Below are positions 1 to 64,000 of a stretch of 64,000 nt of DNA, piece by piece; position 1 is the first letter of the stretch, and each line of letters opens with the position of its first letter. A program made the translations under genes and the position numbers. The notes under the pieces were generated by a model. The model had not been told where the DNA came from. It searched no databases and worked only from the letters and a program-made list of their open reading frames with translations. Source of the DNA: Paramecium tetraurelia (taxonomy: Eukaryota > Ciliophora > Oligohymenophorea > Peniculida > Parameciidae); assembly GCF_000165425.1 (NCBI RefSeq), contig NW_001799005.1, forward strand, positions 181,750-245,749. The letters are read 5' to 3'.

Positions 1-165
1 CAAGGGGCAAAGGACCTTGGAGTAGTACCTTGTAGAGGGAGCCGAAAGGCATTAATTCAAGAAGCATACAAGAACAATCTGAACAATAGCCAATCATTTA
101 GATAATGTGCGGATGTTAAATGTGACGAAGGATTTGGATTTCGTTCTCTTCAAAATATCACTTGA
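1..165 (+). CDS. 3' end of an unrecognised protein (partial)
   Basis: The window opens inside this gene. Frame 1, read with TAA as Gln, gives 54 residues and ends at TGA 163-165. The piece is polar and basic, with two cysteines five residues apart near the end. No family was recognised, and the missing 5' part prevents any functional call. It converges on Rpn11, whose stop lies about 215 bases away; the spacer between them shows nothing. Confidence 0.55.
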
Positions 166-379
166 TAATTACGAATAGATTAATGGCATTTTACTCAGTT
201 GTCTGAGCCAGACATTTTAATGCATATTGTTATTTAGTTTGTTTGTCCATAGTCAAAAATACAGTACTATCATGGCCTTTGCCTAATAATTTGGAAAAAT
301 TGATTTAGTAATTTGCCGCAAATTGCTCGGGAGTAAACATCAAATTATTAATCATTTTTATTAATATAACAAATTCAAA

Positions 380-1412
380 TCAAAATGCTTTAGTAGCCAT
401 CATCCTTCCCAAAATGGCATTGAGATTTTCATCTAACAGTTCATCAACCTTCAACCCTAGATGTTTTTTAGGATCCCTCTTGCCTGTATTCTTTATTTTG
501 GTTTCCTGCTCTCCCTTTTTTGATTCATCATCTAAAACTTAACTAAATTAAATACCTATCAATTTTTGATACTCTGAAGCCAATTTTGACATCTCCTCAA
601 CGCATAACTCATTTTTATTGCTATTCTCAATTGCCGAATTGCATCTAAAATTTATAATTATTCCAATTACTTCAATCCTTCAGCCCAACTGTTCTTATAC
701 AGATTCTGAAGCATCTTCTATTCCAAATCGTTGCATTTAAATTTAATATTGATGGAATAATAGTATCTATTGAGTCCTCTTAACAGAGCCTCAAGTCCAG
801 GTTTTTGAAGATGGCCAGTGTTGGATGTGGTTTGTCGTGGTTCCTATTGAGTGATCATGCTTGATTGGGGAATCAATCTAAATGCATCGATGACGACCTT
901 GCCTCTAACTGATTGGATGGGGTCAATAACAACAGCAATGGATTTCTTATTTAATTATTCATATGATTATTGTGTATTGATGTCGACTTGCAATAATTGG
1001 ATATAAATAGGTACCGCTTGATAACCAACAGCCATAAGAGGGATGGGAATGGTACCATCCTATGCAATTTTCCATTCTCCCAGTTAAATTGAGCAATTCA
1101 ACCATTTTTTATTAGAAAATAGGATCCACTGATTCCACAGACACACTGCTCGCTGTCTAAGGCATTGAGAATACATCATAGACTCTGATGTGGTAGTCGT
1201 CTACTATATCACCTAGGAGTAGACCCATGACTTCAAAGGGGATGCCTGCTCTTGCATGCTAGGAGATGGTGAGGGATGGATATTACTTTGAGCATTTTGA
1301 TCAAGGCTAGAGCACTGATTGTAACTTATTCGGCAGTATCTGGAATGGAGGTTTCAGGAGGTGCATTTCCATGTGCTGCTCCCAATTACTGCATCAAGTT
1401 TTGAATGTTCAT
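380..1412 (-). CDS. RPN11: 26S proteasome deubiquitinase subunit Rpn11 (PSMD14)
   Basis: Zinc metalloprotease of the proteasome lid that removes ubiquitin chains from substrates as they are degraded. The 308-residue product (four introns of 24-28 bases; length checks to a multiple of three) follows Rpn11 throughout: DTAEQV near residue 26, EVMGLLLG with the JAMM glutamate near 51, then [15 protein letters not shown] and VD near 109-125, which supply the HxH zinc ligands, the serine and the aspartate. An intron falls between the serine and the aspartate. The family signature DPIQSV and RQTTSN follow, and a KRDPKKHL stretch near the C-terminus matches Rpn11 rather than CSN5. The start is the only Met before the conserved N-terminal block. 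Stop is TGA 380-382. Confidence 0.95.
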
Positions 1413-1595
1413 GAGGGGAATACAAATTTAAATAAAATAAAGCAATACTGGGGTTCTGATACAAAGTATTAATAATTATGGGAATTTAAAAATTTAAATT
1501 ATGAGAATTTGCAATTTGATTGGTTTTTTTTTGTTTAAATATGTTTGATAACATTTTAAATATTTTAAATATAAAGCAAATTATAAGCGCAAAAA

Positions 1596-2338
1596 ATGGC
1601 TTAACAATAATAGGTTTAAGTTGCCGCAGAGTTCAAATTAGTCGTCGTAGGTGATGGTGCAGTTGGTAAAACAACTTTTGTCAAGAGACATTTGACTGGA
1701 GAGTTCGAAAAGAAATATCTAGGTACTTTATAATTTGAGTGTGTTTTTAGCCACATAAGGAGTCGAAGTGAGCCAAGTTATATTCTACACAACTCACGGT
1801 CCTATCAGATTAGTCATCTGGGACACAGCAGGACAAGAGAAATTAGGAGGACTCAGAGAAGGCTATTACATCGGAGCTAATTGTGCAATCATTATGTTCG
1901 ATGTCACATCCAGAATCTCCTACAAAAATGTACCCAAATGGCATAAAGATCTCACTAGAATTTGTGAAAACATCCCCATCGTCCTAGTCGGAAACAAGGT
2001 ATCATATCCAAATTCATTCTCTTTTAGGTCGATTCCAAAGACAGAAAAGTCAAGGCAAGATAAATCACATTCCACAGAAAAGTCAACATTCAATACTATG
2101 ACGTCTCAGCCAAATCTAACTATCAATACGAAAAGCCCTTCTTATACTTACTAAGAAGATTGGCCAAGTATTTAACTATCTCTATTCTAGTGATACCAAC
2201 TTAGCTTTAGTCTAAGCCATGGCTCTCTTGCCTCCCGAAATCCCAATTGACCCAGAATATGCTGCCTAAATTGAGAAGGAAAGATAAAATGCTGAAAATC
2301 AACCATTACCAGACGAAGAAGACGATGAATTCAAATGA
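1596..2338 (+). CDS. RAN: Ran GTPase
   Basis: Small GTPase that drives nuclear import and export. 220 residues, three introns (28, 29, 23 bases). Visible motifs: P-loop [10 protein letters not shown] near residue 19, the effector region [15 protein letters not shown] (G3), NKVD (G4, split by the second intron between Lys and Val) and [12 protein letters not shown] (G5), with [12 protein letters not shown] typical of Ran. The C-terminus is acidic (DEEDDE), as in Ran's DEDDDL tail, although here it ends FK. The first residues are Gln-rich through TAA/TAG codons. It is divergent from Rpn11 across about 180 bases of AT-rich promoter. Only the middle exon is visible under the standard code. Confidence 0.96.
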
Positions 2339-2973
2339 TGTTTTTCAATATTCATACAATTATAATAATTTGAAATTTGCCTCCTCCATTTTAATAAAGT
2401 GAAGCTTCAATTTTAAAGAGTTAAGATGTTGAAGCTAACTAAATTTCAAGCCTGAATAAATTTTATATCACTTGAAAATTTAAATATATAAATGAGTATT
2501 TAATATTACTACTAAAATTTCTAAAATACATATTATATTGAATAACACCTAAAAATCCATTTGTTGATTAACTATAATTGTTATAAATCACTTTATCAAA
2601 CATAATTAATAAGATCGTCTAGTGAAAAATAATTCTATTGAGAATGGAAGCTAGCATAATTATAATGATGTAAAGTAATGAGATTAAATATCTATGTTAA
2701 TAATTCCTTATTTTAGTAAAGATTATGATTATTATAAACAGATTTTTTTACATAAAATAATGATTTTTAGATGAATATTTGAAAGTAAAATTTTGATTGT
2801 TTCTTCATAACAAATAAATGTATCATTACTCTCAAAATCAAAAAATAATTCCTTTAATGATTATTTTAAAACCTTTGAAAAGTTATGATAATTTCCAATT
2901 TAATAATTAGAAAAAACAAATTTGTATAATTACTATTCGAAATTAGATTGTTTATGAATACATATTAAATGTG
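2339..2973. other. AT-rich spacer, no gene seen
   Basis: About 635 bases downstream of Ran. All frames are closed by TGA at short intervals and none shows a protein-like run. It is longer than most spacers in this window and borders an ISCA-like relic, so it may include decayed coding sequence that can no longer be recognised. Confidence 0.5.
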
Positions 2974-3245
2974 ATGGTTGATAAATTAAAAATAAAATTG
3001 ACTTTTTAAGGGTAAATTGCAAATTAGAAGAGTACTATCAAAAGTGGTGATCCTGAAAGAGCATTAAAAAATGGAATCAAGGTAGGATAACATACAAATA
3101 ATATCTTGATAATTTAGATTTAAACAAAAGGATGTAATTCTTTAAGATATTTAGCATCAATACTAAGGAATAAAACAATTGCTGTTTATTCTTCAAGAAG
3201 TATATTAATGCTTTTTATATTAAGAAATAATCTTATATAATGAGT
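2974..3245 (+). pseudogene. Relic of an ISCA1-type iron-sulfur assembly protein
   Basis: An open stretch from ATG 2974 gives IKSGDPERALKNGIK, then a 36-base GT-AG segment (about 3083-3118), then IQTKGCNSLRY. This resembles the A-type Fe-S carrier core, where GVKVGVRTRGCNGLSY carries the first cluster cysteine. After that point the frame no longer looks like the family. A plausible continuation (FFKKYINAFYIKKQSYIM, compare the family's VFIEKKA...MDY region) lies in another frame, and no C-terminal CGCG motif follows. I read it as a truncated, frame-shifted relic. The similarity rests on a short by-eye match, so a chance resemblance is possible. Confidence 0.4.
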
Positions 3246-3540
3246 AAGTAATGAACCGCTGTAATTATTTAAGTATACTTTTTACCTTCTAAAAATCAAC
3301 ATTTATAATTCATATTGATTTTTTTTTCATTCATAGTATTAGTATTATTTGTAAGTACTTTTTGTTTTCAGTTTAAAAAATATGTTTAATATTATGTGTT
3401 TAACGAGTGATCAATTATCTAAAAAGATCAGGGATATATACAGATACAAGATTTAACTTAATTAAAAAAATCTTTAAAAATATCTAACCAAATAAAGAAA
3501 TACTATATTCTTTCAAGTTGATCAATATATAATATAATTA

Positions 3541-3979
3541 ATGTAAGATTTAAAACACAGTGAAGGAGATGAAATAGTTTTTCACATTACCAAAAATGCC
3601 CAGCAATATGAACCCAACATTACTTTAGCCACCTCGCCTAATGACAAACCTGTTTAGAATCCAATAACATTTGAAGATATCAAACTAGTATCTTCATTAT
3701 AGGCATCAGCTGATGGCCATTACTAGTCTGTAAGAATGATTTGCTCAGGATGTAAGAGAAAAGTAAGTTTTAAAGATAATATTTAAGGTTAATTCAGTCA
3801 TAAAAAGGCGAGCTGGATTATAAACATTTATTGCTGGAGTACTTTTAATCTTTTGTTCTTTTGGATTTATATGTGTTACTTGTATTCCATGTATGGTAGA
3901 TGATTGTAAGGATGTTTAACATTCCTGCCCAAATTGTAAATAAATTTTGGGGAAGGCCCAATTTAACATACTAGATTGA
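3541..3979 (+). CDS. LITAF-domain membrane protein
   Basis: 137 residues with one 25-base intron near 3762-3786. The C-terminal half is a LITAF domain: CSGCKRK, a hydrophobic stretch rich in Phe, Leu and Cys (membrane-dipping helix), then HSCPNCKQILGKAQF. In this family the two cysteine knuckles on either side of the hydrophobic segment bind one zinc, and the protein sits on the cytosolic face of endosomes and lysosomes, where it helps sort membrane proteins. The N-terminal 65 residues are polar and unrecognised. The start is the first ATG, preceded by very AT-rich sequence; stop is TGA 3977-3979. Confidence 0.88.
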
Positions 3980-4488
3980 CAAAATGATTATTATCATCTT
4001 CTTTGGTTTTAATTTCTATGCATATTATATTTCATAAACGTTTTCGAGTTCAAATCTCACATTCCAAGATAGCTAAATAAGGTATTAAATCCAAGGCTAT
4101 TGCATTATAATCCAACCTACCATGTTGGTTCAATTGCTAGGTATTGATTTAGATCAATTTTAAGTTTAGAAAAGAACATACTTGTGTTATAACTTCAATT
4201 ATAATGTTATTTTTAAAATTATACCAAAACTTCAGAGAAAATCTTAATACTCTCATTAAAGACACCGAATATACATCTAGAGTCATATATTCACATATTG
4301 ATTAAGGTTGAAGAGGAAATTCAATATTAAAATAAAAAACATGAATTGCTCGTAATATATACGAATCGGTTTAAACAGTAAATTTTAGAAATAATATAAA
4401 TTTACATGAATTATAAAATGCTTTATGCTTGATATAGAGATATGCAATTTAAAATACAGATATAAAATGCTTTGATTTGGATACATAT
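3980..4488. other. Convergent spacer, no gene seen
   Basis: Between the LITAF gene and the ARM-repeat gene, which point toward each other. It contains one T-loop-like motif near 4048 but no tRNA fold (see rejected items), and no protein-like frame. Confidence 0.5.
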
Positions 4489-5961
4489 TCATTCAGTTCT
4501 AAAAAACTCCGTGATTAATTTTTGGGATTGGTCGAAAATCTCTTTATTTGGATGATACTGCAAATCTTCGATAGCCTGAATGAGCTAATTTTACTATAGA
4601 ATTGCTAGAATAGGATTTGGAACATTCTATTGGGATTACAACGACAAACCATAATTCATGAGCGAGGTTATACATTCCAATCCTTATAAGACGATGTAAG
4701 GTTCAGCTGATTCGACAGTAGATTTTAAGTGTATAGCAAGACCCAGATTGATGAGAACTGTGAAATCCAATTGGTTTCCATACTTTAGAATGTGTTGGAT
4801 CGATCGTATCACAAGGGATTGATTTATAGGTTTGTCAGTGGTGAGGATATTTATTAGTTTTTTGATTAACTCCTATTGTGAGAATATCTATTAAATGACA
4901 TTGTGTCCTTATTTACATAGGTTTTGTAAAATGTACAAGACTGCTGTTCTGATCTTTTAGTATTTGTAATTGATTAGTTTGTTAATTATTTCCAAGATAG
5001 AAAATTGCTGGAAGATTGAATACAATTACTGAAAATCAGATAAGTATTTCATTTGGAGTAGGGCAGAATAGAAGGATTCAAAGTCATTCTCGTTGGTAAG
5101 ATATTCGTTCAAATAATTAAAGAGTAATTGAAATATTTCAAAATAATTAACATCTCTGTCATACTAATCACACTATTTGTTGATGATAAATAAGGTTTAG
5201 AGTATTTCTTAGCTTTTATTAATCTTCAAATGCTTCAAAATTACTATTAATTAAGGTTTAAACTATTCAGGAATGTTTCTACACAGTGTTTAAATAAGAT
5301 AACTAACATTATACAGCAAAGTGTCCTTCATCAATTAACACAGGATCTCAACTGTGTTTTTGCTAAGTAAATAATGTTGGATTTGTGCTAATTTGCTTGA
5401 GACATTGCCCAAATACCCCAGTATCAAATTAGCCAAATCATCTATTTGTTTATTTTCTATGAGCAACTCCAGGGATCTCTCTATTGACCACTGAATGTCT
5501 TCAAAAGGCAATTAAAAATATTCCTCATCTTAAGTCAATTACAGATAAATTGTGAATGTGTCAATGTAGTAGGATTCATCATTCAATAAATCCTTGAATT
5601 ATAGGAAATTCCTTTATGTTAAATACAAACTATGTATGCGATTCCTGTCATCTATGATATTGGCAATCAGATGCAGTTTTTATGAAATCTCATTCATCTC
5701 CTTCTTTGCGTAAACTATCTTAAATTCATTGAATAAGTTGTTAATCGAAAGATTCATTTAAGAACCCTGCAATCTCTATTTTGGTATAAACCACATCCTC
5801 TTCTTCTCCAATTACTCCTCGATTCGCTCTTTCCTAATTTACAACCGAAACTGCTCTCTCATCTCGTAAATACTCTTTGGCTGAATTTGCTTCTAGTTTT
5901 TTAATGTCTAAGGCTGATACTGTAATTCATTATCCGATTCAACAAGTTTTATTTCATCCAT
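4489..5961 (-). CDS. Importin-alpha-like armadillo repeat protein
   Basis: 490 residues in one uninterrupted frame with no intron needed. A basic N-terminus containing REQFRLQIRKERIEEQLEKK resembles the importin-beta-binding domain of importin-alpha, and the rest is helical with paired-helix spacing typical of ARM repeats, e.g. VLYILQNLCQQGHNVIQ and LVIRSIQHILKYGNQ. Importin-alpha carries NLS cargo, bound through Trp/Asn ladders; those ladders are poorly preserved here, so this looks like a divergent relative and not the canonical carrier. Stop is TGA 4489-4491 and the start ATG is at 5959-5961. Its presence near Ran may be chance. Confidence 0.7.
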
Positions 5962-6045
5962 TATTTATAATAATAATAAAAACTATTGAATTAAACTTCA
6001 GTTCTCAACTATTTACTCTACCCAATTGGATTGGACCTCTATAAT

Positions 6046-6241
6046 TCATTTCAGCACCAATTTACTGTATAGTTTTTAAGCTTTGAAGAACCTATGAAAT
6101 TTCATTAGCATTTACATTGTATTTTTATATTCATATTTAACTTATGAAATGGATTACTATTATTTCGTATTGAATTGGATATAGAACTATATATGTCTCC
6201 CTCTGAGCTTCCTTGATTAACTTAAAATACACGATATCCAT
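6046..6241 (-). CDS. Possible small gene, unknown
   Basis: ATG at 6241 opens a frame encoding MDIVYFKLIKEAQRETYI, followed by a 31-base GT-AG intron and then a basic helical segment ending KLYSKLVLK before TGA 6046-6048, for 54 residues in total. The exon lengths sum to a multiple of three. Without the intron the frame meets a TGA after about 40 codons. It is too short for family assignment and could be a relic. Confidence 0.35.
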
Positions 6242-6280
6242 CAATTATTATTTCACTATTCATACAATATAAAAGTTAGC

Positions 6281-6580
6281 AACTTAAAAAGTTATTTACA
6301 AAAGACACTAAAGATTAATCGAATGTCATACATATCATTGCTTATAGACAATTCTGTAATGCAATCTGGAACAGTTGTAGATTTGCATTCACAAAATCAA
6401 ATAAAGATGTCAACCATGTGGAGTTATTGCTAGATTTGAAAAGAAGCCATATAAAAAGTGGCTATTCTAGAAGAAGAACTATATGCTGAGTAAATTAAAT
6501 TGTCCCAATTTAAGCATGTACATTTATACTTGGTTCTCTTCTGGGTTTCTCTCACTTTCCGCTTTCGGGTGACCTGATAT
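6281..6580 (+). pseudogene. Scrambled fragment of valyl-tRNA synthetase
   Basis: Two pieces of the intact ValRS gene (8218-11476, opposite strand) lie joined here in swapped order. Piece 1 (about 6281-6423) matches the segment around 9143-9280: a 19-base exact run at its start and a translation [20 protein letters not shown] against [20 protein letters not shown] in the gene. Piece 2 (about 6424-6578) matches about 9655-9797, including AEQIKLSQ and exact runs at GAGTAAATTAAATTGTC and ACTTGGTTCTCTTCTGGGTT. In the real gene the piece 2 segment encodes residues upstream of piece 1. The fragment has frameshifts and TGA codons and cannot encode an enzyme. Confidence 0.85.
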
Positions 6581-7065
6581 AAAACATATTATACTTCATG
6601 AAAATCAATAATTATGCATTGAACTCAATGATGTTTGATTTGGTTTAAGATAATTAACTATAATGGAGTTTCGTTATCGATTATTTCCTTTACAAGTTAT
6701 TTTGTTTAATCTTCTTCAAGTAATTTCAGATTTTTAATTATTTTTATAATAATATATTTAGTTGTTTGGAAGATACAGACAGGTATTAAATAGTATAATT
6801 ATGTTGAATATAAAATAACTCTAAAAATGTAGAAATATACAATTATGAACTCAAGTAGCAACAATGATGATTTCAACAGTTAAATTCAAGAGATTTAGAA
6901 TTAATAAAATTCTTTTCAATAATTTCTTCATTTGACCCACTTGTGGCTTCTTTAGTGAGATAAAATACTCATATTAATGTAGATAATATTTATATAAAGT
7001 CTAAAATACATCTTTATTAAATACAAAGACGATATAATTTTATTTATCAAAAATTTACAACAGAG
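6581..7065. other. AT-rich spacer
   Basis: No protein-like frame in either direction between the ValRS fragment and the stop of the coiled-coil gene. Confidence 0.5.
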
Positions 7066-7764
7066 TCAGTTCTTGATTAATTTGATTAAGGAATTGTTTC
7101 TGCTCTTGTAGGGTTTGATGGATTAATGATGTGAGGAACTTTGATCGACTCTGACCAATCTGCTTGTATTGCAATACTGTGAATTAGATTTTTCTGATTC
7201 AACAGTGCTGTTTTCAGTATAGGTTGTTGATTGGATAGTATCTCTCTTTTCGGATAGTTTATGTTACAACTCTTTCAATTGACTTTTGAGCTCAATGATC
7301 TATTTATCTTTGCGTAATTGCAGAGCACTTTGGGTGATAAATAGTTTTTGTTTAATTTCTTGGATTTCTCTTTTGATTTGGAAATTGGAATCCAGCATTT
7401 CAGCATTTTCATCTTCAAGCTATTTACGCTTTTGCAATTGTTCTTAATTTTCTTTGAGCAATTGATGATATTATTGGTTGAGTCTCTTGTTCAACTCGAT
7501 TTGGGAGATGATTTATGCATATTGCTCTTTGGTTACTATAATATTGGCAGAATCATTATTATTATCTGGAATTGAGCGATTAGAATTTATTTATTGTAAT
7601 TCAGAGAAGCTGAATTCTTGTGTTTATTCGGGCGATGAATCGAGATTGTTTTTGGAGACAATTTTGGATTCATCTCCGAATTTAATCTCCTTCTGAGAAT
7701 TGTTGAAGAGATCGACTAATTGATGAGCCGACAAATAGATAGGGTTTAGAAATTAATCTTGCAT
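7066..7764 (-). CDS. Coiled-coil protein, unknown function
   Basis: 232 residues, no intron. The N-terminal 75 residues are polar and Ser/Asn-rich. Residues from about 80 to 185 form a strong heptad coiled coil (e.g. LNKRLNQQYHQLLKENQEQL, LKSQLKELQHKLSEK), followed by a Ser/Asn-rich tail. No catalytic or binding motif is visible. Such proteins are common in ciliate basal bodies and cortex, but nothing in this sequence assigns it there. Stop TGA 7066-7068; the start is the only upstream ATG in frame. Confidence 0.75.
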
Positions 7765-7915
7765 AATATAATTTATATATAAATTGATATTCATACTATC
7801 AATTAATCAAATTTATAAGGTCTATGTAAATAAGCAAGTGATAAATAGACAGTATTATAAGTGATCCAATCTTTCATTAACTTTATTTTAAAGAAATTGC
7901 CATAACAGAGTATAG

Positions 7916-8272
7916 ATGTTCATGTATCAAAAATTCAAGGAGATCTAATCATATTATGTAAAAGTGAAAATTAGATTAGAGCAGTTCCCATTAGGATTTT
8001 CAGTTTTTGAATAGAAGATTGTCGAAAAATTCTATAGCACAAATCTCAATACGCAGTAGGTCGTAAAGGAAGGGAATTCTACATTGTATATTGTTTCCTC
8101 ATATAAATATTGTAAAAATATAAAATATACTAAATAGTTGGATTCCATTATAAAACTCAGCAGTAATAAGATTATCATATTGAAAAATATTAATATCATA
8201 TAATTTTATTTATAATCTCATTACTTTTTAAGACTTTCAATTTATTATTCTGTTAATAATTTCTCTTATTGA
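7916..8272 (+). other. Weak open frame with a coding-like first half
   Basis: A frame without TGA from ATG 7916 to TGA 8270-8272. The first 70 codons look protein-like (LEQFPLGFSVFEQKIVEKFY), but the remainder is low-complexity Ile/Lys/Asn and overlaps the 3' end of ValRS on the other strand. It may be a small gene whose true end is hidden by an intron, or a relic. The rest of 7765-8217 shows nothing. Confidence 0.25.
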
Positions 8273-11200
8273 TATTTTTCCATCTTTTCAAGATCTGTTT
8301 TTTTGACTTACTCTGGCACCTTGTCATTGTATTTGCTCATCTTGTCTTAGAGTGCGTTAATATACTTAATCAACTCATTCAATTTCTTGATTAATCTATC
8401 ATTCTAAATAAGTTATTAATTATAATTTTACTTCTTTTGTAAGATCAATATTATCTTTCAAATTAACAAAAATCTTAATTTTAGCATCTAGAGTATCAAC
8501 TCCACATTATTTATGATGTTCAGTTTCTTATTCGATTGTGCTAATCTAGAATTATTTTATATAATATATTACTGATTTTATTCTAGCTAATAAACAGATG
8601 ATATCAGCTTGTTATTTAATTAAATCATCTAAGGATTTGTCTCCAATCAAATTCAAAGTGTAGGCGTCAGGTCTTACATTTGGAGGCAATTAAAATTTAC
8701 TAATAATTGATCTTAACTTCTTTGAGATATTCAAGACCAAATCGAATTAGATTTCAACATCTTAATTGATCCATTAAGGATTGGGTTAAGGATACTTAGC
8801 GATGATGAGTGAATCTTCCTTATCGAATGGTAGCTTTTACCATAACTCTTCAGATAAGTATGGCATCATTGGATGAAGCAATCTCAATCCTTGATCCAAA
8901 ACAGTTAATAAGGTCTATTGAGTTTCGAGTTTAGACTTCTGATCTTGGTTTTTATCACTCAAAATGTTTTTGATTCCTTCCAAATAAATATCACAAAATT
9001 CGTAGAGCCAGAATTGATGGAAGCTTTGAGTTGCTTGTCCGAATTCATAATCATCAAATGCAGCATTAACTCCTGTGATGGCTTAATTGAGTTTCACTAA
9101 AATCCATTGATTGATCAATTGCAAATTATTCAATTCTAATTTCACATAGTTGACATCTTTGGTTAATTTGGGGAATGCAAATCTACAAGAGTTCCAGATT
9201 TTGTTACAGAATTGTCTATAACCAATGATGTGTTTGACATCCATATTGATATTTGGTGTCTTTTGTAAATAACTTAAGAGACCAAATCTTAATGCATCTC
9301 CACCGCATTCTGGAATTCCATTAGGGAATTCTTCTTCCTTTTATTTAATGGCCCTTTCAACTTCATCTTTGGATAGATTTCCTTCATAAATCTTCGACTT
9401 TAAGTTTTCTAATGAAGTTCCATCGATAATCTCAAGTGGATCTATGACATTACCAAGACTCTTAGACATCTTCTTTCCATCCTTGTCTCTAATTAAAGGA
9501 TGAAGGAACACATATTTAAATGGAACCTTATCAAAGAATTCTAATGAGAATTACACCATCTTAGCAACCCAGAAGAACAGAATATCCCAACCAGTCTCAA
9601 GAATAGTATTAGGGAAAAAGGCCTTAAAATCTGGATGATTAACATCAGGCCATCCAAAGGTGGAAAATGGGAACAACCCAGAAGAGAACCAAGTATCCAA
9701 CACATCCTCATCCTGAGACAATTTAATTTACTCTGCAGGCAATTTATATTTAGCAATTGCCTTTTATAAGGCTTCCTCTTCAGATCTAGCAACAATCCAA
9801 TTGTCCTGGTTGCTGGTATCAGGTAAATTACCATTGATACTAACTAAATAGGCTGGACATCTGTGACCCCACCATATTTGTCTGCTGATACACCAATCTC
9901 TGAGACCATCCATCCATCTAAACCATTCGTTCTCATAATCAGAGGGAATCAGAACCAATTCTCCGTTTTTGACCACATCGATCATTCTTTATTTGATGTG
10001 TTGACAATTGACATACCATTAAGGTTTGATCATAGGTTCAATAACATCCTTGCTTCTGGAACACAATCCAAGTCTCATTTGATTTGGTGTCTTGTCTCTG
10101 TAAAGACCCAATTATTTCATGTCCTCCTCCATTTGACGACGACAATCAAATCTCATCATACCAGCATACTTTCCACCATTTTAATTGATTTTACCATCTT
10201 CATCAAAAATCTAAATGAATTCCAACTTCTATCTTTATCCACACTCATAATCATTAGGATCATGAGCTGGTGTGACTTTAACTGCACCTGTACCAAAAGT
10301 CATATCGACCAATTGATCATCAGCAATAACCTTAATCACTCTATTGCAGAATGGGTGGATCAACTCCTTTCCAATCAAGTGAGCATATCTTTTATCCTTT
10401 GAATTCACTGCCACAGCTGTATCACCCAACATTGTCTCCAAACGAGTAGTGGCAACAACCAACTCCTCATTTGAGTCCTTGACTTTATATGCAAAGTGAG
10501 TCAACCAACCAAATTCAACTGGCTAAGCATGTCCTGGCACTTTCAACTTAGTTGGCTCCTTGATATCCTCGTAAGTCACTTCGATGTCGGAAATAGCTGT
10601 CTTCAATTAACAGGACCAATTGACCAATCGTGTTGCCCTATAGATCAACCCCTTCTCGTACAACAACACAAATGCTTCTGTGACTGCTCTACATTAATAT
10701 ATTTCTATGCTTTTTACTTCTTCAATTACTCATCCATTGTAAAGTGATACCTGTCCCAATCTAATGAACTACCCACTCTCCTCAATTACTCCAAGATCTA
10801 AGCTCCGTGTCTATGTAAATTATGATCACCATATCTTACTTCTCCTTCCAATCCCAAACCTTCTCCAAGAACTTCTCTCTTCCCATCTCCCACTTATTCA
10901 ATTATTGCTTTGCTAGAGCCTTCTCCACAACTGTCTATGTTGCTATTCCTGCGTGGTCTGTCCCTGGCAAATAGCATGTCGCGTATCCCCTCTGTCTGTG
11001 GATTCTTGTCAACGAGTCCTCTATTGCTGATGTCAATCCGTGACCCAAATGCAAATACCCTGTCACACTAACAACTTTATTCAAATCACTTACTTAGGAG
11101 GTGGCAACACCATCACATATCTCTTGTCGTTCTTTAATGCCTCCTCTGCAGTCACGTGGAAATACTTCTTGTCCTCCCAATATTTATACCAGAAGCTCTC

Positions 11201-11476
11201 CACAAAACTAGGCTAATATGATTCAGGCATTTTCGAAGCATCTCTCTTCAGGGCCAATATCTCTGCAGGACCTAAACACCCCTTCAATTTCAATATTTTA
11301 CTTAATTTGCTCAAATCTGGCACATCCTTCCCCTTTTGAGGCTCTGCTATTTTCACAGGCTTCTACTCAGCCTTGGCAGCTATGTGCTTCATAAAATCCT
11401 TCTCCTTCTTCTTCTCAAATGCTTTTACTCCAAATCTTGAAATCAATCTTGTGAACATCTCGTCAGATTCGTGCAT
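8218..11476 (-). CDS. VARS: Valyl-tRNA synthetase (ValRS)
   Basis: Charges tRNA-Val; class I synthetase with editing domain. 1,039 residues after removing five introns (26, 29, 29, 27, 28 bases). Motifs in order: [15 protein letters not shown] (HIGH box, with an intron inside Asn), [25 protein letters not shown], the CP1 editing region with [13 protein letters not shown] and [52 protein letters not shown], and [15 protein letters not shown] (KMSKS). Then the anticodon-binding domain with [13 protein letters not shown], and a C-terminal coiled coil ending in Lys/Gln. The length and coiled coil fit the cytosolic type. A second in-frame Met seven residues in would give [14 protein letters not shown], which is amphipathic and Arg-containing like a mitochondrial presequence. 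Confidence 0.96.
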
Positions 11477-13169
11477 TAAATTTAATTTAAAAAAAATTAA
11501 TATGCATTTTATAAATTCTTTCATTTGTTTTCAATTGTTATTTATTCCAAATACTGGAAAATTCTATTATCCCTTCAATAATACTCAAAAAAGGAACCAT
11601 CTCAAGAATCGTCCCTTCAAAATCAACCATACCCCTTCAAGATTTAAAGTAAAATAACTTTATTTAAGGAGTTTATTATAATTAACTTAATTTCATTGAT
11701 TTTGGCTCACTAAAAAAAGAATTCATACACATGATCAATATCACTTATTATTAGTCCTCTTTTATTAGTGATTTTGATAATTTATATCACTATTTAGAAA
11801 ATGATAGACAATAAAATAAGGGATACAAATATTAGTAGGATATCATTTTGAGGATGTTATACTATTAAGTAACTCATCAATTATTGTGTATTTAATAAGG
11901 CAAAAATTTTGTGTTTAATAAAGTTAAGCGACAATATATCGCAGTAGATTCAATTTAATGCAGATATGCTAATTAAATATCTCCTTTTGATAAAATGAAA
12001 AAGCCATTGAAGTTTAATAACAAATTAATGTTATAATTTAGATTAAGAATTTTTAAAGTTACGTATATTGGTGGAATTCAGCCATATTCATCGTCCATAA
12101 TAATTGATGAAAAAAAGGTGGGAAAATTTTGAATAGGTCTGTTGAAAAAACTTATGATTATTGAAGAATCTAAAAATTATATCAATCTTGATTTTATGAG
12201 AAGGAAAAGAAAAAGATATATTAGATTATTAAAGATAAATTAAATTAATATTGTGTTGTAAGGTATTAAACATTTCTTGATATTGTATAATTAGATGAAG
12301 AGTAATATCAATTATTTTTAATTTTTCTTTTGAAATCATATGGTAATATTTAAAGATAATTTAAGATTCAAATTACAGTAAAATTCTGATAATGTGGCGA
12401 TGTTTTTTCGAATTAAATATATTTTGTAAACTTAGGATAAAATATAATTAATGTTTTTGGTTTGACTAATAATAAGGCTTTATAACTTTATAATAAAATA
12501 AATTATATTGACTAATGTAAATTTATGTTAACAATATTGGACTTATAGAGAATTATTGTTTAATGATTAGTAATTAAAACTAGGATAAAATAATAAGACA
12601 AAACAGCAGTAGATTTTACTTTAAATTCACAGCATTTTCTTAATTTTTTAATACCTAAAAACAGCATTATCCTACATATTTAATTAAATAAATTCCTATC
12701 ATTTAAAGTTATTGGTTTCATAGGAATTCTCGAAATTAATTTTTCCTAATTTTTGCAATAATAACCAATTAAACTAAGATTTGAGAGTATCAGAACTCAT
12801 CATTATCTATTTTGTTAATTAATTGAATATTAAATTAATATACTATATTGTGGGTATAAAAATTTGAATTTTTATTTGGTCTTACTTTATTATAAAATCA
12901 GAAATTAAGTTTAATTAAATTGGCTTTACATTGTTACAAGTGTTTGGCATAATAGAAATACTTGTTTATATTGCAATCAATTGTGGTTTGGTCGGTTTTA
13001 GAATATTCTGAATTCTGGTTAAATCACAGGATATTTATATTAAAAAAGATAAAAGTTATGATCATCTAGGTTCAATATTAATTATTTGAGTTGATTATAC
13101 ATTTTGAGTTAACCATTATTTCAAGTGAGTAAATAGGTAATTTGAGAAAAAAATACCTGATTATTAAAA
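11477..13169. other. Long AT-rich spacer (1.7 kb) with weak frames only
   Basis: Lies between the divergent starts of ValRS and the MFS transporter. Short frames exist, for example one starting near 11995 that reads RIFKVTYIGGIQPYSSSII before TGA, but none extends or matches a family. It is the longest unexplained stretch of the window and could hold a non-coding RNA or decayed gene; nothing specific can be supported. Confidence 0.4.
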
Positions 13170-14848
13170 ATGATTAATCATTAATCAGAATCTGACCAAG
13201 GGAAGACGAAATCGATTTCAGATCATTCTTTAGTGAAATCTCATACGCAATCCATTAAAGATATAGATTTATCGGTTTATAGATGGGCAATTTTACTTTT
13301 GTACTACCTAGTTGTATTGGTAAACGGCGTACCCTATGAAATTTGTGTGCCCATAAGTTCATTTACGGCTCATATATACAATGTAACGTTGGCCTTAGTT
13401 GCAACTGCCTCAACTGTATTTATGGTTATGCATCCAATATTGTCGTTTGTCGCTGCATAAAGTATACAAGAGTAATCTAGTTAGCTATATCAAATTATGG
13501 ATGGGCATCTGCTACTAATTTAGGGGTTATACTTACAATTGCAGGATGTGCTATTAAACTTCTGATAAATCAAGCAGGGTAGATAATATAGATGTTATAT
13601 CTAGATTTTTAGTTTTACTAATTGGTTAAGTACTGTGTGGAATAGGAAGACCTTTTATTTTAAATTCTCAGGCATCTATGGCCATGAGTTGGTTTCATCC
13701 TAAGACTCGAATCATGATCATAACACTACTTAATGTGGTTAATACTTTATCATTGGTCATTTCTGCTCAATTACCAGGAATCATTTTCAAGGGATATAAT
13801 TTGTATGATGATCCAGACTATGAGGATGGGAGAAGCAGAATGCAAAGTTTGTGTTTACTTGAATTTTACATAAGTTTGGCCATCGTACCAAGTCTATTGA
13901 TGTTGAGGAGCAGACCAAAGGAGGTTCCAGTGAAAATAAACAAAATCGAAAGAAAAGGAGGGATGCTAAAAATAATGCTGAGACTATTTAAGAATAGGAA
14001 CTTTGTTTTACTGTTCATTCCATTTAGTCTATACTTTGGCATATTAAAGGCTTATTTGGTAATTATGGAACTGTTGATGGCTCCCTATAACTACAAGACC
14101 GATTAAGTTGCTGGTGTTGGTATAAGAGTAATTAATAAAAAGTTTCGTTTCCATTAATTGGTGGATTGATAGCTCAAGGGGCATTTCCATATTTTGTAAA
14201 CAAGTATCAGATATAGAAACCATTTGTTCGTTTGTTCTTATTGTCCTCAACTTTAGCTATGGGATCCTTATATTTTGCATTACAATCGAACAATGTGATC
14301 TACATTTACATAGTAATAACTCTATTGGCCATGTGTGTGATGCCCATACTGCCTGTGATTATGGATATGGGATGTGATTTGATCTCTCCAATCGAACCAT
14401 CGTTTGCAGTTGGTGCCTTTTATATGGGGAGCATGTTGTTTTTTGTGGCCTTCACTTACATCTTGACATTCATAACTGGGAAGAACAAGGAGGATACGAG
14501 AGTGTTGTACACCAACATTTTCTCAACCATTGTGTTGATAATTGGATTGTTGTGCAGTCTATTTCTAAGAATTGATAACTAATACTATGCCTTGGATGTA
14601 GAACAAGACAAAAGCTCATTGGTGCACCCTCTAGAAAAGAATGAATCCATCCTCAAAGACAATTGTCCTTTTATTTATAGAGGGACTCAGTCGAAGATGA
14701 GTATCTAACATCAAAAGGGATCTATGTTCAGTGTACATTATCAATGTATCTTTAGTGTTCACATTACAATATTAGCATCGTGGGTGATGTGCCATTAATC
14801 CCAGGAGAGGAGGCAGAGGATCTTTTGGATTCAGAATAGCAATAATGA
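13170..14848 (+). CDS. MFS transporter, FLVCR-like
   Basis: 527 residues after four short introns (23, 26, 23, 23 bases). A polar N-terminal tail of about 35 residues is followed by twelve predicted membrane spans in two halves separated by a basic loop (RSRPKEVPVKINKIERK). Recognisable pieces include NGVPYEICVPI in the first span, GQVLCGIGRPFILNSQASMA and SWFHPKTR in the first half, and DLISPIEPSFAVGAFYMG in the second; this arrangement resembles the FLVCR/DIRC2 branch of the major facilitator superfamily (heme or choline/ethanolamine carriers in animals). The substrate here is unknown. The C-terminus has an acidic dileucine-like end (PGEEAEDLLDSE), visible only if a 23-base intron near 14729 is removed. 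Confidence 0.85.
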
Positions 14849-14928
14849 GTAAGATAGTTCTATATTATTGAATTGGATAATCATTTAATTCAATAATGAG
14901 AAATTGAAGTATTCATAAACACTTATAT

Positions 14929-15594
14929 TCATTTATTCAATTGTTTCTTCTTTAACTACTTTAAAAAGTTGAGGGCTTGAGCACTTAATTACTCATTCAA
15001 CTCAGTCTTTTGTATCTATTTGCCAATCGATGATGTTTGCATTCTCTACGTAGATCGAAACAAAGATCTGGTTTGGGATTGCACTCTGCCAGACCTAAGT
15101 CGTTTGATCAGGTTGTTGAGTGCCTCTGGATTGTATACTAGTTTCTTTTGCTTGATCTCTGTATCAGAGTTGTGAGGTGAGATGAAATACACATTTCTTG
15201 GTTTTGGGGGTTGTAATATATCTAAAATTTAATCATATAGGTGAGACACACGAATTAAATCCTAAGCATCTACTTTAGAGTTCTCCAAGAGATTACAACA
15301 TTGCTTAGCTTTTTCCCACAATTCATTTGGAGGAACTTAAGTCTTTTCTTAGTCATCTATAGTCTTAGCATTTTCGTAGATTATCTCACTTTCCGCTATG
15401 TGTTTGCTGACGTTTGTCATATTTGTGATAGAGACTATTTCAAAAGGCATAGGTTTTATCTGAATCTTCCCCAAAAATGAATTTATCAATCTATTTTTCA
15501 CTTTGTAATGTGCAGGATATATTCGCTTCTCTATTCTATGACATAAGAATTGATATGAGTAATCGGATGTAAAATACTAACATTAATCTAGCAT
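14929..15594 (-). CDS. Unrecognised basic protein
   Basis: 221 residues read from ATG 15594 to TGA 14929-14931 without intron. Features: an N-terminal segment with several aromatic residues (YFTSDYSYQFLCHRIEKRIY), a middle helical part (WEKAKQCCNLLENS), a Pro-rich stretch PPKPRNVYFISP, and an Arg/Ser/Gln-rich C-terminus. No family was recognised. The same frame stays free of TGA upstream to an ATG at 15835-15837 (adding MREIFNISRPGEIIKKLQSR and more), so the true start could be there; the join passes through very AT-rich sequence, which is why the shorter start is preferred. It converges on the MFS gene with an 80-base gap. Confidence 0.65.
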
Positions 15595-16568
15595 TAATTT
15601 TATATAATTTGATATTATTTATTAGACATTACAATAATTTATCATTATACTATATTAACACTATGATTCGTATTGATCTACAATCTTTACTCCTTCTCCA
15701 ATTTTATTAATATTTATAATAAATAGAGGCATTAAAAATAAGTGATTAAATTTATTAAGTCTAAAATAGGTAGTTTTTCTTGATTGAAGCTTCTTGATTA
15801 TCTCACCTGGTCTAGATATGTTAAAAATCTCCCTCATTATGTAAGTTATAAGTTCCCTAATTAATCAGAAGAATCATAAACATATTTAAGTATATTCAAT
15901 GTATATCTGTAAAAGAAAGTATAATGATTTTCATTAATAAAAACAATTAAGTTAAGCTATTATTAAAAATTATCATAAATAATTAAGAGATTTTCAATTT
16001 TATGCTACAAATTGTTATCTTTTTCATGTAATTGATAAATTAATTATATAATTTTAATTATATTAAGGTAGTCTATCCTTTTAACTTGATATTAAAATTT
16101 AAGTTTTTCAATTATATTTAGGGCCTTTAATAATATTTTTATTGTTCTTTACATTCATATTATTTGCTAAGAATATCGTAAAATAAAATAGCATTAATTT
16201 ACATTAATCCACAGGATTAAGATAAAAGTATTCCATCATATAGAACATCCCTTCTTAAATTAAATTTATTTTTAGCTTATCAATTTTTCTTAAGTCTCTC
16301 TTAGATTGAATCTTCTAATCATTCTGATTATAAATAATCTAATTCAAGGAATTGATATCATAAGATCTAATAAAATGGCAATTCTGCTATAAAATCTCAT
16401 CCATCAGATTTAAAGATCATGAATTTCTCCATTCTAATAGTACTGCAAATTCTGTAAAAGGTATAAGTTCAACCCTCAATCATTTATAACTAATCTCTAT
16501 TTCTATAGGTGCTACCATTTGAAGAGATAAATACATGAATATAATAGTTACAATATATTAATTATAAT
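15595..16568. other. Spacer with possible upstream exon and weak frames
   Basis: Holds the possible 5' extension of the neighbouring gene (15595-15837, see that entry). Another minus-strand frame near 16260-16410 reads MDEILQQNCHFIRSYD and then Lys/Asn-rich residues. No family is recognisable and the region may be relic sequence. Confidence 0.35.
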
Positions 16569-18059
16569 TCACTTCTTGATTTAGCAAGATTTTACTTTTT
16601 CGGCAAATCTAAGACTAGCAAGAGTCTATTAGAAGTCTTCTGATCTTGATGAAATGTTAACCATCATTAATGTCTTAGAACTTCCTTCCATGTACTTGTA
16701 CAATGAAAAAGTCAGCTTGCTATTTCTAAAAGGAACATGCTGCTATTTGGTATAAAGAGCATTAAAGACATCACCCAAGGCACTTAGTGATTTGTTAATT
16801 GCTTTGGTTTCAGTAAATCTGTCTCCTTCAGTTTTTGCTACATTTGCTCTCTCAGAACCAGCCAAGTCTATCAAATTTAAAGTTGAATTGATTTGCTTAT
16901 CCCCCAAATGTCCTTACAAATTTAACTAAAATATAAAATGACTCCTAGAGGACACTTCATTACTGAGAGTTTCTGCAACTTGTCTATTCTTTTTAGCAGT
17001 ATTAAAATGATCTGCAACTTCAATGATGTCCTTAACATCTAATAATTTGACTTCATCACACTTTTAATTGGTTATTAGATCTCTACTCTACTCATTATAA
17101 ATTTCTTGAAATCCAACTCTAATGGAAGTTTACCAACCTAATTCTAACATTCCCTATCTCTCCTGAAAGATTTGCTCTACTGCCCTTGGAATCACACCCT
17201 TGTTATAATCATCACCCTGCATAGTATATGTTTTGCCCGATCCAGTTTATCCGTAAGCGAAAATGCACACATTATGTCCGTCAACCACATTTTGAACTAA
17301 ATCTGAGAGTTCATTATAAATTTCTTATTGATCTGCTTCTTAGTTAAAGATGTGTTCGAAATTAAAACTACTCTCCTTTTAACAATTAGTTGACTTTAAG
17401 AACCTTTCTGGGACTCGCAGTACCAACGTACACTCTCCGTTTAATAGTAACATGTCCTCTTGCGAATTAGGTCTAATACGACAGTAGACACGGATGTTGC
17501 CTTTGGCTTCTTGAAGTAGATTGTTCCAATATCTCTTTTGATGTTCTGTGTCTTTGAGTTCTTATTGTAGTTGAATATATTGTTGCTAACTCAGTTTAAA
17601 ATTGTTCATAAGTTGTTGCTTCAAGAATTTCTTCTGTTCAAGTTCTTCTTTGGTTTGTTACAATTCATTAAGCATTCTCTCCTTGGCCTTTTGCATTTCG
17701 GCTATTTGGAATCTCTATTTGGTTTGTTATTCGAACAATTCTTGGATCATTTGCATTTGGCTCTATTGTTGGTTGAGTCGATTGCCATGGTATTCCAATT
17801 GATCCTATTGCTGATGGAACTACTAGATTGCCTATCTATCAGCCTCATCCAATTTGGACTAAAATTCTTAGAGGCATTCGCGGGTAGTTTTTTGAATTAC
17901 TTGAGTGAGTGGTTTGAATTCATCAAAACTCTTTTTGAACTCTCCAATCTCCTCACTTTGAGCTGCAAGAATTCTATTTTTATGAGTGATGAGTTCAATC
18001 AGCTTGTCCTCAATAACCTTGAGATGGTAAGCCCTGATATCCTTGAGTTCTTTTTCCAT
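16569..18059 (-). CDS. Kinesin-14 (C-terminal motor)
   Basis: Microtubule motor of 496 residues, no intron. Residues 1 to about 160 form a Gln-rich coiled coil; the motor fills the rest. Motifs: [12 protein letters not shown] (the kinesin-14 neck/motor junction), the P-loop [14 protein letters not shown], switch [10 protein letters not shown], switch [11 protein letters not shown], and the motor ends [10 protein letters not shown] followed by only six residues. A motor at the C-terminus with this neck is the signature of minus-end-directed kinesin-14 (Ncd/KIFC1/Kar3 type), which crosslinks and slides spindle or cytoplasmic microtubules. It is short for the family because the tail is brief. 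Start Met 18057-18059; stop TGA 16569-16571. It is divergent from the CDK11-like gene. Confidence 0.95.
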
Positions 18060-18376
18060 TTATAAAAATATTAAAACACTTAAACACAAATGTAGAATCA
18101 ATTAGGGGAGGTTTGACAGAAAATTGCTTAAGATTGGGTGTCACTATGCAATTATCTTATACATTCTTGATGGAGAGTAAATAAGGGTGCAATTTCTGAT
18201 TTACATGTATCAAAAATGAATATCAATCTTTTTATCACCTAGAGTCTTTCCCTTCACATAGGTATCCCAAGTTGATGAAGAGAGGAAAAAGGAGTATAGT
18301 GAATATCTTTATTTGATGATGAGTGATTTATGCAATATTTATTAATAAATATTTATTATAACAATTTGAAAAGACA
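18060..18376. promoter_or_regulatory. Divergent promoter region between kinesin-14 and CDK11-like genes
   Basis: 317 bases between two start codons on opposite strands, so it must hold the promoters of both. No defined box can be named; sequence near the CDK start is strongly A/T. Confidence 0.4.
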
Positions 18377-19626
18377 ATGAACAACAATGGCAACAATAAT
18401 AATAACACAAATACTAATGATGTTGATGAGATCGAAAAGATTTTACAAATGGAAATCAACAGCAGTGATAATGAATAATAAAATAACTAGTAAAATGATT
18501 AAAGCAAAAGAGAGCAAGTTGAAAAGTATTTTGATAGTATGACTGCATAAGACAAAATGCGTTTGTTGAAGAAAAGAAAGATCTGTGGCTTGGTGGAAGG
18601 CTGTGATACAATCGAAGGATATCAAAAACTCAATCGTATTCACGAGGGCGTGTAATGAAATTATTATATTTAGTTATGGTGAAGTATTTAGAGCAAGAGA
18701 TATGCTCACTGGAGAAATCGTGGCCATCAAAAAGATCAAATTTAGTCAACACATCGATAAGGAAGGATTCCCAATCACATCCATTCGGGAATTCAATTTG
18801 TTACTCTCACTCAATCATCAAAACATTGTTAAGGTCAAGCGAATTGTTATGGGATCCGATAAAGTATTCATGGTTATGGAATACATGGAACATGAATTAA
18901 AGGATCTGATTGAAAGGTCGAAGTATCAATTCTCTACTGCAGAAATCAAATGTCTGCTCAGATAGTTGCTCCTTGGAATATAACACTTTCATTAAAAATC
19001 GGTTATGCACAGAGATTTAAAAACCTCCAATTTGTTGTATAACAATAAAGGCTAACTAAAAGTATGTGATTTCGGATTAGGTAGACGCTGTCAAAGAAAC
19101 AAACAATACACTCTCAAAGTGGTGACATTATGGTATAGAGCACCAGAGTTACTACTCAGCATTCCAAAATACAATCACAAAATTGACATCTGGTCTGCTG
19201 GTTGTATTTTTGGAGAACTACTACTCAAAGACCAACTATTCAAAGGTCAGAAGGAAATGGAGCAATTAGAACATATATTCCGAATCTTAGGTACTCCAAC
19301 TGAAGAAACCTGGCCTGGATTAAAAGTATAACTCATATTCATATCAGAATATTACATTGGCCGGTCCTTTGAGAACCATCCCTAAATACCCAGGAGTCAA
19401 GTTACAAGACATCATTTCAAAAGAATTTCAACTCTCCGAATGGGGTTATGACCTGCTCAAGAAAATGTTAACACTAGACCCTGAAAAAAGAATTGAAGCC
19501 TCAGATGCCTTAAAACACCCTTGGTTTTCAGAATAACCATTGCCCTTGAGTGAAGATCTTATGCCCACCTTCCCTCCCTTGAATGAAGTCAACAGAGACG
19601 ACGTTAGAAAGAAGGTCAAAAAGTGA
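18377..19626 (+). CDS. CDK11-like (PITSLRE) cyclin-dependent kinase
   Basis: 401 residues, two 22-base introns. An Asn/Gln-rich N-terminus of about 85 residues precedes a complete kinase domain: glycine loop HEGVYGEVFRA, ATP lysine in VAIKKIK, the C-helix motif [10 protein letters not shown] (PITSLRE in CDK11, the glutamate of which pairs with the lysine), [17 protein letters not shown], and [15 protein letters not shown]11 acts with cyclin L in splicing and transcription. Compared with CDK1-type enzymes the inhibitory Thr of the glycine loop is Val while Tyr is kept. The activation segment keeps a Thr before the [12 protein letters not shown] block. CDK10 is a close alternative assignment. 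Confidence 0.9.
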
Positions 19627-19958
19627 TAATTAAACACATAAAATATTATGAATAATTACAAAACCTGCACTCTTAATTAATCTCTTTCATTAACTAACTC
19701 TCTTGCTTGATGTTACTCTATCTTCAGTTGCATTACTTCAGATGATTTATAATAAGTTAACTTAATGGCATTAATTGCATCTGAGGGTGAAAGAGTATCC
19801 CAACTATCAGAATTTTATGATAAGAATAAACTAATCAATTCAATTTTTAGTAAGAATTTATAGGTTATAAATTATTTTGAATAAACTAAACATTTGAGAA
19901 AAATTGTAGGAACGAAATAAATAAAATAGGCAACAAAAAGAAAGATGTCTTTAATTTA
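19627..19958. other. Spacer with a minus-strand coding-like stretch
   Basis: On the minus strand, about 19690-19890 reads SPSDAINAIKLTYYKSSEV and VNERDQLRVQ without TGA, but no start or proper stop can be found, and the frame runs on into the CDK11-like gene. Likely a relic. Confidence 0.25.
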
Positions 19959-20645
19959 ATGAAATAATATTCCAATTCTGGTGGTTGTACTCATTAAATA
20001 ATCTGCATCCTCAGATTATATTGGAAATAACAATAAACTAATAGTTATTCAATAGATGTATGTTAAAATACACCCAATACATTTCAGAGTTCCGATGAAT
20101 ACATTAGAACAAGAAATCAATGATGTGGACTAATAGCATTGTTTTTAATCTGCCATCTACATTTTCTCTTTACTGCAAAAATGTAAGAGAACTCAATAAA
20201 AGGAACTTATATTGAGAGTCGAATCTTATCTGTAATGATTGGAATAAGATTTCTTTTATCAAATTAAAGTGATTTCTTATAATAATTAAATTCCTTAAAA
20301 AAGAGGATGTGTAATTTGATGGAATGAAGTGGAATTTCAATCTAATTCAAAAGAATTTGATGGAATACAGAATAGCAATTGTTTATGATAACATACGAAG
20401 AATTAAATACGCATATAAGAGAGATATCATTATAAGGAAATAATATAGAAAATTGTAATTCTACTTAAGATCAATTGCATTGGCCATAAGGAGACTAAAA
20501 TATTGGTAGCTATCTGAAGAAGTAATAGTAGATTGTAGATATTTGAGAAATACTTAAGAGGAATTCTACAATGACGGAGATGGCACAAAATGGGAAGGAT
20601 GATGAATGGGATAAAATGAATAGTTCTATGAGGATGTAAGGATGA
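19959..20645 (+). pseudogene. Disrupted gene, IQ-like basic helical segment
   Basis: Two protein-like pieces that cannot be joined in one frame. Piece 1 (19959-20238, with a likely 34-base intron) reads IHPIHFRVPMNTLEQEINDV and ends LRVESYLQ at TGA. Piece 2 (about 20290-20645) reads KNLMEYRIAIVYDNIRRIK and RDIIIRKQYRKLQFYLRSIA, a basic amphipathic helix pattern reminiscent of IQ motifs, and ends at TGA 20643-20645 if a 31-base intron is used. No GT-AG segment of normal size restores the frame between the pieces. It could be a pseudogene or a gene with a sequencing indel. Confidence 0.4.
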
Positions 20646-20719
20646 ATGTAACAGGAGTGGGATCCTTTGATGGTGCACAGAAAGGGGAGAGTTGGTTTGA
20701 TCAAAAGGTGTGAGTAACT

Positions 20720-22745
20720 ATGATATATTCATATATTTTAATATTAATGATTGAAGAAGAGGATTCCACCTTCAGGGTGATTGTGATATTGCTCAACTCA
20801 TTGTCTTTCACCTTTACTATTTTTATGTTGTTGTTTATTTGCACAATAAAACAGCTTCACGAGAGACAAGGTCACACGATTCAAATTGTACTCATTTTAG
20901 AATGCATGTACTCATTTTTCTTAATTCTGTCGCAATTTTATTTTGATGAAACGGACGTGTACGAAACAACATTTTTGGTGAGCACAGATGGTGCAGGTTG
21001 CCTTACTATAGGGATACTGAATGTGTTCACATCCTTTGCTTATTTCACAAATATCAACCTCTACTCTTTGGAATCGGTAGGGATTTTGAGCTCTAGATTC
21101 ACAAAAAATTACAAAATAAGACATTTGGCTGTTGTGTCAGGTTCTACATTTTTTGCATTTTTGGCTCTGTTGTCGAAAGCCATAGGATTCAACAAAATCG
21201 GTATGTGTTCCCTGCTCCCTGGGAATTTATTTACAGTATTCTTGTTGATACTTACATCTGTCACCTTCATCATAATAGTTTGGACTTGTACATAAATTCA
21301 TCGATTACGAAAAGTGTTGGGCAAAGACTTGACTTCGCACATCCAGGAAAAAAAGTACAACGTGAATTTGATCTACATCATAACTTTCCTGATCATTAGA
21401 ATACTACCGGTATCGTACTCCTGTCGATTATTATAGGTATTGGTCTTGACCATCATATCCTTGGCAGACAGCGACACGCAAACGTACACCGCAGCGTTCT
21501 ATGTATTGGCAATCCCGATGTCATTAGGAGGAGTGTGTCTGAGTTTGATCAGATCTCAAGAACCAACGATTCAAGATTATTTGAACAGGAGAATGCAAAG
21601 ATAAAAATCCGGAATTGTGGAACTTTCGTTGCCCAAAGTGGAAGTCAGAGCCTTGAGCGATACCATTTCGAATTTGAGCACGGAATCGCAAATAATCAAA
21701 ACTCACTATTTCTCGTACCTTCAGGGAACAACAAGGGACAACAGTGTGGCCTATCGGAAGACTTGTCTGGACAATGAAGAATTGTATAAATTAGAATTAT
21801 AATTCAAGGGTTGCAAAGCTGACATCTCAGATGGAAAATAATCAGACAAAGTTGAAATTGAGTGAATTCTTGCTCGTATTCAAAATAATCCGAGAAATGA
21901 ACGTCGATGTGGTCGTACCTTCAATCACCTCCATCCTCACTCATTATCACATGAAGCACATGCGACAGAGGATCTTGTACTTCGATAGTGATGCTTCCCT
22001 CAATGCATCCGAGATCGTGTGCACCAGCTACTCGGAATCTGTTTTCTTATAAATATAATCAATCGATTCATTTATGACATCATTTGATGAACAATCAAAT
22101 AAAGTTTTTGTAGAGTCATTACACAATTCAAGATTGAAATTATAAACAAACATCCTAACCACATACGATGGAGAAGTACTTATCTCCATTATTAATAATT
22201 AAGCCAAGAGATATTTAACAAGGCATCTGCTCTCAGCTATTTACAATCTGAGCACCTAAGCCTCAAGATCCTTCATCCCTCCCATGATAGGACTCTACTC
22301 TATTGTAAACGAGAGTAATCAATACTCAATCCTCATCCAGAGAAATCTGCTCAACGCCATCATGCTAGAACAACAGGGCTTCAAAATCTAAGGCTTCTTC
22401 ACCTATCAGCTCGGCCAAGTCGATGAGGAAATCAAAGGAGGCAACGACATCTACGCCAAAATCAAGATGAACCCCAAAGTCAAACAGGAATTCCTCAACA
22501 CTCTCAACCAAGACCTCGCAATCCTCAGAGACCAGTTCCTCTGGGGCTACTCCTTCAACGTCATCTACTTGGAAGGCGAAGAGAAAACCAACATTCTCCC
22601 AAACATGTACAAGACTCGCAACGGCTACGCAATCGCCAGTTTGGGAGGAGTCCTGGATCAGTTCTGGATCTCCCACAATGAGTCCTCTGCCCATCCAGAA
22701 CTCTACGCATCTTAATTAGCTTAACAAATTGATTTATTATTATGA
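20720..22745 (+). CDS. GPCR fused to a degenerate PIP kinase domain
   Basis: 666 codons after one 25-base intron (GTATAAATT...TTCAAG, about 21783-21807), which joins what the standard code shows as separate pieces. Residues 1 to about 260 contain seven hydrophobic spans with short polar loops, as in cAMP-receptor-like GPCRs. After a linker, the C-terminal half follows the phosphatidylinositol phosphate kinase fold: FLLVFKIIREMNVDV, DGEVLISIINNQAKRYLTRH, FIPPMIGLYSIVNESNQYSI, and HPELYAS at the end (compare P-x-x-YA-x-RF). Key motifs are eroded: the ATP lysine position (I-K) reads I-S, the DLKGS region reads YQLGQV, and MDYSLL reads WGYSFN. Active GPCR-PIPKs are known in Dictyostelium (RpkA) and oomycetes. 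The start could instead be the second Met at 20747. A 27-base stop-free segment in span six (about 21410-21436) also has intron-like ends. Confidence 0.75.
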
Positions 22746-22804
22746 TAGCCTCTTGCTTGTTAATTGTTTATAATCATTAATTCATCATGTCTAGTAGTAA
22801 TTCA

Positions 22805-23964
22805 TCATACTGTCTGATTCAAACTCTTGTCCTAATTCAACAACAACCTTTCGTACTGACTCTCAGTAAATTGCATCGAATCATACTCCCACATTAACTA
22901 TTACTTGTAACCATTTCAATAACACTTACTGATTATATTTTTAATGATTTACTAGTTTTAATCAGAAAAATACTACCAAGAATGGCTTCTTCTAAATGAC
23001 TACATCCTCCACTTGATTCAGACCTTTAACAATTAAGAATGTAGTTTGCTTTGGCTACTTGACATTATCCTCCTCCCAAATGATCTCAGCTTGCAATCAA
23101 ACTTATTCAATTACAAAATCATCCAAGGTATCCTTCCCTATTTTCTCTTTTGGTTTCATATCATAAACGAGTATATTGAATTTTTGTCATACCCAGCATG
23201 TCTTAGCTGTGAAATAATCTTATTCGCCTAAGTTATACTTCACATTATGGATCTTCAAATTAACATTCATAATCTTACTGCCACTTCTATTAAATATTCA
23301 TCAAATTTATTTCCTCCAATACGTAGTTATTTAGCGATCAGAATGATTCCCATCACGTTTATTGAAACTGCAACCTAATCTCCCGACTTTACCTGTAAGT
23401 TGTAGCGTCTCAATAGGATGTCATCATCATGATGTTTTTCTTCTCTCCTGTCATCTTGTTCCAATAACTCAGCATACTCTTGCGCTTCGAATTCAGGCAA
23501 CAAAGGCAACTGGAATTTCATTATTTCTTTAGGTTGATCTATAAAATTATCATCATCCTATTTCACTTCTTATTCCTCCACATTTTGACAATACATCCTT
23601 ATCGAATATTCAGGGAGCACAGCCTCCTAAGAACCATCTTCGAAGACAGCCACTTTGGAACTTTGGATATTGAATTTATTATAAGTGTTCCAGATAACAT
23701 CATTGATCTTCCTTATGTCCTCATCCAAATAGAACCCCTTTATATTAATCAACTTTCTATAGGTATGACGCATAAAGTTAGTATAACTAGAGTAATTCGC
23801 TTTCTCGTTCCATGCAAACAGTTCCTGGAGATCGTAAATGCAAGTAGGTTTAAGCATTATGTGTTTCTCATGGGAATTATTTGTTTATGACCACTGAATT
23901 CTGTTAAGATTAGAGTCTCTATATAATTTAGTATTCGATCATAGAAATAGACTCTCTTCAACAT
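22805..23964 (-). pseudogene. Disrupted gene with a C2-like segment
   Basis: A series of protein-like pieces on the minus strand interrupted by several lesions. From the 5' side: MLKRVYFYDRILNYIETLIL (from 23964) in one frame; then TCIYDLQELFAWNEKANYSS through EYAELLEQDDRREEK in another; a plausible 26-base intron; then KFNILVYDMKPKEKIGKDTL, which looks like a C2 beta-sandwich (LxVxVYDxD type), flanked by two in-frame TGA codons; and finally WEYDSMQFTESQYERLLLNQ in a third frame ending at TGA 22805-22807. No set of introns of normal size repairs all breaks. A gene model with errors in the assembly is the alternative. Confidence 0.45.
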
Positions 23965-24139
23965 CCCCTTTTTGGCTCTACCCCAAAACTTGTTTTTAAT
24001 TCTTCTTATTTTTAATTTCTCAGAGTTAATTAATGCATATCAAAATACATAAATGGCAAATAAATTTCATTAAATGATTGGAATTTGGGAATGCCTCTCC
24101 ACTCTTAGGCTTTTGAATATAACTTATAAAATTAAATGT

Positions 24140-24153
24140 CACACACACACACA
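24140..24153. repeat. (CA)7 microsatellite
   Basis: Seven CA units just beyond the 3' end of the large membrane-protein gene. No function is implied. Confidence 0.9.
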
Positions 24154-24165
24154 TAAATTATTCAA

Positions 24166-27100
24166 TCACATGGTTCTTAATTGCTAATCTTACATAGGGT
24201 AATAGTTTTGATATGACAAACGAATTGACCTTCTTCGCATAACATAAAATAGCATAACGACTGCCAGCAAACTTGCTATCACGATAACGGCTATAATCCA
24301 TCCAACACTACAAACTTAATTAAAGAAATTACCTAGCAGAACTCTTGACTGGTTCATAGAGTGATTTCAAAGTAACTTATTTAGAAGCATTACTGAAATC
24401 ATTCAACAAAGTGATAGTTAATTCTTACTTCAGATCCAATTCGACAGTGTTGGAAACTGCAAGTATTGGCTAATCCTTGAGAGCATAGAGATTCAAGCAT
24501 ATTTTCTCCTTGTATCGTACCAGATTAGTCAAGACATAATAGGATACATTGTCAGTATGAAGTACATACACAACTGGAGGCGTATCCGAAGGCAAGACAT
24601 CGTCTCTGATGCCAGAAAGAGAAGTCAATGTTATAGGTGAAGTTACTTTTTATGTGATAGTGGGAATAATGTAAAATAACATGACTGTCTTTATTCCATT
24701 GGAATATGGAATGCACAATTTATTGGATTTAATGGACCCTGCTGGCAGAGTTTTCCAACCACCATATTGATTGACAATGAAGAGGATGTCACTGGAATGA
24801 TACTCGTAATTGAAGTCAAAGGAAAATTGCATTCCATAGGAGGCAACGTTATTAGTGATCACAATCATCTTGAACAAGATCTATTGGGTTACAGTTTTCT
24901 CAATCTCAGAGTATGACAATAATTGGATGAACTTTGTATCTGATTGTGCATACTAATTGTGATTTGTGATTTCATTCTATAAGTTGCGAACTTGAGAGTT
25001 GATTAAACTCATAGATCCATTCTTTATTTTATAAAACAGGAACAAAATCTAATTGGTTGAATCTAAGAGTGTGATTCCATACTCTGGTTTATTGTCGGTG
25101 TATATTTTGGAGACAAAAAAGTAGTTGACTCCTTTGCAAGGGGAATAGGATGCAATGCTGGTTGTGGACTTCAACTCCAGAGTCCATGAAGTTTGAGTGT
25201 AGGTGATGTGATAGATCATTATTTCTTAGGGAGTGCTTAGTATCAGGAATTCATCCTGGATCAAGTACATTTGACCAACAGAAGGTGCTTGAATTGTCTT
25301 AGTCTATAGTTGAGAACAAGAGTACGAACTCTTGCAAGTGACCATTAATAAATTAGTAGTCTTTTCGTTTTTGCCTGCCAAAATGATGTAATGTTATTGT
25401 GGATGAACAGCGACGCTATAATATTCTTGGGGCAAATGTAAGTCCAGAGTTGATTTCAGATTGACATCTATAATTACGAGTGAATTTTTATTCAGGATAA
25501 GATGATGGTCGTCATCAAATTTGGTTATGATTCTTGCATTGCCAAGAAAGTTGTAGGTAATAGGAAATACTGGTTCATTGAGTACTATTTCCTTTGGACA
25601 TTATTTACACTGCACATTAATATCCACCACTTGACCGTTGTACCAATCATTACCCAGGGACAAAAAATTGGTCTAGTTTTATTCTCCCAACAGAACCTCT
25701 TTGAAACCTGTATCCGTGATGGTTACATATTCCATTCTATTGATTACAGTAATTTCAGTTGTAAAATCCAACTAATTGAAGGAATTGGAAACTGAAAATG
25801 CTTCATTGACTGATTGGCAATAATCTGTAAACTTATCAGGAGACCTCAACAAGGCTGCTGCTTAGGTTTTCTACAAAATTGAAAAGAAATGATTTTATTT
25901 CAGATATTGGAAGAATAAGGAGGATGTTTAGAATCCATCAACTGATATAATAATATTATTGAAATCTCCAGCAATGGATGTACTGATCACTTAAAGCAAT
26001 GAGTCGTGAGCTTATGACTCTGGTTGATACACGAGGAAACTTATCTTACCATTGGTTGATTCACAGGGAATGAATAATAATCCATTGTGTTTAGATTGGA
26101 CTGCATAAACTGGATTAACTATCTTATATCCATATAATGGTAATGATTTAATGGCCTTATTTTGCTATGAAGTCATAAAGTATTCTTATATCGTTTTTGA
26201 ATTCACCACAGTGAAGGAGTTATCATAAATGGAAACATAGATGTCTTAGTCATAGTTCATGAAGTATTCTATTTCCTAAGACAAAAAGTTGAATCTGTAT
26301 ACAATTAAAGTGGACTTTGTTTTCACGATCAAAATTTAACTGCTATGATAGGGATTATTGAATATCTGCAATCCAGGTTCAGGAGGAGTGATCTTTTCGA
26401 CTAATTAACCGAGTTCATAGACATCGATTTCTCCATTGGATAAAAGGACAAACACATTCTTTTGAGAACCCAAAACTTGAACCACTGTCAGTCCTTTATT
26501 CTTGATTGTTTGAATGTGATGGATCTTCTCCAGGGATATTTCCCAGATCTCGATTTCATTAGGCGCACTAGAAAATGCGAAATAGATATCATCATCATAG
26601 ACCCATCCTGAAAAGGTGTTTCTGGTCAACGAAACATCGTTTTCTATTGATATCTATAATGGCACGCATTCACACTTTGGCAGATATAGATTGCATCCCC
26701 ATAATTCCATAATCAAGGTCTTCTTTTAAAATACCATAATCGATAGATGTTGATCAATGGAAATGGTCTCCTAGAACACAATTTCTGTTGGGAGTGCTAG
26801 ATGTACTTGTTCAATTTGTCTATAGAAATTCAAAACGATATCAGTTTATGGTGACTCCTATTTATACATCTGATTTGGCCCTGACAAGAATGGATCAAGA
26901 TATTCAAAATAAAGATCATATTATATGGCATTCTTGAACAAAGTGGGAGTACTAATTTCATATAGGTTTTGATCTGAACTGTCCAAAAATTCATATGTTA
27001 TTTTAGATACTTCTAATTGTTATAAATTTTAGGCATCTATGTAAGTTGCTTTCAATGTGATTTGTGATTAACCAATTTTTGAAGACTTGGATGATCCCTG

Positions 27101-28275
27101 CAAATACCCGTTGCTCAAGATATATTTATTGATGAATGTTTTCTAGACTTCGAGCAAAGTGGAATAGACACCAGACACCAAGAATTGATTGCCATTCCAA
27201 GGTTTCGATTTCACAATTTGCTTATCATTTAAATTAATCTGCAATAGAGCCTAGTCTTATTGCACAAGTATGTATTGGTTTGATATTCGCACACTCTAAC
27301 CTACTACATTCATTTCTATGGGTTGATTCACAAAATCGTTGTAGTAATACAATTTCCCATTTTGAGTGAGGATAACCAATTCAAATTTCTCGTTCCCATT
27401 CAAATCTGACACAACGTTCACATCAAATGCCACTCCTTTGCTGGACAATAGAATTTAGAGATTCAATTTCCACTCCTCCTTGTATGAGAGGATCGAGAGT
27501 CGGGTCTCTTCAAGTACATAGACGAGTCCAAATTTTGATATGAAATCAACCAACTTGAATTGATATGACTTGTCTTTAATTTGGGCCAATTTGATCATCA
27601 CAGTTGTATTTAATGTATTTTTGGAGATTTTCAGAGAGTTCAAATCGTAAACATCGATTATTGAGTACTCATCACTTGATTACCCGAGGAGCACAATATC
27701 ATCATCTAGAACATTCATTTTCCTAAATGTTATTTGGGATTGGGCTATGCTGTTTTTATCAAGCAGTTTGCTTTGTTTAGTGTCTGAACCTACTTACACA
27801 AAATAAAACAAATTGAATTATTTCGAATCCAAACAATCTATGATCAGAGTGGTGTCATCGATGAAGTCAAGAGAATAACAATTCTCATTCAATTTCTACA
27901 TACCCTAGAATTATGGAGTATCCACTGGTAATGTCCTAATTATTGATAATATGAATACTATTTTGTCCAATACACAGTATTCTATTAATCTATGACTGCA
28001 AATTACGTAAATCTGCTATTGCTCACTACACTCTTCGGTTAATCGTTCATTGTGTGATTCGACGCACCTAATTAAAGACATAATCACTCCCTTTTACCTA
28101 TCAACTGTATGCTCTCTACGATGGTGAATGGAGAAACTACGGGTGTCAATTCATAACTTGGGTTGTCAATGCTTCCGAAAATATCTTTGAGGTCATAAAT
28201 GAACAACTCATTCACCAATGGGAATATGGTGAGATCTCTTGCAAAGACTATCGTAATCAATAGTGGAATAAACAT
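24166..28275 (-). CDS. Large type I membrane protein, unknown
   Basis: 1,354 residues after a 20-base intron near 28062-28081 and a 25-base intron near 24308-24332 (length checks to a multiple of three). It begins with a signal peptide (MFIPLLITIVFA) and ends with one membrane span (VGWIIAVIVIASLLAVVMLF) followed by a basic stop-transfer (MRRRS) and a short cytosolic tail, so nearly all of it is extracytoplasmic. The ectodomain is beta-rich, with recurring pieces of beta-propeller style such as VLLGQSSDEYSIIDVYDLNS, FVLLSNGEIDVYELG and YLIQDEFLILSTPQEI. No family was recognised. The second intron sits immediately before the membrane span. The start ATG is followed directly by the hydrophobic core, which supports it. 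Confidence 0.85.
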
Positions 28276-28416
28276 ATTTTAAAATTTTAATATATTACTC
28301 TAATTATATACCAAATTAGATAAATTTCAGAATAATCTCAAAATCGATTTTAATAATTACATTAAATTTGCTCATATCAATATTATATAAATATTTGATT
28401 ATATAAAAATAATCAA

Positions 28417-29865
28417 TCAGTCACTATACAATTGATAAATTATGAATTTGTTCTTGCCTCCTTAAATCAAGTAGTTGCCCTCATCTGTCATTTCAATTGA
28501 AAAATGATCATCCTTCAAATCTATCGATTATAACACATTCAATGAACTAGTGGGCTTATAAATCAAAGTAACTTTATTTAGTTATTTCTAAACCAAGATG
28601 TTTCTTGTTTTATTGTAAATCAATGGACTAAATTACCCATCAGATCCATTGTCCTCCAAATTCATCTCTGTTAACTTGTTTAATTGCTTCTGACCGATCT
28701 CAAACACTTGAATTGAATTCGCGTTATGAGGCACCCAAACAAATTTACAATTGTATACAAAACACACCTTCTTTCCATAAACACTTTAAGCGAGCTAGTA
28801 TTTTTAATACCATTATTGGTTCTCCTTAATCTCCCAAACGATCACCGTATTATCTCGACTAGTCGACACTAACAGTGTGTTCTAATCATTCAATGAAATC
28901 TAGTACACTGGGCCCTTGTGATTTCTCATCACTTACCCACATCTCCATTCTGATCTCACATAATTCCAAACTCTTATGGATCCGTCATCACTGCTTGACA
29001 TCATGGCTTCTTCACTCTTCCCCAACACCAAACAATTAATTCTTCCTTTATGCTCATTCAACTTACTTACTGCCTTCCAAAGATACCAAACCACAATCTG
29101 AGCATCTGTGCTTCCAGAAAAAAAAAAGTTTTATTTCCTACTAACGCACAAACTAACAACATCTCCATTATGTTCTCTAAGAACCCTTTGTTGATTCAGC
29201 ACTCCCTTCTAGAATTCCCAAACGAATATGTCATTCTTAGAAGTTGTTATCATTATGTTTCCATTTTGATTAAAGGCTATGGCTTCACAGGGATCTTCTA
29301 TATTGACTTCATTTATCTTCTTGTAATATGTATCCATAGTATTTCCCTCCTCTTGAGTCGAATTCCCCTTGGTTAGTGAAAGTTATTTCTCCAATAACTC
29401 CTTCTAAGGATTCTGATTAAAAAACCTATCTAAAATTTCATATAACTATGGTTTTAAGTTTAGCATCAATTTTTGTAAGAACTTCTCCTAAAAACTCGTC
29501 AATGAGCTGAGTCGTTCCCCTAAAATTTAGAGTTGTGACAATCCAACTATACTAAAGTTGTCTTGCAAAGGACTTACCCTTTAATTAATTTCAATTTAAA
29601 TTGATGCTATGGCTGAATTAATCTCTTAGACCAAAGTCTTCCTTAAAGTTTCTAGTTGTACGATAAGAACATAAGGCAAAGCCTCCTTGTTGTTTTATTA
29701 TTCTTAATAGAAAGCATTCAATCTCTCAAAACTTTATTTTAAACTAACAGGCTTTTTGCCCTAACATTCCACACATAATGTTCTCCTTCCCAAATCAATA
29801 TTCTCCTCTATGTCCAGTTAAATGATCTATTCGTTGTGCTCAGGACACAAGACCTCAATATTCAT
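28417..29865 (-). CDS. WD40 repeat protein with N-terminal coiled coil
   Basis: 482 residues, no intron. Residues 1-40 include CPEHNE and LCVECQGKK, a possible B-box-like or other zinc-binding stretch (Cys and His are present but sparse). Residues 45-190 are helical. From about 195 there are WD40 repeats: HNGDVVSLCVSRKQNFFFSG and STDAQIVVWYLWK, HKGRINCLVLGKSEEAMMSS and DDGSIRVWNY, HKGPVYQISL and STSRDNTVIVWEI. An initial repeat contains SKNDIFVWEF, and degenerate repeats follow. This layout (Cys-rich start, helices, propeller) is common in Paramecium. Function unknown; WD40 proteins usually scaffold complexes. Stop TGA 28417-28419. Confidence 0.88.
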
Positions 29866-29983
29866 AGTGAAAATAATAATATAAACAAATAAAATATAAT
29901 TGATCAGAATGTTTGGAGAAGATGTAAAAAACAAAGGGATTGTAAATTGATTTAATACCTCAATGACAAGTGCAAAATGAATT

Positions 29984-30492
29984 TCATTTTGGAATAATTC
30001 TATTTATTTTATCAAAATATCGTATAATTAAGTATATGGACAGCATGCTCACCATAACAAGTAGTATCTTAGAACATTTCGATGTTTTAATGCTGGGTTT
30101 CTTATTTTCATTCTATATGTAGCGTCTCTTATAATTTTTGACGACTATTCCGATTTGTTGATAACCATACTCTGGCGTGGTGTGTAAGTAACGTTCGTAC
30201 GACGACGGCATAACCATAGTGATCATTTGCATATTTTCATCCAATTCATCCAAATTAATTTTAGGAAAAAGAGTGACAAAGACTAGATGTTTTGTTTGGG
30301 TCCCACGATTCCGGCCCATGGACTGACCAAATAGTAATGGTTAGCTGGTAGTTTGAACTAAAATTCTAATCGATGATACATTGAATGCTATTGGAGTAGT
30401 GGTATCATTGTAGAGGAAATTCTGGTTTCCATATTCCTTTCGTAATTATAAATGAATTCAACATTGTTAGAACTTGGTCGAAGATGTTACAT
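29984..30492 (-). CDS. Small tail-anchored membrane protein, unknown
   Basis: 160 residues with one 26-base intron after ten codons (length checks). After the intron: PIAFNVSSIRILVQ, FGQSMGRNRGTQTKHLVFVT, LDELDENMQMITMVMPSSYE, YGYQQIGIVVKNYKRRYIQ. The last 25 residues hold one hydrophobic span (ILLVMVSMLSIYLII) followed by a few charged residues, which suggests tail anchoring. A standard-code reading stops at the TAG after RRYI and would miss the span. No family recognised. Confidence 0.65.
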
Positions 30493-30686
30493 TTAAATTA
30501 ATTAATGATAAATTTTACAAAATAAAATTTTTTGCAAATTATGAGAAAATAAATCAGAACTTATTTGTTTAGTTAGGATTGAATTGAAATCAATTAGTCT
30601 AAAATTTTAATAAAATAATTGAATAGGGTCATGTATTTCTGGAATTGAGATATTTACCCAATAATAAAGTCAATATAAATTAAAAT

Positions 30687-31493
30687 ATGTTAATATAAAT
30701 AATTTTGTTAAGTGTGGGTTATGCACAATTAGAGTATGTAAAGGAAGTGATGAATTTATTAGCAGACCAAGAATGCAATTTTAAAAACAGAATTGTTTAT
30801 GGACAATAAAAACTTCATCACTTATCAGGAATTTACTTTTGTGATTCTTATGCCAAAAGAACATGTTGCAGCTAACAAAATCTAGAAGAACTCAAATTTA
30901 AGTACTCTTAATAAAAGTATGTCTTAGATGGTACAGAGAATAGCAATAAGCAGTCGAACTCACACAATAATGTTAGGAAATATTTATCAAGACCATTTGT
31001 TCAGATTGCGATGGAGATATTGGACAACAAATAAGGGTTGGGTTCTGTCCTAAATATTGCAGTCAAATGTATCATGCTTGTTAGAACGACTTATTCTAAT
31101 ATGATGAAAAAACTTAGAAATTAAGGCTATGCTATTAAGTAAGATCATGTATGATTGTAGAATGACGTGTTTTGTTCCGAACTGAGAAATATTGTAAATA
31201 GCGGAGATCAATTCTGTACTTCATTAGGATATAAAGTGAATTCTTATTCAAATATAGATGAGTGGTTGGAAAATAAGTATTTGAATTTATCTACAAATCC
31301 TTTGTGTTGGGATGGCACTCCTTCGCATAGAATATGGGGAGCTGATAAGAAGTTGCCAGAAACGAAAGTAAATACTAAGAGCAAGAAGTAACATACAAAA
31401 GAGGAATAACAATCCAACTTGGGACTTTGGATATTTACTGTGATTGTCATAATTGTGGTAGCATATCTTGCAAAAATATTGTCAAAAAAATGA
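30687..31493 (+). CDS. Folate-receptor-like cysteine-rich membrane protein
   Basis: 254 residues, two introns (20 and 22 bases). Signal peptide MLIQIILLSVGYA, then a cysteine-rich ectodomain of folate receptor type: ECNFKN, FCDSYAKRTCC, TICSDCDGDIG, GFCPKYCSQMYHACQNDLF, FCSELRN, QFCTSLGY and a final LCWDG. These pairs match the spacing expected for the riboflavin-binding/folate receptor fold with its many disulfides. A lysine-rich linker leads to one C-terminal membrane span (WIFTVIVIIVVAYLAKIL), ending KK just before TGA. Animal folate receptors are GPI-anchored; here the span looks like a normal transmembrane helix. The ligand is unknown. Confidence 0.82.
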
Positions 31494-32287
31494 TTAATGT
31501 ATGTATGTATTTTAATTATGTCACAACCTCACCTACGGAATTAGTATTTTAATCAAAATTTATAATTTAATATAAATGAATGTTTTGTTCTGATTTCTAA
31601 ACTAATTAACTTTCGTTATGTTACTATTTGATAAGTACATGTATAAGAATTTAAGAATGTCGATAAAATACAACCATGTAATGAAATATTTTAACTCATC
31701 CATCCTTATGAAGGTGTCCTGTTATTTTTATCATATTCATCTATAAATTAAGGATTCATTTTTCATATTATGATGAGAATAGTTCAGTAGTACTAATTAT
31801 AATTATGATCAGATGATAATGATACATTTTTTAACAAGAATTTTCAGTTTGAATTAATATATTTGAATATGATAAATCAATAGGATGAGTAAAAAATAAA
31901 ATTCTATTTCACTAGTTATTGTCTGGTTGAGTCTATTTTTAGAGAATATGATCAATATTTTTGAAATCAAATTTGGTTTAGATTAGTTGTTTATTATCCT
32001 TGTTTGAAGGTTCTGATGGATATTGATTTAGTTTTCTTATGAGTAATTAGGTTAAGAGAATCTTCTCTCTCTAATGTGGAATTGCCTTTGGTTGATGATC
32101 GACTAAGTGTGGAAACACAGATCTGGTTGGCAGTAGAACTTATGTTTTGGTTCATATTTTTTGTGCCAATCAGTGAACTTGGTTGGAGTATAAGTTGTGG
32201 AGTGTTCTTGAAGCTAGTTTTAATGCTTGGAAGTAGGATCTAATTGGATATTATTACATACGAATAAATATAATTAAATTATTAGAT
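31494..32287. other. Spacer with a minus-strand coding-like frame
   Basis: On the minus strand about 31809-32250 is free of TGA and its first half looks like protein (TYTPTKFTDWHKKYEPKHKF, YCQPDLCFHTQSIINQRQFH), while its end is low-complexity. No in-frame ATG is found; a donor-like GTATGT lies just upstream, so a short first exon could exist, but no candidate ATG is visible between there and the divergent gene at 32288. It may be a small gene or relic. Confidence 0.3.
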
Positions 32288-33001
32288 ATGGTAAAGTTGC
32301 TATCCAAATCACCAGTGGCATTAAATAGTCCAACTTTGTAACAATGGGACAACAGTTTCAGAGAGAATTATGAGATGTATTAAACAGAGATTGACAAGAA
32401 TACTTATGCATTGTAGAGAAGCATAAGGGGGTTCTGGATATTTGGAAAGGCATTCTACCCTGCTTTGACTCAACATTACAGCTAGAAATTGGAGCTATAT
32501 CAATTGAAATAGCAATTAGGAAAGGTATGATGTGGTATTATTTACATTTCAGATCGAATAATCAGAGGTGAATTTGTATAAGACAGTTGATCCAAGCATC
32601 AGCACCGTATTGAATAAGACATTCAGTACTCAATGGCTTTGGTGGAATCTCCAAGACATATCCATTACAGCTGGGCTACAAGTGTATGCTCAATTGTTTA
32701 ATTTTGGATACTCATGGCGATTCGGATTCTTGGTTCTACCATATTGTGCTAGAGTAAGAAATCCCGTAACTCCTAGGTCTTCTATGACTATGCAACTTCA
32801 TATTAAAATAAATCGAGGGCGGTCGAATTTCTCAACTGGGCAATTCAATACAGAAAGGCAAAGAGCCAGATCGAAAGAGGTAGCTTGGATCCACAAGTGG
32901 TGGAGAGATATTAAGCTCTCTTTGGAAGTGTGAAGAAGGGACCACTCTAAGTGTATGCAGACGTTGTTGAATTGGCTACTCAGCAAAACCCCAATTTGTG
33001 A
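32288..33001 (+). CDS. Unrecognised helical protein
   Basis: 220 residues after two introns (28 and 23 bases; length checks). Pieces: RSIRGFWIFGKAFYPALTQH, then after the first intron LNKTFSTQWLWWNLQDISIT and AGLQVYAQLFNFGYSWRFGF, and after the second VFYDYATSYQNKSRAVEFLN, ending ELATQQNPNL. The second intron matters: without it the frame gives an Arg-rich stretch ending early. It is rich in aromatic residues but lacks a clear long membrane span. No family recognised. A ciliate-specific mitochondrial subunit is conceivable but unsupported. Confidence 0.72.
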
Positions 33002-33032
33002 TGGATAATATAAATGATATAATGAATATTGA

Positions 33033-34081
33033 TCATTAGAATAATATTTACTTCACAGTCTCTGACAGCAAGGCTCCAGCCAACTCCACTGAGAACTTTT
33101 GAGCCTCCTTGATTTACTGCTTCTCATTGGTCTATTGTCCACTCCCTTGGTAGGGCTGATCATACTTGATGAAGCATTTGTCCTTCAAATCACATAGACA
33201 CTATCTAAAATACAACTATAATTCTATAAACACAAAAAATCTACCTGGTTATCCTCTAGAATGGACTATGACAATCTGACACCCCAATATCGTTCCCATA
33301 ATCCCTAAACAATCTTGCTATCGATAGAATTGCTAAATATTTCAATATCCAATGAATAATATTTGTCATGATAAGCTCCAAAATCTTTGATCTTTTGAGT
33401 GGGAATTCCGATATTGTCATCCTAATTCTCTATTATGGAATTATTGATTACATTTTAATGGTCGATATCCATCAGGGTACACTCTAAATGCACCAATATC
33501 TACCTTTTAATTGGTCATGGTTCTGATTGGATCAATCACAACAGCAACAAAAGCTCCGTATCCCATTTATTACAATCTCTAATTCTAGACATCAGTGCCA
33601 CTTAGCCAACATCCATAACTTGGATGAGAGTGGTACCATCCTACTGTAGGATGCACTCTTCCCACAGTTTCCAACATTTCAATCATTTACACGTATTCCC
33701 CCATGGCTTCAGGTGCTAATCATTTGTATACAGAATATGTACTTAAGGTAACATTCACTTCACTTGCCTCTGCATTTAAATAGATTACATCGTAAATGAT
33801 GAAGGTTTCCTTGTCACATCTTCCTTACATCAGACCCATCACCTCATTGTTCTCTATTTGTAAATTAACAATCAAATACTTCCAAGACATGCATGAATCA
33901 GCATTTTGATCACAGCTGCAATTGAAATTTTGCATTTCTTGAAATAGTTAGGTGAACTATCCCATGGCTTCTTGTCGATGAAATCGTTCTGCTCATCCTA
34001 ATTAAAGTGATAAATAGATTCATCTGGCAATATGTTATTTCTCTCGACAAATTATTGATAATCGACTTACTCTACTTACAT
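33033..34081 (-). CDS. CSN5: COP9 signalosome subunit 5 (CSN5/JAB1)
   Basis: Metalloprotease that removes NEDD8 from cullins, switching off cullin-RING ubiquitin ligases. 314 residues, four introns (26, 27, 22, 29 bases). N-terminal [18 protein letters not shown] matches the CSN5 lead-in; [11 protein letters not shown] gives the JAMM glutamate; [20 protein letters not shown] gives HxH, Ser and Asp; [11 protein letters not shown] and [10 protein letters not shown] follow. [17 protein letters not shown] and the C-terminal helix region fit CSN5 and distinguish it from Rpn11, the other JAMM protein in this window. Stop TGA 33033-33035. It converges on the preceding + gene with a 31-base gap. Confidence 0.95.
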
Positions 34082-34203
34082 TATTATTTTATTAGAATAT
34101 ATATATAATAATAATATTTATTCGATAGATCAATCAATTCTTTTCAGTAATGTACTTAGAGTCTAATCCAATTCATGCAAAGAATGCAAATAACTATAAT
34201 GAT

Positions 34204-34617
34204 TCAACCTTCATACTTTGAACTCAATTCATGAATTTCCTTTTTTGACATCTGACTCAAACCATTACTGATCTTAATCAAATCAGAAACACTCACGTAT
34301 CCCTCATTTTTAATCTTGCTAAAAGAGTTCTAATTTTCCTTCCACCAATTTGCATCAAATTGAACAAATGACTAAGATGTAGATCTTTAGATATAAGATT
34401 GTTCATAGCTGGTTTTCATGATTTGATTACTCTTGATAGGCTCATACTTCTACACGCTCTGTCTTAGTTGAGTACTCTTCAAAATGAACGATAATTATTT
34501 CGCCGAATTCTTTCTGCAAGGAGACTTTTCTTGATTGTTATTTATTTTTGCCGACGTCATCTATCTTACGTAATTCCTAAAGTCGATCAGTTCTTGCCTC
34601 TGAGATTATTCGTACAT
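34204..34617 (-). CDS. Small basic protein, unknown
   Basis: 137 residues, no intron. MYEQSQRQELIDFRNYVRQM opens it; a downstream Met at 34560 is an alternative start. Middle: Ser/Lys/Gln-rich (KNSAKQLSFILKSTQLRQS, KYEPIKSNQIMKTSYEQSY). C-terminal half: FDANWWKENQNSFSKIKNEG, VSVSDLIKISNGLSQMSKKE. No family recognised. It sits between CSN5 (start 123 bases away) and another unknown gene (96 bases away), all on the minus strand. Confidence 0.6.
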
Positions 34618-34712
34618 TCAAGTAACCGTTAATAAAAATATTAATAAATCTCAATTTTTATCAGGACTACCCATACGCCTTCTTCACTATTGCTGTCCTA
34701 GAGATCTTATGT

Positions 34713-35583
34713 TCAAAAACTAATTTCTGTAATGTTTCCTTCGATATCACTCAAGGTCTACCATAATTATTTATTAGCTATCTACTTTTAAATCTGACTC
34801 ACTATATCATAAGTATTTGATCATTTAACACATGCATGTTCCCCTCTATTCTCCATTTCAACAACTTCAACAATCCCTGATTTTTGTATTTCAATATCAT
34901 TAGAACCCAAAAAGAAATCATAAGTGAATTTAGTATATTCCCCCTCCTGAAACACCATCAATCTATAAGAATGCTTAAATCCAAGAACATTAGCAGTTCT
35001 TCCTTGCAAAATGCCTAGCCACTCTCTCGAAAATCTCATCACCTTTATGAATCAAATCTCAAAAGACTTAACAAATGTCAAAAATGTCTCTTTGTGGATT
35101 GAAATATTCACCTAGGAACACTCAATCATACCTGATTTGATTATCCAAATTCAATTGGCTATGATGAATTACTTTTTCTTTAATTCTTAGCACTAACTAC
35201 TGAGATTTCTAGGAATTTTACATTTATTGAATCAAACTTCAGCCCACCTTCTTTAAATGGCAATCCTATCTACTATAATGATGAAATTGTTTCAAATTAT
35301 TATATCCTAACTTCTGGTTTCTTAAACTAACCATATTACACCAATCTCATATAATTTATGATTATGCCTTATCATGGTCTAAGTATGATCTACCAAATAC
35401 TCTTAAATTTTCATTAATAAATTACGTTTTACACTTTGAAATCAATTCTTGAGATGCACTTAAATCAACCTCCTTTGATGATTTATATAATCTGGGCAGA
35501 GAGTAGAAGGGTGATTTCAATGATTCCCAGATTTGGTGATGTTGGTTTATATTTGAATTCTTTTTGCTTGGGCAATTATTCAT
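34713..35583 (-). CDS. Unrecognised protein, several introns
   Basis: About 250 residues. Exon pieces: KKNSNINQHHQIWESLKSPF and SSKEVDLSASQELISK at the N-terminus; IGLPFKEGGLKFDSINVKFL in the middle; VNISIHKETFLTFVMRFSRE, GILQGRTANVLGFKHSYRLM and KFTYDFFLGSNDIEIQKSGI later; and LSQIQKQIANKQLWQTLSDI at the end. Introns of 20, 30 and 30 bases are well supported. Between residues 60 and 90 two splice solutions fit (one 26-base intron, or 31 plus 19 bases). If the last 30-base intron is not removed, the protein ends earlier at TGA 34821-34823. No family was recognised. Confidence 0.6.
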
Positions 35584-35789
35584 ATATAATATAGCGTAAA
35601 GTCATATAATTATTAATAATAATTACTAAATCTATATTACCTTCAATAATTAAACTATTCCTTATTAATTTGATAAGTCAGTATAAACTAAATTGATTTA
35701 GATAAATTAATTTACTTTAATTATAGGAAAGTAAAAAATCAAAATTTAATTATTTTTTGATATATTTATACCCTATATATTTAGCATAA

Positions 35790-38315
35790 TCAGAGAGGTT
35801 AAAAAATATCAATGTTTTAAGGTCTTCTTCTGCCATAGACAGATTGCATCCCTAGAATTAGCAGTTCGCCAGCAGAGGATATGCTGATAAAGGAACTTGA
35901 AGAAAATTTATAGCTCTCATCTAAAGATAAAGTATCATCTTAGTCTGCATCACTATCTGAATCAGAGGAGGAGTCATCATCATCATCATAATCTTCCTAA
36001 TCGTCCTCATTTAGAAATTTATCAATTAGACAGGTTTCCCTTAAGTCTCCGTTTTGATAAATTGAAGTGAAGTTGAATTTATTTTCAAATCTCAATGTCA
36101 TACTATTTGAAATAGGCAATACAAAACCAATTTGACTTTTCAATTTTGTAATAAATTACATAGATTATTCGATTCTTTTATCAACTCTATATGCTACTAT
36201 AACATGCTCATTTGATGTTGTTAATAGCCCTTTAATATACAGAATATTTTTGTCATAATCAACTTGTAGATTGTTAAAATCGATCATTTTAAAAAAGAAC
36301 AATGGTAATTTTCTTTACAGAAAGATATTTAATTCATTTTGGTAATTATAAACATTGCAAATAGTTTGTTCCTTTGAATCAGTTGTAAAAATTAGAAAAT
36401 ACTCCTCAAAGATGACAAACTCAAGTATTTAAGTTACATTTAGAGAAAAACTGCTGATCAAATCTTAGAAGGGGAACGATATGCTATATAGGCATAAAGA
36501 ACCATTTTGAGTTTAGACAAATAAAAAATCCTTCTTTTTTGGAGATGCAAAAATATTCACGACATCTGTTGCGTCCAAATCATCTGATTGAGTTGTCTCT
36601 TGTTCAGTTATGTTGTAAATCAATACTTTTTGGGGTAGTAATAAATAGAAGTGATTGTTATCAGACACAACCTTATGCACTTGACCATTTTCAATCTTTT
36701 TCACCTTTTTTTAATCATAGGTATTCATTACATCCAGATAGAAGTAGCAGGAAATGTATGTACAATGAATATAATTAATCTTATTATCTTGGATTTAAAA
36801 TGCTGAATTTAATTTAGTGATGACCTCATCTTATACTGAATATCGTTTAAATACTTTCAAATTACCCTTATCGATCTATCCCAAAAAGATATAGGAACTT
36901 GAAAAAGCAAATATAATTTTAAAACTATCTAAATCGAATATTCTTAGTTGATAAGTAAAAAGAATTGACAACTTATTGTATTGATTAAATTATTAGGCTC
37001 CCATGAGAATTTTATCATATTGACATTTCTGAAATTTAAGTAGACGACTTTGATATATCGTTGAGACATCTATAGTCTTACTGATATTGAGAGTTTTAAC
37101 ATGGATGTCGTAATCTGATTAAGTTAGTATTACTATATTCTTTAGAGCATCTGCGGCTTGAATTTCAAATATCAAGTTGACATCGTTTTGTTATTTTGTA
37201 TTAATTTCAAAGAAAGGGGTTTCATAAAGCAAATACTTGAAAATATAATTTTTATCAGCCATAATAAATTGATCTTACAATTGATTAGCAATGATTTAAA
37301 AGTTTCTCTTGAAATCTGTAGTACTAATGAGTCGAAGCTTTTTTGTGAAGATAGTAACCTCTGTTCCAGATCCTAAAAGGATAAAACTTTTTGTCAAGAA
37401 TACTTGTGCCTTTTTAACCCTAAGATTTAACCCATATGTTTCACCATCATATGTTATTTAATTAGCATGGACTATTACGAACTTCTTTGTTTTTAAATCG
37501 TAATCATAAGCGAGAATAATTTCCTGAAAAGATAAGCATTCACTATTCTTTGAGACTAAATCAATTACGAATAATGTTCTCTCACTGCTGAATGTTAGTG
37601 TTTAATCTTGATAAGTCTGCAATATTAAAACTTCCTGATATCTTCCAAATTATTGATTTTCACACTTATAATCGAGTTTTAAAAAAGGGCACATATTCTT
37701 TTGCCAATTATTATTGGCATTTATCTAGTTATGGCCATTGCTAAAAATGGTTTCGTTTAATTAGTCTACTAAAGAAGTTAAGGCACATGCGATTGGTATT
37801 TCAGTCCTATCGATCATTTTTGGATAAACCTTTATTAAGATTTTCCTCCAATTTTAAATTACTATAAGCACAGTATCCATCACTACAAAATTGTAGATTT
37901 AATCTTGCAAAGTAAAGACAATTTAAATTTCAGGATCCTTATCCTAATAAAACTTCGCCTGTTAAATTATTTACAATTAACCTATGATCAATTAAGATTA
38001 CCGAGGCATTCTATTTTTTGTGGTTTTATATTGTTTTAAAAACAGAACATCATATTCCCATTGATTTTGATGTTGAACATACTAAATTAGTTTCATGCTT
38101 ACAACTACATTAACATTGTCAATTTTATTATTAGAACAAATGTTGAATGAAGTAGAAGAATAATCAAGTTCATTAAAATAAAGGTAAACTACTTCTTCAT
38201 CTGACAAAGATATTGAAAACTGTTATTATTCAGCGTCATCCTACTCTATGCAATCTTAAGATCTTATGATTTGGAACAAAATAACCGTAAGACTTCCTAA
38301 AAGCATTAAATTCAT
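35790..38315 (-). CDS. Large secreted protein with acidic run, unknown
   Basis: 841 residues in a single frame without introns. A signal peptide (MNLMLLGSLTVILFQIIRSQ) is followed by a beta-rich body with repeated pieces such as DYDIHVKTLNISKTIDVSTI, FLGQIDKGNLKVFKRYS and KVLIYNITEQETTQSDDLDA. Near the C-terminus is an acidic stretch of Asp/Ser/Glu (about 35942-36003, DDDDDSSSDSDSDAD). No membrane span is visible at the C-terminus, so it is probably luminal or secreted. It resembles in style the 1,354-residue protein at 24166-28275 (signal peptide plus propeller-like beta body), but I cannot show homology. The start Met is followed directly by the signal core. Confidence 0.8.
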
Positions 38316-38741
38316 AAAATTAATTATATTGTTTAAATTGAAACAAGTAAAAACAAAAACTGCGGATCTATACAAATTATTCTAATAACATATGATTCCA
38401 GAATATTTTAGGATCTAAATAATTACAAGTACTCTACCCAATTCTACAACTAAAATCTTACTTCACCAATTTCCTATTCAAATTATTGGATTATCTCCAC
38501 TATATTATACGGATATGGATTTGAGGTAACCATCATCTTCAGAATTGAACCTCAAATCCACTTTGAATACAGAGTTTCTTGTATGATTACAACTTAAGTA
38601 GATAAATGATCATCATTAGAATTCAAGTTCATAATGGCAATCTATTAAATAGTTTATGGCTATTGAAGACATTGCAATAGGAATTTATTTTTTATAAGTT
38701 GATTTGTTTAACAATATATTTTTTTATATTAATTTGGAAAG
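38316..38741. other. Spacer with a coding-like fragment
   Basis: On the minus strand a piece near 38470-38590 reads FKVDLRFNSEDDGYLKSISV, with TGA codons close on both sides. Probably relic sequence. The remainder is the shared promoter region of two divergent genes. Confidence 0.3.
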
Positions 38742-39493
38742 ATGAAGGGACCTAAATATGTGGAAAGCAACTTCTAGTTGTTGTTAGCAAGACGGGTAGA
38801 ATACAATAAACATATCAATTAAATTAAGAATGCAAAATGTAATCCAATGTTGGAGAAAAGAGTAAGTTATATTTTTAATTTAGTCTTTATCATAGTAATA
38901 GTCCTTTTTTAGATAGCTGGAGTAAAATTGGAAATAGGCGAATTTAAAAAGAGAACAAATGAAATATGAGGAGATAGTCAAGTTAAATACGAAGATGTTG
39001 ATGAAGGTGGCAAATGCAAAGGAAGATCAATTTTTATCACAAAGTAATAAAAAAATCTATTGAAGATCCTTAAAAAGGTCGGATTGACTCTGCCAGATCA
39101 AGCAAATCTCTACATAGTGTGATAAAGAAAACAAAGGAGCGAGAGTTATTTCAAGAGAACAAAAGATTAAAGGATAAAATCGAGAATGTGCAATCTTCAA
39201 TCGCATACAATAAAATAATTGAGAATTTCAACAAGTAAGGCATTTTCAAGAACATTAGACACCAGGGTGAGAGGGATCGATTGACAAGAAACTCCTATCA
39301 AAAATAGAAAAAGATAAAGGAGATGTTGGATAGCCTGACATCTTAGTCCAAAACGTCTCTCCACTCTAAAAATAACAATTCCAATTAAGTGCCCAAATTG
39401 AGGTTGCCAAGAATCAATCAGTAGGGATAGAGTGTGAAATCGATACAATAATTAAACAAATTGAGAGTTGATGGTTTCTACACTGCCAGATGA
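38742..39493 (+). CDS. Coiled-coil basic protein (CFAP97-like arrangement)
   Basis: 235 residues with two 22-base introns. N-terminus FQLLLARRVEYNKHINQIKN, then QLEQNWKQANLKREQMKYEE and LNTKMLMKVANAKED, a coiled coil (ERELFQENKRLKDKIENVQS), and a Ser/Asn/Lys/Arg-rich C-terminus ending RVDGFYTAR. A short helix followed by repeated Asn/Leu heptads is reminiscent of CFAP97/hemingway ciliary proteins, but the defining residues are not clear enough to assign it. Start ATG 38742 follows a very AT-rich leader; stop TGA 39491-39493. Confidence 0.65.
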
Positions 39494-39619
39494 ATATGTT
39501 GTTTTGATATATAAACTTTGTTTTATTTGTAATATTGCAATAATGCGCTGAATCAATTAGTTATGACCCTAAGGATGAATACTTATTATATTATGAATAT
39601 GCATTTGATTATATGTAAA

Positions 39620-40110
39620 TCATGCTAATGGGGCAGCATTGTTTTCCACTTTATATTACTCAACCTACTTAATGTAATTGACATAATGTCTGACTTTATT
39701 CAAGACAGGCAATGTTTCAGCTGAAATCACATAACCCAAATCCTCTTCAATCTATTATACGTATGTAAGTTTAGATTACTTGCATTGATAATTCAATGGA
39801 ATCCAAACTATCTAACCCGTGTTGTTCCAATTCAGAATCCAAAGTGAGAGCAGACTGCCAAGATATATATAACAAGTATTACTTTATTGGTTGTTCTATA
39901 ATAATTTTTGACCAAGGTGAGAACATATCCCTCAATATCCTATGACTTCTTCAATTGCAAATAATTCTTAGTGATCAATTGTCCATCCTTATAAACTTGG
40001 ATGGGTTTAGCTTGTTGTTGTTTGCCCTGAGTTGTTGCTGGAGTCTTATCTGCAGCAAAAGTATAGAGGGGTCTCATAGTCAACATTCTGAATCCTCTGA
40101 TCATATTCAT
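39620..40110 (-). CDS. Mitochondrial acyl carrier protein
   Basis: 144 residues with two 28-base introns. The N-terminus (MNMIRGFRMLTMRPLYTF) is Arg/Met-rich like a mitochondrial presequence. The core reads HGLDSLDSIELSMQ, with the serine of DSLD as the phosphopantetheine attachment site, then IEEDLGYVISAETLPVLNKV, as in ACP helices II-III. Mitochondrial ACP carries the acyl chain for lipoate synthesis and is a structural part of complex I and of Fe-S assembly (LYR-protein partner). The second intron cuts directly after the SMQ that follows the modified serine. Its start codon overlaps the stop of the bL35m gene (see findings). Confidence 0.87.
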
Positions 40111-40541
40111 TAATTTAAATATTATCTTTGAAATAAAATATATTATTGATTTCTATTCCATCCATTTTTTTGTTCACATAACTCACGATCCTCACTTGTA
40201 GACTTTTACCTCCTCATCAATGGCAAAAGTTTCCTCATCTTAGGCATGTTAACATCACTAATGTATCTGGTGCGTCTCATTCTTCTTAAAATAGCTTTAG
40301 AACAATTCCTGTTCAAATGTCTTGATCCTGGAGGTTTGAACTTCAGTCTCCTAGGTCCAACAATCTTCACCCTCTTCATTACACCTTTATTATCGCCAAT
40401 TTTATATAACTAATTCGGTGTTCTGATCCTCTTCTTCCAACTTGAAGACGCACATTTAGATTTTGTTCTTGCTTAACTTGCAATTCTGGCTTATCGTAAT
40501 AATCTCACTAATCCAAAATCTTAAACAGGTTTCAAATTCAT
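40107..40541 (-). CDS. Mitochondrial ribosomal protein bL35m
   Basis: 144 residues, no intron. Arg/Lys-rich N-terminus suitable for mitochondrial import, then GDNKGVMKRVKIVGPRRLKF, KPPGSRHLNRNCSKAILRRM and RRTRYISDVNMPKMRKLLPL, which is the bL35 pattern (K-R-x-K-x-T-G-x-G-K, then R-H-L, then R-x-LR and V-x-x-MLP). The family normally ends soon after the final LLP. Here the frame continues about 35 residues to TGA 40107-40109, which overlaps the ACP start codon. The tail is low-complexity. A 28-base GT-AG segment near the end could alter the last residues. Confidence 0.8.
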
Positions 40542-41162
40542 AGCCACTGTTTGCAAAACAGGTATCAATATTAATTTTACTGTCTAGGTTGCTAATTTTA
40601 GCATAATTTGTTAAAACTAATATTGATTAAAATTAATCTTTAATATTATACTATTTTACTATAGTTTACTAGAGACATCCTTTATTTGATAGATGACAGA
40701 TCAAATTAATGTCTAAAACTAACTTAAATAAAATAAGTAAAAAGTGATAAGGAGTGTATATAACATTATATAGATTTATACAATTATAAAATAAATATAA
40801 TTCGAATGGGAGTTTAGAAGGTATAATAATTGAATTAAGAGTCTAAAAGATGGCATTAAAAGAATAGAAAAATAATGTGACTAATTTATATTCAAGATTG
40901 AATTTGAGAGGAGTTAGCAATTTAATCTATTAAGGTGATATTATTAACATAATGTTTGATTAAAAGTTAAGAATTGAATTTAGTGATAAATATCAGTTAA
41001 TATAACTATTTTCATATTGAAGATATGCTTCACTAAGCTATAGAATCTCTTATGTAGCTCTGTTATTGAAATAAGACGTTTTAGGGTTAGTAATCAATTC
41101 TGAACATCAAGGTTTGTATTTTGATAAGGTTTTGAAATAGTTTAATATATTATTTATAATTT
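40542..41162. other. Spacer with a small weak frame
   Basis: A + frame from ATG 40850 to TGA 41018-41020 encodes 56 residues including LRGVSNLIYQGDIINIMFDQ. A 27-base GT-AG segment would extend it into the calcium-channel start in another frame. No match to a family; it may be an upstream relic. Confidence 0.25.
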
Positions 41163-44100
41163 ATGTCTCAACCATTAAGGTATGGTTAAATTATATCACT
41201 TAAACCTTCAGAAATGGATCATATGTTCGTTATCAGTGATGGTCACATTAAAACGAAAGCTTAGATCTTTGAAATCAAAGCCAAGAAGGTTGCATCTGGA
41301 ACACTTTTCTTTTAAAGTCTGTTTCAAATTTACCCTCAATTCCAAACTTCGAAGATCGACTAGGCATTAAAATTGGAGCGCGAATTGCAAAAAGAGAAAT
41401 ACTAAAAAGACAACATGAAATCAAATAAAATAAAGGAAATGGAAGAAAAGGTATTTCAAGAATACAAACAAAATATTGAGACAGCAGAGAAAAACAAAGA
41501 CTAGATCTTTACAATGGCTTAGCCTATTTAGTTCTTGCATTTATCCAGCAACAAATTCTTGGCGTGTAATTATTTCGAAGCAGACGAAGAAAAAGAAAAT
41601 TTCAAATTAGAATTGAATGAATATCCCTCAGATAATACTTGCTTCAGACTTGTGCCTGCCTACTTTCACCAAACCAGAGCTGATGGATTGATTGCAGACG
41701 AACCCTTATACATAATCATGGATAAAATCTATCTCGGCATGAAACCCTACCTACACATGAGTGATTCCACCAAGCGCTACAATAATCATCTGATATTGGC
41801 TTCAAGGACTATGTTCAACTTCCCGAATGCTAAGGCTCTCCAAAGGAAAATAATCTCCGGACAAACCAAAAGCAAGTAATCCAGAGTTGATCTCAATGAC
41901 TTACAAGAACCAAATACTCAAATCATGTTGATGGCTCTTGATTACAAAAAAAAGTAAGATTTAGAATTAGCACATCAATTGGCATCAGCAGAATCAATAT
42001 AGAAGAAGGAAATAAATGTTTCCTTAGAAAAAAGATCTCCCTTCCTTATTTCAGTCTTCTCCAATACAGAAGAGGACGAAAACAAAATATATTTTGGAGA
42101 TGTGATTTGGTTGCATCACATAGAACTGAATGCAATTTTAGTGACTGTTAAAAATATGTCGGATGAAATTATTGTTTCACTCTAATAGACTAAAAATGAT
42201 TAATTGGGTGAGTTTATTGGTAATACGAATGGAATGTGGTACATAGAGAGTTTGAATATGAAAGGAGGTCCAGTAGAGTGGGGTTAGATTTTTAGGTTAA
42301 GACACTTTTCATTGGGGAAATATTTGGCTGTTTAGAAGGAATAAGATAGAGATACTGATACTTATTCATGCTTTTATTTGGAAGACAAACAAAGCGAGAA
42401 CTCTTTATTGTAATTTTCAGCTCTTCCAAGTTCAATCAATGAAAATGAAAAGTTTGTAACTAAGGATGGCTTTTTCAAACTGAAAAATAACAAAAAATGG
42501 ATCTAATTCATTGATAAGCATCCTGATTCTGATTCATCAATAGTTATGTTGAGGTTAAGTGACAATTGTAAGGATGATGATGTCCTCAAGTGTTACAAGG
42601 CTAATTTAAATGAGATTCAAGAGACATCCTTTTTGGTTTCTTGTTTTCCAATCATGAGGAAGACTTTGTCTATTTTGACTGATTTGGCAACCAAGGATTA
42701 CAAGAAGATCTATCAAGATAAAAACATCAAGTTCCCAAAGAAGATTGCCTAATTAAAGAAAGTGCTCTAGGATTTAACCAGATTTTGTTCAAATTAATTT
42801 CTCATTAGCAGTTAAAACAGATAGAAGGTGTTAAAGGAGCAATACTTTATCGATATCTTATTAGAAATATTGTGTAATATCAGCAACGAGGGTGAGATCA
42901 AGGAATATTTGGAATTGACAAGGAAAAAAAAAGGCCACGGATTTTCTGATACTATTTAGAGATCAGCAGCTTAAAAACTACATTCTGCAGCATTTTAAGT
43001 CAGAGATGCCTTGCTCTAAGATTTTGGTTAGGTGGCTTCGAGAGTATAGTAAGAGAATGACAAGAAATAATTAAGGTAATATATTGGAGAGAAATTTGAA
43101 GTAATCAAAATGATTTATCAATTATTGATTTGTATATGCAAGGACAACAATTAAAACGAAGCATATGTCTATGATAGAGTAGAAAAATTCTAGTATTAGG
43201 CTAAATTTTTTAAGGAAACTACCGATTTCATTATTTCTTTACTTAAAAACAATGAATAGTTATTATAAAATCTAACTGAAAAGATTCGTTTATCTGAATA
43301 GAAATAAAGAAGAATAAGACATGAATCTATTAAATCATATCCTTAATTTAGGCTTGATAGTAGTTTGCTTTAAAGAGATCCAAATAATATTGTACTATTC
43401 TATAAGAAATTGGTAGAGGAATCTCAGAATTCAAAGGATTACATTGAGTTTTTTAGAACAATATGTAAATACAATAATAAGGGATTATCTGTCAATTAGG
43501 AAACTATTTTTAAGAAATGCTAAGAAAATCCAAAATTCAATAATGCACTATTTTGGACTATTACGTGTACAGACAATTAGATGCTGATTGAAAAGGATAT
43601 TGACAAAAAGACTATGTTTTAATTAAACAAAGAGGAATTGGAATCATTTGTTGCTCAATTGAGATTATACTCAGACTTGGCTCTTTCAAGAAACTTTTAG
43701 TGGAAAGGAATACTTGAGAAGAAATTCCCAAAGTAATTTACATTTGAATAAATCTTTAATAACGAATTAGATCCTGATGTTAGATCAGCTCTCTGTAATT
43801 TGGCATTAACTGTCTATATTGATCATGAGCCTTTGCATCTATAAATTGTTCCAAATTTGTGCAGATTAGTCAACCAATAGGCAATTAAACAATAATAGGA
43901 ATTTCATGACCATGAAATATTTAAGTAGTTAATTCCTAAAGTAATGACACAGATCCATGATTATAAGAAGAATTTGATTGACGATTTAACAAAAGGGTCA
44001 TAAGCAAGCAAGAAAAAAAAGTCAGAAGCGCAGCTACAATTAGATATTATTAAACTTGCTAAGACTCTGATTCAATTTGATGTTGTCAATTTGATTAATA

Positions 44101-47100
44101 GGAAGGATATCTATAGCGAAATATTGCAACCTCTAATCACATTTTTAGAATATGATAAAAATAATTATGTGTTGTCATATTTGATGAATCTATAGAGGGA
44201 AGAAACTCTAAAAAGAGCCAAGAATTCAAATAAAATAATCTCAACAATGAAAGGCATGGTGACTGGAGCCATTGATGTTGGTAGAGCATTAGTAAATGTG
44301 GTTGTAAGAAAGAAGCAAGATCTTGAAGAGGAATTTGCAGAATAGACTTTGTTTTCTAAGCATCCCATTACTGCTAGTTTACTGACAATCACTTCAAAAA
44401 TACAGAGTCTAAATACTGAGAAAGGGGAAGAAACCTATTAGATTGACATTGAATAAAAAATGGAAGTTTGTGAGTTGTTGATATTCTTTTAGGAAATGAG
44501 ATTGGATTTCTTGATCACTAACTTTTTGGCGTTTTATGCTGCCAAATAGAAGAAGAAATCTAATAAATTAAAATATGAATTGGAATTTGATTTATTATAA
44601 GTATTGCCACCTACATTGAGAACTGGAATTGAGGAGCCAACCAAATAAGGAGCCAAAAATATCATATAATGGTTAGGAGATATTATTTCGAGAATGGGTA
44701 GATTCTTGAATAAGAAATTTAATAATTTTACCAAAGAATAAGAAATGCCAGATTTGGATACACTCATGAGTGGGGCAAATAAGGATTTGGTCAAGGAGGC
44801 TGTTTTGCCATCCCTTTTAATTGTGTTTCACGTTTCAAGTGATTGCTTGCTTTTGGATAAGGTAGTGGAAGTTATTAGGAGGTGCTTCTCATAGAAGTTG
44901 GAATTATTCGAAAAGATGAGAGACCTTGAGATCCTGTTTGACTAAACTGAAATCAATTGCTATTAGAAAATGGTTTAATTGCTGAGTAGATTGAGAACAT
45001 TAACTGAGTCATCTGAAGTTTGGATTAACACTTTTCACCATAAGTCAACAGAAAAGGAAGCATCTAATGAACCCAAAGAGTTGCATCAAGTTTAGCATAT
45101 CACTAAAGATCTTGATTCTTTATTGTACAAACACACCACTGTGACTCCAAATTTAGAAATCATTACTTAGGATGACTTCTTATAGATATCTACAAGCAGA
45201 CAAAAAGTGTTCAATTTTCTTAATGGACACACACCTTTAATTAATTTTTTGAGAGATTCATAAAATTAATTATGTGATTTCCTAAAGGGTGGATATAAAG
45301 CAGATTATCAATAGACAGTTTCAGAATTGCTAAAAACAATTTATTAGTGTTTAACTAATTTTTGCAAGGGAAACAGGCCAAATTAGAATTTATTAGCATA
45401 ACACTTTGAACTCTTTGTGGATGAAATCGAAATAGATTTTGGGTAAACTATGTTGTTATGTGCAATTTATGAGGATAATAAATTTTTGTGTGAGAATATT
45501 CCAGATTCTAGAATCAAATAGTTTCTAGGTTATATCAGGGATTTTGGGAGACAAAGTAGATTTTTAGAATTGTTAAAAACAATTCAAATTTGTAAAGGGC
45601 AGAGTCTTGTTGAGAATCAATTGAAAATACTCTCATTTTTATTACCTCATCAAAAGGAGGAAAATAAGAAGGCTCATGAATATTTGCTATGGGGACAATT
45701 TACAAAAGATTCAAAGGGAATTGAATTTAATTTCTTTAATGATGGGCAAGATAAGGAATAGAAACATCAACCATATAAGTATCACTGTAAATTAATCGAC
45801 TTGCTATTGTAGACTACGTAAGGGGAGGAGAGTTACAAATTAAATACTCCAAAATTAAAACAAATATTTTCTTTGGGGTATTTGGTTAATTTGGTGGCTG
45901 AAGAAAATGATGAATTCATTGAAGGCTACTTTCCAAATGGAACTAAGGATGCAAACTAACTGAAGGTGAAGGTTATACTCTTCATCAATTGGATTTATAT
46001 CTAAAATAGTTTGACCTAATAGGAGGTGATGATTAAGGAGCAAGCTAACTTTAATAAGTTATTCAACAAAGAGAAGGAAAGATTGTTAAAGTTAAGTTCA
46101 TATCCAAATAGAGATGAATATCTGAAATACTTTTTTGATCATTTGGTTCCTCTGTTTGAAAACTTTGTGAATAAAATTTATGCTCAAGAGAAAGCATAAA
46201 GAGATGACAATTATGAGTATTAATCATTTTTATTAATTTAGTGTGCTAAAGGAAATATTGGAAACAATTGCCATGATGTCAGATGGAATTTTATGTCAAT
46301 ATCTTACAAAAAACCAATATAATGCATTGTATAGATTGTATAAGCCATTTGAAGAGAACACAAATAGACTATAAATGAATTTCTCATCAGCCATCAAAGA
46401 TTAGAATGATGGCTTATCGAGCAACAAAAAATCTGTGTACGAACCTCCTCCTCCTGAGTTTATGAAGTCTTCTTTGAAGAAGAATTAAGTCATGACAATC
46501 TTTAATAAAAAGGAGAAGTCCTTTTTAACTGAACAATTTAAGACACCTAATTCTAATGATAAGTCTAAAATGTCAAGAAATAAATTCTCGTAAACCTCAT
46601 AGTAATTATGGGTCAATAGACCCAATTGGTTCTAATTTTTGGATATGTGTGAGTAGAGTTAAGTGTTGTAGGATAAGATTAAAGAAGAACTCCACACTTT
46701 GGCCAGTGCAATATTCCACATAGACAAACTTGTTTCTGATAAGATGAATACGAGTTAAAGCAATTCCGTGAATCTTGATTTTAAGGGGTTTTTAAAGAAA
46801 TACATAAGATTCGTGGAATAAGGGATCATCAATAAAGCAGGGAAAAAGAATCTCATCTATTCATTATAGCTATTGGAGGAATTGCTGACTATTAACGATT
46901 TGGAAGAGATGCAAAATCTGTTTGATCAATAGAATGCAACGAGAATGATATTGAATATAATAGCAGACTATAAAATCTATCCCTTTGATGACGATTTCTT
47001 CAACTAACTATTAAGTTTTGGGTGTAAGCTGCTTGAAGGGGGTAATCCAAAAGTGCAAAAGACAATTTTCAACTATTTTTCAACCTATAGTAGATCTGAG

Positions 47101-49899
47101 AACATTTTTAGCAAATTGAACTTGGTTATCAATGATCATATAGAAGAATTGAATATTAAGTACAAGATACAGAATGAGATGCAGAAGGAAGAAAAATAAC
47201 AGCAAATATTGCAATTAGATACTGAACCCCAAGTGCCCTAGGATTAAGTCAATGATCACACCTAAGAAATGCAGTTTAAACAAAAGCTCCGAGAGTCCTT
47301 GTTGATTAATGTGCTGAGATTTGTATAATTATTTTGTGAAGGTCACAATTTGGATTTATAGAATTATATAAGATAGTAATTTAATTCAAGAAACAATTAC
47401 AACTTAGTTTCTAGTATAATTGAATTGCTTTACATGTATCATTTAGAATTGACAAATGAAAATTATGAGAACATCTTGAGGTGCCTGGACACTTTGACAG
47501 AGTTTGTTTAAGGGCCTTGCTGCTAAAATTAGTAGACAATAATTGATAGCAAATTCCTTGAGGTTGCCAATTCCTTATTGGCCACCCAAGCATCAAAATC
47601 CAAGTCCAAAGAGCACAGTTCAAAATCATTCTTTAGTTAAGACGAATAGAGCAATTAAAAGAATAGTTCTTCAAATTTGTCAGTTGGTAAAATTAAGTCT
47701 GGCAAATCATTTAAGAACAATCGAATCAATATAAAAAAGTATATGTTAGAGAGGATTAAGTACAAGGTGATGGTGTTGGTCACAAGTTTATTGGAATTAA
47801 ATTCTGATAGTTTGGCAATCAAGAGAATTATGAGATCTTTACCGATTGAAATCCTAAAGAAGAATCTAACCCAAATTTATAAGAAGCACAAAAAACTTTA
47901 TGGACCAACGTATACTCAAGATGCATTGAAACATGTATGTATATTGTATTAATTAAGATTGATGAAGATCCAGAAGGTAACACTGAAAAGCCTGAATTTC
48001 ATGAAGCCATCCTAGAAACAGGGTTTTATATATATTTCTTAATTTTATATTATTACGAATTAGATACTCAAGAGATTGATTAGGAGACATCTACAGAATT
48101 GCAGAAAGCCAAAAACAGTTTGTTCAACAAAAACCTATTTATGGATTCATTGATTGGGCAGTTGTTTACCTTTGCCTTTGCCATCATTGGAGGTGTGTTA
48201 ACAACAATAAGTCAAGCCAAAAATTACTTATAGAAGGCTGTTGAGCGAATTGGCCAAAAAATAGATTCAACTGAAATTGATAAGAAAAACTAGAAGCAAA
48301 AAGAGATCAATCAAGAGATATTCAGAGAAACTATCTAATTCTTCGCATATAATTCTGCTCATGTTGAAGTGGTCAGAAACAATTAAATAGAAAGAATCCA
48401 ATTCTACAAACCTCCTTATTGCAAATATCTTCCCAAAGAACGAAAGAAGGAGTTCCATGAGACAGTGAACAGAGATTCAACTAATTCCAAAATATCTGAT
48501 TTGATAGAATAAACGGATAGCATTATTGAAGTTTGCAAACATGAAGAAAAGTTAGCTGTCTTCTTTAGTAAGAACAAATTTATAGCAATATTTGCTAATT
48601 ACGTTATTTTATGGAAGGATTTGGCATTTATCCTAACATTACTATTAAATTTATTCATCATTTTATCGTATGCTGACAATGAGAAAACGGGATAGCAAAC
48701 AGGAGATGAAGTTGAAAGCATTTAAACAATTAGAAAGAATAGAATTAGCAACCCGATATTGCTGAATTCTAATCTTAGTGTGGAAGAAACAGAATCATTG
48801 TTTTTCATCTGTGGTATAATAATGATTGTATGCTCGACTTTTGTGGTGCTGTTCTTTTTATTGAAGAAGGCTCCACTCTACATTAAAGAATCATATAAGA
48901 AATAAGATTTAAGTGAATATGGAGTTCTGATCAATTCTTTGTTTTAGATTTTTAATTTTAGTTATAGCATTGCGAGAGTGCTTCTGAACATCGAGATCCT
49001 TTATTACTTATCATATGGAACCCTAGCATTTTTAGCCACATTTTATCATCCATTTTTCTTTGCCTTCCACCTTACGGAAATAGTCATACGATTCCCCTAA
49101 TTACGTAATATCATTAAAAGCTTTTGGGAACCAAAATTGTCATTATTACTCACATTTATTCTAATCATCTTATTTAATTACTTTTTCACTTTATTTGCTT
49201 ACATATTCTTCTATGATGATTATTCAGGAAAGTGTGAGAGCTTGTTATATTGCTTTTTGGAAACTTTTGACAAAGCATTCAAGAATAATGGAGGTATTGG
49301 TGGATGGCTGGATTCTAATTAACCACAGGATCCTGGAAATTACAATTACGGTAGATTCTTTTTTGATAATCTCTACAATATAGTGATTGTGATCATCATG
49401 ATCCAGATATTCTCAGGAATCATTATTGATACCTTCTCATCTTTGAGAGAGAAGTAGATGCAAAGAGATTAAGACATTTAAGAAACCTGCTTTATTTGTG
49501 GATTCAGCAGGTAAATTAATACTTATTATTTTTAATAGAGAGTTGTTTGATAGAAAATCTGAAGCTGGTTTTAAATTGCACACACAGTATGAACATTATA
49601 TGTGGAATTACGTATTCTATATCTCGTATTTGAAAGAGAAAGAACCCACAGAGTACACAGGAATTGAATCTTATATTGCGAAGAAACTGAAAAATTACGA
49701 TAATTCGTGGATACCTATAAACAAAGCGATGGTATTGAAGAATATGGTTTTGGAATCTCAGCATTATGAAACAGAGAAATTGTAAGATATCTAAAGAGAA
49801 ATGGACTATATCAAGAAAACGTCTTTTGAGATTTATAAAGAAATGGAAGAATTAAACATTCAATTTTTAAATAAGTAATTACTAAATCAAGAAAAATGA
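41163..49899 (+). CDS. IP3/ryanodine receptor-type Ca2+ release channel
   Basis: 2,886 residues after three introns (25, 23, 28 bases; total length checks). N-terminus LRYGQIISLKPSEMDHMFVI matches the IP3 receptor suppressor domain; a MIR-type segment (KIYFGDVIWLHHIELNAIL) and RIH-like helical regions follow, e.g. NRQKVLKEQYFIDILLEIL. The C-terminal membrane domain spans about residues 2455-2760, with the pore loop NNGGIGGWLDSN and inner helix IFSGIIIDTFSSLREKQ, then the conserved linker ETCFICGFSRELFDRKS with a following HTQYEHYMWNYVFYI (Cys2-His2 zinc site) and EPTEYTGIESYIAKKL. These are hallmarks of tetrameric ER calcium-release channels. Paramecium has a family of such CRC channels in several compartments. 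Which one this is cannot be decided here. The IP3-binding lysine/arginine set was not verified. Confidence 0.95.
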
Positions 49900-49989
49900 T
49901 CAGATTGATGTTTAATTCTTCATAATTTATATCATATATATATTTTATATTTTATAAACAATTAGATCATAAACATCTGAATCCTTTAT

Positions 49990-51428
49990 TCGTGAGTTCT
50001 TGGATGTTCAAATGAGACCTAAAGCTGCCAAATCGATGACTTCAACATAATTAAGGAACCTAAAAATAAAAACATCGAACCATCAAGCCATAAGTTGAAG
50101 TTTATAATTAGAAGTTCATTCTGAGGAATTTGGGATTGCTTTGCGATAAGTATAATGTGCAATCCTATAATATAAAGGCTATCATGAAAGCAATAAATAA
50201 ATACAACTGTAAAAGTTTGGAAGGTCATAACATTATGTACAACTGAAAAGCCCAAGACTGCTCAAATCAGTCAATAATAACAATACACAAAGAAACCATA
50301 AGTATACAAATTAATTGAAGTTGACTCAAGATATAGATAGGATCCAGAAACCATCACTGAGAGGGAAAAAGAATTGAAATACAAGAGACAACTATTATAG
50401 ATCATAAAATGACAATGCATAGCCTCTTGGAGATACACATAAAACATTCAATAAAGGCAATCATGTGATTATTGTTAAATTAATGTAAATCATCCTTGTA
50501 TTCATAGACCAATGATCCTCAGAAAGAGAAATATTAAGAAAGAACACCACCCTTTAATCTTAATTTGGAATCAAATTAAGAAATTGCTATTGGTGAAGGA
50601 TTTTCAAATTATCTTATAGAAAGTATATCTTGTAGTCTAATTAGATAGCGCCTATCAGAACAAAAAGATCTCATTGAATGTCTATTCCATAAGTGGATCT
50701 GAATTTATTGATGAAATCCAAAAACAATGATATCGAATTTGTATTTGAATAAAGGAGATTTACTTGCATTATGCCCATAATGATTGTCTATTGTGATGAC
50801 ATTAACAAAAATGCAACCATTCCACTGACAAATTCTAAAATGTCTCAATTGCTACAATCAAACTTCTAAGAGATCGATAATTATGAATTCAATATATTAA
50901 TCTAGATGTCTGAAATTGATGAGCTTTCTAATTTTGTAATCCCACAAAAAAAGTTTCCAGTTTCAATGCAACCTTGCAAATAAGCAAAAAAAGAAAAATC
51001 ATTAAGAAAATCGTTTATCATGAAGAATCCTTATATTAAATAGCATTCATACCACCATATTATCAAACAATGTTTATATAAATTGGCTAATATCATTCCT
51101 CTAATGCTGATTTTTAGCGTTTAGCTTGCTTTTGTTTCAAAAATTCATTCAAAACTTCATAAAAAACTATATTTAAATCATCACCCTATCTCCTACTAGG
51201 GCATCTGTTAAAGTCAACATTCCTGAACAGTATGAGGTTCAATAAGGGTTAGTATGTTCAGAGAATGGTTTTCTATTGAATCAAAATATCGAAGCAGAGT
51301 TTAAGATTGTTTATACACCTACTTCGTTAGAATTCTACAATCCAACAACTTTAGAAAAAGAAATAAGAATAATTGAAGATAAGGAGTTGTAGTAAATTAT
51401 TGATTTAAACTTTAATTTTTAATTATGA
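49990..51428 (+). pseudogene. Disrupted gene, three or more frames
   Basis: Protein-like pieces follow each other in different frames. 50110-50240: LGLLCDKYNVQSYNIKAIMK. 50245-50410: YTKKPQVYKLIEVDSRYRQD and PETITEREKELKYKRQLLQ, ending at TGA. 50490-50730: KVYLVVQLDSAYQNKKISLN. 50690-51100: FTCIMPIMIVYCDDINKNAT and so on. 51170-51428: ITLSPTRASVKVNIPEQYEV, EAEFKIVYTPTSLEFYNPTT, which resembles an immunoglobulin-like (ASH/MSP-type) beta-sandwich. No set of normal-size introns joins them. It looks like a decayed multi-domain gene; assembly error is the alternative. Confidence 0.4.
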
Positions 51429-52123
51429 ATTATAAATTTTGTATCAGATTTCTTAAAATTATCATGATCCTCACTACAGACTTTTCTATTATACCATATT
51501 GTTAGAATCTTCTTCTCAAAATAATTTGTCATTCATAAATTCATAGAAAATCTAAACCTGTTCAAATTTTTAATATACTTTCCAAAACTGCACTAATAGA
51601 TGGTTCTCTTCTCAAAGTTGATTTTTCATATTATTGTAAAGAATCATCTAAGTTCAAATACGTTTTTATATGAACATTATACAAAAACTACATTAGTTTT
51701 ATAATATTGAAATTTTAATATATTGTATTTATTTTGACTAATAATTTTTATGGATTTATTATAATTATAATAGAATATAATATAACTCTAAGACAATTTA
51801 CAAAATCTACTTCACAATCCTTTATTAATTTCAATTAGCAACAGAGAAGCTTAATTATATGCTATCAAAAATAATCTGAAGAAATTACATTGAAAAATTA
51901 TTGATTCAAAACTTGTTATTAAAATTATACTTGTAATTTGAGTTGATTTTTTTTTATTTATTATAACATTTATCTCAATGATGCGTATTATACACTTTTC
52001 TAAATTATAAATATTCCTTATAATATCTTATTTACATAGTTTTGAAGCTTAAGGGCTGGAATTTTTAAAGATTTTTAGCAATATTAAATTACATTCATTT
52101 TCAAAACCATACTAACATCATAT
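51429..52123. other. AT-rich spacer
   Basis: About 700 bases with no protein-like frame on either strand; the 3' end includes the promoter of the homospermidine synthase gene. Confidence 0.5.
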
Positions 52124-53703
52124 ATGTAGCTGATCAATCGTTTCTTCTATCAATTTAGCAAAGTTAATCTTCCAAAAACGATAGGAGTATTGGGATATGG
52201 AGCAATCGGAAAAGCCTTCACAGAAGTATTGTTAAAGTAGCATCCAGGTATAGTTCCTCATATTATTTACTAGAGGCTAATGTAGTGGCACTTGATAAAT
52301 ACGATGCATTTTTTCCAAATGAGAAAAGGTTTAAGACTATAATTTAAAAACGAACTAGAGAAAACATAACACAAACTTTGGATGTTATGGGGTATTTCTA
52401 TATTCTTAACCTTAAAAATAGCTTAAGGGAAGGAGATACACTAGTTGACTTGTCAACAAATATTGAATTTTCAGAAATTTGGGCACTGTGTGCCAAAAAA
52501 GGTGTTCGCTATCTGAATACTGCCTTGGAAGTATGGGAAGACAGTGAAGATGCTAATTCATGTCCTGAAAATGCAGAAGAAGCATATAAATTGACATTAG
52601 GATATATCAAAGACAATGCCAAGAAATCTCCATTTTGGTCAAATGTAAGATGTTATTCTAAACTTAGGGACCTACTGCTTTATTAGAAACGGGATTTAAT
52701 CCAGGAGTTGTATCTCACTGTGTTAAAAGAGGTTTGGAGGATTGCGCAAAGCATTATCTTGAGAATCCTCAAAAAAAATATGATTTAGGAAATTTAAGAA
52801 AATATTTGAAAGAAAAAAATCATTCGAAATTAGCACAAGTACTTGGAGTACATACAATTCATTGCTCTGAAACTGACAATTAATTAATGGCTGAAATACC
52901 AAAGGATTTAAAAACAAAATTCTATAATACATGGTCATGCAGAGGATTCCTTACTGAAGGACTTGTCCCTATTCAAGTAGCAAGAGGTTCACACGAAGAT
53001 ATGCAAATACCTAATTGCTATACAATTAGAGATGGCAAGACAATCGTCTCAAGAAAACCATCTGTTTAAACTTGGGCTAGGAGTTGGGTGCCTAATGAAG
53101 ATATTAAAGGTAAATTTACTCTATTTATAATTAGGTGTTTTGATTCCTCATGGTGAAGCTTATTCCATATAAGACTATTTAAGTGATCCAGAGACAGGAT
53201 ACTCGCCATCTTAATATTATGTTTATGATTATAATCCTTTGGCCAAAGAGTTCATCAGGAACTTACCTCCTAATGCTACTATAGATAATACTCATCCTTA
53301 GACGGAAGTTATTCACCCAATGAACCACACCTCATTGAAAGGTTGGGATAAAGTCGGAGCACTCTTGATTATGAAAGATAATAGAGCTTGGTGGACAGGG
53401 AGTATTATGGATGAAATTGATTGCTCTAATATGTATAAGGGAATGTTTGGCCCAACTGTCTTATAAGTTGTGGCTGGAGTTTATGGAGGATTCTTGTGGA
53501 CTTGTTAACATCCTAATAATGGAGCCCACTTCTCTGAAGATGTTGAAACTGATGATCTTATTCGAATTGTAAAAAATCTATTAATTTATTATTTCTAGGG
53601 TGAACATCTAATGGGTAGATTCATTTCCATCCCAGTGGATTTGACCAAAACTAAGATTAAGGATTGTTATAAATTGCAAAGCTTTCTATGCCAATAAATT
53701 TGA
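52124..53703 (+). CDS. HSS: Homospermidine synthase
   Basis: Makes homospermidine from two putrescines (or from putrescine and spermidine) using NAD+; belongs to the saccharopine dehydrogenase superfamily. 491 residues after four introns (26, 23, 25, 30 bases; length checks). Motifs: Rossmann start TIGVLGYGAIGKAFTEVLL, GDTLVDLSTNIEFSEIWALC, LETGFNPGVVSHCVKRGLED, FYNTWSCRGFLTEGLVPIQV followed by GSHED (bacterial enzymes have NTWSVDGF...EG.QPAELGWGTHE), HPMNHTSLKGWDKVGALL, and GPTVLQVVAGVYGGFLWTC near the C-terminus. Length fits the bacterial enzyme (about 470-480). The N-terminus (LINRFFYQF) might be a weak mitochondrial signal. Saccharopine dehydrogenase is the main alternative, but the NTWS block argues against it. 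Confidence 0.85.
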
Positions 53704-53745
53704 TATTACAAATATATATATAATTATTTAATTAAATATCCAAAA

Positions 53746-54321
53746 ATGAGTTTGAGCTGGCTAGTATCACCATAACTTCATAAAACTACAAATGGCTATT
53801 ACATCAATCACGATAACATCATGCTTGGTAAATTTATCCATTTATTTTAGCTGGACCACAAGATAGAAGAAGACTCATTTTTTACTTTATTGCAAGTCAA
53901 ACCCCTGAAAAAATCACTTAAGAGGATCACAAGAAATTTGTCAAAGAATAAACAATCGATGTCGACATGAGATCAGGCATATTTTCTTTTGGTGGTATCT
54001 TCTTGGCTTTAGCAACATTAAGAGAACAATAAATGATTACATCCAGAATTACAAACAGACCCATTTTAAATGGTATGTTTATCTTAGGAGTTGGTAATAC
54101 CATCTAAAATACTCATAGGTTTGGTTTCAGCTGCATTTTCTTACAATTTGTCCAAAGTGCTATTCGAACCACTTTTTGTACAAAAAAATCAAGTGTTGTT
54201 AGAATTGGCTGAAAAGTATAATTTCTCAGTTTTTGATTTTGCCCTCGCCAAGAAAGAAGCAAGATTAAAATAATTAAGAGCAGAACTCACAAGCGATAGT
54301 AGTAACGCTGCTCATTTCTGA
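53746..54321 (+). CDS. Small membrane protein, unknown
   Basis: 175 residues, introns of 23 and 25 bases (length checks). N-terminal half polar (GPQDRRRLIFYFIASQTPEK); then RSGIFSFGGIFLALATLREQ and, across the second intron, NGMFILGVGLVSAAFSYNLS form two hydrophobic hairpin spans; then VLLELAEKYNFSVFDFALAK and a charged C-terminus. The topology (two spans, soluble ends) suits a mitochondrial inner-membrane subunit, but no family was recognised. It begins only 42 bases after the stop of homospermidine synthase and is followed 40 bases later by an ACP gene, all on one strand. Confidence 0.68.
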
Positions 54322-54361
54322 AAAATTATATTGCAATATCAATAAAAATATAATTATTATA

Positions 54362-54833
54362 ATGATTAGAAAATTATTTTCGAAAACCCTCCCATTTATT
54401 AGACCCTAATTTTACATTAATCATATGTATTATTACTCCACCTATTGACAAGCTTTGATACTCAAGATTAGTTTAAGAAGTTTAACAGGTCAAGTATCGA
54501 GAGTATTAAATCCTCCGTGAATCCCTTGCCCTCTCCAAGTGAAGAGGCCCGACTTTATATGGAAGAAAATGAAGTAAGAAAATGTTCTACAACACCTAGG
54601 TAGATGTAAGATTTTTGAAAGTCCTGAAATCCTTTGACAAAATAGATGTCAAATAAATCAATTGGGAAGGAGATTTAAACAAAGATTTAGGTTTAGATAG
54701 TCTTGAAAGAATTGCTTTGATCACTTCAATTGAGCATGAGTTTACAGCAATCTTTGAGGATAGAGTTTTTGATAATTTAAAATCATTGCAAGACATTAAA
54801 AACCAGATCTTAAAGGACGATTCAGCATTTTGA
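54362..54833 (+). CDS. Second mitochondrial acyl carrier protein
   Basis: 139 residues, two 26-base introns. N-terminus MIRKLFSKTLPFIRPQFYIN is a good mitochondrial presequence. The ACP core reads DVRFLKVLKSFDKIDVKQIN, WEGDLNKDLGLDSLERIALI (modified serine in DSLE) and ITSIEHEFTAIFEDRVFDNL, ending with the helix IV-like LQDIKNQILKDDSAF. Its sequence differs clearly from the ACP at 39620-40110, so these are two diverged genes and not a recent copy. This one is closer to the classic D-L-G-(L/M)-DSL(D/E) motif and probably has the canonical role in lipoate and Fe-S support. Confidence 0.88.
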
Positions 54834-55168
54834 ATAATATTTTATGAAAAAGAATTTAAAAACATCCATATAACTATTTTCAAATTTATCCAGTCCTTGA
54901 AATTGAGGAAAGTCAAATCTGCAATTTGTTTGCCATAAAATATCCAGAAAGACTAAATTATTTAGTTGTATGTTAAAAAATAAACATATTCTAATAAATT
55001 TAATTTATAAAGATGATTTTTAGCAATACTATTCAACTTTTTTTCTTTTATCCTTTTATAAGAATATTATGATTAATAAAATATTGATAGATTATAAGAG
55101 GAAATAATAAAATTGAATAATTGAAAAAACAATATATACGATTCCAATAATTTGTAAACACATAGAAT
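54834..55168. other. Convergent spacer
   Basis: AT-rich 335 bases between the second ACP and the lipase gene, which end toward each other. Nothing seen. Confidence 0.5.
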
Positions 55169-57203
55169 TCAATTTAATAATTCGAAAAATGCATCCTGAT
55201 TATCTAAAATACACTATTTAATCTCTGACATTCCTTTTATAGTATTATAATTCAAATAACCATGAGATAAGTTTTCATATATAGTTATTTTTACATCTCT
55301 CTGCACAACTCTAGGTCATAAATTAAATATATACTGTAGTCTTTAAGCCAATCGAAAAACTTAATCATACAAAGGATCTTAATCACCACAAAACAATCTT
55401 GTTGGGGGGAACTATTTTAAAATATCATATGATAATAATAAAGGACTCATAAATGGATCAATCCCCAATTAAGAATCTGGATGTGCTGAATAAGATTCAA
55501 TACAAATTCCTAAAATAGTATGACTAAGTATTTTATCATTGATTGACTTCAAGTAACTAGGAGTGTACTAGAATCTTATATCAACAGCAGGATAATTCAA
55601 TATCAACCCATTTGGGATTTGTAATTTATATTTAATAGTTAAGCCAACCAAAGCCGTTGCCAAATTACCACCAGCACTATCGCCTGTAACAATGATTTTA
55701 TTGGGAACTATTCCAAATGTTTTTTCAGAATAATTTAATATCCAATTATAGGCTTGCCAACAATCATCCAAAGGTATTGGATAAGGGTATTTAGGAGCTA
55801 AACTATAATCGATCGAAAAGATGGGAACATTTAAATTGATTGCCCACTCTCTGGTATAGCATTAATGACTTGATGAGGATTGGGAGATAAAACCTCCTCC
55901 ATGAATATGTATGATAATCTTATCTTCAATAGTGTTGTTTTATTTTATGAAAAATGATTTCAAGAAACTAAATATATTATCCTATTCCACTACATGTTGG
56001 TTGTACAATAGCCTGATTCGAATTCTGCCTTTATTTTTGATAAATAAGAATTTGTCATCTCTGTGTATTTCCTAATTCACATATTCAATTGGCTGATTGG
56101 AAATTTGATCATAGATTCCTTATCTAATTTAACTATTTGCTTCTTAAATTGTGAGTGGCAGAACGACTGGCAAAATATAGAACTTTATGTTTGTAGAAAT
56201 TTTGGGCAATCCCAAATTAATTAAATGCTTGACTCCTGGTAATTCAATAAAATTCATAGCCTAATATGCAGTGTCAGCTTTTAATTAACTCATATGATCT
56301 TTCATTCCTTTTTCTGCTGCTGATCTTGATAAGAAATAGTACATTGAATTTAAACTTACTGAAAATATTTTACCCCATTTGCTGGTAGTCTTCTTGCAAT
56401 CATTTACTAGGGCATGACCAACCATAACAGATTATACAAATTTATCAAATGATTATCTGATTTATTCTGGATCACCTAAAGACTTTTATACTATTTATAT
56501 AAATTATACTTTTCTGGTAGTGATGCATTCTAATTTCTTCCAAACTGGATGAGTGCTACTTAAAGACATAATGTCATTTTTGTCTGTATCTATTGCAGAA
56601 GGCATAATTAAATTAAGCATTAGAATTTCTGTCCCAAAAACCTTGATTTCATCAGTTAAGCTTTGAGAAGCAAAAGTATGTTATTCATACAATTTCAATT
56701 GTTATTGCATCTTAGGCAAGAACTCTGTCTATAAGTAATGATAGGGAACCTGCAACATTCTTATATTGACATCATCTGCCTTTAGTGCTTTAATTGATCT
56801 CTCCTATACATAATCTAGGTGAAAGGAAACAATACTTTATTTTAATTCTAAGAGTATCTTGCTTTCTTGTTCTTTACAGTTTGACAAGAGTTCATCTACA
56901 ATCTATAATCCTTTCAAGAGAATAAAAAAATGTCTGTTCGCATTGTTGAAGATCCTATTTTTTGTTTCAGATTCACACTTTACAGTTTTGAGTATCTTAA
57001 TGATGTGGTTCAATTAATCGAGTACTAACGAATAGGTTTAGTATTAATACTATCTCGAGTAGCTTAAAGGCATTATTCTTGAGATTAACATTGATCTGAG
57101 TTTCTGATTTGAATTTAAATCTCAGTAGGAACTTATGCCTGAGAAGACTTGTAGCAAACATTGTTAAAAAGTGTGTAATCATCTATTTCACTTGTTCTGT
57201 CAT
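55169..57203 (-). CDS. Hormone-sensitive lipase-type esterase
   Basis: 658 residues with introns of 34 and 24 bases (length checks; a further stop-free 27-base segment near 56500 also has GT-AG ends). The N-terminal 400 residues are helical, like the HSL N-terminal domain. The C-terminal alpha/beta hydrolase has the oxyanion motif IHIHGGGFISQSSSSHQC, IFSIDYSLAPKYPYPIPLDD, the nucleophile elbow VTGDSAGGNLATALVG, YPAVDI, then the acid region FCGDQDPLYDQ and the catalytic histidine in YENLSHGYLNY, which lies after the second intron. HSL-type enzymes hydrolyse stored acylglycerols and sterol esters. No obvious regulatory phosphorylation module is visible. Start ATG 57201-57203. Confidence 0.92.
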
Positions 57204-58721
57204 AATCGGATGAGATAAAATCATTAAGATGAGTTTTAGGAAATTGCATAATTAATATTTTAATTTTTTAGGATCTGTATTTAAGTGTTATTATTAATCT
57301 GTTATTCTATGTTATGGATTAATTAAGAAGAAAATTTGGAGATTCTTAGAAGAGAATAGATAGAAAATAATGTGAAAAATAATTTTCTATTATATAAGTT
57401 GTTAATGCTAAAACATCAAAAAATCTAAATTATTAACAATTGCTTGATAGATGAATTATTGAAGACTCTCCAAAATGTATTAGCATCATAATGATAATTT
57501 TAACTGCTGACTTTTGAATTGAAGTCGGAAGAATTTTCTGTTAATGTATTCCTATCTTTAATTTTGATTTAATAATGAATTGATGAAATTATATTGCTTA
57601 AGAAAGGGTTTTATAAACAATGTAAATTATATTGTAACCTAAAATCTAAAGTTCGGAAATCACTATTAGAAACTAAATTGAATTAACTTAAAGATAATTT
57701 TCTTGACTTGGTTTATTGATATATAAAAAGATAACACTTTTAATAAAGTCTGCAAGACTTAATAACAGGAATTCGGGAAAAGAAAAATCTGAAATAAATA
57801 TAACAGTAAATATCTTAAAGTTTAAAAGTGCATTAATTTTAATCGTTAGCAATGTAATTCCCTCTATACTACTTCAAATATCAGATATTATTGTATTTTA
57901 ACTTTCACTTAATTTAATACCTTATTTGATTTCAAGAATCAAAATTACTTAAGATTAGATTTCTAGCGTTGCGTTTATTATATTAGAAGAGAATGAAAGT
58001 TTCCTACCTTACATTGATATAAACTCAAAAAACAGCTTATAATAATAAATAAGTTCTATTATCATTTTAAAAAGAACAATGCAATCTAAAAGGTTATTTA
58101 ACTTAAAAATATTTTGAAAAAAATATTTAAATTAAGAAAAAAGATTAAAAATAACAATTAAACGATAATTTTAAAGACTATCTAAATTTAATTGTATGCA
58201 CTAAAAATTAACATAATAGAAAAAAAGTAAAAGGGTATTGATATACTCCTAAAGTATGATAGTGCTTAATAGATGCATTTAAGATTTCTTTGAAATTTTA
58301 TGGAATAGAAATTTGTCTCTTTTTCTTATTATATACATTTATTCTTACTTAGCCTAGCTAAATCAGTCATTTAATAAATAAAAAATTAAATATTCACAAT
58401 ATATATATTATGTTAATATTTGATATTACTTCACTGCATCCTTCCAGGTTTAAGTATTTGTTAATCTAAAATATTCTCTGTATTGAAAATACATTAATTA
58501 TTGAGAAATAGGGAACTTACTATTTACCAATAATAACATGAGTTAAAGAAGAAAAATTAAAATCTTAATTGAATCTTGTCCTTTGAGAAAGAGAATCTCA
58601 GATCTCCTAAACCATTATTATGAAAAACTTTGAAATATAAACTATATTATCTAATAATTTATTAAAGTATTAAATAACTTAGACTGATTAAATTATTATT
58701 TATTAAGAAAAGAATGGGATT
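57204..58721. other. Long AT-rich spacer (1.5 kb)
   Basis: Between the start of the lipase gene and the stop of the repeat gene. Frames are short and low-complexity. One stretch near 57716-57960 is open for about 80 codons but shows no family. No RNA gene recognised. Confidence 0.45.
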
Positions 58722-61700
58722 TCATCTCACAGAAAATTCTCTAGAATCATCAGTTTTTCTCCCATGTATATATGTCGAATAATATGCACATTTATTGCTA
58801 AAATTATAAATTGATTTACAAGAAAAAGCTTTTATCTAAGTCAATACAAAGACCATCTTTTAAATTATTATCATCATAATTGCAAGAACCACTAAATTAA
58901 AATATAGACTTACATCAGTTAAGTTTCATCATAAACTTGCAATTTCAATACCCACTCACCCTTTCTCTTACCTACTGAATATTCTCCTTCAGATAAAGTG
59001 AAGCTAGATAACAGGCAATTCCAACTTAAATCGCTCCATTTTTTATCTTTATTTCCAAAATTATCATATGTACCACTAGCGCTTAACTATTTGATTAAAA
59101 TAATACATAATATCTCCTTGTTCAAATTACATATCCTTCGAAGTTTGCCACAACCCTTGCTTAACTCCTGATTTGTACTGTCCAAACTAATATAATTAAA
59201 AGAATCTGCCATTTTTAATTTCTATTTTACTCCCAAAAGTTTTAATGAGGTTCCAGCCATCCTCCATTTTTATTCCCGCAAGTATCATATAATCCCTCTC
59301 CGCTATGAAATCAGCAAACTTAATACATAACTGAGAATTCATTTGTTTTATGAGCTCTAAATAAAATTTCGGATTTTCCAACCCTACACCCAAAATGATA
59401 ATTTAATTTCTATATTATTTAGCGAGATCTGACATAATTCTTATAGTTACCTACAAAATTTTTGATCAATGTCTATCCACTATCCATTTTTAATCCCTTT
59501 CTCATAACAACCACCTCCACTATGGTTATTATTGAACTTTACATTTTAATGAATTCTTGATCAGTGAATTCGCGAAAATTAATGGCCCAATCACCCTATT
59601 TTATTCCATTTTAGTATTGCCCTTTTTTTGTAACTTGACAAAAACTTATGTTATAATGAAGAATACTCTCTAAATTTCTCGTGTAACTCATTCCAATTAC
59701 CATCTTTTCTTCCTTATGAATTATAATAACCTTCCCCTCTAATGGCAATAATAAATATTAATAACATTTAAATAAACTAAGAACCATGAATTTTCCGATA
59801 TTCAAAAACAGATCTTCCAACTTTTTTCCCGTTTTAAAATTACACTATTTCTCTAACTTAACAGGAACTTTTAAATAAAATCTAATGTTACTCTGAAAAA
59901 CTTTCATATAATTCTTTCCATATTCCAGATTTTTAACCATTTTACTCATAATCTCCACCTCCTCTAATTTATATAAACAGCCAATTTTACATGATTTCAA
60001 AGCCCTTACTTTCACTGTATCTATATTTGGCAATCCATTTTCCGGTTTTTTTCATATTTTTATAACTACCTTCAAGGATAATTTGAGAATCTCTCAAATT
60101 TAATGTAATTATACTCTGCGAAATTTTCAGATAGCTCCTTCCAATCTTCAATTTTATCTCCATTATTATCATAGTTTCCTCCTCCACTAATATTCTACTG
60201 AACTATACATTTCTTCAATTTTATCCTCTTTATTTAGTCGAAGAATTAATTTTTTTTTAAATATAATTTTCCAAACTCCAATTTTCTTTCCCTTTTCGTA
60301 ATTTCCGCTCTAAAAAATATCACAATTCCTTTGATAAATACAAATCAAAACTATTGATAATTTTTGCATGGTTCATTCCATTAACCAATTTTTCGCCCTT
60401 TTTGATCGTATTAGCCTGATCCTCTAACCTTTGTTCTCGTTTATGAAATGTGACAAAATTTAGGGAAATCTTTTGAACTTTAAATTACCCATTCATCTAT
60501 CCTTATTCCATCTTTATATGCCCCTTTATATATCAATTAATTCTATCTAAAGGTAACTTAATAATTGTTACTCACAGAAATCCTCAATTAAATCTTACCA
60601 CATCCCCTATTTAATTCCCATGTTATCATAATTACCGCTCCCACTACATTAATTCAAAAAAATACATAATTTTATTATTTTTTGTTAAAATTTCCACCCA
60701 TTTAACAATCCATAATCCTGTTTTTATACCGTTTTAATATTCCCCAATTTCCAATATCAAAACACCTCTGTTATGGCAGAAAAATAATTTACCCTTATAA
60801 AATATCCTTTAGTTGTGTCCATTTGCCATTTTTCAATCCGTTGGTATCGTATGATCCTCCTCCTCTAAATGGATTGTTTATTATAAAATACAGCACAGAG
60901 TTTTATGAGATTATTTTCCACTCCCCTGTTCTTTTTCCCATATCATAATAACCAGAAAACAATATTTATTATTTCCTTTGTTATTCATAATATTTACAAA
61001 AAAATGAGTTCTAGCTTCTGATTTATCCATTTATTTTCTGAAAATTAATAGTCATCATATATATTGTTATTGCTAATTAAATTATATTTTTTGTTACATC
61101 TGCTTAAAATATCCATTAGATTCCAAAAAGTAAATATCCAAATCCTAAACTTATTTACAGTTTTTATATATTATATTCCACTGGAATTCAGAAAAACTGT
61201 TTTTATAATCAATAACAATTGTTTGTACCTTAGCTAATCATATTGCTCAACCCAAGCGCCTTCCTACCTTCCTTATTAATCATATGATCCACCACCACTA
61301 AATTAGATTATATCTAAAATCCCTACATTTTTTTCCACATTTAACTGGACGATTTTCTAATCTTTATATCAAATTAGTGGCATTTAATTCCGTTATTATA
61401 TTCTCCCTCAAAAATAACCTAGTTTGATCTATCAATGTTTAGAGAATTTATAAAACCTGCAAAATGTCTTTAATGTTTATATCCATTTTCCATGTTTTTA
61501 TCCATCATTGTTATAAAGTCCACCTCCACTAAGTCATTTATGGGAATCTATACATTGTTTAAAAGTCTGAGCCAGAGTCATCTCTAAATTTGACAAAGAA
61601 CTCCCCTTATTTTTTTCCTAGGTAATATTACCCAAAACAAACAACTTAACTTCCACTTTAATCAAATATAAATAATTTTTACTCATGGTTTTTTCTAAGT

Positions 61701-62211
61701 TGTTTAAAATATGGAAATTGATGAGGAAGCATGCTATAATACTAAACTTATTTACTTTGGAAAATAAAAGTCATTTAAACTTAAATTGTAGTATAAAACT
61801 AAATAGTTATTAAATTCTTCACTATTTAATATAACGCTTAGGAGAATTTCAATATATATAATACCATTTAAACACTCTCTCTTTAAATTTCGTAAAAGCA
61901 ATATTTTCAAGTTCTCCTTAGCTTACTTGTGAGTCTTTTGTTTCAAATAATTATTTTCTTAAATGTTTTATCAAATTAATTGAAATTTATGTGATTTATC
62001 CTTGCACTATCATTTTAGCTTCTCCATTTTGTTTGAATTTGAGAAAAATTGTTTAGACTAAACATTTATTATTACAGTATTTGTCAACTTAAATCCTCCA
62101 AATTCCAATCGGTTTGCTGCCATTAATTTGTCCTGCCTTAATAATTTTTATTTTTTCTACATAGCACAATTGATCTCCATATTGAATGTAAGAGTTTTTA
62201 TTCTAATTCAT
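58722..62211 (-). CDS. MORN-like tandem repeat protein with introns in every repeat
   Basis: About 965 residues. The gene looks shattered in all frames until at least 24 introns of 22-32 bases are removed; exon length then sums exactly to 966 codons. It consists of about 13 units of roughly 220 bases (73 residues). Each unit has a first half GGGSYDxxGxKxGKWxEL (e.g. GGGNYDNNGDKIEDWKEL, GGGSYDTNGLKNGKWTQL) and a second half of MORN_2 style (e.g. GEYQNGIKTGLWIVK, GQYYLGKKQGEFFVK). GGG-type motifs lie near + positions 58880, 59077, 59297, 59510, 59737, 59957, 60187, 60417, 60642, 60862, 61075, 61294 and 61525. In most units one intron splits an Ile codon (AT|..) just before GGG, and another splits a codon near the middle, often Glu/Asp (GA|..). 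Start ATG 62211 gives MNQNKNSYIQYGDQLCYVEK; stop TGA 58722-58724. Function unknown; MORN-type repeats often bind membranes or proteins. Confidence 0.82.
58800..61600 (-). repeat. Tandem array of about 13 diverged units of roughly 220 bp
   Basis: Spacing between successive GGG-motif codons on the minus strand is about 231, 219, 213, 220, 225, 230, 230, 220, 227, 213, 220 and 197 bases. On the + strand the motif appears as a C-rich island (CCTCCNCCTCTA-like, e.g. near 60857 and 61289) against an AT-rich background. Units are diverged at the base level but keep length, the two coding halves and intron places. Coding content is described under the gene. Confidence 0.85.
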
Positions 62212-62454
62212 TTCTATTTATAAATTTTATGAATAGATTGAATAATTTAATATAGTCTATTCATTTTATATACTTTCTTAGTTTTAGATTGAAACATATG
62301 AATACGACTGCCAAATACAATTTTATATAAGCTTATTAATGATCTCTGATTTCTTTTAGTTTTATTACATTCCTTCATAAAAACTCAAATTGAGATTCAT
62401 TTGATTAATTAATATAAAAATTATACTAAGCTTTATTTAGATAATTCTATTATT
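62212..62454. promoter_or_regulatory. Divergent promoter region between repeat gene and TPR gene
   Basis: 243 bases between start codons on opposite strands, very AT-rich. No defined element can be named. Confidence 0.35.
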
Positions 62455-63577
62455 ATGAAGCTACATATCCATAATATAAATGAAAATTAGAATAACGCAA
62501 TGAAAGAAGATGATAATCCTGAGATGATAGAAAATAACTTCAGTGAACTATCTATAGATGAGAATGCAAAATAACTCAATAAATTCATAAGCAATTATTA
62601 ATCATTAATTTCCTATAACATAACATAGGAGAAATACATCTGCCATCTCAGCTAGAAAAAAAGTCTTGTTATTTCATAATATGTTTAGTTGAGCATTCTA
62701 AAGATAATAAATTACTCAGCTTCTGTAAAGAAGTTTTTGCAAAAATGAAAGATATTAATGAAAAGTTTGATCAATTGAATATTAGCGTAAATCTATTCTA
62801 AGAAACTAATGTAGTAATATTTAATATAAATAATTAGTTGGATAAAATTAAGAATAAAAATGACAGTCTACTTAAATTATTTAGTTAAGCAAAAGATTCA
62901 TACTCAAAAGAGAAAAAAACAGAGGCTTTCTAAAAATTTACAGAAGTTTTAACAATGAATCCAAATTTTATAGATGCTAGAATTTATAGAGGTATTATCA
63001 AAATAATGATTTAAAAAGGGTATTTGAGTTTGGATGTTAACAACACATGTTATGCATAATTTGACTTTGAAGAAGTATTAAAATAAGACAAATACAATTT
63101 AAAAGCTTTAAAAGGAATAAGTAATTGTTCTAGCTAAGCATAGCTAAAGCATTTAAGATGTAATGTAACTACGAATTAGGGTTGAAGTATGCATTGAAAG
63201 TGATCAAATATGAGCCTAAATCACCAATAGGTAATTTTAATGCAGGTATTTGAATTGAAATAAAAGCCGACTGTTTGAAATTTTTGGGATAATATAATGA
63301 AAATACTCTACTATATATAAATTAAGCCATAGACTAAGAGAAAAGAAGATTCGAATAAAAATTACAAGTTTATTTTAGAAATAAGGGTAATATGACATGT
63401 TATATAGGGGAAATATTATTTGGATTAAACAGAGAGAGTGAGGCAAGGGAATTTGTATTGAAAGCACTTGAGTTAAATTAAAATTATGAATTGGCTATAA
63501 AAACATTAAGTAAAGAATTTATAAGCCTTTATATAGAGAGATTTGATGAGATTTCAAAAAGGAGATTCAACTAATGA
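62455..63577 (+). CDS. TPR-like protein, unknown
   Basis: 350 residues after three introns (26, 23, 21 bases; length checks). The N-terminal 80 residues are acidic and Asn-rich; a coiled coil follows (KEVFAKMKDINEKFDQLNIS). From about residue 150 there are TPR-type helix pairs: FQKFTEVLTMNPNFIDARIY, QFDFEEVLKQDKYNLKALKG, LGLKYALKVIKYEPKSPIGN, ARSEFVLKALELN-like repeats (EAREFVLKALELNQNYELAI). TPRs mediate protein contacts; Paramecium has many such genes. No catalytic domain. Start is the first ATG after very AT-rich sequence; stop TGA 63575-63577. Confidence 0.78.
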
Positions 63578-64000
63578 TTTTTAAAATAAAAATAGAAACC
63601 TTTTTAAATCATTTGATATCCTATTATATTATTTTTCTTAAAATAATAATTAAATAAAGACAGTATATATGTAGTAATAATTTCCAAATCTCTCATGTTT
63701 AAATAATCATTATTAACCAATTACTAAAGTTAGATTGGAAAAGTAGGTACTTTAAAAAGATAGATTCCTTTGTGATTTATGCAATGAGCAAATATAAAAT
63801 GAATAAATTTTGGAAATTTCATCAGTTTAATAAATGATCAATGATTTTCAGAAAAAATAAAAGGATTCATCCGAACACTTTCTACTGTTTATATTATTAA
63901 AATTTATAAAATTGATAATTATATATTCAACATAGATATCCTCTCTCATTTTACAATAAATACACTTACAACAATACTATTGACAGTTGTAAAGATTCAT
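63578..64000. other. AT-rich end of window
   Basis: About 420 bases after the TPR gene. No protein-like frame was found on either strand. Confidence 0.5.

Follow-up and report, generated by a model that had tools for sequence, protein, structure and literature searches.

Two recurrent phase-2 intron places in a tandem-repeat gene family of Paramecium tetraurelia

The closest described case to the gene reported here is the LRR family of Tetrahymena, a large family whose genes are, according to the published account, built of 90-bp exons separated by phase-2 introns of about 56 to 257 nt (PMC6564038). Its youngest members are placed in subtelomeric and pericentromeric regions of micronuclear chromosomes, and clonal expansion with unequal crossing over has been proposed (PMC6564038). 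The same account states that its authors were unaware of such exon uniformity in another eukaryote and that the LRR genes of P. tetraurelia show no 90-bp peak (PMC6564038). The bicycle genes of aphids are described as rapidly evolving, with many tiny exons that are nearly all phase 2, and as detectable by gene structure where sequence fails (PMC9168663). Introns of Paramecium are reported to be mostly 20–34 nt long (about 25 nt is typical) and to number about 2 per gene genome-wide (PMC5485702, PMC11334263). Intron gain from coding sequence, together with possible exonization, has been discussed genome-wide for Paramecium (PMC9612004).

Here we describe a tandem-repeat gene predicted in a 64,000-nucleotide window (the whole stretch of P. 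tetraurelia DNA that was analysed), the end of which is the end of contig C52. With the Tetrahymena LRR arrays, as described, it shares a ciliate genome, tandem exons that match a protein repeat and an extreme phase-2 bias. The two differ in exon length (90 bp there, 72 and 102 nt here), in intron length (about 56–257 nt there, 22–32 nt in the focal gene) and in the protein, which is LRR there and non-LRR by Pfam here; moreover, units here have two intron places, of which one class of genes has lost one. By analogy with the published description, the present family would represent the same kind of mechanism with a different protein. The aphid bicycle genes are alike in being a rapidly evolving family with tiny phase-2 exons, but they are animal genes for putative effectors, encode an unrelated protein and are not described in that account as 60-residue tandem repeats. 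Compared with the reported features of Paramecium introns generally, the lengths are the same and the number differs (about 2 per gene versus 27 in the focal gene). No description of the family was found in the open-licence literature searched, a scope outside which most subscription journals fall.

Structure of the focal gene

The ciliate code was used, with TAA and TAG read as Gln and TGA as the sole stop; this code and the short introns of 22–32 nt both point to Paramecium. Since an ab initio codon-usage model found the introns only in part and mixed the frames, we adopted a profile approach. A single focal-gene protein query against the same genome (69.07 Mb, 231 contigs) matched 56 places at E ≤ 0.001, 5 of them within the focal gene, and twenty stretches were taken from the matches. 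The profile was built from 42 unit sequences needing no internal splicing, drawn from eleven paralogue loci and containing no window sequence. It is cyclic, has 60 columns, and was applied with a spliced Viterbi algorithm free to place a GT...AG intron (18–66 nt, with a preference near 25) anywhere; intron places and phase are not fixed by this construction. GT and AG at every junction are no evidence by themselves, because the model permits only GT...AG introns. The paralogue unit ends read into the first-place intron, the split Ile codon and the following GTA appearing as Met plus Gln or Tyr. These read-through letters were trimmed and Ile was substituted, so the last profile column rests on paralogue introns and not on those of the focal gene. 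A profile re-estimated through realignment drifted (total score 7176 to 3920) and was discarded; we retained a version whose columns were held fixed during re-estimation and from which the focal gene was excluded.

With the profile from other loci, the focal gene consists of 13 repeat units and a preceding half unit (Table 1). A first model, made without a bonus for the family columns, has 26 introns (640 nt) and 949 codons. All 24 of its repeat introns, which total 590 nt, are phase 2; 12 lie in profile column 59, in the Ile or Leu codon before GGG, and the other 12 in columns 24–26 (10 of them in column 25). The final model, from which a 28th call (47 nt, in the C-terminal flank and running past the stop) was dropped, counts 27 introns (667 nt); its CDS of 2823 nt comprises 940 codons and one terminal TGA. 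Its 25 repeat introns are all phase 2 and all at two places: the first, in the codon before GGG, is filled at 12 of the 13 junctions, and the second, between the unit halves, in 12 of the 13 units and in the half unit. The second-place intron of the cap unit (27 nt) is called only with the family-column bonus, and the other two introns of the N-terminal region, which the profile does not cover, are the gene's least secure calls.

Table 1. Predicted features of the focal gene, in positions of the window; introns are written from donor to acceptor
Feature	Position	Strand	Details
Whole focal gene, ATG to TGA	58722..62211	-	27 predicted introns; 940 codons + stop; ATG putative, frame also open upstream
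N-terminal region and cap half-unit 0	61554..62211	-	Introns 61864-61837 (28 nt), 61755-61734 (22 nt), 61682-61656 (27 nt, second place)
Units 1-5	60448..61553	-	First-place introns 61553-61529, 61326-61298, 61097-61073, 60891-60865, 60665-60644; second-place introns 61456-61429, 61228-61197, 60997-60976, 60792-60768, 60571-60547
Putative former intron before unit 6, first place	60424..60447	-	24 nt, read in frame
Units 6-7	59964..60423	-	Introns 60351-60329 (second), 60208-60187 (first), 60114-60093 (second), 59990-59964 (first)
Units 8-11	59082..59963	-	Second-place introns 59891-59868, 59666-59645, 59450-59429, 59230-59206; first-place introns 59765-59739, 59542-59520, 59326-59303, 59106-59082
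Unit 12	58914..59081	-	Single 168-nt exon; second-place intron absent, no trace
Unit 13 (incomplete) and C terminus	58722..58913	-	Introns 58913-58892 (first), 58819-58798 (second)

A first-pass annotation of the same DNA had counted 13 units and at least 24 introns totalling 592 nt, leaving 966 codons free of TGA. The unit number was recovered here, and removing introns does open the frame; its other figures give way to those of the final model, and the 592 nt probably omitted the N-terminal introns, since the 24 repeat introns of our first model sum to a nearly equal 590 nt. Its description of two places reused in most units, one of them splitting an Ile codon before GGG, agrees with our models, and the places line up when the units are aligned in profile columns (24/24 phase 2, two places). 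Intron sequences differ between units, as it had said: same-site introns of the focal gene retain no residual similarity. We confirm the loss that it reported of one intron in the last complete unit, at the second place of unit 12; a further absence, which precedes unit 6 and concerns the first place, is missing from it.

Exons of 72 and 102 nt recur in the focal gene, and none of its 28 exons is 90 nt long. The three frames of the spliced CDS contain 1 (terminal), 11 and 51 TGA, and GC content is 0.341/0.293/0.238 by codon position and 0.211 in introns. All 25 repeat introns are 22–32 nt long; 22 start with GTA and 14 end with TAG, GT...AG itself being required by the model. The first-pass annotation expected that so many introns would make the gene very sensitive to splicing errors; six of the 25 are multiples of three, and the five of these that have no in-frame TGA could be retained without a stop or a frameshift.

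The observed pattern is real and well beyond chance. The focal gene scores 366.7, and none of 60 dinucleotide shuffles exceeds -63; with the same profile its opposite strand scores -113.7, and 34 other stretches of the window reach at most -7.0. When the profile columns were permuted (60 runs), no more than two introns fell in the two commonest (column, phase) places. Across 16 parameter settings, 21 of the 24 focal junctions were identical in all 16. The intron at 58819 was called in 16/16 settings, in column 25 or 26 (8 each), and those at 60891 and 60351 in 12/16, with a phase-0 alternative to the latter, at 60341, in 4/16. The gene is presumably expressed and functional.

The encoded repeat

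Both halves of the unit carry GxYxxGxKxGxW and align with each other, and we take these halves to resemble MORN. No Pfam or NCBIfam family was found at a meaningful level. The best match to MORN in Pfam (PF02493) had E 0.33 in one of 15 units, with none in two joined proteins, and LRR had no Pfam match in these units or proteins. Weak matches to Mob_Pre (15 bits against a cut-off of 25.5 in one search, E 0.0035 in one of the 15 units in another) and to DUF7657 were judged to be chance.

An alignment-based structure model of 55 residues from window sequence has three strands (mean pLDDT 71.3, pTM 0.46, first nine residues below 50); a 64-residue exon modelled alone was poor (mean pLDDT 50.6) and was set aside. 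Foldseek with the unit model gave no match at E below 1, and a PDB sequence search listed SET7/9 at E 0.52–0.89, behind an unrelated top match at 0.062. The likeness to MORN consists of the motif in each half and the predicted beta strands, and the difference of the lack of a significant Pfam or structural match. As modelled, the protein is probably a beta-strand repeat scaffold, loosely MORN-like by resemblance and not by membership.

Intron places and unit relatedness across the family

We compared 21 models, comprising the focal gene and 20 paralogue models; L033 and L034 were joined as C106, L046 was modelled on each strand and L036 is two tandem genes. The family gene number, obtained from one focal protein query, is a lower bound. 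Without column reward, the 21 models, focal gene included, have 292 repeat introns, of which 273 are phase 2. Column 59 accounts for 169 and column 25 for 70, which puts 239 at exactly the two places; another 18 fall in columns 24, 26 and 27. When the columns are rewarded, first-place introns occupy 178 of 211 junctions, and second-place introns are present in 87 of 220 full units.

By occupancy of the second place, the genes divide roughly into a two-intron class (the focal gene, L042, L044, L046 on both strands, L047, L048, L049 and L050) and a one-intron class (L032, L035, L036, L037, L039, L040, L041, L043, L045 and L051). L038 is akin to the two-intron class, but at 6/13 and with several junctions cleanly lacking the first intron, and in C106 units with and without the second intron alternate in two stretches. 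A cap unit is visible by eye in 20 genes (L038 and L049 excepted) and carries a second-place intron in 15 of the 20, in both classes; cap units without a called one are those of C106, L037, L039, L041 and L046.

These patterns suggest that a two-intron unit is likely the ancestral state of the family, because the second intron of the cap unit is common to both classes, and because the two places recur family-wide and mean identity among focal units (0.29) does not exceed that between them and the units of other genes (0.32). The first-pass annotation had proposed that a two-intron unit was amplified and its introns then drifted, forming a natural series for intron evolution. Introns are indeed copied with the unit, as sibling units in C106 demonstrate, and their subsequent drift is supported by the dissimilar same-site introns of the focal gene; the amplification, however, is not specific to the focal gene. 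Such a series exists, but given the family-wide places and the unraised identity among focal units, it is the family and not this single gene that provides it.

In each of the ten one-intron genes, units are more alike within the gene than between genes (e.g. identity 0.49 versus 0.39 in L035). The same holds for the two-intron L044, the minus strand of L046, L048 and L049 and for L038, but not for L042, the plus strand of L046, L047 and L050. The class split is therefore not clean in age, since some two-intron genes also have raised within-gene identity. The focal array reads as old, because its within-gene identity is not raised and its same-site introns share no residual similarity. Its protein is the third most divergent of the 21 models, with a mean identity to consensus of 0.39 (range 0.36–0.59). 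A tree of 215 units is poorly resolved, so that repeated loss, regain and conversion are indistinguishable on it. Gene labels change 119 times on this tree (200 shuffles: mean 165.9, minimum 157), showing that units cluster by gene, and second-place presence requires 39 parsimony changes (300 shuffles: mean 67.3, minimum 59).

In C106, near-identical neighbouring unit pairs have matching introns. Two sibling blocks (387 and 366 nt) hardly differ across the first 260 columns of their alignment, a stretch with two introns inside, one of them the same letter for letter. Past that point they align less tightly, and in one block a gap of 21 columns spans the donor side of the next intron and leaves the frame intact. 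This contig (12046 bases) holds 38 modelled family units from about 3.6 kb on, in two-unit higher-order blocks, and may be a collapsed or broken array.

Our preferred reading, to which we give a probability of about 0.8, is that the focal gene is an old, divergent member of a multigene tandem-repeat family in which the two-intron phase-2 unit is ancestral and introns travel with the units. The ancestral gene would have had a cap unit followed by repeat units, each with one phase-2 intron in the boundary Ile codon and another between the halves. Because both boundaries of a unit share the same codon phase, its duplication or deletion leaves the frame intact, and unequal exchange would have duplicated or deleted units or blocks with the frame kept and the introns carried along. 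The focal gene would have retained the two-intron plan, and the second class of genes would have re-amplified units already without the second intron. After duplication, introns would diverge beyond recognition save for GT...AG. Single introns would then be lost cleanly or by small deletions, or alternatively become coding, where a splice site mutates in an intron whose length is a multiple of three and which contains no TGA. What tells against this reading is the divergence of the focal protein, the TAG ending of only 14 of its 25 repeat introns, the poor resolution of the unit tree, the five cap units with no second-place intron called and the imperfect separation of the classes by age.

The same recurrence might arise if every unit held the same proto-splice sequence and introns were created there many times in parallel. 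Gain from coding sequence has been proposed for Paramecium (PMC9612004), and the second place does switch state often on the unit tree (the 39 changes given above). Set against this are the dominance of one phase and two places across the 21 models, the intron sequence itself that young sibling units of C106 have in common, and the presence of the cap-unit second intron in both classes, and we consider such parallel gain quite improbable.

That the focal gene is a decaying pseudogene, its frame open only through free choice of introns, also seems unlikely to us. Its high divergence and one apparently broken donor would fit decay, and GT...AG at each junction, being required by the model, does not count against it by itself; yet a window-free profile yields a score and intron places that shuffles and permuted profiles do not, TGA is absent from the interior of the spliced frame but occurs 11 and 51 times in the other two, and the sole segment with a broken donor is in frame. 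Germline internal eliminated sequences (IES) are bounded by TA and have a length range similar to these introns, so the short segments might be imagined as unexcised IES. We give this almost no credence, as it is GT/AG-bounded segments that restore the frame and repeat at a fixed codon phase, TA-ended segments being outside the model.

Absent introns, contig ends and intron fate

The two absences in the focal gene are of different kinds. In unit 12 the second-place intron is cleanly absent. Before unit 6, the exact site of the first-place intron reads AT / TTCATAAACGAGAACAAAGGTTAG / A, with an intact acceptor (TTAG), TT in the place of the GT donor, a length that is a multiple of three and no TGA. 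All focal models read through this segment in frame, and excising it in thought leaves Ile before GSG, as in the family; its family position indicates that it is probably a former intron. The cap unit of L039 offers a parallel (24 nt, TT for GT, TTAG retained), giving two clear cases of donor change, both of 24 nt. At a junction of L051, GTA is kept and TAA stands where TAG is expected, with a possible upstream acceptor, making this a possible case of conversion from the acceptor side. Four junctions of L038 (contig C166, far from contig ends) are cleanly without the first-place intron, and this chromosome-interior member may be losing introns precisely. In the two tandem genes of L036 (units from position 1972 to 6208), ten first-place introns are 37–58 nt long, beyond the usual Paramecium range of 20–34 nt.

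TGA-free introns with a length divisible by three are reported to be counter-selected in Paramecium (PMC5485702, PMC11334263). Of the 272 family introns called at the two places, 253 are 18–36 nt long, and 78 of these have a length divisible by three (P = 0.42, the reference being one third and not the genome background). An in-frame TGA is somewhat commoner in these 78 (18 of them) than in the remaining 175 (24; P = 0.07). As a lead only, the family shows no visible shortage of such translatable introns, in contrast to the deficit that is reported for introns of Paramecium at large.

The family is over-represented near contig ends. The focal gene itself lies 1.8 to 5.3 kb from the end of its contig. 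After merging matches by contig, and leaving aside the three loci on C179, C230 and C23, whose contig sizes are not known, 8 of 21 loci are no more than 5 kb away from a contig end (3.3% expected, P = 2e-7) and 10 of 21 no more than 10 kb (6.7% expected, P = 3e-7). Without the focal contig, which had prompted the question, and the 12-kb C106, the counts are 6 of 19 (5 kb, P = 3e-5) and 8 of 19 (10 kb, P = 1.5e-5). The expectation comes from genome and contig totals only, and the contigs are macronuclear, the ends counted being contig ends. Between the focal gene and the contig end, gene-like open frames occupy 62403-63577 (+), with no Pfam match in the two pieces tried, and on its 3' side it adjoins an alpha/beta hydrolase gene at 55316-57091 (-; PF07859, E 1e-42). 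Elsewhere in the window, open frames at 41163-46352 and 47937-49550 (+) contain IP3/ryanodine receptor domains (PF08709, PF02815, PF01365) followed by an ion-transport domain (PF00520); they probably belong to a single gene for an intracellular calcium-release channel, interrupted by small introns.

Studies of intron gain and loss usually follow a single event per gene and compare species. In this family one intron place is met again in almost every unit of many genes, so that clean loss, loss by deletion and conversion to coding sequence can be tallied together within a single genome, sibling units serving as reference. We tentatively raise the possibility, itself rather doubtful, that the family, with some two hundred copies of each of two homologous places so far in arrays that differ in age, amounts to a replicated experiment on intron fate inside one genome, in which TGA-free introns with lengths in multiples of three are recurrently converted to in-frame coding sequence by single splice-site changes. 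If true, surveillance-driven selection on introns would be weak in this family, feeding coding novelty near chromosome ends. The pattern is more general than first noted and makes the family a good test bed for intron fate. It also suggests that a second ciliate has evolved exon arrays with matching phase near chromosome ends, built on another protein repeat and with very short introns, which argues for matching intron phase as a general aid to array growth.
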